A stretch of 64,000 nucleotides of DNA from Roseburia sp. (GTDB taxonomy: Bacteria > Bacillota > Clostridia > Lachnospirales > Lachnospiraceae). Every line of letters begins with the position of its first letter. The stretch's first letter is position 1. This document shows positions 1-64,000 of this stretch, one piece after another. Under the pieces are notes generated by a model. That model was given only the letters and a program-made list of their open reading frames with translations, did no database searches and was not told the origin of the DNA. Location of the stretch: assembly GCA_023662875.1 (NCBI GenBank), contig JAMPIG010000003.1, positions 30,460 through 94,459 on the forward strand. Reading direction: 5' to 3'. The position numbers and the translations under genes were made by a program.

Positions 1-841
1 ACCTTTGGCTGGATGGAGCCCACATAGCCCAGGTAATAGGTCACCCCTGCCAGTCCGCCCAGCACGCCGGAAATCGTCATGGAGACCACCATGCATCTCC
101 CCACCCGGATACCGGCGTATTTTGCGGCGCTCCTGGAGCAGCCTACCGCCTTCAGCTCATACCCCAGCCTCGTCTTCTCAAAGAGGAACCAGACCGCCGC
201 CACCGCAAGCAGCGCCAGCAGAATCCCCAGCGGGATATCCAGCTTCAAATTCCCGATCAGCGTATCCATAAACGTCAGCCGGGATGCCGCGGAAATCTCG
301 ATCGACTGCCGGGATACCGGATCCACAAAGCAGGTATTGATAAAGAAGCTCACCACATACTGGATGATATAATTCAACATAATGGAGGATACCACCTCAT
401 TGATATTGAAGCGGTACTTCAGAAAACCGATCAACGCCCCCACCAGTCCGCCGACCGCCATACCGATCAGGATAACTAGCGGCTTCGCCAGTACCGCGCC
501 CAGGCCGCTGTAGCCGACAAGCGCCGTAGCGGTAAAGCCCGCCGCCAGCATCTGCCCCGATACGCCGATATTAAAGAGTCCGGCCCGCATGGCAACCGCC
601 ACAGCCAGCGCCGCAAAAATCATGGGGGTAAAGTAATTGACGTAGCTGAAAAAGTCCGTCAGCATACTCTTATAATTCGCATAGGACGCCTTCGGGGCAA
701 GCCCGCTCCCCTGCAGCAGCGCGTAATACGCCCGAAAAGGATTGCTGCCGGTCAGCGCGATGATCACCCCGCCCGCCACAAGGCTGCACAAGATAGCAAA
801 GAGGGGAACCTTTACCGTATTCCAGAATTTCTTCCCTTTTT

Positions 842-845
<4 letters not shown>
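1..845 (-). CDS. ABC transporter permease, BmpA-type nucleoside/simple-sugar family (3' part cut by window edge)
   Basis: Membrane permease of a BmpA-type importer, which takes up nucleosides or simple sugars. The frame is open from the ATG at 845 to base 1, so about 281 residues are present and the C-terminus lies outside the window. It opens with a short basic stretch and a hydrophobic segment, and further hydrophobic segments follow (for example near residues 70-110 and 115-160). The stretch reading RAGLFNIGVSGQM is typical of this permease family (B. subtilis NupP/YufP-like). Its start overlaps the stop of the ATPase gene by four bases (ATGA), indicating translational coupling and one operon. 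A second permease gene usually follows, beyond the edge. Family is fairly sure; substrate is not readable from the sequence. Confidence 0.88.
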
Positions 846-2398
<1,553 letters not shown>

Positions 2399-2452
2399 AC
2401 CAGTCCTCCATCTCCTGCGTTTTCTCTAAGCTGCGTTACACATATTTAGAAG

Positions 2453-2485
2453 AAAAAGAGGTGCTATGCCGGCACCTCTTTTTTT
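2453..2485 (-). terminator. hairpin terminator between lipoprotein and ATPase genes
   Basis: Twelve-base perfect stem, 2453-2464 paired with 2472-2483, with a seven-base loop. On the minus strand the stem begins with A5 and ends in T5, so it resembles an intrinsic terminator. It sits 25 bases past the lipoprotein stop and about 55 bases before the ATPase start. Partial termination here would give more binding protein than ATPase, a common arrangement in such operons (inference). Confidence 0.75.
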
Positions 2486-2509
2486 ATTCCGCAATACAAT
2501 CCCTTCTCT

Positions 2510-3619
2510 TTACCAGGTAAAGGTCTCGGGGGTAATTCCGTTAAAGTTCGCCGCGGGAACGATCTTTCCTGCCTTCAGGTCAGCCTGTGCCGCATCGATC
2601 TTCGCGATCGCGTCCGCAGTCAGCTGGCATCTTCCCTCCGCGCTTACATAGCCGGTAGAATCGGTAGCTGCGGTCAGGGTTACGTTCTGACCCTTAAACG
2701 TACCGTTCTTTACCTCGTTCAGCGCATTGTAAACCGTGTCGTGCATAACCTTCAGCCCGCTGGTCAAAACAACATTACCGCTTCCGTTTGCACCGTCGTC
2801 GTACTGGTCAACGTCGCATCCGATCACCTTTACGCCGTCAGCCTCTTTCGCAGCGGTAAACACACCGTTTCCGGAAGCTCCCGCAGCCACGAAGATAATG
2901 TCGCAGCCCTCCGCGATCAGCGCGTTGCCGATTACCTTGCCGGTAGCCTCATCCGAGAAATCTCCCACATAGTTGCCGCCTACGTTCGCGCCTGTTACAT
3001 CTGTCCCCGCATAGGAAGGGAGCTCAACGATCTCCACGTTCAGGCCTTCCGTCGCGTTCGCGTAAAGGACGCCGCACTCAAAGCCGTACTGATAGTTTAC
3101 GTTGGAGGGATAAGCGATACCGTTTACCACGGCAACCTTGCCGCTGGCGGTGGAGAGCGCCGCCGCCATGCCCGCGTAAAAACCGCTCTCCTGCTCCGCG
3201 TACAGAGCTGCGTAAACGTTGTCGATCACCTCGTCCCCGTCGGGCCAGGTGTCAATCAGAACAAACTTGGTATCCGGGTTTTCCTTTGCCGTCGCGCCGA
3301 TTCCCGCAAACTGGAAGCCGCAGCATACGATCACGTCGTAATCCGCCACGATCTCCGCTACCGCCTGCGCGCAGGCGGAAGTATCGCCGGTCTCCTCGCG
3401 GATCGGGGTGACGGTCGCGTCAGCGTTTTCCTCGATAAACTTCAGGATTCCATTATAGTTATCCTGATTAAAAGAACCGTCGTCCACGCCGGAGGGACTG
3501 GATACGATCGCAATCTTCAGTCCGTCGCCTCCCGACGTATTGCCTGCAGGCGCGCCGCCGCAGGCCGCCAGCGAAAACGTCATAACGCACGCCAGCACAA
3601 GAGCCAATAATTTCTTCAT
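2510..3619 (-). CDS. BMP family lipoprotein, substrate-binding component of ABC importer
   Basis: Extracellular solute-binding lipoprotein of the BMP (basic membrane protein, PnrA/NupN/Med) family, which typically binds purine nucleosides. It is 369 residues. The N-terminus is a lipoprotein signal with lipobox LAAC, cysteine at residue 20, followed by a Gly/Ser/Asn-rich tether. The mature part opens with a strand and a loop containing DDGSFNQ, which matches the ligand-loop text of the family, and has repeated alpha/beta stretches such as DVIVCCGFQF. The start at 3619 has a clear AGGAGGA ribosome site, and a promoter lies about 55 bases further upstream. First gene of the transporter operon. 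Confidence 0.93.
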   Translation of the reverse strand: MKKLLALVLACVMTFSLAACGGAPAGNTSGGDGLKIAIVSSPSGVDDGSFNQDNYNGILKFIEENADATVTPIREETGDTSACAQAVAEIVADYDVIVCCGFQFAGIGATAKENPDTKFVLIDTWPDGDEVIDNVYAALYAEQESGFYAGMAAALSTASGKVAVVNGIAYPSNVNYQYGFECGVLYANATEGLNVEIVELPSYAGTDVTGANVGGNYVGDFSDEATGKVIGNALIAEGCDIIFVAAGASGNGVFTAAKEADGVKVIGCDVDQYDDGANGSGNVVLTSGLKVMHDTVYNALNEVKNGTFKGQNVTLTAATDSTGYVSAEGRCQLTADAIAKIDAAQADLKAGKIVPAANFNGITPETFTW

Positions 3620-3670
3620 AATTCATCCTCCTGTCTTTTGACAAAAATTGATATGACCTGATACAAGGGT

Positions 3671-3699
3671 AATATAGCATCACTTCAAACAAAATTCAA
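3671..3699 (-). promoter_or_regulatory. sigma-A-type promoter for the BMP lipoprotein operon
   Basis: Minus strand -35 TTGAAT (3694-3699), 17-base spacer, -10 TATATT (3671-3676), about 50 bases before the lipoprotein start. Both hexamers match consensus in at least four positions and spacing is optimal. Confidence 0.7.
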
Positions 3700-3708
3700 C
3701 AAAAATTT

Positions 3709-4635
3709 TTATTTTTTCTCCCTTTCGGTAAAATTTCCGCCTGTTTTTCGATCCGTCCCGACAGTCGTTCCCTGCGATTCCCGCAGATGAACATCCATCT
3801 GGGGATAAGGGATTTCGATTCCGGCCCTGTCAAGCGCCAGCTTACAGTTCTCCGCAATCCGCCATTTTCCCGGCCAGAAATCCGCCTGCAGAAACCAGCA
3901 CCGAACGCCCAGCCTTACCCCCGAATCGCCCAGCTCATCCACAAATACCAGCCGATCCCTGTTTTTCAGCGCCGCCTCATCCTCCTCCAACACCTGCAGA
4001 AGGACTTCCTTCGCCTTCTTCAGATCCGCCCGATACGACACGGAAACGCTGATATCCATCCTCCGCTCCGGCTGGGCGGTCATATTGACGATACTGTTGT
4101 TGGCAAGGCTGCCGTTTGGCAGGATTACCGCCTTGTTGTCAAAGGTCAGCAGTTCGGTATAGAAAATCTGAATCTCCGTTACGGTTCCCTCTTTTCCGGT
4201 CAGGCTCTCCTGAATATAATCGCCTACCTTAAAGGGCTTTAACAGCAGGATCAGCACGCCGCCAGCCAGGTTGGAAAGGCTTCCCTGCACCGCAAGGCCC
4301 ACCGCCACCCCCGCGGAACCCAGCAGGGCTACGATACTGGCGGCGTCCACCCCCAGGGAGGAAGCGATCATCAAAAGCAATAGCACATAGAGCGCCGCCT
4401 TCATAAAGGAATCCACAAACTGGACAGCGCCTACTTCCGCGCCCGCCCGCTGCATGGACTTTCGGACAATCCGGCGCACCAGCTTGATCAGCTGGACTCC
4501 CAGCAGGAAGAAAAGCGCCGCCAGCAGAACCCGGACGCTTAAGTGAAGCGCCTTTTCCGGCAGCTCCGCGAAGAACTGACGGATCACGCCGGGGTCAGGC
4601 ATCTTTTCCGCTTCGATCGTCAGCAGACCTCTCAT
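3709..4635 (-). CDS. MscS-family small-conductance mechanosensitive channel
   Basis: Channel that opens under membrane tension to release solutes during osmotic downshock. It is 308 residues, near the size of E. coli MscS (286). Hydrophobic segments occur near residues 35-55 and 80-100; the pore helix follows as a Gly/Ala-rich stretch, with GSAGVAVGLAVQGSLSN and then the basic KPFKVGDYI entry to the cytoplasmic beta domain (near residues 110-145). The beta domain carries VILPNGSL. The C-terminal tail is polar and Lys/Arg-rich. The start overlaps the glgB stop by four bases (ATGA), so translation is probably coupled to glgB, an unusual partner for a channel gene. Confidence 0.9.
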   Translation of the reverse strand: MRGLLTIEAEKMPDPGVIRQFFAELPEKALHLSVRVLLAALFFLLGVQLIKLVRRIVRKSMQRAGAEVGAVQFVDSFMKAALYVLLLLMIASSLGVDAASIVALLGSAGVAVGLAVQGSLSNLAGGVLILLLKPFKVGDYIQESLTGKEGTVTEIQIFYTELLTFDNKAVILPNGSLANNSIVNMTAQPERRMDISVSVSYRADLKKAKEVLLQVLEEDEAALKNRDRLVFVDELGDSGVRLGVRCWFLQADFWPGKWRIAENCKLALDRAGIEIPYPQMDVHLRESQGTTVGTDRKTGGNFTEREKK

Positions 4636-6932
4636 TTCCGCTTACCTGCCTTCCCGCCTGTCACGATTTTTTGTCCGCTCCCGGGCTTTTCTTTCCCCTC
4701 GCTTTTTCCTCCTTTTCCTTTCTCCGTCTCGTCCGGGATATACTTCAAAATACTCAAGGACAGCGGCGCGAGCTTCACCGTAATGCTGTCAGGCCTGTCG
4801 TCCCATTCCTTCTTCCGGGATCGCTTCGCCCTGCCGTTTACGACGCCAGTCCCGCCGTATTTTACGTCGTCCGTATTCAGAATCTCCTTATATTTGCCCG
4901 GAAGAGGTACTCCTGTCGTGATTTCCGCGGGAACACCGGCGAAATTGGCCGCCACAAGCAGCAGCTCCTCCGGCTTCTCCCCCATCCTGGCATAAGTCAG
5001 ATAGCAGTCCTGAGCAGAAATATGGTTGATCCACTGAAAGCCCTCGGGAGAATCGTCCAGACTGTGCAGAGCCGACAGGCTCCTGTACAGACCGTTCAGA
5101 TCACGGACAAGTCCGCGAACGCCCTCGTGCTCCGGCACAGAGCAAAGCTCCCACTCCACCTGCCGCCCCTCGTTCCACTCGTCAAACTCTCCCACATCCT
5201 GCCCCATGAAGAGCAGCTTCCTGCCGGGATGGGTCATCATGAAAGCGTAACTAAGACGGAGATTAGCAAACTTCTGCTCCCGGCCGCCGGGCATCTTGCC
5301 CAGCAGGGTAGCCTTTCCATGTACCACCTCGTCATGGGAAAACACCAGCATAAAACGCTCGCTGTAGGCGTAGATCATGCTGAAGGTCAGCTCGCCGTGA
5401 TGATAGCTTCGGAAATAGGGATCATAGCGGATGTACCCGAGATAATCGTTCATAAAGCCCATGTTCCACTTGTAATCAAAGCCCAGCCCTTCCTCGTCCA
5501 GAGCTCCTGTAATCCTGGGGAAGGCCGTGCTCTCCTCCGCCACGGTGATCGCTCCCGGATTCCGCTTTTTCATCACGGAATTCAGATGCTTGATCAGCTC
5601 GATCGCCTCCAGATTTTCGTTCCCGCCGTAGATATTGGGAATCCAGCCGCCGTCACCCTTTCCATAATCCAGATAAAGCATACTGGCCACAGCGTCCATG
5701 CGGATTCCGTCCGCATGGAATTTCTCCACCCAGAACAGGGCGTTGGCGATGAGATAATTGGATACCTCGGACCTGCCATAGTTATAAATCAAGGTTCCCC
5801 AGTGCGGATGAAAACCCTGTCTCGGATCCTTGTGCTCATAAAGACAGGTTCCGTCGAAGTTGGATAAGCCGTAGGAATCTCTGGGAAAATGCGCGGGAAC
5901 CCAATCCAGAATCACACCGATCCCCGCCTTATGCAGCTCGTTCACGAAATACATAAAATCCTCGGGAGAGCCATACCGGGAGGTCGGCGCATAATAACCG
6001 ATGACCTGATACCCCCAGGAGGCGTCCAGAGGATGCTCCATCACCGGCATCAGCTCCACATGGGTATAGCCCATCTCCCTGACATATGGAATCAGTTTTT
6101 CCGCGATCTGCCGGTAATTGGCATATTCCTGTCCCTCCTCCGGCTTCACGAAGGATCCCAGATACATCTCGTAAACGCTGAGGGGCGCTTCTCCCGTCTG
6201 GAAAGCGGGCCGGTTTGCGATAAACTTCTCGTCCTCCCAGCTGAATCCGTTCAGATCCGCGATCACAGAGGCCGTTTCAGGCCGCAGCTGCGCCGCGTTG
6301 CCGTAAGGATCCGCCTTCAGATAGGTCAGTCCGTTTTTCAACTTCAGCTCAAATTTATAATTCTGTCCTTCTTCCGCCCCCGGGACAAAAAGCTCGAAAA
6401 TTCCGGAATCCCAGAGCCGCCTCATCTGATGCACTCTTCCGTCCCAGCCGTTAAAGTCACCCACAACGCTGACCCGCAGGGCGGAGGGCGCCCAGACGGC
6501 GAAACAGGTTCCTTTTACGCCGTCCAGCTCCATGGGATGAGCTCCCAGCTTTTCGTAGATAGTATAGTGGATCCCGTTCTTAAATTTCTCCGTATCCTGC
6601 CTCGTAATCTGCGGTTCAAAGCGGTAAGCCTCCTCCCGCACCGCCGCAGCGCCTCCCGTCGTCACCTCATAGCGATAGGCGGGCAGATTCTTCACCGAAA
6701 ACGGCAGCAATACCGCGAAATAGCCGTCGTCGTCCGCCTTTTCCATGGGGAAACGTCCCGTTCCGTCCTTAAAGACCACATCCGCGCTCTCCTCCCCCGG
6801 AAAATAAGCCTGTACGAGGGTCTGATTTCCCGCCCTGTGCGGCCCCAGAAGGGTCTGGGGATCGTCGCACTCCGAATAGATAATCTCCTCGATCTTCGGC
6901 CAGTTCATCAGCTTATACACCTTGTTCGTCAT
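4632..6932 (-). CDS. glgB: 1,4-alpha-glucan (glycogen) branching enzyme
   Basis: Makes alpha-1,6 branches in glycogen by cutting and re-attaching alpha-1,4 chains. It is 766 residues: an N-terminal carbohydrate-binding region, a second CBM48-like domain near residues 125-215 (FAVWAPSALRVSVVGDFNGW), then a GH13 barrel. GH13 landmarks are DWVPAHFP (region I), GIRMDAVASM with nucleophile Asp near 411, AEES with acid/base Glu near 464, and FSHDEVVHGK with the third Asp near 533. After the C-terminal beta domain comes a Lys/Gly/Glu-rich tail of about 30 residues that is not part of the usual family. The start has an AAAGGAG site. The ATGA overlap places mscS directly downstream. The GlgX-like gene near 24 kb lacks active-site residues, so glgB is the only evidently active glycogen gene in view. 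Confidence 0.96.
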   Translation of the reverse strand: MTNKVYKLMNWPKIEEIIYSECDDPQTLLGPHRAGNQTLVQAYFPGEESADVVFKDGTGRFPMEKADDDGYFAVLLPFSVKNLPAYRYEVTTGGAAAVREEAYRFEPQITRQDTEKFKNGIHYTIYEKLGAHPMELDGVKGTCFAVWAPSALRVSVVGDFNGWDGRVHQMRRLWDSGIFELFVPGAEEGQNYKFELKLKNGLTYLKADPYGNAAQLRPETASVIADLNGFSWEDEKFIANRPAFQTGEAPLSVYEMYLGSFVKPEEGQEYANYRQIAEKLIPYVREMGYTHVELMPVMEHPLDASWGYQVIGYYAPTSRYGSPEDFMYFVNELHKAGIGVILDWVPAHFPRDSYGLSNFDGTCLYEHKDPRQGFHPHWGTLIYNYGRSEVSNYLIANALFWVEKFHADGIRMDAVASMLYLDYGKGDGGWIPNIYGGNENLEAIELIKHLNSVMKKRNPGAITVAEESTAFPRITGALDEEGLGFDYKWNMGFMNDYLGYIRYDPYFRSYHHGELTFSMIYAYSERFMLVFSHDEVVHGKATLLGKMPGGREQKFANLRLSYAFMMTHPGRKLLFMGQDVGEFDEWNEGRQVEWELCSVPEHEGVRGLVRDLNGLYRSLSALHSLDDSPEGFQWINHISAQDCYLTYARMGEKPEELLLVAANFAGVPAEITTGVPLPGKYKEILNTDDVKYGGTGVVNGRAKRSRKKEWDDRPDSITVKLAPLSLSILKYIPDETEKGKGGKSEGKEKPGSGQKIVTGGKAGKRK

Positions 6933-6950
6933 CCGTTTGCTCCTTTATTT

Positions 6951-6990
6951 TTTGATCTTTATGCCCCTTTGCGCGCTCCGGCGCGCATAC
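6951..6990 (-). promoter_or_regulatory. GC hairpin and GCGCGCAAAGGGG motif upstream of glgB
   Basis: Seven-base stem TGCGCGC / GCGCGCA (6970-6976 and 6981-6987) with a four-base loop, followed on the minus strand by AAAGGGGCATAAAGA, about 40 bases before the glgB start. There is no U tract, so it is not an intrinsic terminator. Similar hairpin-plus-motif text precedes the genes starting at 28712 and 47429. Function unknown. Confidence 0.4.
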
Positions 6991-7094
6991 CGCTGACAGT
7001 CATTTACGCTCTGACCATCTCTTTTTCCGTCCTGTCTATCGCGGCAGCGACGCCTGCTTTCGCTGTCTTTCCTGTCTTCTCTCCGATGTTCCGG

Positions 7095-7245
7095 CCTCCG
7101 TCAGCCGATCGAATGCAGAAAAAGCCCGCTTCGCGGCTGCGCTTCCTGTCCGTCAACTTAACAAATGCAGGAAAACCCGCTTCGCGGCTGCGCTTCCTGT
7201 CCATCAGCTTAGCGAATGCAGGAAAAGCCCGCTCCGCAGCTTCGG
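7095..7245 (-). repeat. 51-base unit in three tandem copies, copying the 3' end of the DUF1015 gene
   Basis: Units at 7095-7145, 7146-7196 and 7197 to about 7245. The last is the true 3' end of the DUF1015 gene, including its stop. The next copy retains the reading frame (51 = 17 codons) and ends in the same way, with a further TGA. The outermost copy is more diverged. Shared core text is CCCGCTTCGCGGCTGCG on the plus strand. The rest of the 271-base gap between glgB and DUF1015 shows only the hairpin at 6970 and no clear promoter. Confidence 0.85.
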
Positions 7246-8442
7246 CTCAAACCAGGTGGACTTCGGAGGCATCAGCCGTCCAGCGTCCGCGACGCGCTCC
7301 AGCTCCTCCATAGAAGTCGGATACAGCGAAAAAGCTACTTTACAGTCGGTATGTACCCTGCGCTCCAGCTCCTCCAGGCCTCGGATTCCGCCCACAAAGT
7401 CGATCCTGCCGTCCGTTCTGGGATCCTGAATCCCCAATATCGGTTCCAACAGGTAATCCTGCAGCAAAGAGACGTCCAGCCCCTTTACCGCGTCCTCCGA
7501 CCGGATTTCCTCCCTGGCCGTCAGCCGATACCAGGTATCCTCCAGATACATGCCGTAGACGCCCTTTTTCTCCGGCGAAACGGCCTGACCGCCTGCTTTT
7601 TCCAAAACAAAGCGCTCCGACACTCTCTCCAGAAACTCCTCTGCACCGTAGCCGTTCAGATCCTTTACCACCCGGTTGTAATCCAGAATCCGCAGCTCGT
7701 CATCCGGAAACAATACCGCCAGGAAATAATTGAATTCTTCCTCCCCGGTATACTCCGGGAACGCCTCCCGTCTCATCAGCCCTACCTTTACCGCCGAAGC
7801 GCAGCGATGGTGGCCGTCCGCAATATAGACCGCAGGGATCCCCGCAAAGGCCTGATAAATCGCTTCGATCGCCTCGCTGCTGTCGATGACCCAGACCCGA
7901 TGGGTGACGCCGTCCTCCGACCGAAAATCGCAGGCCGCCGGTTTTTCCTTTTCCCTCTCGACAATGTCCCGCAGCGCCTCATTCCTGCGGTAGGCCAGAA
8001 AGATAGGGCCGGTCTGCATATTGCAGGCGTCCACATGCCGGATGCGATCCTGCTCCTTGTCCGCCCGGGTATTCTCATGCTTCCTGATCTTATTGTTCAG
8101 ATAATCGTCTATAGACGCGCAGGCTGCGATCCCCGTCTGGCTTCTGCCATCCATCACCTGTTCATAAAGATAATAGCAGGGCTTCTCATCCTGCCGGAAG
8201 CTTCCCGCGGCAATCCTCTCCTGTAAAAGCCGGGCTGCCCGCTGATAAACCTGGGGCGCGTAAGTATCCACGCTGTCGTCAAGCCCCGTCTCCGCCCTGT
8301 CGATCGTCAGAAAGGAATCCGGGTTTTCTTCCACCGCCCTGCACGCCTCCTTTCGATTGTATACGTCGTAGGGCAGCGCCGCGATTCTGCTCTCCAGGCC
8401 GGGTGCCGGGCGGTATGCCGCAAAAGGTCTGATCTCAGCCAT
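7204..8442 (-). CDS. DUF1015 family protein
   Basis: Protein of the DUF1015 family (COG4198), common in clostridia and often found near serine or one-carbon genes; its function is not established. It is 412 residues from the ATG at 8442, chosen because GGAGGAAACG lies just upstream and the N-terminus MAEIRPFAAYRP matches the family; a longer upstream frame has no ribosome site. Landmarks are LPYDVYNRKEA near residue 25, IADGHHR with the family's double His near 225, and a conserved AFSLYPTSMEEL stretch near the C-terminus. No signal peptide, so cytosolic. Its 3' end is tandemly repeated downstream. The nearby serA/serC genes fit the family's usual neighbourhood. Confidence 0.88.
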   Translation of the reverse strand: MAEIRPFAAYRPAPGLESRIAALPYDVYNRKEACRAVEENPDSFLTIDRAETGLDDSVDTYAPQVYQRAARLLQERIAAGSFRQDEKPCYYLYEQVMDGRSQTGIAACASIDDYLNNKIRKHENTRADKEQDRIRHVDACNMQTGPIFLAYRRNEALRDIVEREKEKPAACDFRSEDGVTHRVWVIDSSEAIEAIYQAFAGIPAVYIADGHHRCASAVKVGLMRREAFPEYTGEEEFNYFLAVLFPDDELRILDYNRVVKDLNGYGAEEFLERVSERFVLEKAGGQAVSPEKKGVYGMYLEDTWYRLTAREEIRSEDAVKGLDVSLLQDYLLEPILGIQDPRTDGRIDFVGGIRGLEELERRVHTDCKVAFSLYPTSMEELERVADAGRLMPPKSTWFEPKLRSGLFLHSLS

Positions 8443-8567
8443 ATCGTTTCCTCCAAAATTTTCATCACAGACTGTACATCCCAATTTTTCGGTGTTATAC
8501 TAAAAACAGGACGTTTGTCTTATTGTAGCACAGTTTTATTCTGTTGAACAGAAAGGATTTCAAAAAT

Positions 8568-8852
8568 ATGACTGACGAAAACAGACAGATATTGACACGC
8601 ATAAACGCTTACGCGGAGGATAAGCTCGGAGAGATCGATCCGCAGAAGGTGCCGGTCTCAGCCCAGCTGGAGCAGCTGAAGCCTGTGATGGAGGAGATCG
8701 CCCGGGAAAAGGGAATGACGCTGGAGGAAATCTTCATCCTCTACATGGATCTCCAGAGCGAAGCCTCCTGCGCCTCCCAGCAGAAGCTGGAGGAAGGACT
8801 GCAGGATCTGAACGACGGTATCGACGGAGGTATGCCGCTGCTGTTCCGGTAA
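8568..8852 (+). CDS. small conserved-looking hypothetical protein, 94 residues
   Basis: Not recognised. The ATG at 8568 has a GAAAGGA ribosome site at 8551-8557; an upstream TTG at 8544 is a poorer choice. The protein is acidic, helical and soluble, with runs such as LEQLKPVMEEIAREKG and a Gly-rich end (DGIDGGMPLLFR). It has no membrane segment and no cysteine pair. It is transcribed alone on the plus strand between two minus-strand genes and ends before a bidirectional hairpin. A weak promoter (TTGTCT, 16 bases, TATTCT) precedes it. Codon use resembles the neighbours, which supports a real gene. Confidence 0.72.
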   Translation: MTDENRQILTRINAYAEDKLGEIDPQKVPVSAQLEQLKPVMEEIAREKGMTLEEIFILYMDLQSEASCASQQKLEEGLQDLNDGIDGGMPLLFR

Positions 8853-8870
8853 TAAAACGTCCCAAGAAGC

Positions 8871-8906
8871 AAACCAGGAGTCGATTACAATACCGGCTCC
8901 TGGTTT
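8871..8906. terminator. bidirectional hairpin between converging genes
   Basis: Ten-base perfect stem AAACCAGGAG (8871-8880) with CTCCTGGTTT (8897-8906) and a 16-base loop. It lies between the small plus-strand gene and the serA stop, so it could end transcripts from both sides. U tracts are short. Confidence 0.65.
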
Positions 8907-8913
8907 ATCGCTT

Positions 8914-10080
8914 TTATCCTTTCACAATCCTGACGCGGAACACGCCTTCGATTTTTTCCAGGTCGTTTACAATCTCGGCGTCAGGCATATCCTCCACATC
9001 CAGCAGCGTGTAAGCCACCTCGCCTCTCGACTTATTCGTCATATCGCTGATATTGATGCCCTTTCCGCCGAAGGCCGCCGTAAACTGCGTGATCATATTC
9101 GCCACATTCCTGTGAAAAATCGCCACGCGCCCCCGCTTGGTACAAATTCCCATATCGCAGGACGGATAGTTGACGCTGTTGCGGATATTGCCGTTTTCCA
9201 GATAATCCATCAATTCCTCCACCGCCATAACCGCGCAGTTGTCCTCCGACTCCTCTGTACTGGCTCCCAGATGAGGGATGACGATGCAGCCCTTCTGTCC
9301 GGCGGTAGTCGGGTTCGGGAAGTCCGACACATACCTGGCAATCTTCCCCGTACCTAAGCCTTCCAGCACATCCTTCTCATTGACCAGCAGATCTCTGGCA
9401 AAGTTCAGCAGGATGACGCCCTCCCTCATTTTCGCGATCGAAACGGCGTTGATCATACCCTTTGTCGAATCCGTCAGCGGCACATGGATCGTAATATAGT
9501 CGCAGTCCGTGTAAATATCGTCCACATTCAGAACATGCTTCACGGAACGGCTCAGATTCCAGGCTGCATTCACCGAAAGGTAAGGGTCATACCCGTAAAC
9601 CTCCATCCCCAGAGAAACCGCCGCGTTGGCTACCTTGACGCCGATCGCCCCAAGTCCGATCACGCCCAGCTTCTTTCCCATGATCTCCGATCCCGCAAAG
9701 TTCTTCTTCTCCTTTTCAGCAGCCTTGGCGATATTTTCGTCTCCCGCCGCGCTCTTCACCCACTCGATCCCGCCGACCACATCCCGGGCAGCCAGAAGCA
9801 TTCCCGCGATGACCAGCTCCTTTACGCCGTTCGCGTTTGCCCCGGGGGTATTGAATACCACAACTCCCTTCTCCGCGCACTTCTCCAGAGGAATATTGTT
9901 CACTCCCGCCCCGGCCCTGGCTACCGCCAGAAGCCTCCCGGGGATCTCCAGCTCATGCATGGAGGCGCTCCGCACCAGGACGCCGTCCGCCTCCTGAAGC
10001 TCCGCCGTAATCTGATAATTTTCACTGAAATTCCTTAATCCCACATCCGCAATGGGATTTAAACAATTGATCCTGTACAT
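8914..10080 (-). CDS. serA: D-3-phosphoglycerate dehydrogenase
   Basis: First step of serine synthesis: oxidises 3-phosphoglycerate to 3-phosphohydroxypyruvate with NAD. It is 388 residues: catalytic domain, Rossmann domain with the nucleotide loop GVIGLGAIGVKVA near 140-155, and a C-terminal ACT-like domain (GINISDMTNKSRGEVAYTLL, about 335-385). Catalytic Arg is in NFARDLL (near 231) and catalytic His in IPHLGAS (near 271). The size equals that of other clostridial short SerA proteins, which lack the long intervening domain. The start at 10080 has a GGAGAGG site. It follows serC by 93 bases, and the two probably form the end of the operon begun at leuB. Confidence 0.95.
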   Translation of the reverse strand: MYRINCLNPIADVGLRNFSENYQITAELQEADGVLVRSASMHELEIPGRLLAVARAGAGVNNIPLEKCAEKGVVVFNTPGANANGVKELVIAGMLLAARDVVGGIEWVKSAAGDENIAKAAEKEKKNFAGSEIMGKKLGVIGLGAIGVKVANAAVSLGMEVYGYDPYLSVNAAWNLSRSVKHVLNVDDIYTDCDYITIHVPLTDSTKGMINAVSIAKMREGVILLNFARDLLVNEKDVLEGLGTGKIARYVSDFPNPTTAGQKGCIVIPHLGASTEESEDNCAVMAVEELMDYLENGNIRNSVNYPSCDMGICTKRGRVAIFHRNVANMITQFTAAFGGKGINISDMTNKSRGEVAYTLLDVEDMPDAEIVNDLEKIEGVFRVRIVKG

Positions 10081-10173
10081 AGCCTCTCCTATCTGACTTA
10101 TTTCGCAATTTCTAATTCACAGACCATTTTTCCCTTCAGGGGGCGCTTCGTCAATAGCATACAGATCATGGAT

Positions 10174-11256
10174 TCAAGCGTTCTCCGCTTCGAATTTCCT
10201 CATAAACTCCACCAGCTTCTCCACGCCCTCGATCGGCATGGCATTATAAATACTGGCCCGCATGCCGCCCACGCTTCTGTGACCCTTCAGGTTCTCAAAG
10301 CCCGCCGCTTTTGCCGCCTTGACAAACGCGGCGTCCAGCGCCTCATCGCCCGTGACAAAGGGAACGTTCATCAGGGATCGATCCTCCCTGCGAACCGTAC
10401 CGCGGAACAAACTGCTCTCGTCCAGATAATCATACAGAATTTTCGCTTTCCTTTCGTTATATTCCTTCATAGCCGCCAGGCCGCCCCGCTTTTTCAGCCA
10501 CTTGAACACCTTTCCGCAAATATAAATTCCATACGCCGGAGGCGTGTTATACATGGAACCGTTATCCGCATGAATTTTATACCGCAGCATGGTAGGCGTA
10601 CCGGGCAGCACATCCTCTGTAATCAGATCCTCCCGGATAATCACAATTACCACCCCCGCAGGGCCGATATTCTTCTGCACACCGCCGTAAATCAGACCAT
10701 ACCTGGTCACGTCCACCGGTTCCGAGAGAAAACAGCTGGATACATCCGCCACAAGCGGCTTTCCCTTCGTATCCGGCAGCTCCTTAAACTTTGTGCCATA
10801 GATCGTGTTGTTTTCACAAATATAGACATAATCCGCATCCTCGCTGATCGGAAGATCCGAACAATCCGGTATGTAAGAAAATGTCTTATCCTCGGAGGAC
10901 GCAATTTTTCTCGCTTTCCCGTAAAGAGACGCCTCCTGATAAGCCTTCTTCGCCCACTGCCCGGTAACGATATAATCCGCCGCCCTGTTCTTCATCAGGT
11001 TCATGGGAATCATGGCAAACTGCTGGCTCGCCCCGCCCTGCAGAAACAACACCCGGTAATTGTCCGGAATTCCCATCAGCTCCCGCAGATCCGCCTCCGC
11101 TCCCTGTATGATTTCCTCATAAGCCCTGGAACGATGACTCATTTCCATCACCGACATCCCCGTCCCGTTATAATCCAACATTTCCGCGGCGGCCTCCCGC
11201 AATACCTCCTCCGGCAAAACCGCAGGCCCCGCGGAAAAATTGTAAACTCTGGCCAT
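10174..11256 (-). CDS. serC: phosphoserine aminotransferase
   Basis: PLP-dependent enzyme converting 3-phosphohydroxypyruvate and glutamate to phosphoserine. It is 360 residues, the normal length. Landmarks are FSAGPAVLPEEVL at the N-terminus, FLQGGASQQFAM (phosphate-binding loop, near 70), VADVSSCFLS, and GGVQKNIGP with the PLP lysine near 193. The C-terminal HRSVGGMRASIYNA is the family's substrate-binding end. The start has an AAGGAGGATG site. It sits 39 bases after the L,D-transpeptidase gene with no terminator between, so it is probably read with the upstream leu/ilv genes. Confidence 0.96.
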   Translation of the reverse strand: MARVYNFSAGPAVLPEEVLREAAAEMLDYNGTGMSVMEMSHRSRAYEEIIQGAEADLRELMGIPDNYRVLFLQGGASQQFAMIPMNLMKNRAADYIVTGQWAKKAYQEASLYGKARKIASSEDKTFSYIPDCSDLPISEDADYVYICENNTIYGTKFKELPDTKGKPLVADVSSCFLSEPVDVTRYGLIYGGVQKNIGPAGVVIVIIREDLITEDVLPGTPTMLRYKIHADNGSMYNTPPAYGIYICGKVFKWLKKRGGLAAMKEYNERKAKILYDYLDESSLFRGTVRREDRSLMNVPFVTGDEALDAAFVKAAKAAGFENLKGHRSVGGMRASIYNAMPIEGVEKLVEFMRKFEAENA

Positions 11257-11295
11257 TTTTTCATCCTCCTTCTGAAATAATATACTCCTGCCCCT

Positions 11296-12696
11296 TTAAT
11301 AGAACATAATCACCGGCGTCCCAATCTCCACCATCTCATAAAGCTCGGCCATCACATCCGGCGGCGTATTGACGCATCCGTGAGACCCGTTCCGCTTGTA
11401 AATCTCGCCCCCGAACTTAGCTCTCCAGTCAGCGTCATGGATCCCGACTCCCCCCTTTACCGGCATCCAGTATTTTACCGGAGTCTCATAATCCGCCCCC
11501 TTTAAAACCCGGTTGCGCTCCTTATTATAGACAAAGTTGATTCCCTCCGGTGTTCCCCTTCGTTTCCCGATATCCCCCGTTACCACATCCGTATCCAGCG
11601 CGAGCTCCCCGTCCACATAATAATACATATGCTGATCGGTCAGATCCACTTCGATATAGGTATCTCCGATATCGTCCTGTCCCCGGACAAAGCCCTCCTT
11701 CTCGTATTCCGGGACACGAACCTGCTCCTCCTCCCCGTCTTTCCTAAGAGCCGCCAGCAGATAGGCTTTTTCCGCCTCCTTATCCAGCAGCGTTCCATAG
11801 GTTCCGTACTTCACGGCGACCACATCCCCCCTGGTAGCCTGAAACTCCCGCACCGTACCACAGGTGTCGTAGACTTCCGCCAGCTGATCCACCCAGCGCC
11901 CTACGCTCTCCTCATCCGGAAGGACACAGCCGTCCTCCAGCAACGGCGTCCCGGCCTCATCCGTCTTTATAAATGTCCCGAGAACTCCCGCTGTCAGCTC
12001 CAGCTGCTCCGCTCCCATATCATAGATGATCCTTCTGTCCAAAAAGGCTTTCACCCGCTCCCAGAGTTCTCTCTGCTCCAGATCCTCCCGGCTGTCCTCC
12101 AGATCCCGATAACACTGTCCTTCCTGCAGGTCGATCCGCAGATTTCCCGCCCGAAAACATTCTTCCATATATTCCGGGACGCGCTCGCAGTCCAGCCGCA
12201 TCCGATTGCCGTCCCGAAAGCAATACCCTTCCTCCTCGTCGTATTCCACCTGACAGCCCTCCGGCAGCTCTCTCGCCCGCCGTACAGGCTCCAGTTCCTC
12301 CACATGCTCCTGCAGTCTGGCGGCATCGCAGACATACCTGGCCTCCAGATTGGTACTGGTCGAATCGTACAGTTGATTCATCCAGAAAAAGGAGGCATGC
12401 TGCTTTAAGTATTCCTGCAGCGCCTCTCTGTAATCCGGGCTCAATCCGATCTCCTCCGCGTCCAGCGTCCATTCCCGCCCCTCCGCGTCCACAAGAACCA
12501 CATCGGGAACTCTCGTCTGTCCGATCAGCTCCGCATTGACCTCATCAATTGTCTTCCCCGTACAGTAAACCCCGTTGATCCAGGTATTTACCGGAAAATT
12601 GTCCTGATAATAAACCCCCAGCGCCAGGCCGCCGCTCAGCAGAATCAGCAGTCCGCACAGCAGGATCAGCAACAGAATACGCTTCTTTTTTCTCAT
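11296..12696 (-). CDS. L,D-transpeptidase (YkuD) with peptidoglycan-binding-like domain
   Basis: Cell-wall enzyme expected to form 3-3 cross-links or attach groups to peptidoglycan, outside the membrane. It is 466 residues: basic N-terminus, one membrane segment at about 5-28, two regions resembling the PG_binding_4/VanW-associated domain (about 50-320), then a YkuD domain (about 335-466). The catalytic motif is SHGCVNTP with Cys near 440, preceded by a conserved His (GVGIHDADW). The stop is only 39 bases from the serC start, and the gene begins 6 bases after the ilvB stop, so a wall enzyme is embedded in an amino-acid operon. The start has only a weak AAGG ribosome site. Confidence 0.92.
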   Translation of the reverse strand: MRKKKRILLLILLCGLLILLSGGLALGVYYQDNFPVNTWINGVYCTGKTIDEVNAELIGQTRVPDVVLVDAEGREWTLDAEEIGLSPDYREALQEYLKQHASFFWMNQLYDSTSTNLEARYVCDAARLQEHVEELEPVRRARELPEGCQVEYDEEEGYCFRDGNRMRLDCERVPEYMEECFRAGNLRIDLQEGQCYRDLEDSREDLEQRELWERVKAFLDRRIIYDMGAEQLELTAGVLGTFIKTDEAGTPLLEDGCVLPDEESVGRWVDQLAEVYDTCGTVREFQATRGDVVAVKYGTYGTLLDKEAEKAYLLAALRKDGEEEQVRVPEYEKEGFVRGQDDIGDTYIEVDLTDQHMYYYVDGELALDTDVVTGDIGKRRGTPEGINFVYNKERNRVLKGADYETPVKYWMPVKGGVGIHDADWRAKFGGEIYKRNGSHGCVNTPPDVMAELYEMVEIGTPVIMFY

Positions 12697-12702
12697 CTTG
12701 CC

Positions 12703-14376
12703 TTATTCTTTCATATCGTCCCCATCAAACACGTCCGCAATGGGCGCTCCCGCGGGAACCATGGGAAATACCTTGTCGTCCTCGGGAATCACACATTCGA
12801 TCAACACGGGAGCCTTTCTCGCGATGGCTTCCCGGATGGCAGGCTCTACCTCTTCCTTCTTTGTCACACGGATCGCCGTACAGCCCAGCGCCTCCGCCAC
12901 CTTACAGAAGTCAACGCTGTCGTTCAGCACGGTCTGGGAATACCGCTTCTCATAAAACAGCGTCTGCCACTGCCTCACCATCCCCAGAACATGGTTGTTG
13001 ATCACCACCTGGATGATCGGGATTCCATAACGGCTGGCGGTGGCCAGCTCATTCATATTCATGCGGAAGCACCCGTCCCCGGCGATGTTGATACAGATTT
13101 TATCCGGCTGGCCGATCTGCGCGCCGATACAGGCTCCCAGCCCATAGCCCATGGTTCCCAGCCCGCCGGAGGACAGGAAGCTGCGGGGCGACGTATAGCA
13201 GTAATACTGCGCCGCCCACATCTGATGCTGCCCTACGTCCGTCGTAATCAGGGCCTGCCCGTCCGTGACCCTGTCGATGGTCTCCATCACATAAGGACAG
13301 GAAAGGCCGGAAGAATCATACTTCAGCGGATATTTCTCCTTAAGCTCCTCCACCGTCCTCATCCAGTCGCCATGATCCTGCGGGGTCAGCATATCGTTCA
13401 GCCGCCCCAGAACCTCCTTTAAATCTCCCACAATCCCCACGTCCACCCGGACGTTCTTATTGAGCTCCGCCGCGTCGATATCGATCTGAATGATCCTTGC
13501 GTTCTCCGCGAATTTCTTCGGATTTCCGGTCACACGATCCGAGAACCTGGCTCCCAGGGCAATCAGAAGGTCGCACTGGCTCACGCCCAGGTTGGAGGCT
13601 TTCGTGCCGTGCATCCCGATCATGCCGGTATACCTGGGACTTCTGCCGTCGAAGCCTCCCTTCCCCATCAGGGTATCGCACACCGGCGCGTCGACCAGCT
13701 CCGCGAACCGCGCAACCTCCTCGAAGGCCCCGGAGCTCACCGCGCCGCCTCCCAGGTAAAGGAAGGGCTTCTCCGACTCCCGGATATAGTTTACAACGGT
13801 CTCCAGCGCTTCCTCCGTATAAGTAGCCCCAAGGAGGATTTCCTGTGCTTTCTCCGGCGTATATTCGCAGACCGCCGCCGTGACGTCCTTTGTGATATCT
13901 ACGAGAACCGGCCCCGGTCTGCCGCTCCTGGCGATCGCAAAGGCCTTGCGCAGCGTGGGTGCCAGATCCTCCACATTTTTTACGATATAGCCATGCTTTG
14001 TGATCGGCATGGTCACTCCGGCGATATCCACCTCCTGGAAGCTGTCCTTCCCCAGCAGAGGAAGCGTTACGTTCGCGGTGATCGCCACCATGGGAACCGA
14101 ATCCATATAGGCGGTAGCGATTCCCGTCACCAGGTTCGTAGCCCCCGGGCCGCTTGTGGCCATACAGACCCCGACCTTTCCGGTCGCCCTGGCGTAACCG
14201 TCCGCCGCGTGGGCGGCACCCTGCTCGTGGCTGGTGAGGATATGGCGGATCTCTCCGCTGTGCTGATAGAGGGCGTCATAGATATTCAGGATCGCCCCGC
14301 CGGGATAACCGAAAACCGTATCCACGCCCTGCTCCTTCAGACATTCCACAACAATTTCCGAACCGTTCAGCTGCAT
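12703..14376 (-). CDS. ilvB: acetolactate synthase, large (catalytic) subunit
   Basis: TPP- and FAD-dependent first common step of valine and isoleucine synthesis (and leucine via valine precursor). It is 557 residues, the usual length. Landmarks are FGYPGGAIL, LTSHEQGAAHAADGYAR with catalytic Glu near 49, the FAD region LGARFSDRVTGN, and the TPP motif GDGCFRMNMNELAT (GDG...N) near 440. No small regulatory subunit (ilvN) is seen next to it in this window. The ribosome site GGAGG lies in the end of ilvD, four bases from it, so the two are tightly linked. Confidence 0.95.
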   Translation of the reverse strand: MQLNGSEIVVECLKEQGVDTVFGYPGGAILNIYDALYQHSGEIRHILTSHEQGAAHAADGYARATGKVGVCMATSGPGATNLVTGIATAYMDSVPMVAITANVTLPLLGKDSFQEVDIAGVTMPITKHGYIVKNVEDLAPTLRKAFAIARSGRPGPVLVDITKDVTAAVCEYTPEKAQEILLGATYTEEALETVVNYIRESEKPFLYLGGGAVSSGAFEEVARFAELVDAPVCDTLMGKGGFDGRSPRYTGMIGMHGTKASNLGVSQCDLLIALGARFSDRVTGNPKKFAENARIIQIDIDAAELNKNVRVDVGIVGDLKEVLGRLNDMLTPQDHGDWMRTVEELKEKYPLKYDSSGLSCPYVMETIDRVTDGQALITTDVGQHQMWAAQYYCYTSPRSFLSSGGLGTMGYGLGACIGAQIGQPDKICINIAGDGCFRMNMNELATASRYGIPIIQVVINNHVLGMVRQWQTLFYEKRYSQTVLNDSVDFCKVAEALGCTAIRVTKKEEVEPAIREAIARKAPVLIECVIPEDDKVFPMVPAGAPIADVFDGDDMKE

Positions 14377-14380
14377 CGCC

Positions 14381-16060
14381 TTAATCCTCCTGTCTCTTCG
14401 GAATCTCCAGAACGGCTCCCCGGTTGCCGCTGGTCACCATCTCGCAGTAACGGGACAGATACCCCGTCGTCACGCCCGGCTGACGGGGCTGCCATTTTTC
14501 GCGCCGCAAAGCCAGCTCTTCCTCCGAAACCGCCAGCTCCAACGTCAGCGCCGGAATGTTGATCCGGATAATATCCCCTTCCTCCACCAGGGCGATGGGG
14601 CCGCCTACCGCCGCCTCGGGAGACACATGTCCGATGGACGCGCCCCGGGACGCGCCGGAAAACCGCCCGTCCGTAATCAGCGCCACGCTGGAGCCAAGCC
14701 CCATGCCCGCAATCGCCGAGGTGGGATTCAGCATCTCCCGCATCCCCGGACCGCCCTTCGGTCCCTCGTAGCGGATGACAACTACATCCCCCGCTACGAT
14801 CTTGCCGCTTTTAATCGCCTCGATGGCGTCCTCCTCGCAGTCAAAGACCCTGGCCGGGCCCTCGTGAACCATCATCTCAGGAACCACCGCGGAGCGCTTT
14901 ACCACAGAACCGTCCGGCGCAAGGTTCCCCTTCAAGACTGCCAGCCCGCCCGTTGCGCTGTAGGGATTCTCCACCGGCCGAATCACCTCCGGATTCCGGT
15001 TCACCGCGCGGGCGATATTCTCACCGATCGTCTTTCCGGTCACTGTCATGCAGTCCGTATCCAACAGCCCGATATCCGCCAGCTCCTTCATCACCGCATA
15101 CACGCCCCCGGCCTCGTTGAGATCCTCCATATAGGTCGGCCCCGCCGGCGCAAGATGACAGAGATTCGGCGTCTTTTCGCTGATCGGGTTTGCGTAACTG
15201 ATATCGAAGTCAAAGCCGATCTCATGGGCGATGGCCGGGAGATGCAGCATGGAGTTGGTGGAGCAGCCAAGAGCCATATCCACAGTCAGAGCGTTGATAA
15301 TGGACTCCTTCGTGATAATGTCCCTGGCCCGGATGTTTTTCCGGTACAGCTCCATAACAGCCATCCCCGCGTGCTTGGCCAGCTTGATCCGCTCCGAATA
15401 GACCGCTGGAATCGTCCCGTTGCCCCGAAGCCCCATTCCCAGCGCCTCCGTCAGACAGTTCATGGAATTTGCCGTGTACATACCGGAACAGGAGCCGCAG
15501 GTCGGACACACCTTGTTCTCAAACTCCGTCACGTCCTCCTCCGTCATGGTTCCCGCCGCGTAGGAGCCCACCGCCTCAAACATAGAGGAAAGACTCCTCT
15601 TCTGTCCTTTCACATGCCCTGCCAGCATGGGTCCGCCGGACACAAATACGGTAGGCAGGTTTAAACGCGCCGCCGCCATCAGAAGTCCCGGTACGTTTTT
15701 ATCGCAGTTCGGAACCATGACCAGCGCGTCAAACTGATGGGCAATCGCCATGCACTCCGTGGAATCCGCGATCAGATCTCTTGTGACCAGGGAATACTTC
15801 ATGCCCACATGCCCCATGGCGATTCCGTCGCAGACGGCGATGGCCGGGAACACCACCGGCACGCCGCCGGCCTCCGCCACGCCCAGCCTGACCGCATCCA
15901 CAATCTTATCAAGGTTCATATGTCCCGGGACAATCTCGTTGTAGGAGCTGACAATCCCCACCATGGGCTTCTTCATCTCCTCCGCCGTAAATCCCAGCGC
16001 GTTAAACAGACTTCTCGCCGGTGCCTGCTGCATACCGACCCTTGCATTGTCGCTTATCAT
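14381..16060 (-). CDS. ilvD: dihydroxy-acid dehydratase
   Basis: Iron-sulfur enzyme that dehydrates 2,3-dihydroxy acids to the keto acids of valine and isoleucine. It is 559 residues, the family length. Cluster and metal motifs are present: PNCDKNVPG (near 120), [14 protein letters not shown] (near 190), and the C-terminal [19 protein letters not shown]. The start at 16060 has an AAAGGAAGG site. It lies 35 bases after leuB and 4 bases before ilvB. With those genes it covers most of the branched-chain pathway; leuA, leuCD, ilvC and ilvE are not in the window. Confidence 0.96.
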
Positions 16061-16095
16061 GTATTCTTACCTTCCTTTCCCGTTTTTAAACAGTA

Positions 16096-17181
16096 TTATT
16101 GAATATAATCCGCCAGAAGGCTTCCCATCTCCGAGCAGCCTACCCTCTTACAGCCCTCCGACATAATATCCCCCGTGCGGTAACCCGCCTGCAGAGCCTT
16201 CTTTACCGCCGCCTCCACAGCGTCCGCCTCCCGATCCAGGTCAAAGCTGTACCGCAGCATCATAGCGGCGCTCAGCACAGTGGCAATCGGATTCGCGATA
16301 TCCTGTCCCGCGATATCGGGGGCCGAACCGTGGCTTGGCTCGTAAAGACCGAATTTACTGTCGTTTAAGCTGGCGCTTGCCAGCATGCCGATGGAGCCTG
16401 TCACCATGCTGGCCTCGTCGGAGAGGATATCGCCGAACATATTCTCCGTCAGGATCACATCGAACTGGGACGGATCCTTCACCAGCTGCATGGCGCAGTT
16501 GTCTACCAGCATATGCTCCAGCGTCACCTCCGGATAATCCTTCGCAACCTCCTCCACAACCTTTCTCCAAAGCCGGGAGGAATCCAGTACGTTCGCCTTA
16601 TCCACACTGGTCACCTTCTTCCGGCGCTTTTTCGCGATGTCAAATCCCTTGACTGCGATCCGCCGGATCTCGTTTTCGTCGTAGGTCAGGGTATCGATCG
16701 CCTTCCGGACGCCGTTCTCCACGACGGTCTTCCGCTCCCCGAAATAGAGGCCGCCCGTCAACTCCCGCATAATCAGCAGATCAAACCCGGCCCGGCTGAT
16801 CTCCTCCTTCAGAGGACAGGCTCCCGCCAACTCGTCATACAATACGGCGGGCCGTAGATTAGCAAACAGGTTCAGAGCTTTCCGCAGCCCAAGCAGTCCC
16901 GCCTCCGGCCGTCTCTCGGGCGGCAGCTGATACCAGGGGGAGGTTGTCGTATTTCCGCCGATGGAGCCCATCAGCACCGCGTCGGCGGCCTTCGCCTTCG
17001 CGATCGCCTCCTCCGTCAGCGGCACGCCGTGTACATCGATGGAAGCTCCTCCCATCAGAATATCCTCAAACAACATCTTATGTCCGTAGACAACGGCCAC
17101 CTTCTCCAATACCTTCTTCGCCTCCGCGACGATCTCCGGTCCAATCCCGTCTCCGGGAATACAGGTAATTCGTAATTCCAT
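16096..17181 (-). CDS. leuB: 3-isopropylmalate dehydrogenase
   Basis: NAD-dependent oxidative decarboxylation in leucine synthesis. It is about 361 residues. Landmarks are [11 protein letters not shown] at the N-terminus, [11 protein letters not shown] near 140, a [13 protein letters not shown] stretch near 195, and the C-terminal [14 protein letters not shown] nucleotide region. Two in-frame ATGs occur; the one at 17181 is preferred because AAAGGA is correctly spaced before it, while the one at 17190 would begin almost inside that site. First gene of the leuB-ilvD-ilvB run, with a strong promoter about 120 bases upstream. No T-box or leader peptide rich in leucine codons was found in the leader. 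Confidence 0.95.
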
Positions 17182-17302
17182 AAGCTCCATCCTTTCTGTT
17201 TCCTCTCACTCCGTCGCCGGGAACAGGCGCTCCGTCCGCTGTCCTGCCGTATACCATCGAAAACTTTGATGGATTAAAGCGTGAAAGATGTATATTCTCT
17301 TT

Positions 17303-17331
17303 ATCATACCCGATAGGCAGGTAAATTTCAA
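17303..17331 (-). promoter_or_regulatory. promoter of the leuB-ilvD-ilvB operon
   Basis: Minus strand -35 TTGAAA (17326-17331), 17-base spacer, -10 TATGAT (17303-17308). The expected transcript start is near 17296, giving a leader of about 115 bases that contains a small hairpin (CCATC / GATGG) but no recognisable riboswitch. Upstream of -35 is a purine-rich AGGAAGAAAA text repeated twice. Confidence 0.78.
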
Positions 17332-17486
17332 GGTACAAATCTATTTTCTTCCTGATTTTCTTCCTGAGCTTTTTCAGCTTTTTCATCCATCCTTTTATAT
17401 ACGCATTTTTTTGCATTTTCGCATATACACCGCTCGATAAACCCGCAGGCTCGCATCTTCCATGGAGATTGAAAAAGCCCCTGCCG

Positions 17487-17520
17487 GAAAAATGCCTACA
17501 TTTCCGTCGAAATGTAGGCA
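17487..17520 (-). terminator. intrinsic terminator after yajC
   Basis: Perfect 12-base stem (17493-17504 with 17509-17520), four-base loop, followed on the minus strand by T5. It lies about 70 bases past the yajC stop and separates the yajC transcript from the leuB promoter. The rest of the 409-base gap 17182-17590 contains only the leuB promoter and leader. Confidence 0.88.
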
Positions 17521-17590
17521 CTGCACCGCTCATTTTCAATTTACAGCTTTCCGAATAATAAAGAATCCGTCAAACCGCAGCGATCTGCTG

Positions 17591-17917
17591 TCAGCCCTCC
17601 GCCTTCTCCACACGGCTGATCGCGCTCTTCTCCATGGGAATACGGCAGTTCCGGTTATTGCCGAACTCAACGATTACCGTGTTGTCCTCATCCGAGATAT
17701 CGATGACAATCCCGTAAAATCCGGACGTCGTCAATACGCAGTCGCCGATGGTCAACGAAGCCAGCATTGCCGCAATTTTCTTCTTCTCCTTGCTCTGGGG
17801 CCGGAACAAAAAGAACCAGATCGCCACAAAGAAAAGACCGTACACAAGCACCATTGCCAGAAGGCTTCCTCCTGCGCTCTGCGCCGCATCTACATTCGCA
17901 TCCAACAAAATACCCAT
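17591..17917 (-). CDS. yajC: Sec translocon accessory protein YajC
   Basis: Small membrane partner of SecDF in protein export. It is 108 residues: a short outside N-terminus, one hydrophobic helix (about 20-39, reading GLFFVAIWFFLFRPQ, the family signature with the FRPQ exit), then a cytosolic beta domain with IGDCVLTTSGFYGIV. The start at 17917 has a GGAGGAAG site. It follows tgt, a classic order (tgt-yajC), but has its own promoter 60-90 bases upstream. It ends before a strong terminator. Confidence 0.95.
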   Translation of the reverse strand: MGILLDANVDAAQSAGGSLLAMVLVYGLFFVAIWFFLFRPQSKEKKKIAAMLASLTIGDCVLTTSGFYGIVIDISDEDNTVIVEFGNNRNCRIPMEKSAISRVEKAEG

Positions 17918-17979
17918 TCTTCCTCCATTCCGCCGTCTCCGCCTTCTCCCGGCGTAAACGGCTCGTCCTCTAAGATACT

Positions 17980-18008
17980 ATAATACACAAAAATGCCTCA
18001 CAGGGCAA
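17980..18008 (-). promoter_or_regulatory. promoter for yajC
   Basis: Minus strand -35 TTGCCC (18003-18008), 17-base spacer ending in TGTG, -10 TATTAT (17980-17985), located between tgt and yajC. Confidence 0.6.
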
Positions 18009-18103
18009 GCACTTTCTTCCTTTTCATGACAATCTATCCTCTCGCTGTCCTGCAGCGCCCGCCCCGCATTCTTCTCCTGCTGCGACAAAGCTTCCTAATA
18101 GAG

Positions 18104-19234
18104 TCAATAACCCGCCGTCATCCCGTCCAGCTTGCGCTTCTTATACTCCGCGAACCGCCCCTCGTCCAGAGCGTCCCGGATCTCCTGCATCATCGTGTTA
18201 TAGAAATACAGATTATGCAGCACGCAAAGACGCATCCCCAGCATCTCCCCGGCCTTTAACAGATGCCGGATATAAGCTCTGGAGTACCGCCTGCAGGCCG
18301 GGCAGCCGCAGCCCGGCTCGATGGGATTCTCGTCCGTCTCATATTTTGCGTTGAACAGATTAATCTTCCCCCGGTTGGTATAGAGATGCCCGTGGCGGCC
18401 GTTCCGGCTGGGATAAACGCAGTCGAAGAAGTCCACCCCTCTCTCCACCCCCTCCAGGATATTGGCCGGCGTACCGACCCCCATCAGGTAAGTAGGCTTG
18501 TCCTCCGGCAAAAAAGGTACGGTTTCCTCCAGGATATAGTACATCTCCTCGTGAGTCTCCCCCACCGCCAGACCGCCCACCGCGTAGCCGTCCAGCTCCA
18601 TCTCCGCGATCCGCTTCGCGTGTTCGATCCGGATATCCGCGTAGACCGCCCCCTGGTTGATTCCGAACAGCAGCTGCTTCCGGTTGATGGTGTCCTCCAG
18701 GCCGTTCAGCCGCGCCATCTCGGTCTTACAACGCTCCAGCCATCTCGTCGTCCGCTCCACAGAAGCCTGTACATAGTCCCTTTCCGCCTTGCTGGGCGCG
18801 CACTCGTCGAAGGCCATGGCAATCGTAGAGGCCAGATTGGACTGTATCTGCATACTCTCCTCCGGCCCCATAAAAATCTTCCGTCCGTCCACATGGGAAT
18901 GAAAATAGACTCCCTCCTCCCGGATCTTTCGCAATCCGGCCAAGGAAAACACCTGAAAACCTCCCGAGTCCGTCAGAATCGGCCGGTTCCAGGACATGAA
19001 CCGATGGATACCCCCCATCTGCTTTACAACCCGGTCTCCCGGCCGCACATGCAGATGATAGGTATTGGAAAGCTCGACCTGGGTTCCGATCGCCTCCAGA
19101 TCCGCGGAATCTACCGCCCCCTTGATCGCGGCGGCCGTCCCCACATTCATAAACACGGGCGTCTGAATCACGCCGTGTACCGTCGTAAGCTCCGCCCGCT
19201 TTGCCCTTCCCTCTTTTTTCAGAATCCGATACAT
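18104..19234 (-). CDS. tgt: queuine/preQ1 tRNA-ribosyltransferase
   Basis: Swaps guanine-34 for preQ1 in GUN-anticodon tRNAs, a step of queuosine formation. It is 376 residues. Catalytic Asp lies in LTDSGGFQVFSL (near 90) and the nucleophile Asp in DFFDCVYPSRNGRHG (near 267). The zinc site is CGCPACRR...H in the C-terminal third. GVGTPANILEGV is the substrate-loop text. The stop of the carboxypeptidase gene is one base from this start, and the ribosome site GGAGAAAT is within that gene, so the two are read together. Confidence 0.96.
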   Translation of the reverse strand: MYRILKKEGRAKRAELTTVHGVIQTPVFMNVGTAAAIKGAVDSADLEAIGTQVELSNTYHLHVRPGDRVVKQMGGIHRFMSWNRPILTDSGGFQVFSLAGLRKIREEGVYFHSHVDGRKIFMGPEESMQIQSNLASTIAMAFDECAPSKAERDYVQASVERTTRWLERCKTEMARLNGLEDTINRKQLLFGINQGAVYADIRIEHAKRIAEMELDGYAVGGLAVGETHEEMYYILEETVPFLPEDKPTYLMGVGTPANILEGVERGVDFFDCVYPSRNGRHGHLYTNRGKINLFNAKYETDENPIEPGCGCPACRRYSRAYIRHLLKAGEMLGMRLCVLHNLYFYNTMMQEIRDALDEGRFAEYKKRKLDGMTAGY

Positions 19235-19235
19235 T

Positions 19236-20309
19236 CTATTTCTCCCAATATTCCTCCAGCTCCCAGAATTCCTCCAGGGTCAGTCCTTCTTCCGTCATCA
19301 AGACGGCGGCCTCCTTCCCTACGTAGCGGAAGTGCCAGGGCTCGTACTTGATCCCCGTGATATCCTCTTTTCCCTTCGGATAGCGCAGGATAAAGCCGAA
19401 ACGGCAGCTGTTGGCGGCAAGCCACTTCCCGCCCTCCGTATCCGCAAAGCCCTCCAGCAGCTTGGTATAGGTATTTGACACAATATCCAGCGCGAGCCCC
19501 AGCTGATGCTCGCTGGCGTTGGGAACCGTCACGGTCTGGCTGGCCCGCTGATAAGCCTCCAGATAAGAGAGCCCCATTGCCATAAAATCATTAATCTTTC
19601 GGTTGAACAGATATTCCTGACGCTCCAACCCCCGGTAGGGAGAGCAAATCTGAAGGATTACCCCGTCGTCCGCCGCCGCCTGGATCATCGCCAGCAGATC
19701 GTCAATAATCCTCTCGTCGCAACGCATGACGCCCTTCATCGTATTAATTTTCCCAAGGGGGATCTGCTCCTCGTATCCATCGGGGAGCGAATGCTGCTTG
19801 TTGACCAGAAGCAGCCTCCAATCCTCCCGTAAAAAACGGATATCCTCCGGAAGCTCCGTCGGCTCCTCAAAAGTCCCGCTGGGCCGGTTCAGCTCCAGAA
19901 TTTCCTCGCCGCTGTAGGTCGTCACGTTATCCATATCGTGCTCCGGTTCCAGGTATTCATCCTCCAGAAGCTCGTCCTCCTGATCCAGAATAGCAAGCTC
20001 GTCCAGATCGATTTCCTTCTCCTCCGCCAGAACAATATTCCTGGCCTCCTCCGAGATCGGGTTCCACGCCTCCTCCAACCGTGCCCCTGAGACAAAGGCC
20101 GGGAAGGAAAAGCTGCTGAATACCGCAAAGAGCAGGAACGATACGATCACCATGGAAAATCGCTTCCCGTTCCCCCTAAGATACGCCGCCGCATGGAAAA
20201 AAAACATTCCGACAGCCAATACCGGAACGCTGCAAAAACGGAAGAACTTATTCTTTTTTCCCCATCGAAGCAGTTTCCTGCGAAACCGCTCTCTCATCGA
20301 AACGTTCAT
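19236..20309 (-). CDS. M15B-type D-alanyl-D-alanine (or L,D-) carboxypeptidase, membrane-anchored
   Basis: Zinc peptidase trimming peptidoglycan stem peptides outside the cell, VanY/DacB/LdcB family. About 357 residues from the ATG at 20309. The N-terminal 25 residues are strongly basic, then a hydrophobic segment, a second basic stretch and another hydrophobic segment (around residues 25-70), suggesting anchoring. An acidic linker (near 85-130) follows. The catalytic domain has SEHQLGLALDIVS (zinc His and Asp, near 263) and YEPWHFRYVG (Glu and zinc His, near 323). The start is uncertain: the frame is open further upstream, but into the divergent promoter region. Confidence 0.88.
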   Translation of the reverse strand: MNVSMRERFRRKLLRWGKKNKFFRFCSVPVLAVGMFFFHAAAYLRGNGKRFSMVIVSFLLFAVFSSFSFPAFVSGARLEEAWNPISEEARNIVLAEEKEIDLDELAILDQEDELLEDEYLEPEHDMDNVTTYSGEEILELNRPSGTFEEPTELPEDIRFLREDWRLLLVNKQHSLPDGYEEQIPLGKINTMKGVMRCDERIIDDLLAMIQAAADDGVILQICSPYRGLERQEYLFNRKINDFMAMGLSYLEAYQRASQTVTVPNASEHQLGLALDIVSNTYTKLLEGFADTEGGKWLAANSCRFGFILRYPKGKEDITGIKYEPWHFRYVGKEAAVLMTEEGLTLEEFWELEEYWEK

Positions 20310-20416
20310 CAATTCCCCGATCTCACTCTTCCTGCCGCTCCTTCGGCGTTCTTCCTCTAAATCATAACACATTTTTTTTAAATATGCACCCGATATTTTA
20401 AAACTTATCAAAAAAG

Positions 20417-20445
20417 TTGCTATTTCCCGAAAAATCCAGTACAAT
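20417..20445 (+). promoter_or_regulatory. promoter for aroC
   Basis: TTGCTA (20417-20422), 17-base spacer, TACAAT (20440-20445), 35 bases before the aroC start. The divergent carboxypeptidase gene begins about 110 bases away on the other strand. Confidence 0.75.
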
Positions 20446-20479
20446 CTATTCCAAAAGGAACAAAGGGAGGGATTTTTCT

Positions 20480-21580
20480 ATGGCCGGTTCTGTTTTTGGC
20501 ACCGTTTTCAAAATATCCACCTGGGGCGAATCCCATGGCGAGGCGCTCGGCGTCGTCATTGACGGCTGTCCCGCCGGATTGGAGCTTGTCCCGGCGGACA
20601 TCCAGGCTTATCTTGACCGAAGGAAGCCAGGAGCCAGCGATATCTCCACTCCCCGAAGGGAGGCGGACGCCGTAGAAATTCTATCCGGCGTCTTCGAGAA
20701 CCGGACTACCGGAACCCCGATTTCCCTGCTGGTGCGCAATACCTCCCAGCGTTCTTCGGATTACGGCGAGATCGCCTCCTGCTACCGTCCCGGCCACGCG
20801 GACTATACCTTCGACCAAAAATACGGCTTCCGGGACTACCGCGGGGGCGGACGCTCCTCCGGGCGGGAAACCGTCGGTAGGGTGGCCGCAGGGGCCGTAG
20901 CCGCAAAAATCCTGAAGCAGCTCGGCGTCACCGTATACGCCTATACCCGCTCCATCGGCCCTGTCGAGATCGATCCGGAACGATTTGACCGGGCAGCCAT
21001 CCTGACCACCCCTACCGCCATGCCGGACTCCAGGGCGGATCTGGCTGCCAGAGCTTATCTGGAGGAGGCAAGGCAGGCGTCGGATTCTGTGGGCGGATGC
21101 ATGGAATGTATCGTAGAGGGGCTTCCCGCCGGAGTCGGCGACCCGGTCTTTGAAAAGCTGGACGCTAATCTGGCCAAGGCCGCCATGTCCATCGGCGCGG
21201 TCAAGGCTGTAGAAATCGGGGACGGGTGCGCCGTCTCCGGGCGAAGAGGCAGCGAAAACAACGACGCCTTTCGGATGCGGGACGGACAGGTCACAAAAAC
21301 CACAAACCATTCCGGCGGTATCCTGGGCGGCATCAGCGACGGAAGTCCCATCCGGATCCGGGTTCACGTAAAGCCTACCCCCTCCATTTTTCAGCCGCAG
21401 GAGACGGTCAGCCGCTCCGGCGAGGATCGGGAAATCAAAATCCGGGGACGCCATGACCCGGTAATCGTCCCCAGGGCCGTCGTCGTCCTGGAATGTATGA
21501 CCGCCCTGACCGTCCTGGACGCCATGCTGCTAAATATGACGGCAAGAATGGACTCCGTGGTTGCGTTTTACAGACGATGA
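20480..21580 (+). CDS. aroC: chorismate synthase
   Basis: Last step of the shikimate pathway: converts EPSP to chorismate using reduced FMN. It is 366 residues from the ATG at 20480, chosen for the AAAGGGAGGGA site and the family N-terminus MAGSVFGTVFKISTWGESHG. Signature stretches include the first (GESHGEALGVVIDGCPAG), DYTFDQKYGFRDYRGGGRSSGRET near 115-135, and GGILGGISDGSPI near 285. It stands alone on the plus strand between minus-strand genes, with its own promoter, and no other aro gene is nearby. Confidence 0.97.
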   Translation: MAGSVFGTVFKISTWGESHGEALGVVIDGCPAGLELVPADIQAYLDRRKPGASDISTPRREADAVEILSGVFENRTTGTPISLLVRNTSQRSSDYGEIASCYRPGHADYTFDQKYGFRDYRGGGRSSGRETVGRVAAGAVAAKILKQLGVTVYAYTRSIGPVEIDPERFDRAAILTTPTAMPDSRADLAARAYLEEARQASDSVGGCMECIVEGLPAGVGDPVFEKLDANLAKAAMSIGAVKAVEIGDGCAVSGRRGSENNDAFRMRDGQVTKTTNHSGGILGGISDGSPIRIRVHVKPTPSIFQPQETVSRSGEDREIKIRGRHDPVIVPRAVVVLECMTALTVLDAMLLNMTARMDSVVAFYRR

Positions 21581-21583
21581 TTA

Positions 21584-21618
21584 TAAAAAAAGGAACCGGG
21601 CTTCGAAAAGCCCGGTTT
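21584..21618 (-). terminator. intrinsic terminator after the lactonase gene
   Basis: Ten-base stem AACCGGGCTT / AAGCCCGGTT (21594-21603, 21608-21617). On the minus strand it is followed by T7, so it ends the lactonase transcript; the same hairpin may also slow plus-strand transcription leaving aroC. Confidence 0.85.
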
Positions 21619-21634
21619 CAAAAACAATTTCTTA

Positions 21635-22687
21635 TCAGGACAACCTCTGGAACGTGATGCAGTTCGGCACATTCACGCGGATCGGCGCTCCGTTCATCAC
21701 CATGGTGCCGTTCTCCAGATCCACGGAGAAAAACGTCATATCGTTGGATTCATGGTTCAGGGAAACCAGGAATTTATTGTTGGGGAACAGGGCCGCGTCC
21801 TTGGGATACTCCCCGCTGACGGGGAGATTGAAAATCTTCGTCAGCATACCGGTCTCCTCGTCCACGGAAAACAGCGCCGCGGAATTCTCCCCCGATACCG
21901 TACTCAGAAGATACTTGTGATCCTCCGAAAAGCTCAGGGCGCTGGTGGCGTTATTGTCCCCCCGCTCCATTCTTGCGGTCTCCACCTTCTGAATCTTCTC
22001 AAAGACCGGCTGACCCTTCTTCTCCTCGTAGGAGTAGACGTCGATATAGTTCTTCCACTCATGTACAATGTAAATAAATCTTCCGTCCCTGGAAATTTTA
22101 ACGTGTCGCGGAGCGGATTCGATTTCACTGCGGATGACGTCCGCCAAAAACAGCTTCCCCAGCATCAGGTCAAGGCGGTACACATTGACGTGATCCATCC
22201 CCTGATCCGCCACAAGAAGATACTTGTTGTCGTGAGTCATTCTGGCGCAGTTGATGTGCGGCCGGAAATTCCGGTCGGCCAGGCTGCCCAGTCCCTTATG
22301 ATAAATCTCCTCCGTAATCTCGCCGATGGAGCCGTCCTCCTGAAGCCTCAGCACCGTAAGCTTTCCGTCATGGTATCCGGCCACAAACAGATAACTGTCG
22401 GTGTAATCCGTGGAAACGTAGCAGCCGCGCATACCGTTGATCGACGCGAAATTGATGAATTTCAGGCCGCCGTCCTCCCGGATCCGGTAGGACTCCACGC
22501 CGAAATCCGTGATCGAATAAAGGTATTTCTTATTGTGCGAGATCGTTACGTAGGAAGAGTTGGTAATCTCTACCTTATCCTTTTCGATAAAACGACCGTT
22601 CTCCATATCGACGTCATATATTTTGATTCCGTGATTATCTCCCTGTGTGTAGGTAGATACATAGGCAACATATTTTTCCTGAGCCAT
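21635..22687 (-). CDS. beta-propeller lactonase family protein (6-phosphogluconolactonase-like)
   Basis: Seven-bladed propeller of the lactonase/YbhE family, candidates for hydrolysing 6-phosphogluconolactone. It is 350 residues from the ATG at 22687, chosen for the GGAGGCGC site; a longer open frame upstream lacks one. Blade-like repeats are visible (YVTISHNKKYLYSIT, HVKISRDGRFIYIVH, SALSFSEDHKYLLST), each an Asp/Ser-Gly/Lys-Tyr strand pattern, and a GxxPRHVK-type segment typical of the family. No signal peptide, so cytosolic. It is monocistronic with a strong terminator. The family includes members of other function, so the exact reaction is inferred. Confidence 0.85.
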   Translation of the reverse strand: MAQEKYVAYVSTYTQGDNHGIKIYDVDMENGRFIEKDKVEITNSSYVTISHNKKYLYSITDFGVESYRIREDGGLKFINFASINGMRGCYVSTDYTDSYLFVAGYHDGKLTVLRLQEDGSIGEITEEIYHKGLGSLADRNFRPHINCARMTHDNKYLLVADQGMDHVNVYRLDLMLGKLFLADVIRSEIESAPRHVKISRDGRFIYIVHEWKNYIDVYSYEEKKGQPVFEKIQKVETARMERGDNNATSALSFSEDHKYLLSTVSGENSAALFSVDEETGMLTKIFNLPVSGEYPKDAALFPNNKFLVSLNHESNDMTFFSVDLENGTMVMNGAPIRVNVPNCITFQRLS

Positions 22688-22773
22688 GAGAGCGCCTCCC
22701 TTGTCCTTTTTCTTAAAATATAGCACAAAAGAAGCGGTTGGGGAATACTTTTTTTCTGTTTTACAAAGATTTT

Positions 22774-22796
22774 GGCGGCTGTCAAAGACAGCCGCC
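22774..22796. terminator. strong hairpin downstream of the Cys-rich gene
   Basis: Perfect ten-base stem GGCGGCTGTC / GACAGCCGCC with a three-base loop. U tracts are poor on both strands (GTTTT on plus, AAAATC on minus), so termination is plausible but not canonical. It lies between the lactonase start region and the small Cys-rich gene. Confidence 0.45.
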
Positions 22797-22824
22797 GTTT
22801 TCCTGATTGTTTTCACGACAGTAT

Positions 22825-22914
22825 TCACGCCCCGCAGGGATCCCATTGTTATGAGCAAACGATCCCAACGCAAGGATTCCGCTGCCGGAAGCATCCGTTC
22901 TCACGCCCCGCAGG
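22825..22914. repeat. pair of 14-base direct repeats
   Basis: TCACGCCCCGCAGG occurs at 22825-22838 and again at 22901-22914, 76 bases apart, in the 236-base gap between the lactonase and Cys-rich genes. Could be chance or a paired binding site; nothing else supports a function. Confidence 0.5.
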
Positions 22915-22923
22915 CTTCGGCTG

Positions 22924-23271
22924 TCAGGAATCGCAGTCGCAGTCGGAATCCCGTCTGGGCATAGGCGGATAATCCTGCCAGGGAGGCGGAACCATACCGC
23001 CGTTATCGCAGCCGCTCTGCTCTTTTGCCTCCCGAATAGCTTCTCTGGCGTCCCTGACCGCCTCTCTGGCCTCCCGCACAGCTTCTCTGGCCGTTTCCCG
23101 GGCCTCTCTCCCGCAATCGTTGTTACAGCCGCAGCTTCTGTCGGCTTCGCAGCCGCAGCTTCTCCCCTGTCTTCCGCCGCGGCCGCTTCTCCCGCCGCCA
23201 TTGCTTCCGCACCCGCATCCCGCGCCGTTGCCGCAGCATCCCAGCAGCAGCAATAAAATGATCCAGTTCAT
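22924..23271 (-). CDS. small Cys/Gly-rich protein with hydrophobic N-terminus and Arg-Glu-Ala helix
   Basis: Function unknown. It is 115 residues in four zones: a hydrophobic start (MNWIILLLLLGCCG), a Gly/Ser/Arg/Cys zone with CGC pairs (about 15-55), a heptad-like charged segment built of REA-type units (REAVREAREAV and relatives, about 55-86), and a Pro-rich acidic tail ending DCDCDS. Twelve cysteines lie mostly in CGC, CC or CDC pairs. The start has an AGGGTGAG site. The hydrophobic lead could be an anchor or signal. Similar short CCG/CGCG-rich proteins occur in spore-forming clostridia, but no family can be named. A strong hairpin follows, consistent with its own transcript. Confidence 0.7.
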   Translation of the reverse strand: MNWIILLLLLGCCGNGAGCGCGSNGGGRSGRGGRQGRSCGCEADRSCGCNNDCGREARETAREAVREAREAVRDAREAIREAKEQSGCDNGGMVPPPWQDYPPMPRRDSDCDCDS

Positions 23272-23301
23272 AGGCTCACCCTGTTTTGGTTTTATGCTAT
23301 C

Positions 23302-23919
23302 TTATGCGCGGCGGGCATCCGTTGTGCCCGTCCCGGCGGGACGTCCGCCCTTTTTTCCCTTTACCAGTTCCCTTTTGATACAGGCGAAGGTCTTCTCCTC
23401 CCCTTCCCTGGCCAGCATCGTGAGCATACGTTCCAGCGTTTCCGCCGTTTGCGGATGGATCAGATCCTCCCTTTTCCCCATGAGGTAATATTGCAGCGGG
23501 GCCGCATCCGTATAATTCTTCCCTCCGTAAACCTTGCTGGCGGCGATGCGATCCATAATCATCTCCGCGAGATACCTGTCCGGCATGGGAACCGGGACAA
23601 TGCAGCCCTTCTTTTCCGGATCCGCGGAATAATCCGTCCAGTATTCATAATGATGCCGGTTGCGTCCCTTATGGTGCATCCAGGCCGCAGAATAACCCTT
23701 ATCTTCCCGCTCCGCGTTGTTCGGGCTTCTGTCCCCCTGATAATATTTCACCCCTACCAGAAATTCCGTCAAACCGTATTTTGACAGATCATGCAATATC
23801 CCCTGACGGTAAAGCCCCACCCGAAAGCACCCCTTTGCCACCAGGTATTTATGGTATGTAATCGTCTTAAAATGCTTCCAGGCTTTACGCTTCCGCTCTC
23901 GTCTGTTCTGCTCCTGCAT
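23302..23919 (-). CDS. DUF5662 family protein
   Basis: Uncharacterised protein family common in Lachnospiraceae. It is 205 residues. Conserved text includes GILHDLSKYGLTEF near 40-53, YYQGDRSPNNAE, and GYSAAWMHHKGRNRHHYEYWTDY near 77-97. The spaced His/Asp (HD...K, then HHKGRNRHH) looks like a metal-binding site related to HD-type phosphohydrolases, which is inference. The C-terminus is basic and Gly-rich. The start has GGAGGAAT inside the end of the upstream GlgX-like gene, three bases away, so the two are co-transcribed. Confidence 0.88.
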   Translation of the reverse strand: MQEQNRRERKRKAWKHFKTITYHKYLVAKGCFRVGLYRQGILHDLSKYGLTEFLVGVKYYQGDRSPNNAEREDKGYSAAWMHHKGRNRHHYEYWTDYSADPEKKGCIVPVPMPDRYLAEMIMDRIAASKVYGGKNYTDAAPLQYYLMGKREDLIHPQTAETLERMLTMLAREGEEKTFACIKRELVKGKKGGRPAGTGTTDARRA

Positions 23920-23922
23920 TTT

Positions 23923-25758
23923 CTATTCCTCCGGCTCCCGCGCACCGATAAATACCGCGATACTTCTGGGCGGGAGCTCTCTTACGTTCTCCTCCGGCTC
24001 CGGCAGAAGCTCCGCCGTCGCGATCGCCTTCTCCCATCGCATTCCCTTCGGCAGCCTCGGCAGCGCCAGCCTGTGGCTGAGCCAGTGCATATTCAGGGCG
24101 ATATAAAGGAAATCATCCTCCCGTTTCCGGTCGATTCTGGCATATTTCCCGCAAAGCATCAGCCCCACATGCCGGAAAGGCCCGTCCAGCCTGGGACTCC
24201 AGGCGCTCTCCCCGTGGTAGGACAGATCCGGATAACCGCAGGAAAGATAATCCGTCAGCCGCAGCTCCTTCTCCGGATGCAGAATCGGATGCGCTTTTCG
24301 GAAGTCCGCAAGCTCCTTCCAGAAGGCCAGCAGCTCCCCGTTTTTCTTTTGTGCGTTCCAGTCCAGCCAGGCCGTAGGATTATCCTGGCACCAGGGGTTA
24401 TTATTTCCCTTCTGGGAATTACCGAACTCGTCTCCCATAAAGAGCAGGGGCGTGGACTGAGTCAGCATCAGCAGACACAGGGCGTTCCTGATCTGACCCT
24501 CCCGCAGCCGCCTGATCCTGCGGCTCCTTGTGACGCCCTCCTCCCCGCAGTTCCAGCTGCAATTACAGGAATTTCCGTCTTTATTCTCCTCCCCGTTCTC
24601 CTCGTTATGCTTATGGTCATAGGCGACCAGATCCGCAAGGGTGAAACCGTAATAGTTGGTCAGGTAATGAATCCGTCCCATATTCTCAGGGATATGCCGC
24701 ATCTGCCTCAGGATACTCCCCAGCATCCCCTCGTCTCCCTTCAGGAACCGCCGCATATCATAGAGATAGCCATCATTATACTCCGCGAGATGAGGGTAGC
24801 GCCCGGGCTCCGCTCCCCGATACCTTTCCTCGAAGCCGTCCCAGAGCAGCTTGCTGTCCGCCAGCAGCTCGTCCCCGGCGATCAGCTCCGCCGGAAGTCT
24901 CTCCCCGATCAGCCGAAAACCGTCCACGTGATACTCCAGCGCCCAATAGCGCAGGATATCCGGGATCTCGCCCCGGTTTACCTCCTCCGGGAAATAGAAC
25001 TGCATCACCAGCTCCATCCCGTTTTGGTGCAGCGCCTTCACCAGATCCTTAAACTCCGCCGTCGCGTCCTCCCCCGCCGCATAGGCGCTTTTGGGCGCGT
25101 AATAAAAGCCCTTTTTATACCCCCAGTAATTGACCTTTCCCTCCCCCTGCGCCTGCCCCGCCGCTTTTTCGGGAGCTCCGCAGAGAGGAAGCCCCTCCTC
25201 CCGGCCAAATTCCACAAACTCATAGGCGGGCTGCAGCTCCAGAGTAGTAACGCCGATATCCCGAAGATAGGAAATCTTTTCCGCAATCCCCGCAAAGGTT
25301 CCCCGGTTTTTCACCCCGGAAGAAGCGTGCCTCGTAAAGCCTCTCACATGCATGACATAAAAAATGGCCTCGCTGAAAGGAATCCGGGGACGAAAGTCCT
25401 CCTCCCAGTCATAATCCTCCGCCGGAAACCCGGTCTTCCAGGCGTTTAAGTTCTGTTCCTTTCCAAAGCCCTTCACTCCGTAAAATCTCTTTCCGCGTTC
25501 ATCCGGCAGAACCTCCTTCCCCCGGTAAAGCTGGTACAGAGTCTTATTCGGTTCCAGGCCTTCCACCGTTTTACAATAGATATTTCCGATCCTGTCCTTC
25601 TCCTCGACGGGTACTTTTCCGATCCTTTTTCCACTCTCAGCGTCATACAGCAGAATTCCCGCGTCGGATTCCTCCGAAACAAAGGAAAAACGGATCCCGT
25701 TTCCCTCCCGGACCGCTCCCAGAGGATATGGATTACTCCACCTTGTTCTCTCTCTCAT
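23923..25758 (-). CDS. GlgX-like GH13 family protein without catalytic residues (probable pseudo-enzyme)
   Basis: It is 611 residues with an N-terminal CBM48-like domain (about 8-95) and a barrel clearly related to glycogen debranching enzyme GlgX: YGFTLADLVAYDHKHNEENG, SWNCGEEGVT, GDEFGNSQKGNNNPWCQDN and TAWLDW are all preserved. Yet the GH13 residues are gone: the region I Asp is Gln near 258, the nucleophile expected after DGFR is Ile284 (VDGFRLIGE), the acid/base Glu reads Asp301 (ADSKLLWD), and the HD of region IV is Tyr369-Tyr370 (TNYYGF). The reading frame is intact, so it is kept. Hydrolysis is unlikely; a binding or regulatory role in glycogen metabolism is inference. It has its own promoter and is followed by DUF5662. 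Confidence 0.85.
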   Translation of the reverse strand: MRERTRWSNPYPLGAVREGNGIRFSFVSEESDAGILLYDAESGKRIGKVPVEEKDRIGNIYCKTVEGLEPNKTLYQLYRGKEVLPDERGKRFYGVKGFGKEQNLNAWKTGFPAEDYDWEEDFRPRIPFSEAIFYVMHVRGFTRHASSGVKNRGTFAGIAEKISYLRDIGVTTLELQPAYEFVEFGREEGLPLCGAPEKAAGQAQGEGKVNYWGYKKGFYYAPKSAYAAGEDATAEFKDLVKALHQNGMELVMQFYFPEEVNRGEIPDILRYWALEYHVDGFRLIGERLPAELIAGDELLADSKLLWDGFEERYRGAEPGRYPHLAEYNDGYLYDMRRFLKGDEGMLGSILRQMRHIPENMGRIHYLTNYYGFTLADLVAYDHKHNEENGEENKDGNSCNCSWNCGEEGVTRSRRIRRLREGQIRNALCLLMLTQSTPLLFMGDEFGNSQKGNNNPWCQDNPTAWLDWNAQKKNGELLAFWKELADFRKAHPILHPEKELRLTDYLSCGYPDLSYHGESAWSPRLDGPFRHVGLMLCGKYARIDRKREDDFLYIALNMHWLSHRLALPRLPKGMRWEKAIATAELLPEPEENVRELPPRSIAVFIGAREPEE

Positions 25759-25781
25759 CGTCCGTCCTCCATGTATCTTTT

Positions 25782-25810
25782 ATTATAAAGGATATCCTGA
25801 AAAAGCACAA
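25782..25810 (-). promoter_or_regulatory. promoter for the GlgX-like gene
   Basis: Minus strand -35 TTGTGC (25805-25810), 17-base spacer, -10 TATAAT (25782-25787). The transcript would start about 15 bases before the ATG. The GGAGG site is only three bases from that ATG, closer than usual. Confidence 0.65.
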
Positions 25811-25875
25811 GAAAACTTTTTAAGTTTTGCGGCCTTTGATTCATGACAGGTGAGACAGCCTGCCGCTTCATCTTG

Positions 25876-25903
25876 TTGACAAATATCAGAAATGAGCTAT
25901 GAT
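25876..25903 (+). promoter_or_regulatory. promoter for the CapA-like gene
   Basis: Consensus -35 TTGACA (25876-25881), 16-base spacer, -10 TATGAT (25898-25903), followed by AAAGGAGG just upstream of the ATG at 25927. Confidence 0.78.
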
Positions 25904-25926
25904 ACAAAAGGAGGTAGAATACTGAC

Positions 25927-27327
25927 ATGAAGACAAAGAAAATTCTGTTGTGGTCCGCATTGCTCTCCGCCGCCCTTCTGGCGGTTCTGATCATCGCCTG
26001 CCTGGCTCTGTCAAAGGCCGGCCAGCCTGTCGGCGCAGATCCCGAAAACCCTGTACCGGAAGGGAATCTGCTTTCGGGAGCGGGCGGGGACGGACTTTTG
26101 GATAAAGACAGTCCTTCCGGGACGGGCGGGCCTTCGGATTCGGACAGACCCGCCGAATCGGGAAACGACGGAGAGGCAGCCCCTTCCGAAGAGACCGACC
26201 CTGAGCCCGTCTTCGATGAATACGATATCCACCTGATGGCGGTGGGCGACAACCTGATGCATATGGGAATCGTCAATACGGGACGGATGGAGGACGGTTC
26301 CTACGACTACAGCTTTCTCTTCCGCGATATCGAAGCTTATCTGCAGGCCGCGGACATCAAGGTGATCAACCAGGAGACGATCCTGGGAGGAAACGACCTG
26401 GGCTTTTCCGGCTATCCCCGCTTTAATTCTCCGGAGGAGGTAGGGGACGCTATCGCCGACGCCGGCTTCAATGTGGTGCTCCACGCCACCAACCACGCCG
26501 CCGACCAGCGGCTGGAGGGAATCTTAAACTGCGTCTCCTTCTGGGAAACCAATCACCCCGATATCCTGATGACCGGGATAAGCGGCGACGAGCCCTCCGA
26601 CGACATTCCGCTGCTTCAGATCAAGGACGTTACCTTCGCCATCCTCAACTACACCTACGGCCCCAACGCGGAAACCCTTTCTCGCAGTCTGCATGGACAT
26701 CTGAATATGCTCTGCGCCTACGACGAGAGCTCCGGCCGGATCGACTTTACCTCCCTGAATCCCCGGGTGACGGAGGACATTCAAAAAGCCCGGGAGCTGG
26801 CGGATATCGTCGTCGTATTCCCGCATTGGGGCACGGAATACCAGACGAAGCCCTCCTCCTGGCAGCGCGCCTTCGCGGAGCAGATGACGGAGGCCGGGGC
26901 GGATCTGATTATCGGCACGCACCCCCATGTTCCCCAGCCGGTGGAATGGATAACCTCCGAAAACGGGAATGCTTCCCTCTGCTACTATTCTCTGGGCAAC
27001 TACGTCTCCACCCAGAAAAAGGCGATCTGTATGCTGGAGGAAATGGCCTGGGTCACCTTTCACGTCACGGAGGAGGGAGTGACGCTCTCGCCGGACGACA
27101 CCGGTCTGCTGCCCCTGGTCTGCCAGTATAAGAGCGGGCCCATGCGCCTGAAAAATATTTATCTCCTGGAGGACTATACGGAGGAGCTGGCCGCCGTCCA
27201 CGGCATCCGCGGCTACGGCGGAGTAAGCCTGAAGCTGGAGGATCTGCAGCGCTGGAGCCAGGAGATCTTCGGCGACTGGATTCTGAAAGGGTCAGACATC
27301 CTGAAAGACTCTGACCCTCCGCATTAA
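25927..27327 (+). CDS. CapA family protein (poly-gamma-glutamate-type metallophosphatase fold), exported
   Basis: Member of the PGA_cap/CapA family (PF09587), a calcineurin-like fold linked to capsule or poly-glutamate handling. It is 466 residues. A hydrophobic segment at about 8-30 acts as signal or anchor, followed by a low-complexity Gly/Ser/Glu linker (about 35-95). The catalytic-type domain has MAVGDNLMHMGI (first Asp), INQETILGG, HATNHAADQ, and VVFPHWGTEYQ...GTHPHVPQPVEW, matching the family's metal-binding order. It sits alone on plus, with a good promoter. Its last four bases overlap the convergent NlpC/P60 gene. Substrate unknown. Confidence 0.9.
   Translation: MKTKKILLWSALLSAALLAVLIIACLALSKAGQPVGADPENPVPEGNLLSGAGGDGLLDKDSPSGTGGPSDSDRPAESGNDGEAAPSEETDPEPVFDEYDIHLMAVGDNLMHMGIVNTGRMEDGSYDYSFLFRDIEAYLQAADIKVINQETILGGNDLGFSGYPRFNSPEEVGDAIADAGFNVVLHATNHAADQRLEGILNCVSFWETNHPDILMTGISGDEPSDDIPLLQIKDVTFAILNYTYGPNAETLSRSLHGHLNMLCAYDESSGRIDFTSLNPRVTEDIQKARELADIVVVFPHWGTEYQTKPSSWQRAFAEQMTEAGADLIIGTHPHVPQPVEWITSENGNASLCYYSLGNYVSTQKKAICMLEEMAWVTFHVTEEGVTLSPDDTGLLPLVCQYKSGPMRLKNIYLLEDYTEELAAVHGIRGYGGVSLKLEDLQRWSQEIFGDWILKGSDILKDSDPPH
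27289..27317. terminator. hairpin in the 3' end of the CapA-like gene
   Basis: Eight-base stem GGGTCAGA (27289-27296) with TCTGACCC (27310-27317), located inside the last codons of the CapA-like gene at the convergent junction with the NlpC/P60 gene. No good U tract on either strand, so only a weak terminator candidate. Confidence 0.4.
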
Positions 27328-28712
27328 TCGATAATATTTTTCACTCCCAGGATATGATCATAGTCCGCCGGGGAGGTAATGACTCCTTTTCGCCGGTTGG
27401 CGGCGTGAATAATCTGGCCGTCTCCGATATACAACCCTACATGGGTGCATTTTTTGGAACCGTAGCAGATAATATCGCCCGGCTGAATCTCGCTGTAGGA
27501 GATGCTCCTCCCCGAGTTATTCAGCTGTCCGGAGGGCGTCCGGCTGATGGAATAGCCGAAATCCGCGTAAATCAGGCTGGTAAAGCCCGAGCAGTCCGTC
27601 CCGGTAGTCAGCGACGAGCCGCCGTGCACATACCGGTTCCCCAGGAACTGCATGGCGTAGGCTACGATTTCAGCCCGAAGCTCCGCATTGTCGCCGTAAT
27701 TTCCGGAGGGCGGAGTAACCGTGATCTCCGTCTTTTCAGCCGCCTGCTCCTCCGACACCTTCTGACGATCCTCCAGCGCCCTTCGGGCCGCGAGCTCCGC
27801 CGCTTCCTCCTCCAGGGTCTTAGCGTAGACAAATTCCTCCGATACCGTCACATACTCCGCCGCTACATACCCCGTCTTGTCGTCCGTATACTCTACCTTC
27901 AGCCAGTCTCCGTCCGTCTCCAGGATCTTCAGCTTTTCGCCGTTATCCAAAAAGCCCAGCCGCTTCGACGTGATATCCGGCTCCTTTCGGACGTTCAGCC
28001 TGGTCACGATCACCGTTGCATATCTCGTCACATAATCGTCGATCGCCTCGGCCGCCGCCTGACCGTAGAGAAAATATTCCGACTTGATATAACCTTCCAC
28101 ATTGCCGGAAATGATCCGGAACCACTGTCCGTCCTCGCCCTCCACCGTCTCCTGGATCTGCGCTACAGCCCCGCTGTATATCTTTCCCAGCACGGCGCTC
28201 CCCGTAGTCGCCTCCTTCCGCACATTCACATAATGCGCCACGTTGGCGATGGCGAAATCCGCGTATTCGTTTTCCTCGTCTTCCTCTTCCTGGAACTGTC
28301 CCTGCGCTGTCGTCCGAAGCGTTCCGGCTCTGTCCTCTGTTTCGGAAGTCATCCCCGGCGATACAGAAGCTCCCGCTCCCGGAGAAATCTCCTGCGGGAG
28401 CGAATCTCCTGTTGCCGGGGATGCCCCCTGTAATTCCGGATTCGCTCCTGAAGTTCCCTGCGCCGAAACGACTGCCCCCGCCCTGGAATCCATCAGCACC
28501 TGCCAGATCCCGCCGTACATCAAGTCCAGCTTCTCTTCCTCCTGCATTTCGGGGGACGATTTCTCCTGGGCTGAAGTCTTCCTTCCGGCGTATTTCTCCC
28601 TGGAATCGGAATTCTCCGCCGCCTTCAGCGGCGCTGCGTCCCCGTTCCAAAGCAGACAGACCGCCAGCAGCCAGACCGCTATTCTCTTTCCCTTCCCGTA
28701 TCTTATTTTCAT
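27324..28712 (-). CDS. secreted SH3-domain C40 (NlpC/P60) peptidoglycan hydrolase
   Basis: Cell-wall endopeptidase cutting stem peptides. It is 462 residues from the ATG at 28712, chosen because a signal peptide (MKIRYGKGKRIAVWLLAVC..., cleavage probably near residue 28) begins there. A Gln/Ser/Gly-rich linker follows, then two bacterial SH3 domains (about 155-220 and 230-300; VNVRKEATTGSAVLGK and LNVRKEPDITSKRLG), a coiled, charged linker, and the NlpC/P60 domain (about 350-462). The catalytic triad text is TDCSGFTSLIY (Cys), THVGLYIGDG (His) and IIHAANR (polar His). No LysM. Convergent with the CapA-like gene, overlapping it by four bases. Confidence 0.93.
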   Translation of the reverse strand: MKIRYGKGKRIAVWLLAVCLLWNGDAAPLKAAENSDSREKYAGRKTSAQEKSSPEMQEEEKLDLMYGGIWQVLMDSRAGAVVSAQGTSGANPELQGASPATGDSLPQEISPGAGASVSPGMTSETEDRAGTLRTTAQGQFQEEEDEENEYADFAIANVAHYVNVRKEATTGSAVLGKIYSGAVAQIQETVEGEDGQWFRIISGNVEGYIKSEYFLYGQAAAEAIDDYVTRYATVIVTRLNVRKEPDITSKRLGFLDNGEKLKILETDGDWLKVEYTDDKTGYVAAEYVTVSEEFVYAKTLEEEAAELAARRALEDRQKVSEEQAAEKTEITVTPPSGNYGDNAELRAEIVAYAMQFLGNRYVHGGSSLTTGTDCSGFTSLIYADFGYSISRTPSGQLNNSGRSISYSEIQPGDIICYGSKKCTHVGLYIGDGQIIHAANRRKGVITSPADYDHILGVKNIID

Positions 28713-28760
28713 TCGTATTCCCTTGCGCGCTCCATAAGAGGGTGTGCAAACACCCCTCTT
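28713..28760 (-). promoter_or_regulatory. hairpin and GCGCGCAAGGGAATA motif before the NlpC/P60 start
   Basis: Stem AAGAGGGTGT (28736-28745) with ACACCCCTCTT (28750-28760, one bulged C) and a GCAA loop, followed on the minus strand by GCGCGCAAGGGAATACGA up to the ATG. The AAGGG also serves as the ribosome site. It resembles the leaders at 6951 and 47430. A weak promoter (TTGCAA, 16 bases, TAAAAT) lies further upstream, near 28850. Confidence 0.45.
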
Positions 28761-28874
28761 TGCGCATACCAATCAATATTTGCCTTTTGACGCCAGACCG
28801 GCGTCCTCTTTCGCATACATTTATCCCGTCGCAGTACATCCATTTTAACATATTACAGAAATATTGCAAATATA

Positions 28875-28903
28875 TTGCAGTATTTTTTGAAAAAGAGTAT
28901 ACT
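28875..28903 (+). promoter_or_regulatory. promoter for the DUF1292 gene
   Basis: TTGCAG (28875-28880), 17-base spacer, TATACT (28898-28903), 48 bases before the ATG at 28952. Confidence 0.75.
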
Positions 28904-28951
28904 GAAAGCCATACGGGAAACCTATCCCGTGAAGAAAGGTAAAATTACGCA

Positions 28952-29320
28952 ATGGGAAAAAAGAATGATTTTGAAGACGAGGAAATGACTGTGGAACTGG
29001 AGCTGGACAACGGCGCTGTCGTCAACTGTGCCATTATTACGATCCTGACGGTAGAGGAAAAAGATTATATCGTCCTCCTTCCCCTGAACGAAGCAGGCGA
29101 AAACGAGGACGGCGAGGTCTGGTTTTACGGCTACAGCGAAAACCCGGACGACACGAACGAGGAGCCGGTGCTGGAATATATCTCGGACGATGAGGAATAC
29201 GAAAAAGTCTCCGACGCCTTCGACGAATATCTCGACAGCTGCGAATTTGACGAGCTGCTGGAGGAGGATGAGCTTATGGGAGAGGACGAGCTGCCGGAAG
29301 AAAATGATACGAAGGATTAA
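28952..29320 (+). CDS. DUF1292 family protein
   Basis: Small acidic protein of the DUF1292 family (YrzB-like), widespread in Firmicutes, function not established. It is 122 residues: a beta-rich core with ELDNGAVVNCAIITILTVEEKDYIVLLP (family pattern of a short barrel; text here trimmed to the idea of alternating strands), VWFYGYSE, and YEKVSDAFDEYL, then a very acidic C-terminal tail (repeated EDEL). No membrane segment. GAAAGGT precedes the ATG. It is the only plus-strand gene here and faces the helicase gene, 12 bases away. In many clostridia it lies near alaS/ruvX, unlike here. Confidence 0.9.
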   Translation: MGKKNDFEDEEMTVELELDNGAVVNCAIITILTVEEKDYIVLLPLNEAGENEDGEVWFYGYSENPDDTNEEPVLEYISDDEEYEKVSDAFDEYLDSCEFDELLEEDELMGEDELPEENDTKD

Positions 29321-29331
29321 GGGACGCTGTA

Positions 29332-31353
29332 TTAAATCGTTCCTTTAAAAATAATTTCCTCTTTATCCGGAAACTCATCGGAACAAAGCAGCGGATTTAA
29401 GAATCGGGAGGGAACCCTGGGGCGCATCCTGTCACCGGCCAGGTACAGGAGCTCCAGGGTTTCCTTTGCTCTTGTCATAGCGACATAAAACAGTCTCCGC
29501 TCCTCCTCCACGCTGGCGAGATCCGGCATATTCCCGTGAGGGAATACTCTTTCATTACAGTCCGGGATCAGGACTCTGTCGAATTCCAGCCCTTTCGAGG
29601 CGTGGGCTGTCAAAAGGCGGATCCCGCCCTCCTTTTCTTCCTTCGCCGCCGGAGGCTGACGTTCCAGCTCTGCGGTGTAGCTTTTCTGCATCTCCAGCCA
29701 GTCCTCCGCGCTCTCAAAGGAGGCCGCGTCGCTCTTCAGCCAGTCCAGTAACTCCTGCCACTCCTCCCAAAGCTCCGGATTTCCCCTGGCTCTGCTCTTT
29801 AAATAGCTCTCGTATTTCATTGCCTTCAGGACATAACTGACCCCCAGCCCCGGCTTCATCCGCCCCAGGTTTTTCAGCTGTGTCTGCAGCAGGCGCAGCT
29901 GCGCCAGGGCTTCCTGCTGCGCTTCACCGTAAAAGGGCTCCCGCTCATAATAGCGTATCATCTCCCTAACGCCTCCTCCCGCCGCCAGCGCCTCCCGGCT
30001 CAGCTGACGTCTGGGACGGTTCAGAATCCGCAGCAGCGCCTCCCGCCTTTCCCCGTCCGTCGCCAACAGCAGATAGGCCATAATATCCTTTACGATAAAG
30101 TGCTCGTATATACTTGTAGTCTTCTCCCGGATCACAAAGGAGATTCCCGCGCCCTTCAGCTTTGTCGCCGTTCTCTGAAGGGAGGCGTTTGTGCGGAATA
30201 AAACCGCGCAGCTCTTCCCGGCCTTTTCATCTTTTTCCTGCCATCGTCTCAGCTCCTCCGTCAGATAGGAGGCCTGCTCCTCCCGGCCCGGAAATCCTTT
30301 GAGACGCACGCCCCTGTCCGATGGCGCAGAGCGCGGCGTTTTCTCCGCCCCCAGCCGCAATATTTCCTCCTGCGCCGGGCGATGTACTGCCCGCTCTTCC
30401 GGCGTCAGACGCGCCGCCTTCTCCGGCGCGGGACGCAATACCTTCGCGAAGCGCTCCCGGTTCTCCCCGATCACCGCGGCGGAGGCCCGGACAATCTCCC
30501 CGGCGCAGCGGTAATTGATATCCAGAAGCATCCTCCCTGCCCGGTATTCCTGCTCAAACCGCTTCATCAGCTCCGGCCTGGAGCCCCGAAATCCGTAGAT
30601 CGACTGATCGTCGTCCCCCACGGCAAAAAGATTGTAAGGGGGCGCGGAAAGCAGGCGCAGCACCTCGTATTGGATGGGATTGATATCCTGAAATTCATCG
30701 ATCAGAATATGGCGGAAACGGTTTTGCCAGTATTCCCTGAGGCTCGGCCGCTCCCGCAGAAGCTCCCTGCAGGAAAAGAGCATATCGTCAAAGTCGATTC
30801 CCCCTGCCCTGCGGACAGCCTCCCTGTATTCGCCGCAGATCTCCCCAAAGCCGCCCCGATAGGCCGCCGGAGCCTTATCCGCCGCCCGGGTCAGATCCTC
30901 CGTATTCTTATAAAAGCTGACGGCGGACAGCAGTCCTTCCGCCTCCTCCCCCGCCTCCGCAAGCGCGGCGTCGCCTCCGGATCGAAGAAGATATTTTTTC
31001 ATAATCGGAACAATCAGCTGCTTTTTTTGGGATCCTGTGAGAAGCTTCAGCCGGGAGAGCCCGGCGGACTTTTGCAGAATGTGATAGAAAACGGAATGAA
31101 AGGTTCCAAAATTGACGGGATAAAACGTTTCGGACATCTTCTGAAAACGCCGCTGCATGGAAGCTGCCGCTTCCCGGGTAAATGTGACCACCAGAATCTG
31201 CTCCGGCGGCGTTCCCTGCTCCAGAAGAAAAAGGATGCGGTTCGTGATGGTAAAGGTTTTCCCGGAGCCGGGGCCCGCCAGTAAAAGAAGCGGCCCCTCT
31301 CCCCAGGTCACAGCCCTTCGCTGCGCTTCGTTCAGCGCGGTCAGATCAGGCAT
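29332..31353 (-). CDS. UvrD/Rep-family ATP-dependent DNA helicase
   Basis: Superfamily 1A helicase, 3'-5' unwinding in repair or replication restart. It is 673 residues, somewhat shorter than PcrA (about 730). Motifs in order: Walker A AGPGSGKT near residue 27, motif Ia [10 protein letters not shown], Walker [17 protein letters not shown], motif [16 protein letters not shown], motif IV INYRC, motif [19 protein letters not shown] and motif [12 protein letters not shown]. An insertion of about 45 Ala/Glu/Arg/Pro-rich residues follows motif IV. It begins inside the end of gltX (8-base overlap), so is likely translated from the gltX message. Whether it is PcrA itself is unclear. Confidence 0.93.
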
Positions 31354-32809
31354 TTTGTAACTTCTCGATCCCCTTGCGGATTCTCTTTAACGACTCCTCT
31401 TTTCCCAGCACCTCCATAATCTCGGTGGCTCCGGCGGGAGTCATCTGCTTCCCGGACAGGGCTGTGCGCACCGGCCACATGACGTAGCCGTTCTTTACGC
31501 CCTTCTCCTCCACATACCTTACCAGCATCCCGTACAGCCCGTCATTGCTGTAATCCTCCTGCTCCTCCAGCCGGGGCAGCAGCTCCGTCAGCACCTCCAG
31601 GGAAGAAGCGCCGTTCGTCTTCATCTTTTTATGGGTATACATTTCCACGTCATACTCCGGCAGCTCCCGGAAGAAATCCACATGCCCCTCGATATCGGGA
31701 AAGACCTCGATCCTGGTCTTCACCATCCCGGCAATCTTTCGCAGATCCAGGCTCTCCGGCAGCGCCGCCCTCAGGTAAGGCTCAGCCTGCTCATAAAACG
31801 CGTCAAAGTCCATAGCCTTGATATATTCGCCGTTCATCCAGCGCAGCTTTACAATATCGAACACCGCAGGGGACTTGCTGATCCTGCGATAGTCAAACTC
31901 TTTCGTAAGCTCCTCCAGGGAAAAGATCTCCCGGTTGTCCTCCGGGCTCCAGCCCAGAAGCGCGATATAATTTACGATAGCCTCCGGCAGAAATCCCTGC
32001 TCCAGCAGATCCTCGAAGGAGGAATGACCGCTTCTCTTGGATAGCTTTTTATGGTTTTCGTCCGTGATCAGGGGCAGATGCACATAAGCCGGGATTTCCC
32101 AGCCAAAGGCCTCGTACAGCCTCACATACTTGGGCGAGGAGGACAGATACTCGTTTCCCCTCACCACATGGGTGATATTCATGGTATGGTCGTCCACCAC
32201 GTTGGCAAAATTATAGGTGGGATAGCCGTCGGACTTGATCAGGATCATGTCGTCCAGCTCCGCGTTTTCCACCGTGATATCTCCGTACAGCTCGTCATGA
32301 AAGGTCGTCGTACCCTCCGTGGGATTGTTCTGGCGGATGACAAAGGGCTTTCCCGCCGCCAGGTTCGTCTCGATCTCCTCCTTTGACAGGCGCAGGCAAT
32401 GCTTATCGTAAACGGTAATCTCCTTACCCTCCACCACCTCTGTCTTTAAAGAGGCCAACCGTTCCTTATCGCAGAAGCAGTAATAGGCCTCGCCCTTATC
32501 GATCAGCTCCTTCGCGTACTTCATGTAAATCCCGGTCTTCATCCTCTCGCTCTGCACATAGGGTCCGTAACCGCCGTCCTTGTCGGGCCCCTCGTCGTGT
32601 GTCAGCCCGGCCCTTTCCAGCGTGCGGTAGATGATCTCCGTGGCCCCCTCCACAAAGCGCTCCTGATCCGTATCCTCGATCCGCAGCATAAAGCTCCCGC
32701 CGTCGTGTTTCGCGATCAGAAATTCATATAAGGCGGACCGCAGATTCCCTACATGCATCTTTCCAGTGGGGCTGGGCGCATATCTTGTCCTGATTTTTGT
32801 CGTCTCCAT
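31346..32809 (-). CDS. gltX: glutamyl-tRNA synthetase
   Basis: Charges tRNA-Glu (and perhaps tRNA-Gln for later amidation). It is 487 residues, the standard bacterial length. Class I signatures: [18 protein letters not shown], with HIGH-equivalent HVGN near 19, and KKLSKRSGH, the KMSKS equivalent, near 252. The C-terminal anticodon-binding helices end in KGIEKLQNA. The start has a GAGAGGAAATC site with a strong promoter upstream. The helicase gene overlaps its end by eight bases. Confidence 0.97.
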
Positions 32810-32860
32810 TTTGATTTCCTCTCTGTCCGGCGCTTTCGCCCGAACGTTTTCTATTTTCCC

Positions 32861-32889
32861 ATTCTATCACAGAATCAGATCTGATTCAA
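32861..32889 (-). promoter_or_regulatory. promoter for gltX
   Basis: Minus strand -35 TTGAAT (32884-32889), 17-base spacer, -10 TAGAAT (32861-32866), lying between the AAA/PD-(D/E)XK gene stop and the gltX start. Confidence 0.75.
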
Positions 32890-32894
32890 GAATC

Positions 32895-34478
32895 TTATAC
32901 TCTCTCAATCACACAGCTGTGCTTTTTGGATTTCTCATCGTAATTTATCCCTACAAGCACGATCTCACCGCCGTAATCCCTCATCACTGCCGGATAATTC
33001 CTCTCTTTTATCTGCCGGATCGCGCCCTCCGCCGATTTGTTCCATTTCAGCTCGACAACCAGCGCGGGGCACACGGTTCTTGGCTTCGGCAGATAAACCA
33101 CGTCCGCAATCCCCTTGCCCGACGGGAGCTCTTCTATTTTCAGATATTGATCCGCCGCGGCAATATAGGCAAACTTGATCACATAGCGCAACGCCTGCTC
33201 GTCATTGTAAAATGTGGGCGCGTACTGCGTGTCCCGTATTGCCTGAATGGCATCGATTACGGCATCCTCCTTTCCGGCAAGCGTATCCTCCAAAAGCCTC
33301 TGAGAACGCCTGATCAAGTCGATCCATTTCCGATTTACGTTACCGCCCTTCAAAATTTTCCGGAACTCCGCCCTTACCTCCTCATTGGGAATCCGGGCGG
33401 TATTCTCCCTTCTGTTCCAGGTCAGATATCCCAGATGAATGAGCAATGTCAGTACATCGTCCCTGCTCCGGAACGTCTCAAAATCATTCTCAAATCCATC
33501 GATATCAACCTCGATTTCCTCTCCGGAGATCAAGCGGGAAACCATCTCCTGCATTCCCTCAAAATCCATATTGATATAGGTGAACAGGGATTCCGCCGCC
33601 GATGTCTTTCTCCAATAAGACTGAAATTCCTGAAAATGTATCGCGCACATGACGGAATAAGGATTGTAAATTGCCCCGACGCCGGGAAAATCATAACCGT
33701 CATACCATTGCCGGGCCTCCTCAAAGCGCATCCCATGATCCGCGCAAAGCCCCTCCACCTCTTCCTCCAGAAAACCGGTAAACCGCGCAAACCTCCCCGG
33801 ATTTACAATCGAATATTCCATAAAATCCGAAATAGCGGACTGGGAGCCATCCTTTTTGATCGGCAATATTCCCGTCATATAAGCCGCCGCCACAACCCGG
33901 GGCGTAAAATTATTATTTTTAAACCATTCCCTCAAAAGATTCAAATAAGCCGTCTGCGCGGCAGGATCCTCCCTGGCCTCCCGGATCGGGGCGTCCCATT
34001 CGTCCAGAATAAAGATAAACTGTCTTCCCGTTTTCTCCACACATCGGATCAGGCAGTCCGCAAGACTTTTTTCTTCCCCCAACTCCGAATCAAAGGAAAC
34101 CAGTTCCTGATACAGCTTTTCCTCCATCCGCTCCGGCATGTCTCCCATTGCACCGTGCCGTTTCCTGACCCCGGAGACAAAACCGGCCACATCGATACTG
34201 ACGACATGATACTGATTCAGATGCGTCAGATACCCTTCCGTCCCCGCAATCGCCCTGTCGTCAAAAAGCCTGCGGGAATCGCAGGAGCAATCATAGTATG
34301 CGCTCAGCATTTTCGCCGCATAAGTCTTCCCAAAACGTCTGGGCCTGCTGACACAGGACAGCTTCCCCGTAGTCCCTATCGTCTCGTTGATCAGAGCGAT
34401 CAAGCCGGTTTTATCCACATATTCCGACTGCAGAATCTCCTGAAATCCAGCGTTTCCGGGATGAAAATAAGCTCCCAT
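32895..34478 (-). CDS. AAA-ATPase-like protein with C-terminal PD-(D/E)XK nuclease domain
   Basis: Member of the large AAA-ATPase_like (PF09820) plus PDDEXK_9 (PF08011) family, typically present in many copies in gut anaerobes; function unknown, possibly mobile or selfish. It is 527 residues from the ATG at 34478, preceded by AGGGAGACG. Walker A is RPRRFGKTY (near 44), Walker B FIFILDEWDAP (near 165). The C-terminal domain has IADVVYLP (Asp) and LVVELKW (E-x-K), the nuclease core. Own strong promoter upstream. Base composition is somewhat lower in GC than the neighbours by eye, which would fit acquisition, but this is a soft impression. Confidence 0.9.
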   Translation of the reverse strand: MGAYFHPGNAGFQEILQSEYVDKTGLIALINETIGTTGKLSCVSRPRRFGKTYAAKMLSAYYDCSCDSRRLFDDRAIAGTEGYLTHLNQYHVVSIDVAGFVSGVRKRHGAMGDMPERMEEKLYQELVSFDSELGEEKSLADCLIRCVEKTGRQFIFILDEWDAPIREAREDPAAQTAYLNLLREWFKNNNFTPRVVAAAYMTGILPIKKDGSQSAISDFMEYSIVNPGRFARFTGFLEEEVEGLCADHGMRFEEARQWYDGYDFPGVGAIYNPYSVMCAIHFQEFQSYWRKTSAAESLFTYINMDFEGMQEMVSRLISGEEIEVDIDGFENDFETFRSRDDVLTLLIHLGYLTWNRRENTARIPNEEVRAEFRKILKGGNVNRKWIDLIRRSQRLLEDTLAGKEDAVIDAIQAIRDTQYAPTFYNDEQALRYVIKFAYIAAADQYLKIEELPSGKGIADVVYLPKPRTVCPALVVELKWNKSAEGAIRQIKERNYPAVMRDYGGEIVLVGINYDEKSKKHSCVIERV

Positions 34479-34570
34479 GACGTCTCCCTTTCCAGACAAC
34501 AGAATTTTTGTTTCACAAACAAGGATTCTATTGCCATGCTAAAAAATGTTACTGTCGCTTTACGGATTCC

Positions 34571-34599
34571 ATTTTACGTCCGAACGAATGAAAAGTCAA
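34571..34599 (-). promoter_or_regulatory. promoter for the AAA/PD-(D/E)XK gene
   Basis: Minus strand -35 TTGACT (34594-34599), 17-base spacer, -10 TAAAAT (34571-34576). A small TTGTTT/AAACAA hairpin lies between it and the start. The rest of the gap up to 34683 contains nothing recognisable. Confidence 0.78.
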
Positions 34600-34683
34600 C
34601 AGCAAGAGCGCCTTATGCTTCGATACACCGTGCCTGTCCCCGAAAAGACATAATTCACGCTCCGAAAAAGTCCTTTTATCACA

Positions 34684-34733
34684 CAAAAAAACGGAAGCCC
34701 CTTTTTATCCGCTGTTAAAACGAAGGGGCTTCC
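34684..34733 (-). terminator. intrinsic terminator after the YD-repeat protein gene
   Basis: Perfect 11-base stem GGAAGCCCCTT (34693-34703) with AAGGGGCTTCC (34723-34733), 19-base loop, followed on the minus strand by a G and T7 (34684-34691). About 75 bases past the stop at 34808. Confidence 0.88.
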
Positions 34734-34807
34734 GCCTGAAACGCTACATCGACCGATAGTTATTCTTTCGACGTCAACTTATTGCTTTTGAAAATTCTGT
34801 TTCTCCT

Positions 34808-35962
34808 TTATTCTTCTCCGTCTGTTCCGTCCGGCTCTTCTTCCGGTACAATATTTCCCTCCGCATCGTAGGTTGTTTTAACAGGCTGTCCATCCGTATA
34901 AATCATTTCCGTACGTCCGCCGTCTGCATTGTAAATAACTTCCCTGACCGGATTCCCGTCGCTGTCAAATGCCGCCTCATACATCAGCCGGTCATCCGCG
35001 TCGTAGTTCTTCTGGCTTATCATGTTTCCGTCGTTGTCATATCCGTATGTGCTCCAGTTTCTCACCGTATCGTCCGCGCTGTAGGAAATCGACTTGATAT
35101 TATTCCCGTCAGCATCGTATGTATACGCAGTCCAACGCGTCACGTTGCCGTCGGCGTCGCGGAACGTCTCCTTCGTCCGATTCCCGGCGCTGTCATACGC
35201 ATACTCTCTTGTGAACGATACGAGGCCGTCCGCTTCGTAAACTTCTATTTTCTCCAGCTGGCCTGCGCTGTTATAAGTCTCGATATCCCAGCCGTCGTCA
35301 TAGTCATGGTCTACCCGCACGGTTTGCGACTTATCTTCCGATGTATCCGGCTTGTCGATCTCTGCCGGCTTTTCCGTCTCCTCCGGCTTTTCCGTCTCTA
35401 TCGGCTTAACCGTCTCCGTCGGCTTATTCGTTACCGCTGCCGCCTTCTCCGTCTGTACGACAACCTCGGCCCTGGCCTCCCGGTTCTCCGCAGCCCCATA
35501 AGTATGATAATGTCCCCAGAGCGCCAGAATGTCCTCGCCAAAGGCCGCCTGCAGATCCTCATATCTTCCCGCGTAGTCCATAGGATCAAAATCCGTTCCG
35601 GAGTCTCTCCCCTCCTTTGCCCCATAGGTCAGGTAATGCTCCAGATAAGCGTCCCAGTCATCCCCGAAGGCTTCCTCCAGGTCTGCATAACTCTCCCGGT
35701 ACTTTACAATATCGATCATGCCGTTCATATTTCGGCCTTCCGCCAGGCCATAAGTCACAAAATGCTTCCAGAGCAGCTCGCTGTCGCAGCCGAACGCCTC
35801 CTTCAAATCCGGGTAAGTATCTGCGTAATACTCCGGATCAAACACATCCTTCAGCGTCGCCGCATTGACCTGCATAACTCCGCCGTACAACAGACAGCCC
35901 GCCAGCCCGGCCGTCAGGACACGTCTTGCGCTTCTCGCAATTTCATTTCCTCTGATACCCAT
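34808..35962 (-). CDS. secreted repeat protein: three FDPxYY modules, TE/KP linker and YD-type repeats
   Basis: Exported or surface protein of unknown role, 384 residues. Signal peptide about 1-35 (arginine-rich start, hydrophobic core, AA cleavage site). Residues about 40-160 hold three copies of a module reading FDPEYYADTYPDLKEAFG then W-x-HF-x-TYG-x-x-EGR; the module is known from clostridial surface proteins. A threonine/proline/glutamate-rich spacer follows (near 175-215; TETVKP and ETEKP units), then about six YD/Rhs-like strands (YDSAGNRTKE, YDADGNNIKS and similar), and an acidic tail. No sortase LPxTG or membrane anchor is seen at the end. The start has AAGGAGGAAG. Expression probably depends on the G-tract promoter. 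Confidence 0.85.
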   Translation of the reverse strand: MGIRGNEIARSARRVLTAGLAGCLLYGGVMQVNAATLKDVFDPEYYADTYPDLKEAFGCDSELLWKHFVTYGLAEGRNMNGMIDIVKYRESYADLEEAFGDDWDAYLEHYLTYGAKEGRDSGTDFDPMDYAGRYEDLQAAFGEDILALWGHYHTYGAAENREARAEVVVQTEKAAAVTNKPTETVKPIETEKPEETEKPAEIDKPDTSEDKSQTVRVDHDYDDGWDIETYNSAGQLEKIEVYEADGLVSFTREYAYDSAGNRTKETFRDADGNVTRWTAYTYDADGNNIKSISYSADDTVRNWSTYGYDNDGNMISQKNYDADDRLMYEAAFDSDGNPVREVIYNADGGRTEMIYTDGQPVKTTYDAEGNIVPEEEPDGTDGEE

Positions 35963-36022
35963 TTTCGCTTCCTCCTTGTCTCTTCCATGCCGAAAAGAGG
36001 CACGGTTGTCTCTTACGTTTTT

Positions 36023-36053
36023 ATTGTACCCCCCCCCAAAAGACTTTTGTCAA
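36023..36053 (-). promoter_or_regulatory. promoter with a nine-G tract in its spacer, likely phase-variable
   Basis: Minus strand -35 TTGACA (36048-36053) and -10 TACAAT (36023-36028) are both near or at consensus, separated by 19 bases. Nine of those are G in a row (36029-36037), directly next to the -10. Gain or loss of a G would change spacing; seven G would give the optimal 17. It lies 61 bases from the start of the secreted repeat protein. Confidence 0.82.
36029..36037. repeat. homopolymer tract, C9 on plus (G9 on minus)
   Basis: Nine identical bases. Tracts like this are prone to slipped-strand mispairing during replication. It lies in the promoter of the secreted repeat protein rather than in a coding region. 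Confidence 0.95.
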
Positions 36054-36193
36054 TACCCTATGTTATTATTTGATACACTTTCCCGATCGGCTCCGCTTCG
36101 CCTTTCCGTCTCCAAAAGTCTGCTTTTTCTATTATTTATGAGATTAGAATTCTCATGAAACGTGAATTCTATTGTCCATGCCAAATTTTACGC

Positions 36194-36222
36194 TTGACAT
36201 ATTGCCGGTTCTAATCTATAAT
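36194..36222 (+). promoter_or_regulatory. consensus promoter for the tetR-ABC operon
   Basis: Perfect TTGACA (36194-36199), 17-base spacer, perfect TATAAT (36217-36222). So strong a promoter calls for repression, consistent with the palindrome just downstream. Upstream, 36054-36193, shows only imperfect GAATTC-based inverted repeats. Confidence 0.9.
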
Positions 36223-36234
36223 AGGCAACATAAG

Positions 36235-36256
36235 TTGTGCAATAATTGTTGCGCAA
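36235..36256. promoter_or_regulatory. palindromic operator, probable TetR binding site
   Basis: 22-base near-palindrome of half sites TTGTGCAA and TTGCGCAA around AT-rich centre TAATTG, starting about 13 bases past the -10 of the tetR promoter, so it covers the start of transcription and early transcribed region. A related GCAAC/GTTG pair partly overlaps upstream. Confidence 0.72.
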
Positions 36257-36319
36257 TGCTTGTTTTCCATTGCCACCGGATATTTCGAAGCCAACACGTA
36301 TACGGGAGGAGAAGATAAA

Positions 36320-36940
36320 ATGCCGCCAAAATTTAAATTTACCAGAGCGGAGATGACCGCCGCCGCCCTGGACGTCACCAGGGAAAAGGGAATCGCCGGT
36401 CTGACTGCCAGATCCCTGGCCTCCAGGCTGGGATGCTCCGTCAAGCCAATCTTCGGCCTGTTTGAAAATATGGAGGAGGTACAGCGGGAGGTGATCGCCA
36501 CCGCGAACAGCTTGTATCTGGAGCGTATCAGCAGGGAAATCGCCGCCGAAAAATATCCCCCCTATAAGGCAAGCGGTATAGCCTACATCGGCTTTGCCCG
36601 GGAAGAGCGGGAGCTTTTCAAGCTACTGTTTATGCGGGACCGCTCAGGAGAAAAAATGGAGGACAACAGAGAGCCTGTGCAGCCTCAGATCGATCAGATT
36701 CGGAAAGCCACCGGGCTTGGCGAGGAGGAAGCTTACCGGTTCCACATCGAAATGTGGATCTACGTACACGGGATCGCTACCATGATCGCCACTTCCTACC
36801 TGGATTGGGATATGGAGTTTATCGAGCAGACGCTGACCGATGAGTACATCGGGTTAAAGTACCGCTTCTGTCAGGCTGGGGATCAGAAAGGAGTAACAAA
36901 TGGAAGCTATCAAGACAAACCGTCTCACAAAAAAATATAA
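36320..36940 (+). CDS. TetR-family transcriptional regulator
   Basis: DNA-binding repressor expected to control its own operon. It is 206 residues from the ATG at 36320 (GGAGGAGAAG site). The helix-turn-helix is at about 10-55: AALDVTREKGIAGLTARSLA then LGCSVKPIFGLFENMEEV, the usual TetR N-terminus. The C-terminal ligand domain (about 75-190) is helical, of the type grouped as TetR_C_33/WHG. The end overlaps the ABC ATPase start by 41 bases in another frame, so the C-terminal tail (QKGVTNGSYQDKPSHKKI) shares sequence with it. The operator is the palindrome at 36235. Confidence 0.9.
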   Translation: MPPKFKFTRAEMTAAALDVTREKGIAGLTARSLASRLGCSVKPIFGLFENMEEVQREVIATANSLYLERISREIAAEKYPPYKASGIAYIGFAREERELFKLLFMRDRSGEKMEDNREPVQPQIDQIRKATGLGEEEAYRFHIEMWIYVHGIATMIATSYLDWDMEFIEQTLTDEYIGLKYRFCQAGDQKGVTNGSYQDKPSHKKI

Positions 36941-37628
36941 GGATCTGACTGCGGTTGACAGCCTGGAGCTCACCGTACAGCAGGGAGAGCTCTTTTCCCT
37001 GCTGGGGGTCAACGGCGCGGGAAAGACAACGACTCTGAAGATGCTCTCCTGCCTGACGAAGCCCACCTCAGGGGACGCATTCCTGCTGGGCCGCAGTATT
37101 GTGTCCGACGCTGTCGGCGTAAAAAGCCTCATCGGAGTCTCCCCTCAGGAAACGGCCGTAGCGCCCAATCTGACCGTGAAGGAGAATCTGGAGCTGATGT
37201 GCGGCGTACACGGCCTCTCCAGGGAGCGGCAGAAAGCGAGAACCGAGGAGGTGTCCCGGCAGCTTGATCTGACCTCTATTCTTAAGAAAAAGGCAGGAAC
37301 GCTCTCCGGCGGCTGGCAGCGGCGCTTAAGCATCGCCATGGCGCTGATCAGTGAGCCGAAGATCCTGTTTCTGGACGAACCGACTCTGGGACTGGACGTC
37401 CTTGCCAGAAGCGACCTCTGGGATACCATCCGCTCCCTCAGGAAAAAGATTACCATCATCCTGACGACCCATTATATGGAGGAGGCGGAAGTCCTGTCCG
37501 ACCGGGTCGGCATCATGAGGGACGGGCACCTGTTGGCACTGGGAACCGTGCAGGAATTGATGAAACGGACTGGAACGGATCGGTTCGAGGACGCTTTTAT
37601 CGCAATCGTGAAAGGAGGCGCAAAATGA
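36900..37628 (+). CDS. ABC transporter ATP-binding protein (DrrA-like exporter)
   Basis: Drives an ABC-2 type exporter, often of drugs or antibiotics. It is 242 residues. Walker A is GVNGAGKTTT (near 36-45), Q-loop VSPQET, signature LSGGWQRR near 140 (a variation with Trp instead of Gln), Walker B ILFLDEPTLGLD, H-loop LTTHYMEEAE. The start at 36900 has AAAGGAG and lies inside the end of tetR. It overlaps the permease start by four bases. No C-terminal extension for substrate specificity. Confidence 0.94.
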   Translation: MEAIKTNRLTKKYKDLTAVDSLELTVQQGELFSLLGVNGAGKTTTLKMLSCLTKPTSGDAFLLGRSIVSDAVGVKSLIGVSPQETAVAPNLTVKENLELMCGVHGLSRERQKARTEEVSRQLDLTSILKKKAGTLSGGWQRRLSIAMALISEPKILFLDEPTLGLDVLARSDLWDTIRSLRKKITIILTTHYMEEAEVLSDRVGIMRDGHLLALGTVQELMKRTGTDRFEDAFIAIVKGGAK

Positions 37629-38356
37629 AACTACTGACTTTTTCAGGCAGAACGGCAAAGGAAATTCTGCGGGATCCCTTAAATCTGGGCTTCGGCCTTG
37701 GCTTTCCGCTGGTGCTGCTCCTGCTTCTCTCCGCGATCCAGGCAAACGTACCGGTCAGCCTGTTTGAGATCGACCGGCTGACCCCCGGAATCACCGTGTT
37801 CGGGCTTTCGTTCATGGCGCTGTTTTCCGCCACGCTGGTGGCGAAGGATCGGGAGAGCGCCCTGCTGCAGAGACTCTATACCACGCCCCTGACGGCGGCG
37901 GACTTTATCTTCGGCTACATCCTTCCTCTCCTGCCTATGGCCGTGGGACAAAGCGCCGTCTGCTATCTGACCGCGATCTGCCTCGGACTCCCGGTCACGA
38001 TAACGATTCTCTACGCCCTCCTGTTCCTCCTGCCCGCGGCCCTGTTCTTCATCGCCTTCGGACTGCTCTGCGGCAGCGTTCTGGGCTCCAGGCAGGTCGG
38101 CGGCATCTGCGGGGCCCTGCTGACAAACCTGACCGCCTGGCTCTCCGGCGTGTGGTTCGATCTGGATCTGGTGGGCGGCGTTTTTAAAAAAATTGCGGAA
38201 GCCCTGCCCTTTGTACACGCAGTAGAGCTGGAGCAGGCCGTTCTGAGCGGCGATTTCGCCCGGATTTTCCCTCATCTTTTCTGGGTGCTGGGTTACACGC
38301 TTGCCGCTGTCCTTGCGGCGGTGCTGCTTTTCCTGCGGCAGATGCGGCGGCAATAA
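37625..38356 (+). CDS. ABC-2 type permease
   Basis: Membrane half of the exporter. It is 243 residues with about six hydrophobic segments (near 20-36, 48-72, 95-125, 130-155, 162-185, 220-238). The early GFGLGFPLVLLLLL and central GSVLGSRQVGGICG segments fit the ABC2_membrane (PF01061/PF12698-type) pattern. ATGA overlap with the ATPase gene indicates tight coupling. Ends three bases from the convergent proA stop with no terminator visible. Substrate unknown; the TetR partner suggests a toxic compound. Confidence 0.9.
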   Translation: MKLLTFSGRTAKEILRDPLNLGFGLGFPLVLLLLLSAIQANVPVSLFEIDRLTPGITVFGLSFMALFSATLVAKDRESALLQRLYTTPLTAADFIFGYILPLLPMAVGQSAVCYLTAICLGLPVTITILYALLFLLPAALFFIAFGLLCGSVLGSRQVGGICGALLTNLTAWLSGVWFDLDLVGGVFKKIAEALPFVHAVELEQAVLSGDFARIFPHLFWVLGYTLAAVLAAVLLFLRQMRRQ

Positions 38357-38359
38357 ATC

Positions 38360-39604
38360 CTATCTCACCTGGCCGCTGCCGAAAACCTGATATTTGTAAG
38401 ACGTCAGCTCCTTCAGCCCCATCGGCCCTCTGGCGTGCAGCTTCTGGGTGCTGATCCCGATCTCCGCCCCGAAGCCGAATTCAAACCCGTCCGTAAACCG
38501 GGTGGAGGCGTTCCAGTAGACGCAGGCCGAATCCACCTCGTTCAGAAAGGCTGCGGCGGCCGCTTCGTTTTCCGTGACAATACAGTCGGAATGTCCCGTA
38601 TGATAACGGTTGATATGATAAATGGCTTCCTCGAGGGAGTCCACCGTCTTCACAGAAAGAATGTAATCCAGGTATTCCGTTCCGTAATCCTCCTCCGACG
38701 CGGCGATACAGTCCGGCAAAATCTCCCTGACACGGCTGTCGCCTCGCAGCTCTACCGACTTGCAACGCAAGGCATCCGCCAGCTTCGGCAAAAACGCCCC
38801 CCGCACCTCGCTGTGTACCACGAGGGACTCGCAGGCGTTGCATACGCCGATCCGCTGGGTCTTTGCGTTAAAAATCAACTTTACCGCCATCTCCAGATCC
38901 GCGTCCCGATCCACATAAATATGACAGTTTCCGGAGCCTGTCTCGATCACGGGAATCGTGCTGTTTTCCACCACGCTCCGGATCAGCCCCGCGCTTCCCC
39001 GGGGAATCAATACATCCACATACTCCTTCAGCTTCATGAATTCCACAGTGACACGCCTGTCTGTATCCGCGATCAGCTGCAGCGCATCCCTCTCGACGCC
39101 GCAGGAAGCAAGCGCCTCCCGCAGAACCTCGACAATCGCAAGATTGGAGTGCAGTGCGTCGCTTCCGCCCTTCAGGATCGCCGCGTTGCCCGTCTTAAAG
39201 CACAGTCCGAAGGCGTCCGCCGTCACATTGGGCCTCGCCTCATAGATGACGCCGATTACTCCCAGAGGAACCCGCACCTTTTTGATCTGAAGACCGTTTG
39301 GCCGCGTAAATTCCTCCATCACTTCCCCGATACAGTCCGGCAGATCCGCCACCTGCCGCAGCCCCTCCGCCATGGCCCGAATCCGATCCTCCGTCAGCTT
39401 CAGCCGATCCAGCATTCCCGGACTCATGCCATTTTCCGACGCCCTTGTCATATCCTCCCGATTCGCGCGTAAAATCTTTTCCGCCCGCTCCGTCAGCGCA
39501 TCCGCCGCCGCTCGGAGCGCCCGGTTCTTTTCATCCCCGCTTAAGCGTTGCAGCAGCGACTTCTGCGCCGCCGCCCGTTTTCCGACCTCCGTCAAATCCG
39601 TCAT
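38360..39604 (-). CDS. proA: gamma-glutamyl phosphate reductase
   Basis: Second step of proline synthesis: NADPH-dependent reduction of gamma-glutamyl phosphate to the semialdehyde. It is 414 residues from the ATG at 39604, the usual length. An in-frame ATG twelve bases earlier is possible, and the frame is open further upstream, but neither has a better ribosome site. Catalytic Cys lies in RIGVCNACESLVVH (near 262). The aldehyde-dehydrogenase fold is seen in VPLGVIGVIYEARPNVT and VDVLIPRGSAGLI. Last gene of the proB-DUF896-MTHFS-proA operon, 32 bases after the MTHFS stop. Confidence 0.96.
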   Translation of the reverse strand: MTDLTEVGKRAAAQKSLLQRLSGDEKNRALRAAADALTERAEKILRANREDMTRASENGMSPGMLDRLKLTEDRIRAMAEGLRQVADLPDCIGEVMEEFTRPNGLQIKKVRVPLGVIGVIYEARPNVTADAFGLCFKTGNAAILKGGSDALHSNLAIVEVLREALASCGVERDALQLIADTDRRVTVEFMKLKEYVDVLIPRGSAGLIRSVVENSTIPVIETGSGNCHIYVDRDADLEMAVKLIFNAKTQRIGVCNACESLVVHSEVRGAFLPKLADALRCKSVELRGDSRVREILPDCIAASEEDYGTEYLDYILSVKTVDSLEEAIYHINRYHTGHSDCIVTENEAAAAAFLNEVDSACVYWNASTRFTDGFEFGFGAEIGISTQKLHARGPMGLKELTSYKYQVFGSGQVR

Positions 39605-39636
39605 TTTAATAACCATGCCTTTCCAATATCCGCCCC

Positions 39637-40236
39637 TCAGACACAAATCACCTGATACGGCCGCACATCCTGCTCCTCCGAGGGAAGCAGCTCCACCATC
39701 TGACACCGAAATCCCACTCCGATCGTCCTGAGCCTCAGCCGCTCCTTCCCCGCCAGATATCGGTCATAAAATCCCCCACCGTAACCCAGCCTGTTGCGAT
39801 AAGAGTCAAAGGCCACCCCAGGCATCAGCATCAATACCCTTTCCATGTCCCCACTGTTGTAGGCATACGGTTCTCCTTCACCGGAAGGCTCCGGAATCCC
39901 GCGGTATCCCGACTGAAGCTCCGCCAGACTTTGGATTCGGTAGAACTCCATGCAGCCCGCTTCCCCTCCTGTCAATACCTTCGGCAGATAGACCCGCTTT
40001 CCCTGCCGCAGAGCTTCCCGCAATATTTCCTCTGTATCGATCTCTCCGCCGCAGCCCGCAAAGCCCAGCAGGGTATCCGACCGATAAAACCATTGATGTC
40101 CCAGGATTCGTTCCGCCAAAAGAATCGCCGCCTTCCGGCGCTCTGCTTCCGTCAGCGCTCCGCGGCGAAGCAGCATCTCCTTTCGGATCGCTCGCTTTTT
40201 CTCAGCCAACTCTTCCCGGCTGTTTCCATTTTCCAT
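39637..40236 (-). CDS. 5-formyltetrahydrofolate cyclo-ligase (MTHFS)
   Basis: ATP-dependent enzyme that returns 5-formyl-THF to 5,10-methenyl-THF. It is 199 residues. Landmarks are KKRAIRKEMLLRRGALTEAE (N-terminal helix with substrate basic residues), VYLPKVL near 85, and the family signature GVAFDSYRNRLGYGGGFYDRYL near 140-160. The end DVRPYQVICV is typical. The start at 40236 follows a G-rich ribosome site. It is set between DUF896 and proA, an arrangement linking folate repair with proline synthesis in position only. Confidence 0.94.
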   Translation of the reverse strand: MENGNSREELAEKKRAIRKEMLLRRGALTEAERRKAAILLAERILGHQWFYRSDTLLGFAGCGGEIDTEEILREALRQGKRVYLPKVLTGGEAGCMEFYRIQSLAELQSGYRGIPEPSGEGEPYAYNSGDMERVLMLMPGVAFDSYRNRLGYGGGFYDRYLAGKERLRLRTIGVGFRCQMVELLPSEEQDVRPYQVICV

Positions 40237-40250
40237 CCTGCCCCCCGAGC

Positions 40251-40475
40251 TTAAGATTCTCGCCCTCTCCCATACTTCTCGCCCAGATTTACGCTGCTTC
40301 CGTCCGGATTCTGAATCGTAATACTGTTCAGCTGACTCCTCAGATTGCCCCTGACGCTTGCCACATATTCCTCCCGAAGCTTTTTCTGCTCCGCCTTCTC
40401 CTCCTCTGTCAGTCCTTCCCGCTGAGACTTATGATAAAGCTCGTTGATCCGTTCTATCCGCTGATCCATATTCAT
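40251..40475 (-). CDS. DUF896 family protein (YnzC-like)
   Basis: Small cytosolic protein of the DUF896 family, found widely in Firmicutes; function not settled. It is 74 residues: helical N-terminal half with the family text RINELYHKSQREGLTEEEKAEQ and EYVASVRGNLRSQL, then a short extended tail containing IQNPDGSS. The start has an AAAGGAGGGC site; a Met at position 3 is an alternative start. It lies 14 bases before the MTHFS gene in the proB operon. Confidence 0.95.
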   Translation of the reverse strand: MNMDQRIERINELYHKSQREGLTEEEKAEQKKLREEYVASVRGNLRSQLNSITIQNPDGSSVNLGEKYGRGRES

Positions 40476-40619
40476 GGCAGCGCCCTCCTTTCAGTCCTGA
40501 TTCGCCATTCTTACCCCTTTATCTCATTCGGGAGCCGTCTCCGCTTTTTCGCCTGTCCAAAGCTTTCGTTTCTCACCGCCTCCGGATATGCCGCCGCAGC
40601 GACGCAGCCCAATCCCACG

Positions 40620-40651
40620 GAATCTGTCGATTCCGGAAATCATCGATTCCG
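40620..40651. repeat. 16-base tandem repeat, two copies, downstream of proB
   Basis: Copies GAATCTGTCGATTCCG (40620-40635) and GAAATCATCGATTCCG (40636-40651), three mismatches. It lies in the 200-base gap between proB and DUF896. The text resembles the repeat at 58390 (TTCCGGAA-C-GA-AG on the minus strand). Nothing else was seen in this gap. Confidence 0.7.
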
Positions 40652-40676
40652 AGAAAAGTGCGTGCACCTCCAGTCC

Positions 40677-41549
40677 TCAGTCTCTGTGCAGCCCCTCCAC
40701 AAAGCCCGGCAGATCAAAGTCCTCGTCCCTCCGCGCCAAAAACAGAGTTCCCTGGTCTTCCCCTTCCAGCAGCCTGTGGAGGATCCCGATATCCCCGCCG
40801 TTCGCAATCAGCATATCTGCCCCCGCGCTTGTTGCGATCTTCGCGGCAATCAGCTTCGTATTCATGCCGCCCGTACCTACGGCGCTGCCTGTGGATGCCT
40901 TGCCCATGCTCATCAGCTCCTCCGTCAGCGCGTCTACCTGCCCGATAAACCGGGCGTCCGGGTTCCGCCTCGGATCGTCGGTATAAAGTCCGTCAATATC
41001 GGACAGCAGAATCAGCAGATCCGCCTCCACCATAGCCGCCACAATCGCCGACAGCGTATCGTTGTCGCCGATTTCGATCTCATAGGTCGCCACCGTGTCG
41101 TTCTCGTTCACCACCGGAATGACTCCCATCTTCAAAAGCTCCGCAAAGGTATTCCGGGCATTGTAGCGGTTCAGATCGTCCACAATCGTGTTTTTCGTCA
41201 TCAGGATCTGCGCCGCCACCTGATTGTATTCCGCAAACAGCTTCTGGTAGGTCATCATCAGCCGGGCCTGTCCCACGGCGGAGCAGGCCTGCTTTACCGC
41301 CATGGCCTCCGCGTCGCTGTCCGCCCGGATCTCCTTCCGATTTACCGCGTTTTTCCCTGCCGCGATCGCGCCGGAGGTCACGAGAATCACATCCCTGCCC
41401 TGGTTTCGGATATCGCTCAGCTCCCGCACCAGCTTCTCCATGCGAATATAATCCATATCTCCGGTCTCCCGATGCGTCAGGGACGAAGAGCCTATTTTTA
41501 CGACAATCCTCTTCTTATCCTTTATTTTTTCTCTGAATCCGCCCGTCAT
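40677..41549 (-). CDS. proB: glutamate 5-kinase, short form without PUA domain
   Basis: First step of proline synthesis, phosphorylating glutamate. It is 290 residues: the amino-acid kinase domain only, lacking the C-terminal PUA domain of longer forms. Motifs: VVKIGSSSLT at the start, LVTSGAIAAG (substrate loop), FNENDTV-type VVNENDTVATYEI near 155, and IDGLYTDDPRRNPDA plus GTGGMNTKLIAA in the nucleotide-binding part. Proline feedback inhibition is expected for the family. First gene of the pro operon, with a strong promoter 170 bases upstream. Confidence 0.95.
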   Translation of the reverse strand: MTGGFREKIKDKKRIVVKIGSSSLTHRETGDMDYIRMEKLVRELSDIRNQGRDVILVTSGAIAAGKNAVNRKEIRADSDAEAMAVKQACSAVGQARLMMTYQKLFAEYNQVAAQILMTKNTIVDDLNRYNARNTFAELLKMGVIPVVNENDTVATYEIEIGDNDTLSAIVAAMVEADLLILLSDIDGLYTDDPRRNPDARFIGQVDALTEELMSMGKASTGSAVGTGGMNTKLIAAKIATSAGADMLIANGGDIGILHRLLEGEDQGTLFLARRDEDFDLPGFVEGLHRD

Positions 41550-41718
41550 TCTCTTTTCATCCTGTCTTTTCCGCTTCTGGCCTTTTCGGTTCCTATCTTT
41601 CCGATCCCTTCCGCCCTTCCAACTTCCTTTGTCTGTCTGGCTTCTTTCACGCTCCAGGCTCCTTTGCCTGTGCCGCTCTCTTGTCGTCGCTTTATCACGC
41701 TGCTTTACTACAGTATTT

Positions 41719-41747
41719 ATTCTACCCTTTTTTACTCACTACGTCAA
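41719..41747 (-). promoter_or_regulatory. promoter for the proB operon
   Basis: Minus strand -35 TTGACG (41742-41747), 17-base spacer, -10 TAGAAT (41719-41724). The leader to proB is about 160 bases, pyrimidine-rich on the plus strand, without a recognised riboswitch. Tandem repeats begin 13 bases upstream of -35. Confidence 0.82.
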
Positions 41748-41759
41748 CACTTTCGAGCC

Positions 41760-41801
41760 CGTCGATTGAAGCGCGTCGATTGAAGCGCGTCGATAGAAGC
41801 T
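41760..41801. repeat. 14-base unit in three tandem copies upstream of the proB promoter
   Basis: CGTCGATTGAAGCG at 41760-41773 and 41774-41787 (identical) and CGTCGATAGAAGCT at 41788-41801. The array lies just upstream of the proB -35 and could be an activator site or a chance expansion. The rest of the 328-base gap up to 41877 shows nothing clear. Confidence 0.9.
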
Positions 41802-41877
41802 CCGCCTGCAGATACCATAGCATTGACTGCCGCATGACTCTCATGTAAGCATTTTCCCCTTCCGTCTATACAGGCAA

Positions 41878-43605
41878 TCACTCCGTCCAGGGCGCATATT
41901 CCGCCGCGATAGCTTCCGCCGTCCGGATACCGTCCATGGCTGCGGAAGTGATTCCTCCGGCGTATCCTGCTCCCTCGCCGCAGGGATAGAGCCCTTCGAT
42001 CCTCGACTGAAGGCTGTCGTCCCGATGAATCCTCACCGGCGAGGATGTCCTGCTCTCCACGCCCAGAAGAATCGTATCCGGCCGGTCAAAGCCTCTGATC
42101 TGCCGTCCGAAGGCTTCCATCCCGTCCACAAAGGCTTCCCGGCACGCTGCAGGAAGGATAGCGCTCACATCCGCCCAGACATAAGCTCCCTTGCACTGCG
42201 GTTGAAGCGGTTCTTCCCCGCCGAAGGGCTTTCCCGACTGCTCTTCCGGACTACTCATCGGCCGTTTTGACCGCCTTGTTTCTTCAAGAATATCCTCCGC
42301 TTTTTCCAGCCTCTGCGCTTCCACTGCGTTTCCCGCGCTCTCCCTTGCCCGGAGCACCCTTTCTCGAAATTCGCCGTATCTCTGGGCAGGAATTTTTCCC
42401 CCTCCCAACTCATAAGCCCTCCGCTCCAGCCTTCTCTGGAACTCGATTCCCGCCAACGGATGGCTGGAACCGAAATCCTCCGGAGTCACGGAAACGATGA
42501 CCGCGCTGTTGGCGGTTTCACCGTTGCGCCCGCTGTAGCTCATCCCGTTTACCACGGTTCCGCCCTCCTCGGAGGAGGCATTTACCACATAGCCGCCGGG
42601 GCACATACAGAAGGAGTAGACGCCTCTGCCGTCCGCCGCCCGGGCAGTTACCTTATAGGCCGCCGCGCCCGGCTCCCCCGGATCCTCCCGCCCATATTGA
42701 CTCTCGTTGATCATCTTCTGGGGATGAACCACCCGCAGCCCCACCGCAAACGCCTTGGCCTCCATGGGAACGTTTCTGTCGTAAAGCATGGAAAAGGTAT
42801 CCCTGGCGCTATGGCCTACGGCCAACACCAGCTGTTCACAGGGCAGGAGCTCCCTTCCGTTGATCCGCGCTCCGCACACCCTTCCGCCGCAAATCTCCAC
42901 ATCCGTCACCTGGCTCTGAAAGCGCACCTCTCCCCCGAGACGCACAATCTCATTCCGCATATTCCGCACCACATTCCGCAGTACATCCGTCCCGATGTGC
43001 GGCTTCGCCTCATAGCAGATACTCTCCTTCGCTCCGAAGCGGACAAAGGTTTCCAGAACGATCCTGTTCCTGCCCTGAGGATCCCTGACCAGGGTATTCA
43101 GCTTGCCGTCGGAAAAGGTTCCCGCGCCTCCCTCTCCGAACTGTACGTTGGAAGCCGGATCCAGGATCCCCGTCTCCCAGAATCTTTCCACATCCTTCTG
43201 CCGTTCCTCCACGCAGCGCCCCCGCTCCAGCAGAATCGGCCGATAGCCGTGAAGCGCAAGAAAATAACCGCAAAACAACCCGGCCGGCCCCATTCCTGCT
43301 ATCACAGGAGGGGTTTTAAGCTTCCTGCTTCCCGGCCTCGGAAACTGATATTCCGTCGGAACGAAGCTGCTTACCAGATTTTCCTTTCCTCGAAATCTTT
43401 GCAGCAGTCTCTCTTCATTCCTGACCGCAAGCGCAAGGGAATAGCTGTAAAACAGCTCCGGCTTCTTCCTTGCGTCCAAAGACTGCCGCAGTATCTTCAT
43501 CTCCAAAATATCGCCCGGCGGAATCCGCAGGAATTCCGCCGCCTTACGCAGCAGCCTGTCCTTACCGTGCCCAGCCCTGACCTTTATCTGATTTACCCGT
43601 ATCAT
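41878..43605 (-). CDS. FAD-dependent oxidoreductase of the COG2509 type
   Basis: Flavoprotein of unknown substrate. It is 575 residues from the ATG at 43605, which overlaps the previous stop by ATGA. An N-terminal domain of about 95 residues comes first (RVNQIKV, then LRQSLDARKKP), followed by the FAD-binding motif VIAGMGPAGLFCGYFLA (near 100) and the Glu/Arg ribose contact LLERG. Family text includes NVQFGEGGAGTFSDGKLNT, LAVGHSARDTF and CMCPGGYVVNASSE, and the C-terminal GEGAGYAGGITSAAMDGI. These are the uncharacterised FAD-dependent dehydrogenases found next to BaiN-like genes. Operon with the upstream flavoprotein. Confidence 0.9.
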   Translation of the reverse strand: MIRVNQIKVRAGHGKDRLLRKAAEFLRIPPGDILEMKILRQSLDARKKPELFYSYSLALAVRNEERLLQRFRGKENLVSSFVPTEYQFPRPGSRKLKTPPVIAGMGPAGLFCGYFLALHGYRPILLERGRCVEERQKDVERFWETGILDPASNVQFGEGGAGTFSDGKLNTLVRDPQGRNRIVLETFVRFGAKESICYEAKPHIGTDVLRNVVRNMRNEIVRLGGEVRFQSQVTDVEICGGRVCGARINGRELLPCEQLVLAVGHSARDTFSMLYDRNVPMEAKAFAVGLRVVHPQKMINESQYGREDPGEPGAAAYKVTARAADGRGVYSFCMCPGGYVVNASSEEGGTVVNGMSYSGRNGETANSAVIVSVTPEDFGSSHPLAGIEFQRRLERRAYELGGGKIPAQRYGEFRERVLRARESAGNAVEAQRLEKAEDILEETRRSKRPMSSPEEQSGKPFGGEEPLQPQCKGAYVWADVSAILPAACREAFVDGMEAFGRQIRGFDRPDTILLGVESRTSSPVRIHRDDSLQSRIEGLYPCGEGAGYAGGITSAAMDGIRTAEAIAAEYAPWTE

Positions 43606-44846
43606 CCTTCCGCTCCCTGTATCGCTCCGACAGCGGCCAGCGCCCCGCTGCACCAGGCCCACTGCAGATTATATCCCCCGCATCTTCCGTCCACGTCCAG
43701 CAGCTCCCCCGCGAAATAAACCCCCGCAGCCTTCACGGATTCCAGCTGATCCGTCACCTGGCTTAAGGGTACGCCTCCCGCGCAGATCTGTGCGTTTTCA
43801 AAGCCGTTTGTACCGATTACCCATACCGGCAGCTTCCGACAAAGCTCGTACACACGCGCTACTTTCCTCTTCTCCGCCTGCCTGACCGGGTCGGAAGAAC
43901 GCATCCCTGCCAGCTTAATCATCAGAGTCATCAGCTTCTTATTCAACATCCCCGTAAAATATTCCTCCGCCGTCTCGTCGCGCCCCTGAAAGGGCCTGGC
44001 GCTCATCATCCTCTCCGCGAAGCCTTCCCGGGGTTCATCCGGTAAAAAGTCTATGCAAACCCTGATCTCTTTTTGTTTCCGCAATATGTAACCGGCCTGT
44101 CGGCTCAGCTGAAAGACCGGAATACCGGAAATCCCGTAATCCGTCAGCTGCAGCTCGCCCCGTTCCCTTTGGATTCTTCCTTCTCCGTCCTCCATCGCAA
44201 GCTCCGCCTCCGCCCGGACGCCAGCCACGGATTTCAGCCATTCCTCCCGGCAGCGCAGCTGTACAAGCGCCGGCACAACCGGCGTCAGCTCATGCCCCAG
44301 CTGCCGGGCAAGACGGTAGCCGCCGCCATCGGATCCGGTCTTCGGCGCCGCTTTTCCCCCGCAGGCCAGGATCACCCGATCAAAGGAAAACCATTCCTCT
44401 CCCGCCCGGAGCCGGATTTCGGCTCCCCGAAGACATCTGATTTCCTCAACGCGACACCGGTATCTCACCTGAATCCGAGGCTCCCTCTCAATCTGAAACC
44501 GCAGGACATCCAGCACGGAGGAAGCCTGCTCGCTTAAGGGATAGAGATAACCGTTCTTTTCCCTGACCAGAAGGCCCAGACTGCCGAAAAAATCTATTGT
44601 GTCCTTTACGCCGAACCTCTCCAGAAATCTTCCCAGCCGCTCCGGCTCCGAGGTGTAATACTGCTCCGTCCCCAAAACACGGTTCGACAGGTTGCACTTC
44701 CCGTTTCCTGTGGAAAGAATCTTTTTCCCAAGCCGGTCGTTTGCCTCCAGCAGGGTTACCTCAGCCCCCTGCCTCGCCGCAAAAATTGCCGCCGTCATTC
44801 CCGCGGCACCGCCGCCCACAATCCCTACCGTTTCCCTCTTTTGCAT
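43602..44846 (-). CDS. BaiN/RdsA-family NAD(P)/FAD-dependent oxidoreductase (HI0933-like, YhiN)
   Basis: Flavoprotein family that includes enzymes of bile-acid and other reductions, but is mostly uncharacterised. It is 414 residues from the ATG at 44846, chosen because the FAD motif GIVGGGAAGMTAAIFAA begins at residue 8. Landmarks: GNGKCNLSN near 50 and the C-terminal GELLDVDGRCGGYNLQWAW, the family signature with its second FAD contact. The start has a GGGAG site nine bases upstream, in sequence that is duplicated. It overlaps the following flavoprotein gene by four bases. Bile-acid activity should not be assumed. Confidence 0.92.
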   Translation of the reverse strand: MQKRETVGIVGGGAAGMTAAIFAARQGAEVTLLEANDRLGKKILSTGNGKCNLSNRVLGTEQYYTSEPERLGRFLERFGVKDTIDFFGSLGLLVREKNGYLYPLSEQASSVLDVLRFQIEREPRIQVRYRCRVEEIRCLRGAEIRLRAGEEWFSFDRVILACGGKAAPKTGSDGGGYRLARQLGHELTPVVPALVQLRCREEWLKSVAGVRAEAELAMEDGEGRIQRERGELQLTDYGISGIPVFQLSRQAGYILRKQKEIRVCIDFLPDEPREGFAERMMSARPFQGRDETAEEYFTGMLNKKLMTLMIKLAGMRSSDPVRQAEKRKVARVYELCRKLPVWVIGTNGFENAQICAGGVPLSQVTDQLESVKAAGVYFAGELLDVDGRCGGYNLQWAWCSGALAAVGAIQGAEG

Positions 44847-44931
44847 GGTCGCATTCTCCCATCCTTGCCGCAAAGTCCCAACTCCCATCCTAACCGCGCG
44901 GTCGCATCCTCCCATCCTTACGCATAGTCCC
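44847..44931 (-). repeat. duplicated leader region of the BaiN-like gene
   Basis: Two 32-33-base copies, 44847-44879 and 44900-44931, sharing GGTCGCAT-CTCCCATCCTT and GTCCC on the plus strand. The proximal copy contains the ribosome site and ends at the start codon, so the initiation region has been copied upstream. A third partial CCCATCCTAACC lies between. It is in the 128-base gap before the BofC-like gene. Confidence 0.75.
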
Positions 44932-44974
44932 GGCTCCCCGCGCCAACCTGACTCAACCCTGAGATACCGCTTCC

Positions 44975-45745
44975 TCAGCTGGAATAGGCCTCCAGGAAAT
45001 CATACAGCGCCTCCTCATCCTCTATCCAGAGCATTTGAATGATCTCCCGCTGCAATTCCTCCGGCAGCTCCTCCAGCGAAATGCCTGTTTCGATATAGAC
45101 CGTCTCCCGGTCTTCCAGATAAACGATCACTTCGTTGTCATACGCCGCCAGATAAAAGCTGCTGCTGGGCAGAACATACCGATAATTCATCTGTACGACC
45201 ACCTTCTCCCGGGAGAAAGAGAGAACCTCCAGGCTGACGAACCCTCTCTCCAGCTCCGAAAGCGGAGGCGCAGCCTCATAAACCTCCATGGCTTGCAGGA
45301 ACTGCTCCCGATTCATCCCCACATACCGATCCGGCAGCCGCCAGGTAGTCTCCACCGTCGTATTGCCCGCCATATCCCGCTCTTCCAGCACATATTCCGT
45401 CTCCACGCTCAGGGTCTCCGAAACTGCGGCTGCCGCAAGGACGCTCCCATCCTCCCGCATCGCCGCAAGGTTCCCTGTCTGATCCTTCTCCTCCGCCGTC
45501 CGGTCATTCTCCCACGCCGCGGAATCCGTCTCCCGGCCGACAGCCGACGGTTCTCCTCCCGCCAACGCGCCCTCTCCCCTGTCATCCTCCTCGGGCAGAA
45601 TCGGCGACTCCAGCGAAGGGATTTCCGTGTAAAGCCGTTCCCCCGGATAAAAGAAATGGGAAGACCGGACTCCCGCGTAAAAACCCAGACAGAGAAGGAA
45701 CACCGGATAAATAAAAAATAAGCTGATACCTTTTACAAATTTCAC
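44975..45745 (-). CDS. BofC C-terminal-domain-like protein, membrane-anchored
   Basis: Probably a sporulation regulator of the forespore. It is 256 residues from a GTG at 45745 preceded by AAGGATGG. A hydrophobic segment (about 8-25) anchors it, followed by an acidic, low-complexity linker (about 45-110). The middle has a beta-strand region (TVETTWRLPDRYVGMNREQFLQAM), and the last 60 residues (YLAAYDNEVIVYLEDRE..., TGISLEELPEELQ, EALYDFLEAYSS) match the pattern of the BofC C-terminal domain. In B. subtilis BofC restrains SpoIVB in pro-sigma-K control; transferring that role here is inference. It lies 79 bases after the flippase gene and has a plausible own promoter. Confidence 0.72.
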   Translation of the reverse strand: MKFVKGISLFFIYPVFLLCLGFYAGVRSSHFFYPGERLYTEIPSLESPILPEEDDRGEGALAGGEPSAVGRETDSAAWENDRTAEEKDQTGNLAAMREDGSVLAAAAVSETLSVETEYVLEERDMAGNTTVETTWRLPDRYVGMNREQFLQAMEVYEAAPPLSELERGFVSLEVLSFSREKVVVQMNYRYVLPSSSFYLAAYDNEVIVYLEDRETVYIETGISLEELPEELQREIIQMLWIEDEEALYDFLEAYSS

Positions 45746-45789
45746 GTTTCTACCATCCTTTTGCAATCAGTATCAACTTTTTTTCCATA

Positions 45790-45818
45790 TTTATACCGGA
45801 ATCATCCTGCAATTCCAA
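45790..45818 (-). promoter_or_regulatory. possible promoter for the BofC-like gene
   Basis: Minus strand -35 TTGGAA (45813-45818), 17-base spacer, -10 TATAAA (45790-45795). Fit to sigma-A is fair. A sporulation sigma could be at work instead, but no clear match was found. Confidence 0.45.
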
Positions 45819-45824
45819 AATCCG

Positions 45825-47429
45825 TTACAATACGCCCAGCATCTGCCCCAGCGCGTTGATTGCCTTCCCGCCGGGAATCAGCTCCAGCTCCTGCTCCCGG
45901 AAATTTCGCAGCAGCAGAAGACCGATCCAGTACAGCGCCGCCATCAGGACAAAGCAAACCAGCGACGTAACGGGATTTCCGAGATGCGGCGTAAACACCC
46001 TTCCCAGAAGCATCCCGACAAAGCCGACGACGCAGGCCAATCCTGCCGGGACGGCAAGGGTCTGCAGCCAGTCCACCCGCAGCCGGAACTGCCGGCAAAG
46101 AACCATTCCCAGCGCAATACAGGACACGCCGCCCCCGATCAGCCCTCCGTACACAAGGGACAAAACCCCGGCCCTCCCCACATTTAAGAAGACCGCTGAA
46201 AAGCCCGCAAACAACAGCGTCCCTAGCGCCGCCGCACCCAGCACAAGGGCCTTCTTTCCGGTCAGAAGCATTATCCTGGAAAAATAATAGCCCAGGGCGG
46301 CAAATACGATGATCAGCGATCCGCCCCGAAGCATTTTCGCTGCCAGTACCGCCTGCTCCCCGCAGAACGCCGCGCCGACCTGCTCCGCCATCACCGCCAG
46401 AAACGCGGCGTAAAAGGCTGCGTGAACCACTCCGATATGAAGCCCGCTCTGCAGAGCCGTCCTGGCAAATCGATGCTCCTCCCGGCGCATCAGCTGGAGC
46501 GCCTTCCCGCATACCGGAATCAAGAGAAAAATCACCGTTCCCGTCAAAATACCGCAGACTCCTCCGTACCCCGCAAAGTATACCCCGTAATCCGCCGCCA
46601 TCCGGTCGCTGTCCTCCGCCGCCCTGCCAAAAAGGATCAGTCCCAGCGGAAGCGCAAGCAACAGCAGAAGCTGAATTCCGGCCTGCGCGCCGCGGCTGTT
46701 CCAGAGAGTCATAATACTGTCCCCGAAGGAAGCAGTCATCCGCCTCCCATCCTGAAGATTTTTTTCCCCCGAGCGGCGAACCCGGGCCAGGAGCAGCGCC
46801 AGGAACAGAACCACAATAAATTCTGACAGGGTAAACGCCATGGCTATGCCAACTCCGCTGTACATGGAAGCGAAATTCTCCTGTGCCAGAAGATGACTGA
46901 CCTTACTCCCGTAGTCCCCCAGCCGCCTGCAAAACAGGAGGCCGAAGCCCAGCAACAGAAGCTGTCGTAAAAAGACCGCAATCGCCCCGGGAAGCTCCGC
47001 TCCCGCTCCCCTGCAGCATCCGGCGAGCGTCTCCGAAACCGACCTCAGGAAAATCGCGGGTGCCAGGATCATGAGGATGGACGCGCTGTACTGAATCCGA
47101 AATACCTTCTCCGCAATCTCTCCCGCAAAAACAAGCGCCGCCGCTGTCCCTGCCACGCCCAGCGCCGACTGGAACAGCAGGGCATTCCGGCTCATCCCCG
47201 CCGCGTTCCGGTACTGTCCCTTTGAATTCCGGATCCGCAGCAGCTTCCCCAACGCCTCCGCCGTCCCCCCGCTCGCCAGGGCAAAAAGAAGTCCGCAAAC
47301 CTCCAGCGCTGCCGCCACATAGGTTATCCCGTTATAGCCTGTCAGCTGCGCCGCTCCAATCAGTATTCCAAAGGCCAGCAGCCCTGCCGCCGCATGGGCC
47401 TGTCTCCTCTTTATCTCCGCCTGATTCAT
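45825..47429 (-). CDS. MOP/MATE-superfamily flippase (SpoVB/MurJ-like polysaccharide transporter)
   Basis: Multi-span membrane protein expected to flip lipid-linked saccharides. It is 534 residues from the ATG at 47429 (AAGGGG site), chosen since the frame upstream of it is not coding-like. About 13-14 hydrophobic helices are spread along the chain. The N-terminal VCGLLFALASGGTAEALGKLLR, the mid-chain YFSRIMLLTGKK and the end ELELIPGGKAINALGQML resemble SpoVB/polysaccharide-export proteins. A long, charged first loop precedes helix 3. It lies between ybeY and BofC-like genes, consistent with a spore-envelope role, which is inference. Confidence 0.85.
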   Translation of the reverse strand: MNQAEIKRRQAHAAAGLLAFGILIGAAQLTGYNGITYVAAALEVCGLLFALASGGTAEALGKLLRIRNSKGQYRNAAGMSRNALLFQSALGVAGTAAALVFAGEIAEKVFRIQYSASILMILAPAIFLRSVSETLAGCCRGAGAELPGAIAVFLRQLLLLGFGLLFCRRLGDYGSKVSHLLAQENFASMYSGVGIAMAFTLSEFIVVLFLALLLARVRRSGEKNLQDGRRMTASFGDSIMTLWNSRGAQAGIQLLLLLALPLGLILFGRAAEDSDRMAADYGVYFAGYGGVCGILTGTVIFLLIPVCGKALQLMRREEHRFARTALQSGLHIGVVHAAFYAAFLAVMAEQVGAAFCGEQAVLAAKMLRGGSLIIVFAALGYYFSRIMLLTGKKALVLGAAALGTLLFAGFSAVFLNVGRAGVLSLVYGGLIGGGVSCIALGMVLCRQFRLRVDWLQTLAVPAGLACVVGFVGMLLGRVFTPHLGNPVTSLVCFVLMAALYWIGLLLLRNFREQELELIPGGKAINALGQMLGVL

Positions 47430-47511
47430 TCTTATACCCCTTGCCCGCTTTAGCGGGCGTCCCCCTCTTCGGGCGTTTTTCGAGTTGCCCCTGCGGCCCG
47501 CAGGCCCTGGG
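47430..47511 (-). promoter_or_regulatory. two GC hairpins before the flippase gene
   Basis: Stems GCCCGCT/AGCGGGC (47443-47449 with 47452-47458) and CCTGCGG/CCGCAGG (47490-47496 with 47498-47504), then AAGGGGTATAAGA to the ATG. No U tracts. Resembles the leaders before glgB and the NlpC/P60 gene. No promoter seen in the gap. Confidence 0.45.
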
Positions 47512-48012
47512 CTAGTTACGTGTAATCCCAAGCCCGGAAAGAACCTCTTCCTGCTTCCGCTCCATTACCCTTGCCTCTTCCGCCTCCATATGGTCATACC
47601 CGCAGAGATGCAGCATACTGTGGGCCACCAGAAAGGCGAATTCCCGCCGCAGACTGTGACCGTAGCTTTCCGCCTGCTCCCGCACCTTCTCGACAGAAAT
47701 CAGGATGTCCCCCAGCAGCAGCTCGCCCGTGTCCGGGTCAAAATAGTCCGCCTCCCGATTCTCATCGATCTGAAATTTCCCCGCCTCCTCGAAATCCACA
47801 TTGGGAAAGGAAAGCACGTCCGTGGCGCTGTCGATTCCCCTGGTCTCCCGGTTCATCTCCCGGATCCCTTCGTTGTCCGTCAGCACGACGTTGATCTGGA
47901 TCTCGTAAGGACAGCCCTCCCGATCCAACACCGCCTCGCAGACCTTTTCAGCCGTCTCCTGCAGATCAAAGGGCAGTATATCCTCCGTCTCGTTCTCAAC
48001 GTAAAAAGTCAT
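47512..48012 (-). CDS. ybeY: endoribonuclease YbeY
   Basis: Metal-dependent RNase for 16S rRNA maturation and ribosome quality control. It is 166 residues from the ATG at 48012, preceded by AAGGAGGAAAAG. The zinc motif HSMLHLCGYDH (consensus HGxLHLxGYDH) is near 130-142. Also present: INVVLTDNEGIREMNRETRG and TDVLSFPN. Its start overlaps the end of the HD protein by 17 bases. Gene order phoH-HD-ybeY is the usual one in Firmicutes. Confidence 0.96.
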   Translation of the reverse strand: MTFYVENETEDILPFDLQETAEKVCEAVLDREGCPYEIQINVVLTDNEGIREMNRETRGIDSATDVLSFPNVDFEEAGKFQIDENREADYFDPDTGELLLGDILISVEKVREQAESYGHSLRREFAFLVAHSMLHLCGYDHMEAEEARVMERKQEEVLSGLGITRN

Positions 48013-49174
48013 AATAGAGCTTTTCCTCCTTGAAGATCTTCTGCATGGTGCAAAGCTCCCTGACCGAGATATCGCACCGATCAAACACCCGGTCTTTTGC
48101 CAGCTTCCGGAACAACGCGTCGATCATCCGGTCATAATCGATCTGTCCCGGCTCCCCGTTTTCCAGCAGATAAGTCACCGAGTTCATCACCTGATCCGCG
48201 CAGAGCAGCACCGCCGTCTCTTTCCCCCGGATTCCCTGCTTTCTGTTTTGGTAATCCGTAAGGATCCTTGCAACGGCAGGCGGCAGCTTCCCCTCCGGAT
48301 CCTGCGCCTTCAGCTCTCCGGCCAGATGATGATAATAGCCCACGCATTTCAGCGCGTCCGCATCCAGGCCCAGCTGCCTGCCAATCCGTTCGCAGAAATA
48401 GGAGGTATGAATACAGTGCATATAGGTCTTCCTGTCGCTTTCCCGCAGCGAGACCAGAATCGGGTTTTCCGTATCGTTGATATCCAGGTATCTGTCCCGA
48501 AACCGGTAGGCGACCACAGAAAAAAACAGCTTTAAGACTCCCAGCAGCAGAATCCCGCTGATCACAAGATTGACGGCCGGGATTACGAACATCTCAAAAT
48601 CCGGCCTGGCATTCGTCGGCAGGATCAGGCTCGCCGTCTCGCAGACAAGCAGACAAAACAGGGACAAAAACAGCGGGATCCCTGTCCTCAGCCTCTCTCC
48701 CAGATGCCGAAACAGCGTCACCGCGAAAACGCCGCTGACGAAATAAACGACAAAGCCCTCCGCGCCGCAGCCGTTCAGCATAACCGCCGTAAGCAGCAGG
48801 GCGGAAGAAACGACAAGCCCCGTACCGGCGCTGCCAAACAACGTCAACATCACATACACCGGCAGGAAGGGCCATCCCCCCACCGGCAGAAAACCGCAGG
48901 CAAAGGCGACGCAAAGCCCGATCAGAAAGCAGCCCAGGAAGCGCCCGATATGTTCTCCGTTATTATAGTCCAGCCCTCCGTACAGACATTCCCTGCGAAG
49001 GTAAAACATGCAACAGGCCAGCAGCAGCGCCGTCATAACGCAGCTGCCCAGAAGCCTGTCCTGCGCCTGATGGCGAAGACTTCCCAGAAGCCACATTCCC
49101 GCCGCTCCGGCCGCCGGAATCAATCCTCCGGCCCAAAAATATCCCCAACCGCCCTTTGTCTTATCTTCTCCCAT
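47996..49174 (-). CDS. membrane HD-superfamily protein, short PgpH/YqfF-like with degenerate HD motif
   Basis: Takes the place of YqfF/PgpH (cyclic-di-AMP phosphodiesterase) between phoH and ybeY, but is only 392 residues against about 700, lacking the extracytoplasmic domain. About 6-7 hydrophobic helices occupy residues 10-220, followed by a cytosolic domain with the family text RYLDINDTENPILVSLRE, CIHTSYFCERIG and YYHHLAGE. Where PgpH has the HD pair (YYHDIGK) it reads His282-His283, and the Lys is Glu; a later ADQV replaces ADSVEA. Metal hydrolysis is doubtful. The start at 49174 has a weak ribosome site, and it overlaps phoH by 14 bases. Active or regulatory role unknown. Confidence 0.85.
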   Translation of the reverse strand: MGEDKTKGGWGYFWAGGLIPAAGAAGMWLLGSLRHQAQDRLLGSCVMTALLLACCMFYLRRECLYGGLDYNNGEHIGRFLGCFLIGLCVAFACGFLPVGGWPFLPVYVMLTLFGSAGTGLVVSSALLLTAVMLNGCGAEGFVVYFVSGVFAVTLFRHLGERLRTGIPLFLSLFCLLVCETASLILPTNARPDFEMFVIPAVNLVISGILLLGVLKLFFSVVAYRFRDRYLDINDTENPILVSLRESDRKTYMHCIHTSYFCERIGRQLGLDADALKCVGYYHHLAGELKAQDPEGKLPPAVARILTDYQNRKQGIRGKETAVLLCADQVMNSVTYLLENGEPGQIDYDRMIDALFRKLAKDRVFDRCDISVRELCTMQKIFKEEKLYYDFLR

Positions 49175-50171
49175 ATCTGTCTCTGCTTCTGTCTTTTTCT
49201 TTCCGGTTCTTTTCCTTCGCCTCAAAATCGTCGTAGGCCTTCACTATCTTCTGCACCAGAGGATGACGGACGACATCCTTGCTGGTAAGATTACAGAATT
49301 CGATCCCCTCGATCTTTCCCAGCACCCTGGCCGCTACGTCCAGCCCAGATTTTACGCCGGGTGCCAGATCTTTCTGGGAGGCGTCCCCCGTCACAACCAC
49401 CTTGGAGCCGAAACCGATACGGGTCAGAAACATCTTCATCTGCGCGGGTGTGGTATTCTGCGCCTCGTCCAGAATGATGTAGGCGTTATCCAGGGTTCTT
49501 CCCCGCATATAGGCCAGCGGTGCCACCTCGATCAGTCCCTTCTCCATATTTTTAGCAAAGCTCTCCGCGCCCATGATCTGATAGAGGGCGTCGTAGAGCG
49601 GCCTCAGATAAGGATCTACCTTGCTCTGCAGATCGCCCGGCAGAAAGCCCAGCTTTTCGCCGGCTTCGATCGCCGGTCTGGTCAGGATAATCCTGCTGAC
49701 CTCGTCGTTTTTGAAGGCCGTGATCGCCATGGCCATCGCCAGATAGGTTTTCCCCGTCCCGGCGGGTCCGACGCCGAACACAATCATATTTTTCCGGATC
49801 GCGTCCACATAATCCTTCTGTCCCAGGGTTTTCGGCTTGATCGGCTTCCCGTTTACCGTGTGACAGATACAGTCCGTATCGATCTCCGTAATCACCTTTT
49901 CCCGCTCTTCCATCCCCATCGTAATCGCGTAATCCACGTTCTGCTCCTCTATTTCATTCCCTCTGCCGGACAGGATCGTCAGCTGCTCCAGAACAGAGGC
50001 CGCCCGCCTCACTGCCTCCTCCCGCCCGGAGATCGTTACCCCGCCGTTTCTGTCTACTACCGAGACGCCGAAATCACGCTCCAGCTTCTTCACATAAGCG
50101 TCCTGCATCCCGAAGATCTTCCGCATATGCTCCGCCGGTAAATCCAGCCTGATTGAAAAATCATCCGTCAT
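49161..50171 (-). CDS. phoH: PhoH family ATPase
   Basis: RNA-associated ATPase of the PhoH/YbeZ family, working with YbeY in RNA processing. It is 336 residues from the ATG at 50171 (CGGAGAAAC site); a longer frame lacks that support. An N-terminal KH-like region (about 40-75) precedes the P-loop GVGPAGTGKTYLAMA near 133. Then TRPAIEAGEKLGFLPGDLQ, Walker B YIILDEAQNTTPAQMK and TGDASQKDL. The C-terminus is basic and Lys/Arg-rich. It overlaps yqfD by 11 bases and the HD protein by 14. Confidence 0.96.
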   Translation of the reverse strand: MTDDFSIRLDLPAEHMRKIFGMQDAYVKKLERDFGVSVVDRNGGVTISGREEAVRRAASVLEQLTILSGRGNEIEEQNVDYAITMGMEEREKVITEIDTDCICHTVNGKPIKPKTLGQKDYVDAIRKNMIVFGVGPAGTGKTYLAMAMAITAFKNDEVSRIILTRPAIEAGEKLGFLPGDLQSKVDPYLRPLYDALYQIMGAESFAKNMEKGLIEVAPLAYMRGRTLDNAYIILDEAQNTTPAQMKMFLTRIGFGSKVVVTGDASQKDLAPGVKSGLDVAARVLGKIEGIEFCNLTSKDVVRHPLVQKIVKAYDDFEAKEKNRKEKDRSRDRYGRR

Positions 50172-51384
50172 TTTCTGTTTCTCCGATAATCGTCTTTTCT
50201 GTGGCAACGCTTCTGCCAACCGGCTCCCGAACCGTCAATTCGCCGGAAAGCACCCAGAAACCGCCGTTTACATTTATTTTAACATCTTTTGCAACGATTT
50301 GTACACCCTTTTCCTCTAAACTTGTCAGAAAAGACATTAATTTTTCCTTAAGGATCCCCTTCGCCTCCTCCGGCGTATATTCATACTCCACATCCTGATA
50401 TTCCCGGTAGGTATAGGTACCGGCGTAAAGGGGGACGGAAAGCTTCTCAAAGAGAAGCGGACGGCTTTCCCGGATTACGCTGTCATACACCAGGAAGGGC
50501 CGCTCCTGAGGCATCCGCCACTCCCGATTTCCAAACCGCAGATAATATCGTCTCTTCTCTCTGCCGGTATATTCCTTCTCCACATGATCCAGGGGCAGCT
50601 GCTCCGCAAAGGTTATCGTATGCTCCAGCAGGATATCGGCGTCCGCGTCCACATACCGGTATTCCCGCACGGTCGCATCCTCATTATAAACCGGAACCTT
50701 CCCCTCTACCAGGATAGTCCCCTCCTCCACGACGTCCCCCGCCGTGACGCCCGGAACGCCGCTGCGCACAAGGATCGACACGATCGTCCCCCCGTATTCG
50801 GCGACCAGGTCGTGCCCCGCCTCCTCTTTCTCTTCCTCCTGCAGGATCGGAGCGTCGTTCTCCTTGACGTCGATCTTCAGCCTGGTGCCCTCCAGTCTTG
50901 CGGAGGCCCAGGTGATCTCCGGGAACTGCCTCCGGATCTCCTTCTCCAGCTCCTCGATATCCAGAGCCTCCTTCTTCATCCCAACCGTCACCTGCCTCTC
51001 CTTCAGAAAGGTCTCGAACACATCCTCCGTAATCCGATAGTTCCCCGACAGCTCGATGTCCCAGACAAAGAAGGAGGACCAGAACCAGAAGGCCACCGCA
51101 AACACCAGCCCTCCCACAAACATCTTCCGCCTTAACAGCCTGGGCAAAAAAAAGGGCAGCCCGTATCGCCCTAATACGGCCGCCCTGGTTCCCGTCTTTC
51201 GGACAATGGGACGAAGCGCCCAAAAGTCCTTCAGGCGAATATCCATCTCATAGGCATCCCCCTGCCGGACAATGTTCGAGAGAAGGATTCCCTTATTGCT
51301 GCACAGATTCATAAAACGCTCCGGCGAAAATCCGCTGACGCGAATGCGCAGATATCCCCTGATATATCTTAAAAACTCGATCAT
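50161..51384 (-). CDS. yqfD: sporulation protein YqfD
   Basis: Membrane protein of the mother-cell (sigma-E) sporulation programme, needed for forespore engulfment-stage functions in some species. It is 407 residues. The N-terminus (IRVSGFSPERFMNLCSNKGI and LKDFWALRPIVRKTGTR) is the family's first domain. A hydrophobic segment lies at about 87-107 (KMFVGGLVFAVAFWFW), followed by a POTRA-like domain with ITEDVFETFLKERQVTVG and EITWASARLEGTRLKI, then a beta-rich outside domain. It follows yqfC by 78 bases and overlaps phoH by 11, giving a compact cluster. Confidence 0.95.
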   Translation of the reverse strand: MIEFLRYIRGYLRIRVSGFSPERFMNLCSNKGILLSNIVRQGDAYEMDIRLKDFWALRPIVRKTGTRAAVLGRYGLPFFLPRLLRRKMFVGGLVFAVAFWFWSSFFVWDIELSGNYRITEDVFETFLKERQVTVGMKKEALDIEELEKEIRRQFPEITWASARLEGTRLKIDVKENDAPILQEEEKEEAGHDLVAEYGGTIVSILVRSGVPGVTAGDVVEEGTILVEGKVPVYNEDATVREYRYVDADADILLEHTITFAEQLPLDHVEKEYTGREKRRYYLRFGNREWRMPQERPFLVYDSVIRESRPLLFEKLSVPLYAGTYTYREYQDVEYEYTPEEAKGILKEKLMSFLTSLEEKGVQIVAKDVKINVNGGFWVLSGELTVREPVGRSVATEKTIIGETENDG

Positions 51385-51462
51385 GGCCGCATCTCTCCCG
51401 TTATCGTAATGGAGGCCTCTCCAAAAGCCGGAAAAGCTCCGACTGCTTTTTCGCGTATAACG

Positions 51463-51744
51463 TTACAGATATTTCACACAGCAGATACAGCCGCTGATCT
51501 TCATATCCTCGTTCGTATAATAGTCGATGGTAAGTCCGCTCCCCTCAAAGCAGACCTGACAGGTCTTCCCCTGGAGCAGAATCAGACTGTCCGTGTACTC
51601 CAAAATCCCCCTGTAGTTTTCGATCCAGGCCTCCTGACTGCCCGTCAGGGTAACCCGGATCGCGCCCATACAGATATCCTTGGGCAGCCTCAGGGACTCC
51701 ACCAGTAATTCTTTTTTCCGGCTGCTTTCCTTGCTCTTCCTCAT
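51463..51744 (-). CDS. yqfC: YqfC/YabP-family sporulation protein
   Basis: Small sporulation protein of the YabP/YqfC family. It is 93 residues: a basic N-terminal lead, then LPKDICMGAIRVTLTGSQEAWIEN and YRGILEYTDSLILLQGK, a beta-rich domain that in the family binds near membranes with YqfD. The start ATG at 51744 lacks an upstream ribosome site; a GTG about 14 codons in (after GGAAAAAAG) is an alternative. A sigma-E-like promoter lies directly upstream. Confidence 0.92.
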   Translation of the reverse strand: MRKSKESSRKKELLVESLRLPKDICMGAIRVTLTGSQEAWIENYRGILEYTDSLILLQGKTCQVCFEGSGLTIDYYTNEDMKISGCICCVKYL

Positions 51745-51749
51745 GCTTT

Positions 51750-51778
51750 ATTATATTACCGCCGCCGGGAAACTATGA
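51750..51778 (-). promoter_or_regulatory. possible sigma-E-type promoter for yqfC-yqfD
   Basis: Minus strand TCATAGT (51772-51778), 14 bases, AATATAAT (51750-51757): six of seven and six of eight matches to the sigma-E consensus (KMATATT, CATACAHT) known from B. subtilis. The transcript would start about at the annotated ATG, so either the message is leaderless or the downstream GTG is used. Confidence 0.4.
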
Positions 51779-51786
51779 ATCCGGAT

Positions 51787-53091
51787 TCAGCGCAGAATCG
51801 CCTTGATAAAGGGGCGCTTCTCGGGCGCGCTGTCCGAAATGACGCAGGCCGACAGAAATCTCTTCTCCGCCTCCCTGGCCTTTTCCGGGTCATTGGCATG
51901 GATCACCGCCAGCGTCTCACCCTTCTTCACGGGATCTCCCACCTTCTTCTTTAAAACCAGCCCTACGGAAAGGTCGATCGCGCTCTCCTTCGTCTCCCTG
52001 CCGCCTCCCAGGATCAGCGAGCAGATTCCCACCTCGTCGCAGACGATACGGCTGACAAAGCCGTCCCGGGGAGCCGCAACCTCCTGCTGCAGCGCCGCCT
52101 GAGGCAGCTTCTCCGGATGATAGACCAGATCCCCGTCTCCCCCCTGGGCCTCCACAAAGTCCGCCAGCTTCGCCAGTGCGCTGCCGTCCTGAATCGCCTG
52201 CCGCAGCTGCTTTTCCGCTTCCCCCGCGCTTCCGGCCCTTCCGGCCGCCAGAAGCATCTGGCTTCCCAGCGTCAGACAAAGCTCGAGAAAATCCTCCGGC
52301 CCCTCGCCCGCCAGGGTATCGATGGCCTCCCGCACCTCCAGCGCGTTTCCCACCGCGTATCCCAGGGGCTGATCCATATCCGAGATCACGGCGATCGTCT
52401 TCCGACCGGCGCTTTTTCCGATCTTCACCATCTCCCCTGCCAGCTCTCTGGCATCCTCCTCCCGCTTCATAAAGGCTCCGCTTCCGGTCTTCACGTCCAG
52501 GACGATGGCGTCCGCCCCCGCCGCCAGCTTCTTACTCATAATCGAGCTGGCGATCAGCGACATATTGTCAACCGTAGCCGTCACATCCCGCAAGGCGTAG
52601 AGCTTCTTGTCCGCTGGGGCCAGATCCGCCGTCTGCCCCATGATCGCGATCCCGATCCGGTTGACGTTTTCGATAAACTGCGCAGTCGTCAGGGCAGTCG
52701 TAAACCCGGGGAAGCTCTCCAGCTTATCGATGGTGCCTCCCGTGTGCCCAAGGCCCCTCCCGCTCATCTTTGCAACAGGGATGCCGCAGGCCGCCACCAT
52801 GGGCGTCAGGGCAAGGGAGGTCTTGTCCCCCACGCCGCCGGTGCTGTGCTTGTCAACCTTGACGCCCTTGATCCCCGACAGATCCAGCCGGTCGCCGCTC
52901 TCCGCCATAGCCATGGTCAGGTCAAAGGTCTCCCGCTCCGACATCTTCTGAAACCAGACCGCCATCATCAGCGCCGAAGCCTGATAATCCGGGATCTCCC
53001 CCCTGGTATAGCCTTCCACAAAGAAGCGGATCTCCTCCGTCGACAGCTCCTCCCCGTTTCTTTTTTTCATAATAATGTCGTACATTCTCAT
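51787..53091 (-). CDS. pdp: pyrimidine-nucleoside phosphorylase
   Basis: Splits uridine, thymidine and deoxyuridine to base and (deoxy)ribose-1-phosphate. It is 434 residues, the length of B. subtilis Pdp. Motifs: phosphate site VDKHSTGGVGDKTSL near 82, KMSGRGLGHTGGTIDKLES near 108 (the family signature), and the C-terminal GVGD-type VGLVLKKKVGDPVKKGE barrel domain. The start has GGAGGG. It follows the cytidine deaminase by 32 bases, so the pair salvages pyrimidines. Confidence 0.96.
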   Translation of the reverse strand: MRMYDIIMKKRNGEELSTEEIRFFVEGYTRGEIPDYQASALMMAVWFQKMSERETFDLTMAMAESGDRLDLSGIKGVKVDKHSTGGVGDKTSLALTPMVAACGIPVAKMSGRGLGHTGGTIDKLESFPGFTTALTTAQFIENVNRIGIAIMGQTADLAPADKKLYALRDVTATVDNMSLIASSIMSKKLAAGADAIVLDVKTGSGAFMKREEDARELAGEMVKIGKSAGRKTIAVISDMDQPLGYAVGNALEVREAIDTLAGEGPEDFLELCLTLGSQMLLAAGRAGSAGEAEKQLRQAIQDGSALAKLADFVEAQGGDGDLVYHPEKLPQAALQQEVAAPRDGFVSRIVCDEVGICSLILGGGRETKESAIDLSVGLVLKKKVGDPVKKGETLAVIHANDPEKAREAEKRFLSACVISDSAPEKRPFIKAILR

Positions 53092-53123
53092 CGCCGCATC
53101 CCTCCTTTTTGTTTTTTGGGTTC

Positions 53124-53564
53124 CTATTCTTCTTCCTGCCAGTGCTCCAGCTCGTCAACCGGATAGGCATTCGTCCAGTGCCAGGGCTGTAATTCCCTCA
53201 ATTCCACAAATCGGATTTTATCCTCCTTCGTCGTGACGGCCACCTGCACCTCCTCGCCCCAATACCGCAATCTCTCCTGGCAAATGCCGCAGGGCGACAA
53301 TACCTTATACGGAGAATTTTCATCCTTGCGGACAAGACACATACAGTGCGTCACTTTTTCATTGTATTTATGGGCTTCCAGCATAGCTCCCAGTTCAATA
53401 CATACGATCGCGGATGCATTCGCGGTTTCAATGGATACGCTTGTATAAAAATTCCCCTTGGACGTGTGAACAACGCCGGCACCGCCCCAGCCGACCGGAT
53501 ACCGCTTCTCAATTAATTCCGCCGCCCTCCGGTACATCTCGTTTTCGATCTCATAATTCCTCAT
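53124..53564 (-). CDS. cdd: cytidine deaminase-family protein (cytidine/blasticidin-type)
   Basis: Zinc deaminase of cytidine or deoxycytidine, salvage partner of pdp. It is 146 residues from the ATG at 53564 (GGAGGTCTTT site). The zinc/Glu site is CIELGAMLEA (Cys and catalytic Glu near 55) and PCGICQERL (two Cys near 92), i.e. three cysteine ligands as in tetrameric CDAs. The C-terminus is unusual in length and holds WHWTNAYPVDELEHW. The first 44 bases of the gene are tandemly duplicated twice upstream. The name cdd is by similarity; some relatives act on blasticidin. Confidence 0.88.
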   Translation of the reverse strand: MRNYEIENEMYRRAAELIEKRYPVGWGGAGVVHTSKGNFYTSVSIETANASAIVCIELGAMLEAHKYNEKVTHCMCLVRKDENSPYKVLSPCGICQERLRYWGEEVQVAVTTKEDKIRFVELRELQPWHWTNAYPVDELEHWQEEE

Positions 53565-53608
53565 AAAGACCTCCAATACGCCTCGTCTTCGATTTTGCAA
53601 TTCCTCAT
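53561..53608 (-). CDS. 15-codon reading frame in the middle duplicate of the cdd start
   Basis: Runs from the ATG at 53608 (preceded by TTGGAGGTTTCT, a good ribosome site) to a TGA at 53561-53563 overlapping the cdd ATG (ATGA). Peptide MRNCKIEDEAYWRSL. With the previous frame it forms a chain ending in the real gene. Confidence 0.5.
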   Translation of the reverse strand: MRNCKIEDEAYWRSL

Positions 53609-53652
53609 AGAAACCTCCAATACGCCTCGTCTTCGATTTCGCTATCCCTCAT
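53605..53652 (-). CDS. 15-codon reading frame in the distal duplicate of the cdd start
   Basis: Runs from the ATG at 53652 to a TGA at 53605-53607 that overlaps the next ATG (ATGA). The peptide is MRDSEIEDEAYWRFL, a diverged copy of the cdd N-terminus. A purine-rich CAGTCTTT but no good ribosome site precedes it, so translation is uncertain. Confidence 0.4.
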   Translation of the reverse strand: MRDSEIEDEAYWRFL

Positions 53653-53761
53653 AAAGACTGCTGCAAGCATAAGTTGCTTTGGGCCAAAGCAGGCTTTCGC
53701 CGTTCTCCCTGTAAGCGAGCGAAGCGTAAGGGAAATAGGAACAAAGGTAACATCATCGCAA

Positions 53762-53778
53762 CCCGTCTTACAGACGGG
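53762..53778. terminator. short hairpin between PL11 and cytidine deaminase genes
   Basis: Stem CCCGTC / GACGGG with a five-base loop, a few bases past the PL11 stop; no U tract. Weak candidate. The 137-base stretch up to the duplicates also contains a TTTGGGCCAAA palindrome near 53680. Confidence 0.35.
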
Positions 53779-53789
53779 CGAAACCGCTT

Positions 53790-56375
53790 TTATACGGAAT
53801 TCTCGTCCGCCCCAAGCAACAGATATCCCTGCGAGAAATCCATATCCCTCCCATAGTAAAACCGGGTGTAGCAGGGCTGGTTGTAACAGTTGTTCTGCCA
53901 GGCAATTCCAGTGCGATACATGACATCATGCATCAGAGTGAAAAGCTTATGCCCGGTCAACTCCGTACAGGTATAAATCCGAATCGCCCGGTTGTCCTTC
54001 CGCCGCAGGATAATCTCCTCCCGGAAGTCTCCCAGGATATCCGCGATCAGACAGGGATTTCCCTTCGTACCGTTGTTGACGGCGGTATCCGTAGGATCCA
54101 GCAGGACGCCCCTGATCCAGTCCTGAATTACGCCATGCTTCTCACCCTTCAGGTAATCCGGGCCGTCGATGATCTGGGTCGAGAGATCCCCCGCCCAGCG
54201 GATGGAAGCGTTGGTGCCAGGCGCTTTTTCGGAGAGAAGGTTTCCCCTGCAGTCGTAGAGCCGGTTCACCCAGACCTGCAGCCCCCGGGTCTCCGGGACG
54301 ACGTCTCCCACCATGCAGCGCCCCAGATCCCGATCCGCCGGTTCCCCGAAGAGAACCTCCCCCGTCTCCGCGTCCCGCAGCGCCCACCCGTAGGGCACCG
54401 CCTCCGCTCCCTCGAAGACGTTAAAAATCTGATACCCGGCCCGATCCGGATCCATCGCCGCCACATGCATGGAATCCCCGTGCCCCAGCTTTGCCTCCCT
54501 GCCGTCCGGCAGCCGTCCGTAGGAGGAATACAGGACGGAGCCGTCGTGGTCGATCACAGCCGCCCCATAGATAATCTCCTGGCAGCCGTCCCCGTCCACA
54601 TCCGCCGTGGCAAGGGAATGGTTTCCCTGCCCCGCCAGAATCCCGTAGAGCGGATCCGTCCCCTTTCCCTCGTGAGGGCTGTCGCAAAAGGGATTCCTCA
54701 TCGGGACAAAGCCGCTGTCGATATCGAACCGCAGCTGATGCTTTCCGTCCCGAAAGGCGTAAGCCGCAATCGTCGTCCGGGTATAATAGCCCCGGCAGAC
54801 GATCAGATAAGGCCTCACCCCATCCAGGTAAGCCACCCCGGACAGGAACCGATCCGACCGGTTGCAGGGTTCAATCCGCGCCATGGCGTAATCTCCCCAG
54901 CGCAGGCCGTCGTCCACCCGCGGATGGGGAAAGGGAATCGTCTCCAGCTCCCTGCCGTCCCCTGCGAACATGGTCAGGTACTCCGGCCCCCGGAAGACAA
55001 AGCCCTCAAATTCCCGCAGCCGATTGGCCGGGCTGCGGGCGGGCGCGTACACATCCAGAAAATAATCCGTCAGCTCCCGGGCGTCCTCCCCGGAAAGGGG
55101 AACGGCGTATTTCGGCTCCAGCCCGAAACAGGTCTCCGGATTCGACGGCCACTGTCCGCTCCTTACCTCCTCAAGGGTATGCCAGCTTTGAAACAGCTCC
55201 GCCAGATGCTCCTCATAATCCCCGGCGCTGCATACGTAATTGTCCTCCTGGCGAACCCCCGCCGCCAGATCCTCCTCCGGCAGCGTAATATACCGGCGGC
55301 TCTCCACCCCGCCGTCCTCCCGGAATACGGTCATACAAGTGCCCGGTGCCGTCTTTACCGACATCTCCGCCCTGCCGTCCCCGTCAAAATCATAGACCAT
55401 AAACTGGGTATAATGCGCTCCGGCCCGGATATTCACGCCCAGATCCAGCCGCCAGAGCAGCCTTCCGCTCAACTTATAACAGTCGATCAGGCACCTTCCC
55501 GTATATCCCCTGACAGAGACGTCATGGGAATTGTCCGGATCCCACTTTACGAAAAGCTCATACTCCCCGTCGCCGTCCACATCTCCGACACTCATGTCAT
55601 TAATCGTATATTCATAAGGCTCTCCCGCCGGGGTCACTCCTCCCTCCGGCTTCTGCAGCAGAACCTCCAGACAGCCGTCGGCGGCGGGATCCGGGCTGCT
55701 CCAGGGTCTCACCGGCTCACAGGGCTCTCCCGCGGCGCTATCCGCAACGAAACTCCCGTCCTGATCTCCTGCTCTCTTTGCAGCCGCTCCGCATTTCGCA
55801 ACCGCCTTCTTCCCAAGCCTTTCCTGCTTTCCGGCGGACTTTTCCGCTGAATCCTCGCACTTCTCCTCATTCCGCGTCACCGGCGCGACCGCGTAAAGGT
55901 CTTCCTTCCGCCCTTCCCGATCCAGAAAGTTCGTGCTGTCCGTCACCAGCGCAATTTTCTCCCCGTTCCGATAGACAAAAAAATCCGTCCCCGTCAGCCC
56001 GGTCTCGCAGTATCCCTTGACCTCCTGCCGAAGCAGCCGCCAGCTTAAGAATACCCCCTCGTCTGTACACACTGCGACCAGCCCCCGGTTCAGCGTCTCC
56101 AGCTGTTCCCGGAAACGCTTCCTGACCGGCGTCCTCAGCATGGCGGATCCTTCTGCCTCTTTTCCGTCCTTCCAGGCCTCCACCCAAAGATAATGGGGAA
56201 TATGAGTCGCCTTTCGGAGAGAAAACCCCGGTTCCTTCGTGACAGCCACGCAGCGATATACCATCTCCTCCGTATACCGGTCTGACCAGTATACCCGATA
56301 TTCCTCCGCTCCCTCCGCCTTTTCCCAAAGCAGATCGATCCTGTCATCCAGTATTTCCTTTATCCAGAGCTTCAT
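53790..56375 (-). CDS. rhamnogalacturonan lyase, PL11 family
   Basis: Cuts the rhamnose-galacturonate backbone of pectin by beta-elimination. It is 861 residues, longer than YesW (about 620) because of an N-terminal fibronectin-like region (about 1-160) and a low-complexity Lys/Ala/Glu spacer (about 170-235). The PL11 propeller follows: YTINDMSVGDVDGDGEYELFVKWDP, DLGVNIRAGAHYTQFMVYDFDGDGRAEMSVKTAPGT, NHSLATADVDGDGCQEIIYG and GDLSTQIIDGP hold Asp-rich calcium loops. No signal peptide, so the enzyme may act inside the cell on imported fragments. It follows the GH18 gene and precedes pyrimidine salvage; no pectin transport genes are in view. Confidence 0.9.
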   Translation of the reverse strand: MKLWIKEILDDRIDLLWEKAEGAEEYRVYWSDRYTEEMVYRCVAVTKEPGFSLRKATHIPHYLWVEAWKDGKEAEGSAMLRTPVRKRFREQLETLNRGLVAVCTDEGVFLSWRLLRQEVKGYCETGLTGTDFFVYRNGEKIALVTDSTNFLDREGRKEDLYAVAPVTRNEEKCEDSAEKSAGKQERLGKKAVAKCGAAAKRAGDQDGSFVADSAAGEPCEPVRPWSSPDPAADGCLEVLLQKPEGGVTPAGEPYEYTINDMSVGDVDGDGEYELFVKWDPDNSHDVSVRGYTGRCLIDCYKLSGRLLWRLDLGVNIRAGAHYTQFMVYDFDGDGRAEMSVKTAPGTCMTVFREDGGVESRRYITLPEEDLAAGVRQEDNYVCSAGDYEEHLAELFQSWHTLEEVRSGQWPSNPETCFGLEPKYAVPLSGEDARELTDYFLDVYAPARSPANRLREFEGFVFRGPEYLTMFAGDGRELETIPFPHPRVDDGLRWGDYAMARIEPCNRSDRFLSGVAYLDGVRPYLIVCRGYYTRTTIAAYAFRDGKHQLRFDIDSGFVPMRNPFCDSPHEGKGTDPLYGILAGQGNHSLATADVDGDGCQEIIYGAAVIDHDGSVLYSSYGRLPDGREAKLGHGDSMHVAAMDPDRAGYQIFNVFEGAEAVPYGWALRDAETGEVLFGEPADRDLGRCMVGDVVPETRGLQVWVNRLYDCRGNLLSEKAPGTNASIRWAGDLSTQIIDGPDYLKGEKHGVIQDWIRGVLLDPTDTAVNNGTKGNPCLIADILGDFREEIILRRKDNRAIRIYTCTELTGHKLFTLMHDVMYRTGIAWQNNCYNQPCYTRFYYGRDMDFSQGYLLLGADENSV

Positions 56376-56499
56376 GCCGTCCTTCTTTCCTGCTTGTTTT
56401 CCGCCTTGTAACTCTGCCTTCGGTTTTTGACCTGATTTCTTCCTTCCAAATCCCGCCTTCCGTTTCCTACCCGATTTCTCCGGTTCCGTTCCTTTTTTC

Positions 56500-57642
56500 C
56501 TACTCGCCCTTCCGAATAAAAAACTGATCCTCCAGCAAAAGCCAGTTAGCCCGAAACCACTGCATAATCTGCCAATAACCGCAGCCCCTCAGCCCGTACT
56601 CCTGAATCAGGCGGAACTTGGCCTGCAGACTCCTGACGTCCTCAAACCATACCTCATGCTCCACGCCCTCCTCTGTATACCGGAAATAAGGACTCTCCGC
56701 CACCTGGTCAAATTGGATTTCCGCCCCCTGCGCGATGGCGATCCGCACAGCCTGGATATTGTTGATCGTAACCGCCTTTGTCTTTCCCCTCTCATAGGGA
56801 AGCGGCCAGTCGTACCCGTAATTCGGTATTCCGAGATCGATTTTCTCCCCGGGAATCTCCGTCAGCGCGTATTCCACGACCCTTCTGACCTGGTTCAACG
56901 GCGCTACCGCCATCGGCGGGCCGTAGGTATAGCCCCATTCATAGGTCATCAGCAGCACATGATCCGCCGCCTCCCCCAGCGCCCTGTAATCCTTTCCCTC
57001 ATACAGGAGCCCCTCCTGACCCGCCGAGGTCTTGGGCACCAGAGCCACCGAGGTACGATACCCCCTTTCCCGCATCGCCTCCGCGACCCGCCTCACAAAA
57101 TCCGTGAAGGCGTCCCGATCCTCCGCCAGAATATATTCAAAATCAATGTCAACCCCTTCGTACCCCTTTTCCTCCATGACCGCCAGCAGATTCCGGATCA
57201 GATTTTCCGTGTATTCCCGGCTGTTTACCACCGAATGGATCAGGCGGTTGTTAAAATTCCCGTCCGAACCGAAGGGCGTCAGCGTAAGCACCGGCCTCGC
57301 GCCGAAATTCCCCGCCTCCTCGATCATCCAGCCGTCCTCCCCGTAGCCGGGCGGCAAAAGCTCCCCCTCCGCCGTAAACCCGTAAGAAAACACATACAAC
57401 TCCGAAAGATAGGGCAAGGTCTGTTCTAACACCCAGGGGCTGATAAACGGGTAAGCGTAGCCGCCGACCTGAACCGCCCGCTCCGCGCTTCTTTCCTCCC
57501 GACCCACAAAAAGGCTCTGCCCCACCGCCAGTTCATAAGGGTAAATCAGCTGGTTGTCATAAATCAGCTGTCCCACGCTGACCCCCAGCTCCATGGCAAT
57601 CCGGTCTACCGTATCGCCCGTCTTCACAACATAGATTTCCAT
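56500..57642 (-). CDS. LysM-GH18 spore peptidoglycan hydrolase (YaaH/SleL-like)
   Basis: Glycosidase of spore cortex or wall glycan. It is 380 residues: one LysM domain (about 2-47; YVVKTGDTVDRIAMELGVSV and YELAVGQSLFV), then a GH18 barrel. The catalytic motif is GYEGVDIDFEY (DxDxE, Glu near 170). Family text includes YVFSYGFTAEGEL, VMLMTYEWGYTYGPP-type LLMTYEWGYTYGPP and IPNYGYDWPLPY. No signal peptide, in agreement with YaaH-like spore proteins deposited by the mother cell. The start is preceded by a moderate AGAGATC site. Ends 124 bases before PL11; that gap has no recognisable signal, only imperfect purine-rich repeats. Confidence 0.93.
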   Translation of the reverse strand: MEIYVVKTGDTVDRIAMELGVSVGQLIYDNQLIYPYELAVGQSLFVGREERSAERAVQVGGYAYPFISPWVLEQTLPYLSELYVFSYGFTAEGELLPPGYGEDGWMIEEAGNFGARPVLTLTPFGSDGNFNNRLIHSVVNSREYTENLIRNLLAVMEEKGYEGVDIDFEYILAEDRDAFTDFVRRVAEAMRERGYRTSVALVPKTSAGQEGLLYEGKDYRALGEAADHVLLMTYEWGYTYGPPMAVAPLNQVRRVVEYALTEIPGEKIDLGIPNYGYDWPLPYERGKTKAVTINNIQAVRIAIAQGAEIQFDQVAESPYFRYTEEGVEHEVWFEDVRSLQAKFRLIQEYGLRGCGYWQIMQWFRANWLLLEDQFFIRKGE

Positions 57643-57710
57643 AAGAGATCTCCTGTTCCGTTCTTCTCTCTTATCCTATGCCGTCCGCCGTCCGAATGCC
57701 ATGCGTCCCT

Positions 57711-58346
57711 CTATAAGCCCGCCTTTTTACAGATATCCTCCAGACAGCATCGATCGCAGTAAGGGCTGGTTCTGGCAGTACAGACCGCCCTGCCGTGATC
57801 CACCAGCCTGTGGCAGAAATCGTTCCCCTCCTCCGGCGGAATCAGCTTCCGAAGCTCCCTCTCCACCTTCGCCGGTTCCTTAATCCCGTCTACGAGTCCC
57901 ATCCGATTGACCAGCCGAATACAGTGGGTATCCGTGACGATAGCCGGTTTTCCGAACACATCTCCCATAATCAGATTGGCGCTCTTTCGTCCTACGCCCG
58001 GCAGCTTCAGCAGCGCCTCGAAATCGCAGGGAACCTTTCCGTCATATTGATCCCTCAACACCCTCATGCAGGCGCTGATATCCCTCGCCTTACTGTTCCC
58101 CAGCCCGCAGGGATGAACAATCTTCTCAATCTCCTCTACCGGTGCCTCCGCCAGCGCGTTGACGTCCGGAAACCTCTCGTAAAGCTTCTCCACCACCACA
58201 TTCACCCGGGCATCCGTACACTGCGCCGCCAACCTGACGCTGACCAGCAGCTTCCAGGCCTGGTCGTAGTCCAGCGTACATGTTGTTTCGGGGTATTCCT
58301 GCTTCAGCCGCTCAATAATCGCCAGCGCTCTCTGCTTCTTTGTCAT
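57711..58346 (-). CDS. nth: endonuclease III, DNA glycosylase/AP lyase
   Basis: Removes oxidised pyrimidines in base-excision repair. It is 211 residues from the ATG at 58346 (AGGAGAGG site). The helix-hairpin-helix is LPGVGRKSANLIMGDVF with catalytic Lys near 119 (GRK), followed by the catalytic Asp in VTDTHCIRLVNRMG near 137. The C-terminal 4Fe-4S site is Cys-x6-Cys-x2-Cys-x5-Cys (CTARTSPYCDRCCLEDIC). All key residues are present. Short gap, repeats and the next gene follow upstream. Confidence 0.96.
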   Translation of the reverse strand: MTKKQRALAIIERLKQEYPETTCTLDYDQAWKLLVSVRLAAQCTDARVNVVVEKLYERFPDVNALAEAPVEEIEKIVHPCGLGNSKARDISACMRVLRDQYDGKVPCDFEALLKLPGVGRKSANLIMGDVFGKPAIVTDTHCIRLVNRMGLVDGIKEPAKVERELRKLIPPEEGNDFCHRLVDHGRAVCTARTSPYCDRCCLEDICKKAGL

Positions 58347-58389
58347 CTCTTTCGTACCTCTCCTTCGTTCCGCTCCGTTTTCCTTCACG

Positions 58390-58439
58390 CTATCGCTCCG
58401 GAAATCTATCCATCTCCCGGAAACTATCGGTTCCGGAAA
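58390..58439 (-). repeat. three short tandem copies of the 3' end of the phospholipase-C-like gene
   Basis: On the plus strand CTATCGCTCCGGAAAT (58390-58405), CTATCCATCTCCCGGAAA (58406-58423) and CTATCGGTTCCGGAAA (58424-58439). The last contains the gene's stop codon TAG and final codons; the other two are diverged copies downstream of the stop, each also bearing a TAG. Same theme as at 7095. Confidence 0.75.
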
Positions 58440-59143
58440 GAATGCAGCGCTTCCGCCACCAGCTCAACCGACTTTTCTACAAACCACGCGTACTCTTCCC
58501 TCGTCATCCCTATGTAAGGATATCGGCTTTCTTCCTTTCCCGGAAGATATCCCATAACCCCGATCTTGCGGACGATCGCCCCGGTCGGAAGATAATCGAT
58601 ATAGTCGGGAAAGGTCTTTAGATTCAAAATCTCAGTAAAATACCCCGATTCAGGATGTCGCTCCAGATAATCCGCCTCAATCCGGTAAATATCCTTCCTC
58701 CTGTCCTCTTGATCGATCAGCCGCTTTACAGAATCCCAATTTTCCGGCATTCCAACACTTTTTTCCGCCAGCTCGGGATGCTTCCGGATCCGCTGCCAGG
58801 CCGCGGCAACCCTGTTTTCATCCCGTATATACCTCTGGAACTCCGCGTCTGTGATCAGATGCGCATAATATCCCAGCAGGAACGAATATTCCTCCTCCGT
58901 CTTTATCTCCAGTCTTCTCTTTTCAATATACTCCTGATAAAATCTGTCGCAGTCGGAAGCCGCCTTCCTCTCGCCGCCCATCCAGTGCGTCACCGCCCGG
59001 GGAGGCGTGTACTCCGTCCAATCCTCATTCTCCACATTACAATCCGGCGCGATATTGCCCACGCAAAAGCCATGCCGATCCAGCCCCGGAAGCCTTTCCA
59101 GAACCTTGTCCGCTACCATCAGATGCGTTACCCATGTTGCCAT
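58424..59143 (-). CDS. zinc-dependent phospholipase-C-like family protein
   Basis: Member of the zinc-dependent phospholipase C/S1-P1-like fold (PF00882) found in many clostridia, with unclear substrate. It is 239 residues. Metal-site text: WVTHLMVADKVL at the start (His7), VGNIAPDCN near 30 (Asp), THWMGG near 53 (His) and LLGYYAHLITDAEF near 90 (His, Asp). No signal peptide is seen, so cytosolic and probably not a toxin. The 3' end is duplicated downstream. An AAGGGTATGG-type site precedes the ATG; no clear promoter in the 173-base gap before it. Confidence 0.85.
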   Translation of the reverse strand: MATWVTHLMVADKVLERLPGLDRHGFCVGNIAPDCNVENEDWTEYTPPRAVTHWMGGERKAASDCDRFYQEYIEKRRLEIKTEEEYSFLLGYYAHLITDAEFQRYIRDENRVAAAWQRIRKHPELAEKSVGMPENWDSVKRLIDQEDRRKDIYRIEADYLERHPESGYFTEILNLKTFPDYIDYLPTGAIVRKIGVMGYLPGKEESRYPYIGMTREEYAWFVEKSVELVAEALHSFRNR

Positions 59144-59316
59144 ACCCTTCCCCCATTATATATCTGCCGGATTTTTTAGTACCGACTTCTGAAATCATTG
59201 TGCATCCGCTGACAATTCCTTCTGCCATTTTTTGACAGTACCGGGCAAAATGTTATCGGAATAAATACCGCTGACTCCTTCTTTCAAAATGGCGGATGGG
59301 CCTCTCTTGGAGGTGG

Positions 59317-59733
59317 CTACGCCCTGTGATCAAAGATGGAATTCCTCTCGCTCTCCGGCACGTCGAAGACCGTCTCCTGGTTCCTGTGGGAAAACAGCAG
59401 CTCCATATACAGATTTCCCAACAGATTCTTTACCTGCTCCGTATCCACGCTCGCCGCGGAAAACTCGTGCATCTCCAGCCGTTTCAGATTCTCCAGGATT
59501 TTCTCGATATTCTGCCTCTCAGTCAGCTCCGGCTCCCGCTCCGGAGCTGGCTCCGGGGAAACCAACGGTTCCATGATTTTTTCCGCCGCCGGGACGTTGC
59601 GCACAATATTCTGGCAGGTCTTGACAAAGCACTCCGGATCATATTCCGCCAGATATCTCAGGTCATCCATGGTCAGAGGCTTCTTCTGGTGAATCTTCAA
59701 GTAAAGCTCAAAAAGCTGCTCGTCCTTTTCCAT
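59317..59733 (-). CDS. hypothetical protein, 138 residues, helical with Pro/Glu linker
   Basis: Not recognised. Two helical halves (about 1-52, MEKDEQLFELYLKIHQKK..., and 75-120, ERQNIEKILENLKRLEMHEF) are joined by a proline/glutamate spacer (PEPAPEREPELTE). It has a small acidic C-terminal tail. AAGGAGAGAG precedes the ATG and a promoter lies upstream, so it is likely expressed. It follows the XRE regulator gene, which might suggest linked control. No membrane segment. Confidence 0.7.
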   Translation of the reverse strand: MEKDEQLFELYLKIHQKKPLTMDDLRYLAEYDPECFVKTCQNIVRNVPAAEKIMEPLVSPEPAPEREPELTERQNIEKILENLKRLEMHEFSAASVDTEQVKNLLGNLYMELLFSHRNQETVFDVPESERNSIFDHRA

Positions 59734-59791
59734 GGCGCTCTCTCCTTCTCACGAAAACCGGCGGCGCGCTGCCGCACAGGTACTATCTATA

Positions 59792-59820
59792 TTTTACATA
59801 GACTTTCGGGAAATTACAAG
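59792..59820 (-). promoter_or_regulatory. promoter for the 138-residue protein gene
   Basis: Minus strand -35 TTGTAA (59815-59820), 17-base spacer, -10 TAAAAT (59792-59797), about 55 bases before the ATG at 59733 and just past the XRE gene stop. Confidence 0.72.
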
Positions 59821-59846
59821 ATGCTGACCGTTCTATTATCCAAATT

Positions 59847-61658
59847 CTATTCTATATTTACAGGGTCTTTCGCCAACAGCTGCTTCGCCTGCCTGCAGTT
59901 TTCCTCCTCCAGGGCAAGCGCTCTCTTTAGCAAAGCGACCTGCTCTCTCCGCAGCCTCGGAAGCGATGCTCCGAACCCACTGACCGTATTATAGGTAAGG
60001 GCGCAGGAAGACTCTCTTTTTGTTTTCTCCCGAAATTCAAAAATCATATCCGCAATGGTCTGACAATTCGACGCGATTTTCTCCAGATTTTCCTTTTCGT
60101 CCTCCAAGGCGGCGGAGCTGCTTTCCCGCAGATAGACGGCGGCAGCCTTCCGGGCATCCGCCAAGCTGCAAAGCATACTGTCATTGACGCTCAGCCTTCG
60201 CAGCACATTTTCGCGATCCGATTCCAGGGAAAAATCCGCCTCGCGCTCCAGCCCGCGCATCCATGCCTCATAAGCCTCTTTCCCCTGATAATATCCCCTG
60301 CTTTCCTTCGCCTCGAAGGAAGAGACAAGCGTCGTAAGAGACATTTTAAAAGCTTCCCGTGGGGACAGCGCATTCCCCTTTTCACCGAAATGAAGCAGCA
60401 GAAAAGGCCAAAAATCATTAAAAAGATAGCCGCCGTTCTCCTCAAAAACCATACGCCTGTCCTCCGGATTTTCAGCGGTTCCCTGCTCCAGCGCATCCAG
60501 TATTCCTTTGTCAAAATAGGTACGGCACAGGAAACGATCCCCGTTTTCCGTATATCCCGTTATAACTCCCCATTCCGGAGCCACGCGCAGATTGATCGCC
60601 AGAACCGGTTTCCCCTTCTGAATATCCTCCATCACAGCAAGCCGTTCCTGCTTTCTTCCTCTCTTCTCCACCCTGTCTGCCATCCGAAAGGAATATCCGA
60701 TGCTCTGAAAGAAGGGCGTGACATAATCATAGGCTACCAGCGCGTCCGTACAGCTGTAGTCCCAGACATCCGTAAAACAGATGCGCCAGCAGGCGCCGCT
60801 TCGTCCCATGATCTGATAATAGGGATAAGGCTCCCGCATATATTTCAACGCGGCATAGAGCGCCCCAGCCCAGGGGCATTCCATCCCTTCTCCCCAGGAA
60901 AGTCTCTCAACTCCCTTCAGGAAACACATGGAACGATCCTCCAGATATAAATTGGTACGGTGGTCTCCGTAATAAACCGCCTCGTTCTCCGGGCAGCTTA
61001 AGACATGAATCCCGTCCGCATTCAGATAAATCAAGGTCAGATATTCCGTCTCATCACTGGCTGTACTGCTGGGAAAGGTTTCCTGATTCACCGGGATTTT
61101 ATTCCATCGAAAATACTCATAATGCTTTATTTTCTGCATGGCGGAAGAAAAATCCTTATCGTTCCCGTAATACGCATCGATAATTTTCAGAGACCGATAA
61201 TTCGGAGTATAAGAGTTCTCTCGAGACAATATAAGACTGTTGCCCTGCAAAGCATAGGAAAAGAAGACGCCCTCCGGCGTCTGATATTTTATGGTCAGCA
61301 CCTTTAACCGGCCGGTCTCCAACGAAATCCCCAGGAACGATTCATTCACATAAACGCTGAGTACATTGTCACGCACCATATCATTTACAAACTGTGTCAC
61401 CGGAATATGCGTCTGCCCATCCGTATAGACCGCTTTCAGGACGAAAAGCTCTCTGGGACACAGCAGACTGTCAATGCTGCAGTCAAGCGCCCGGGCCAAC
61501 CCGGGAAGAATCGAAGCTTCCGGCAGACATCTCCCGTTTTCCCATTTCGATACGGCCTGCGGACTCACCCCCAGTCGCTCGGCCAGGGCCTCTCCCGTAT
61601 AACCCTGCGCTTTTCTCAGCTGAGAAATTCTTTTTCCAACCTTCTCCAAATCTACCAT
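59847..61658 (-). CDS. XRE-family regulator fused to a BtrH_N-like domain and helical C-terminus
   Basis: It is 603 residues from the ATG at 61658 (GGAGGTTTTG site). Residues 3-65 form an XRE helix-turn-helix (LRKAQGYTGEALAERLGVSP then AVSKWENGRCLPEA). The middle (about 255-425) has CPWAGALYAALKY, YYQIMGRSGACWRICF, DVWDYSCTDALVAYDY and KPVLAINL...WGVITGYT, resembling the BtrH N-terminal, papain-like fold. The remaining C-terminal third is helical. Whether the Cys in this domain is catalytic is unknown. A -10 TATAAT near 61700 without a good -35 hints at an activator-dependent promoter. Target genes unknown; it may sense a small molecule or peptide. Confidence 0.82.
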   Translation of the reverse strand: MVDLEKVGKRISQLRKAQGYTGEALAERLGVSPQAVSKWENGRCLPEASILPGLARALDCSIDSLLCPRELFVLKAVYTDGQTHIPVTQFVNDMVRDNVLSVYVNESFLGISLETGRLKVLTIKYQTPEGVFFSYALQGNSLILSRENSYTPNYRSLKIIDAYYGNDKDFSSAMQKIKHYEYFRWNKIPVNQETFPSSTASDETEYLTLIYLNADGIHVLSCPENEAVYYGDHRTNLYLEDRSMCFLKGVERLSWGEGMECPWAGALYAALKYMREPYPYYQIMGRSGACWRICFTDVWDYSCTDALVAYDYVTPFFQSIGYSFRMADRVEKRGRKQERLAVMEDIQKGKPVLAINLRVAPEWGVITGYTENGDRFLCRTYFDKGILDALEQGTAENPEDRRMVFEENGGYLFNDFWPFLLLHFGEKGNALSPREAFKMSLTTLVSSFEAKESRGYYQGKEAYEAWMRGLEREADFSLESDRENVLRRLSVNDSMLCSLADARKAAAVYLRESSSAALEDEKENLEKIASNCQTIADMIFEFREKTKRESSCALTYNTVSGFGASLPRLRREQVALLKRALALEEENCRQAKQLLAKDPVNIE

Positions 61659-61819
61659 TTTCAAAACCTCCTGTCTCAATTTTCAGCGCTGCAGGTCTAT
61701 TATAACCGGGAGGGGACGGACATACCATACCGGTAACGTTAAGAAAAAAGGGGGAAACTCAACCTGAGGTTGCAAAATGATTGCGCTGACGGCAGCTCTT
61801 CTCTGTTTCCTATAGAGTA

Positions 61820-61855
61820 AAAAGGCATCCGAATTTAACTATCCAGATGCCTTTT
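61820..61855 (-). terminator. intrinsic terminator after pgi
   Basis: Ten-base stem AAAAGGCATC (61820-61829) with GATGCCTTTT (61846-61855), 16-base loop; the minus-strand side ends in T5. About 85 bases past the pgi stop. The rest of the gap 61659-61938 has a CAACC/GGTTG hairpin near 61762 and nothing else clear. Confidence 0.85.
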
Positions 61856-61938
61856 GCAACAAACCTTATTCTACCTTTATCGAGAATCCCTCATAAATTC
61901 CTGCCGGTACTTCTTCGCCGAAAGGATACTGCTCTACC

Positions 61939-63519
61939 TTAAATCCCCAGCAAATCGCTATAAGCCTTCAGCGCGCCGTCCGTGTCGTGGGCCAGCACCT
62001 TCTTTGCCAGAACCTTCCCCAGCTGTACGCCCTCCTGGTCAAAGCTGTTGATATTCCAGACAAAGCCCTGATACATGACCTTGTTCTCAAAATGAGACAG
62101 GAGCGCCCCCAGAGCCTGCGGGGTCAACTGCTCGCCGATAATAATGCTGGAGGGACGTCCGCCCTCGAAATTTTTATTGCGGTTCTCGTCCGCCTTGCCG
62201 CAGGCGAAAGCGATAATCTGGGCCGCAACGTTAGCGCAAAGCTTCTGCTGACTTGTGCTGTCCTGAATAACGACGTCCGTCCCCATCTGGCTGTTTTTAA
62301 AGCCTACGAACTGCAGCGGGATCACGTCTGTCCCCTGATGCAGCAGCTGATAGAAAGAGTGCTGTCCGTTCGTGCCGGGCTCGCCGAAAATCACAGGGCC
62401 AGTGGGATAAGAAACCGGCTCTCCGAAGCGATTCACCGACTTTCCGTTGGATTCCATATCCAGCTGCTGCAGATGCGCCGGGAAACGGCTCAAAGCCTGA
62501 GAATAAGGCAGCACCGCCGTATTCTGATACCCCAGGACGTTTCTCTCGTAAACTCCGATCAGGGCGTCCAGCATAGCGGGATTACTCAAAACATCCCTGT
62601 TTTTCGCAAGCTTATCCTCCTCCGCCGCGCCGTCCAGGAACTGAGCGAATACCTCGGGGCCAAACGCCAGGGACAGTACCGCTCCGCCCACGCCGGAGGT
62701 AGAGGAAAATCGACCGCCGATATAATCGTCCATAAAGAAGGCCGCCAGATAATCGTCGCTCTTTGCCAGGGGCGAGGTCTCGCTGGTCACGGCGATCATA
62801 TGCCGGGAAGGATCCAGCCCAGCATTCTTCAGCGCATCCTTCACAAAGGATTCGTTGGTTAAGGTTTCCAGGGTCGTGCCGGACTTGGAGACCAGTACGA
62901 AAAGGGAATGCTCCACATCGATGGTATTCAGTACCGCCGCCGCGTCGTCCGGATCCACATTGCTGATGAATCTGGCCTCCATCTTGAATTTATCGTTTAC
63001 CTTCGCCCAATTTTCCAGAGCCAGATACATCGCCCGGGGACCCAGGTCGCTGCCGCCGATTCCGATCTGTACGACTGTGGTAAATTTCTCCCCCGCGGCG
63101 TTCGTGATTTCGCCGCCGTGTACCTTGTTCGCCAGCTCCGCGATCTTCTTCTGCTGTTCCAGATAAAAGCCGCGCTTGTCCACGCCGTCCGCGGATACCG
63201 CCTCGCCCAGCTGTCCTCTTGTCATATGGTGAAGCACCATACGCTTCTCCCCGGTATTGATCACCTCGCCGTTATAAAGCGCCTCAAACTTTTCAGCGAG
63301 CTGCGTCTCCTCCGCCAGCTTCACCAGCGCCTTCAAAACCTCCTCGTCCACCTGCTTCGCCGCGTAATGATAGGAAAGCCCGGCCGCCATGGGTACGCTG
63401 TAGTTTTTTACGCGCTCCGCGCCCTTCTCTCCCGACATGACCTCCGCAAGCTTTACAGGGGCAGTCTTTTGCAGCTCCTGATACGCCGACACGGTATCCA
63501 GATTGTTCCATTGAATCAT
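61939..63519 (-). CDS. pgi: glucose-6-phosphate isomerase
   Basis: Interconverts glucose-6-phosphate and fructose-6-phosphate. It is 526 residues, like the longer bacterial PGIs. Signature text: VVQIGIGGSDLGPRAMYLALE, VLVSKSGTTLETLTNE, GGRFSSTSGVGG (substrate loop), FGEPGTNGQHSFYQLLHQG with catalytic His, and GVQLGKVLAKKVL near the end. The start at 63519 has AAAGGAGG. It is monocistronic, ending before a clear terminator. No confident promoter was found in the AT-rich 140 bases upstream. Confidence 0.97.
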   Translation of the reverse strand: MIQWNNLDTVSAYQELQKTAPVKLAEVMSGEKGAERVKNYSVPMAAGLSYHYAAKQVDEEVLKALVKLAEETQLAEKFEALYNGEVINTGEKRMVLHHMTRGQLGEAVSADGVDKRGFYLEQQKKIAELANKVHGGEITNAAGEKFTTVVQIGIGGSDLGPRAMYLALENWAKVNDKFKMEARFISNVDPDDAAAVLNTIDVEHSLFVLVSKSGTTLETLTNESFVKDALKNAGLDPSRHMIAVTSETSPLAKSDDYLAAFFMDDYIGGRFSSTSGVGGAVLSLAFGPEVFAQFLDGAAEEDKLAKNRDVLSNPAMLDALIGVYERNVLGYQNTAVLPYSQALSRFPAHLQQLDMESNGKSVNRFGEPVSYPTGPVIFGEPGTNGQHSFYQLLHQGTDVIPLQFVGFKNSQMGTDVVIQDSTSQQKLCANVAAQIIAFACGKADENRNKNFEGGRPSSIIIGEQLTPQALGALLSHFENKVMYQGFVWNINSFDQEGVQLGKVLAKKVLAHDTDGALKAYSDLLGI

Positions 63520-63659
63520 ATTCCTTCTAACCTCCTTTGAGTTTTTTTATTTCATCTTATTTATTCCTTTTCGGAAAAGTGCTCTCGTTGCTATTTCTCC
63601 CAAATCCCTTGAATATTCATGCATTCTTTAATGTTTTATACAACTCTACAAATTTGAAT

Positions 63660-63965
63660 TTATACTTCTAACTCATACAATGCAATGGAACGTCCGTTAG
63701 GGCAGTCTATAATATCCACAATTTTAAATCCCGCCTTTAAATAAATCTTTCTTACAACTTGTTCATCAAGTGCTGTATCTAATCGTATATACTTTATTCC
63801 CCTCTTTTTGCAAAGCTGCTTGACTGCTTCTATAATGAAACTTGTCATGTTTTTACCGGCAAATTCACGTCTCACACAAAGCTTGTGCAAATACACAGCT
63901 TCATTTTTCGTATCAGCCCAATACTCTGAATCCCTCCATTGTAAAATAATAGACTCTCGGAATCT
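63660..63965 (-). pseudogene. GNAT acetyltransferase, 3' part only (5' end missing or frameshifted)
   Basis: The open frame reads about 101 residues of a GNAT domain: LHKLCVRREFAGK (acetyl-CoA loop region), IIEAVKQLCKKRGIKYIRLDTALDE and KIYLKAGFKIVDI. Upstream it continues in frame (ILQWRDSEYWAD) but hits a TAG at 63966-63968 with no ATG, so the N-terminal half of about 70 residues is missing. The only in-frame start candidates are a GTG at 63896 and ATT codons. The block is AT-rich compared with the rest. A hairpin lies across the break. Either truncated by rearrangement or frameshifted; the window edge prevents a decision. Confidence 0.65.
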
Positions 63966-63998
63966 CTAAGCCTTATTTTATGCGGCTTCTGAGACTCC
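63959..63998. repeat. imperfect inverted repeat at the 5' break of the GNAT fragment
   Basis: GGAATCTCTAAGCC (63959-63972) with GGCTTCTGAGACTCC (63984-63998), around an AT-rich 11-base loop. It covers the stop codon that cuts the GNAT frame. May be a terminator of an upstream gene or the edge of an inserted element. Confidence 0.5.
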
Positions 63999-64000
63999 TT

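Follow-up and report, generated by a model that had tools for sequence, protein, structure and literature searches.

The window analysed here, a stretch of 64,000 nucleotides from a draft genome of Roseburia sp. (Lachnospiraceae; contig JAMPIG010000003.1), contains a gene for a predicted secreted protein that is preceded by a promoter with nine consecutive G in its spacer (Table 1). The preliminary description had characterized the gene product as a secreted protein with FDPxYY modules, a TE/KP linker, and YD-type repeats, which is borne out both by features recognizable by eye (an N-terminus resembling a signal peptide and three FDPxYY-like modules) and by profile matches to Pfam RHS_repeat (E = 3e-10) and NCBIfam YD_repeat_2x (E = 3e-6). 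A candidate lipobox (LAGC, residues 20–23) was identified by eye within a hydrophobic stretch and is replaced by LAGA in the homologue from L279; inspection by eye for an LPXTG motif was negative. Searches with the product revealed neither a toxin domain in Pfam (at E 0.001) nor a sequence match in the PDB. An AlphaFold2 model based on an alignment of three rows (mean pLDDT 71.9, pTM 0.44) has helices in residues 34–155 and beta strands in residues 213–365, and the PDB structures that Foldseek ranks highest for it are RHS proteins and an engineered OspA, all with low TM-scores.

The T/E/K/P linker is encoded by 18-base tandem repeats (35346–35431), and the homologue from L279 carries a long PGEE(K/E) repeat at the linker position, suggesting that the length of the linker may vary too. 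Other tandem repeats in the window are located at 53538–53658 (period 44) and 7112–7241 (period 51).

Table 1. Features of the tract promoter and its downstream gene (positions in the window)
Feature	Position	Strand	Basis
-35 hexamer TTGACA (6/6 match)	36048..36053	-	direct reading
Spacer, AAAGTCTTTT + G9 (19 bases)	36047-36029	-	direct reading
G9 homopolymer, 3' portion of the 19-base spacer, adjoining the -10 hexamer	36029..36037	-	direct reading
-10 hexamer TACAAT	36023..36028	-	direct reading
Shine-Dalgarno sequence AAGGAGGA	35970..35977	-	direct reading
ATG start of the 384 aa gene	35962	-	direct reading
Predicted secreted protein, 384 aa: signal-peptide-like N-terminus, three FDPxYY-like helical modules, T/E/K/P linker, C-terminal YD/RHS-type beta repeats	34808..35962	-	eye, profiles, AlphaFold2

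Anatomy of the promoter and rarity of G runs

Read on the minus strand, the promoter has exactly the layout previously proposed (TTGACA, a 19-base spacer with G9, and TACAAT), which places a homopolymer long enough to be slippage-prone between the -35 and -10 elements. Because the G9 tract lies upstream of the -10 hexamer, it should not be transcribed, and transcriptional slippage was rejected on these grounds. An invertible promoter is unlikely, since none of the three inverted repeats of at least 10 bases between positions 35850 and 36330 flanks the promoter; all of them are located upstream. MerR-type promoters, which have spacers of 19–20 bases, contain a dyad-symmetric operator in the spacer. 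This type of promoter was also rejected, as no inverted repeat of at least 10 bases touches the spacer and the spacers of the window, its paralogue C63, and the orthologue in G068 have mainly the G run in common. A search of Rfam yielded a single chance-level match outside the promoter. A possible leader hairpin (CCGUGCC/GGCAUGG) in the 5' untranslated region was dismissed because it folds no better than shuffled sequences (z = -0.30) and its alignment is without compensation on both sides.

At 36194–36222, a perfect, tract-free TTGACA-N17-TATAAT promoter belongs to the divergent TetR/ABC-transporter genes and contrasts with the adjoining 19-base tract promoter. A dispersed palindrome, ACAATAGAATTC-N11-GAATTCTATTGTCATGAATAA, is present as a decayed copy at 36126–36176. 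The palindrome occurs in 14 distinct sequences from the fetched loci, one of them the window, and a copy in the opposite orientation is present also upstream of the tract promoter of C63.

Long G/C runs are rare in this DNA. The window contains a single run of at least seven bases, compared with 26 expected under a first-order Markov (dinucleotide) model, which ignores coding constraint and renders the depletion a guide rather than an exact figure. Among 300 simulated windows (19.2 Mb), there were 0 promoters with a spacer tract of G7 or longer. The entire genome has seven distinct G/C runs of at least nine bases (about 172 if the Markov model of the window is extrapolated genome-wide), two of which precede paralogous genes (the window gene and C63) in exactly this promoter arrangement. 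The G9 promoter geometry is more than chance.

Recurrence of G-tract promoters and the genes behind them

Several other loci of the same genome share elements of this design. The paralogue C63 carries TTGACA-N10-G9-TAAAAT, C65, at another of the seven long runs, a promoter-like TTGACT-A-G10 followed by TAAATCTGATAACAT, and C132 has TTGACT-N9-G8-TATAAT ahead of a lipoprotein-like gene. The paralogues C6 and C111 are tract-free; in the case of C6, DNA similarity to the window starts only in the 5' untranslated region, and a tract-free TTGACT-N17-TAAAAT is recognizable by eye upstream. A search of the window genome for an orthologue of the tract gene G068:C22 yielded one weak partial match only.

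In the genus, the pattern TTGACN{0,14}G7N{0,12}TANNAT has 142 matches in 42 of 101 genomes, whereas the reversed pattern has 3 (overlapping alternatives counted). At least five G abutting TANAAT behind TTGAC are present at 131 sites in 43 of the 101 genomes versus 3 in the reversed control, which is imperfect because promoters are directional; nine of the genus sites have G5 and look like chance. At the family level, a narrower G7 pattern, too narrow for the window's own site, yielded 32 sites and 0 control matches; the sites are from 25 of 397 genomes, counting the window's own. GTDB genomes contain the form with at least nine G, searched with spacers up to 20 bases only, in no fewer than 118 stretches, and the record titles among the matches listed comprise Lachnospiraceae, other Clostridia, Bacilli, streptococci, treponemes, Saccharibacteria, and others. 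Related sites and genomes are not independent in any of these counts. The window site is real and non-random, and it belongs to a promoter design that recurs within the genus and outside it.

A second tract form, TTGACA-N-G7-CG-TAAACT, is present at five fetched loci (L327, L328, L329, L330, and L331) from four genomes of the genus. An rRNA-type promoter was rejected for this form because four of the five loci have a downstream ORF, three of which are of the zinc-ribbon type. Outside the genus, a single G (9 versus 10) separates similar tract promoters of the same assembly, as seen for L257 and L296, for L268, and for L210.

Tract promoters are frequently followed by genes for putatively exported proteins. 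A home-made predictor of signal peptides, combined with a home-made finder of downstream ORFs, assigned a signal peptide or lipobox to 55 of 120 genus tract genes (15 of 135 sites without a downstream ORF left out) and to 47 of 352 other ORFs (p = 1e-12), the latter being open frames with a Shine-Dalgarno-like sequence that may include non-genes. Among the matches listed for GTDB, the same holds for 69 of 95 tract genes (34 of 129 sites without a downstream ORF left out), compared with 2 of 31 genes behind tract-free promoters at the GTDB loci (p = 3e-11). The corresponding comparison with tract-free promoter genes within the genus (55/120 versus 8/25) is not significant (p = 0.27). Neither a membrane nor an export signal is predicted for 43 of the 120 genus tract genes, which include zinc-ribbon proteins and regulators.

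Changes in tract length and the nature of the G tract

The window promoter is probably phase variable. We consider it fairly likely that it represents a simple-sequence contingency promoter of the porA/Tp0126 type, in which slippage of the G9 tract would alter spacing and strength. Slipped-strand mispairing during replication would add or remove bases of the tract, and the resulting change in the distance between the -35 and -10 hexamers would alter the strength of a near-consensus sigma-A promoter. The state read here, with a spacer of 19 bases, would be weak, the loss of two G would lead to the strong state, and tract length should vary within a population. Such a switch also predicts mixed tract lengths at the sites of the genus. 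The recurrence of the geometry at C63, across the genus, and in other phyla favors this reading, as does the excess of putatively exported products behind tract promoters, whereas the lack of significance of that excess relative to tract-free promoters of the genus and the 43 genus tract genes with neither type of signal count against it.

The mutability of the tract is most evident among close relatives. Of 11 close one-to-one pairs of interspecies orthologues, all of which are tract promoters of other genes and not of the window gene, six have tracts that are exactly one base apart, whereas the remainder of the spacer is of equal length within all 11 pairs. Six indels in 74 tract bases versus 23 in 2494 flank bases amount to an 8.8-fold difference per base (Fisher p = 1.3e-4). 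The set includes the pair L126/L166, which is equally close and has equal tracts; a hand-picked set of 10 pairs without it gives 6/10 and a 12-fold difference (p = 3e-5), and a wider set that adds four pairs of lower similarity, none of them with a tract difference, gives 6/15 and a 3.9-fold difference (p = 0.006). All 35 pairs together, some of which are from the same genome or re-use a site, include 12 with unequal tracts and 2 with unequal lead lengths. Each species is represented by one assembly, and each assembly gives one tract length. Because homopolymers slip anyway, these changes in length show mutability, not function.

A serious rival to the switch, although in our view unlikely to be correct, is a fixed promoter element that does not switch and whose length is selected in each species, either as the site of a regulator or for a special spacer geometry. 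It is favored by the clustering of tract length by genome (119 sites from 37 genomes; within-genome SS 28 versus 111 permuted, p = 5e-5), with mostly G7 in G013, G051, G102, and G060 but G8–11 in G000, G068, G054, and G097. Nine of the ten genomes with at least five sites have G7 at over half of them, and TTGACN-N9-G7 forms a sharp mode (57 of the 131 genus sites). Loci that turn ON and OFF independently should show more mixing of lengths within a genome. The nearest promoter orthologue of the window (G068:C19) has an unchanged G9 and a spacer of 19, and the window, C63, and G068:C19 have G9 and a lead of 10 bases in common, although those 10 bases differ. Moreover, orthologous promoters of more distant species carry a G tract, such as G068:C22 (G9) and G051:C19 (G7). 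By contrast, a fixed element is at odds with the one-base changes in 6 of the 11 close pairs and with the existence of tracts from 6 to 11 and spacers from 13 to 21 bases in the genus. Apart from the two hexamers, the surroundings of the promoter lack strongly conserved motifs, and its flanks are A-rich; several homologues are tract-free, and unrelated phyla share the design. Loss of mismatch repair was considered as a cause of species-set lengths, but absence of mutS1 is ruled out, since all 20 genomes tested, with long and short tracts alike, have the gene above its cut-off.

The switch proposed in the preliminary description is upheld only in part: the anatomy and the type of gene are right, the mechanism is plausible, and the tracts of relatives do change length, but the clustering by species and the unchanged G9 of orthologue and paralogue call for caution.

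It is improbable that an ordinary sigma-A promoter simply carries a neutral G run that drifts by slippage without a selected role. Although homopolymers drift, and the presence of mutS1 in 20/20 genomes means that slippage may stay low, G/C runs of at least seven bases are depleted in the window (1 versus 26 expected) yet recurrent in spacers (131 versus 3 in the control). Close relatives of the motif also vary in the -10 hexamer rather than in the tract; by our own count, the mismatch in 28 one-mismatch relatives of TTGACA-N9-G7-TAAAAT is located in the -10 hexamer in 25, in the -35 hexamer in 2, and in the tract in 1. Another 28 sites have two mismatches, with an interrupted tract in 10 and a G tract shifted upstream in 6, and some of these 28 may be chance; such imperfect tracts weigh against the switch. 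That the tract length is an artifact of assembly or sequencing is the most improbable explanation, because many separate assemblies show the same design, even if homopolymers are error-prone and the source is a draft assembly of 151 contigs.

Spacer length and comparison with known switches

It had been pointed out for the window promoter that G7 would give a spacing of 17 bases, which is correct and is also the commonest spacer among the exact-consensus promoters of the same genome (26 of 48, versus 1 of 48 with a spacer of 19). The respective numbers for G068 are 34 and 0 of 54; the lists of exact-consensus promoters are complete for G000 and G068 and comprise 48 of 60 for G060. The 131 tract promoters of the genus, by contrast, have a spacer of 17 in 15 cases, of 16 in 62, and of 19–21 in 19, whereas tract-free promoters with the same hexamer pattern at the same genus loci have 17 in 33 of 57 (p = 1e-10). 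The same habit is found in unrelated bacteria: among the GTDB matches listed, a spacer of 17 is present in 11 of 127 promoters with at least nine G but in 30 of 76 tract-free promoters at the same loci (p = 4e-7).

Spacer length at the tract promoters of the assemblies is thus usually off the 17-base optimum, which raises the question of why tract promoters shun the spacing that is favored by other promoters of the same genomes. Off-optimum spacers fit a promoter that is low by default and is brought to the strong state by slips, but would fit equally well with a G tract that moves the optimum. It is tempting, if speculative, to regard the tract promoters as a lineage-tuned, genome-wide bet-hedging set, in which the tracts of each species lie near a common length that leaves the spacers just off 17 bases (16 or 19–20, depending on the group), many genes for secreted proteins are kept low, and single slips raise different combinations of them.

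Promoters of this kind have been described in pathogens. The porA promoter of Neisseria meningitidis is reportedly the subject of work by van der Ende et al. from 1995. According to passages in PMC7864442, both porA and tp0126 of Treponema pallidum have a poly-G tract between the -35 and -10 elements and are transcribed most at a spacing of 17 bases. The window site shares this location of the tract with porA, whose product is an outer-membrane protein; porA, however, belongs to a Gram-negative pathogen, and its length variation and expression have been reported, whereas the window is known from sequence alone. The same location is shared with tp0126 (an OmpW homologue), which, unlike the window promoter with its purely sequence-based record, was tested with reporters (PMC7864442, in part). 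The tprL gene of T. pallidum also has a promoter poly-G, which comprises 7–11 bases and varies in vivo, but there the tract covers part of the -10 element, so that spacing is unchanged (same source, in part). By its anatomy, the window promoter would work like a porA-type switch and is a candidate member of this group.

Related strategies are known from gut bacteria and Clostridia. The pilus switch of Bifidobacterium breve, as described in parts of PMC9187656, resembles the proposed mechanism in that slippage of a G tract affects a surface structure of a gut commensal, but its tract lies within the gene. The invertible promoters of Clostridioides difficile are likewise phase-variable promoters in Clostridia but switch by site-specific recombination rather than by slippage (PMC11868660, in part). 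We found no report of switching by slippage of a promoter poly-G in Lachnospiraceae in the open-access literature, preprints excluded. G-tract slippage in promoters is best described in pathogens (Neisseria, Treponema), and in the Clostridia it would stand alongside promoter inversions. If confirmed, it would mean that the species-rich Lachnospiraceae of the gut diversify their secreted and surface proteins via slippage of promoter G tracts.
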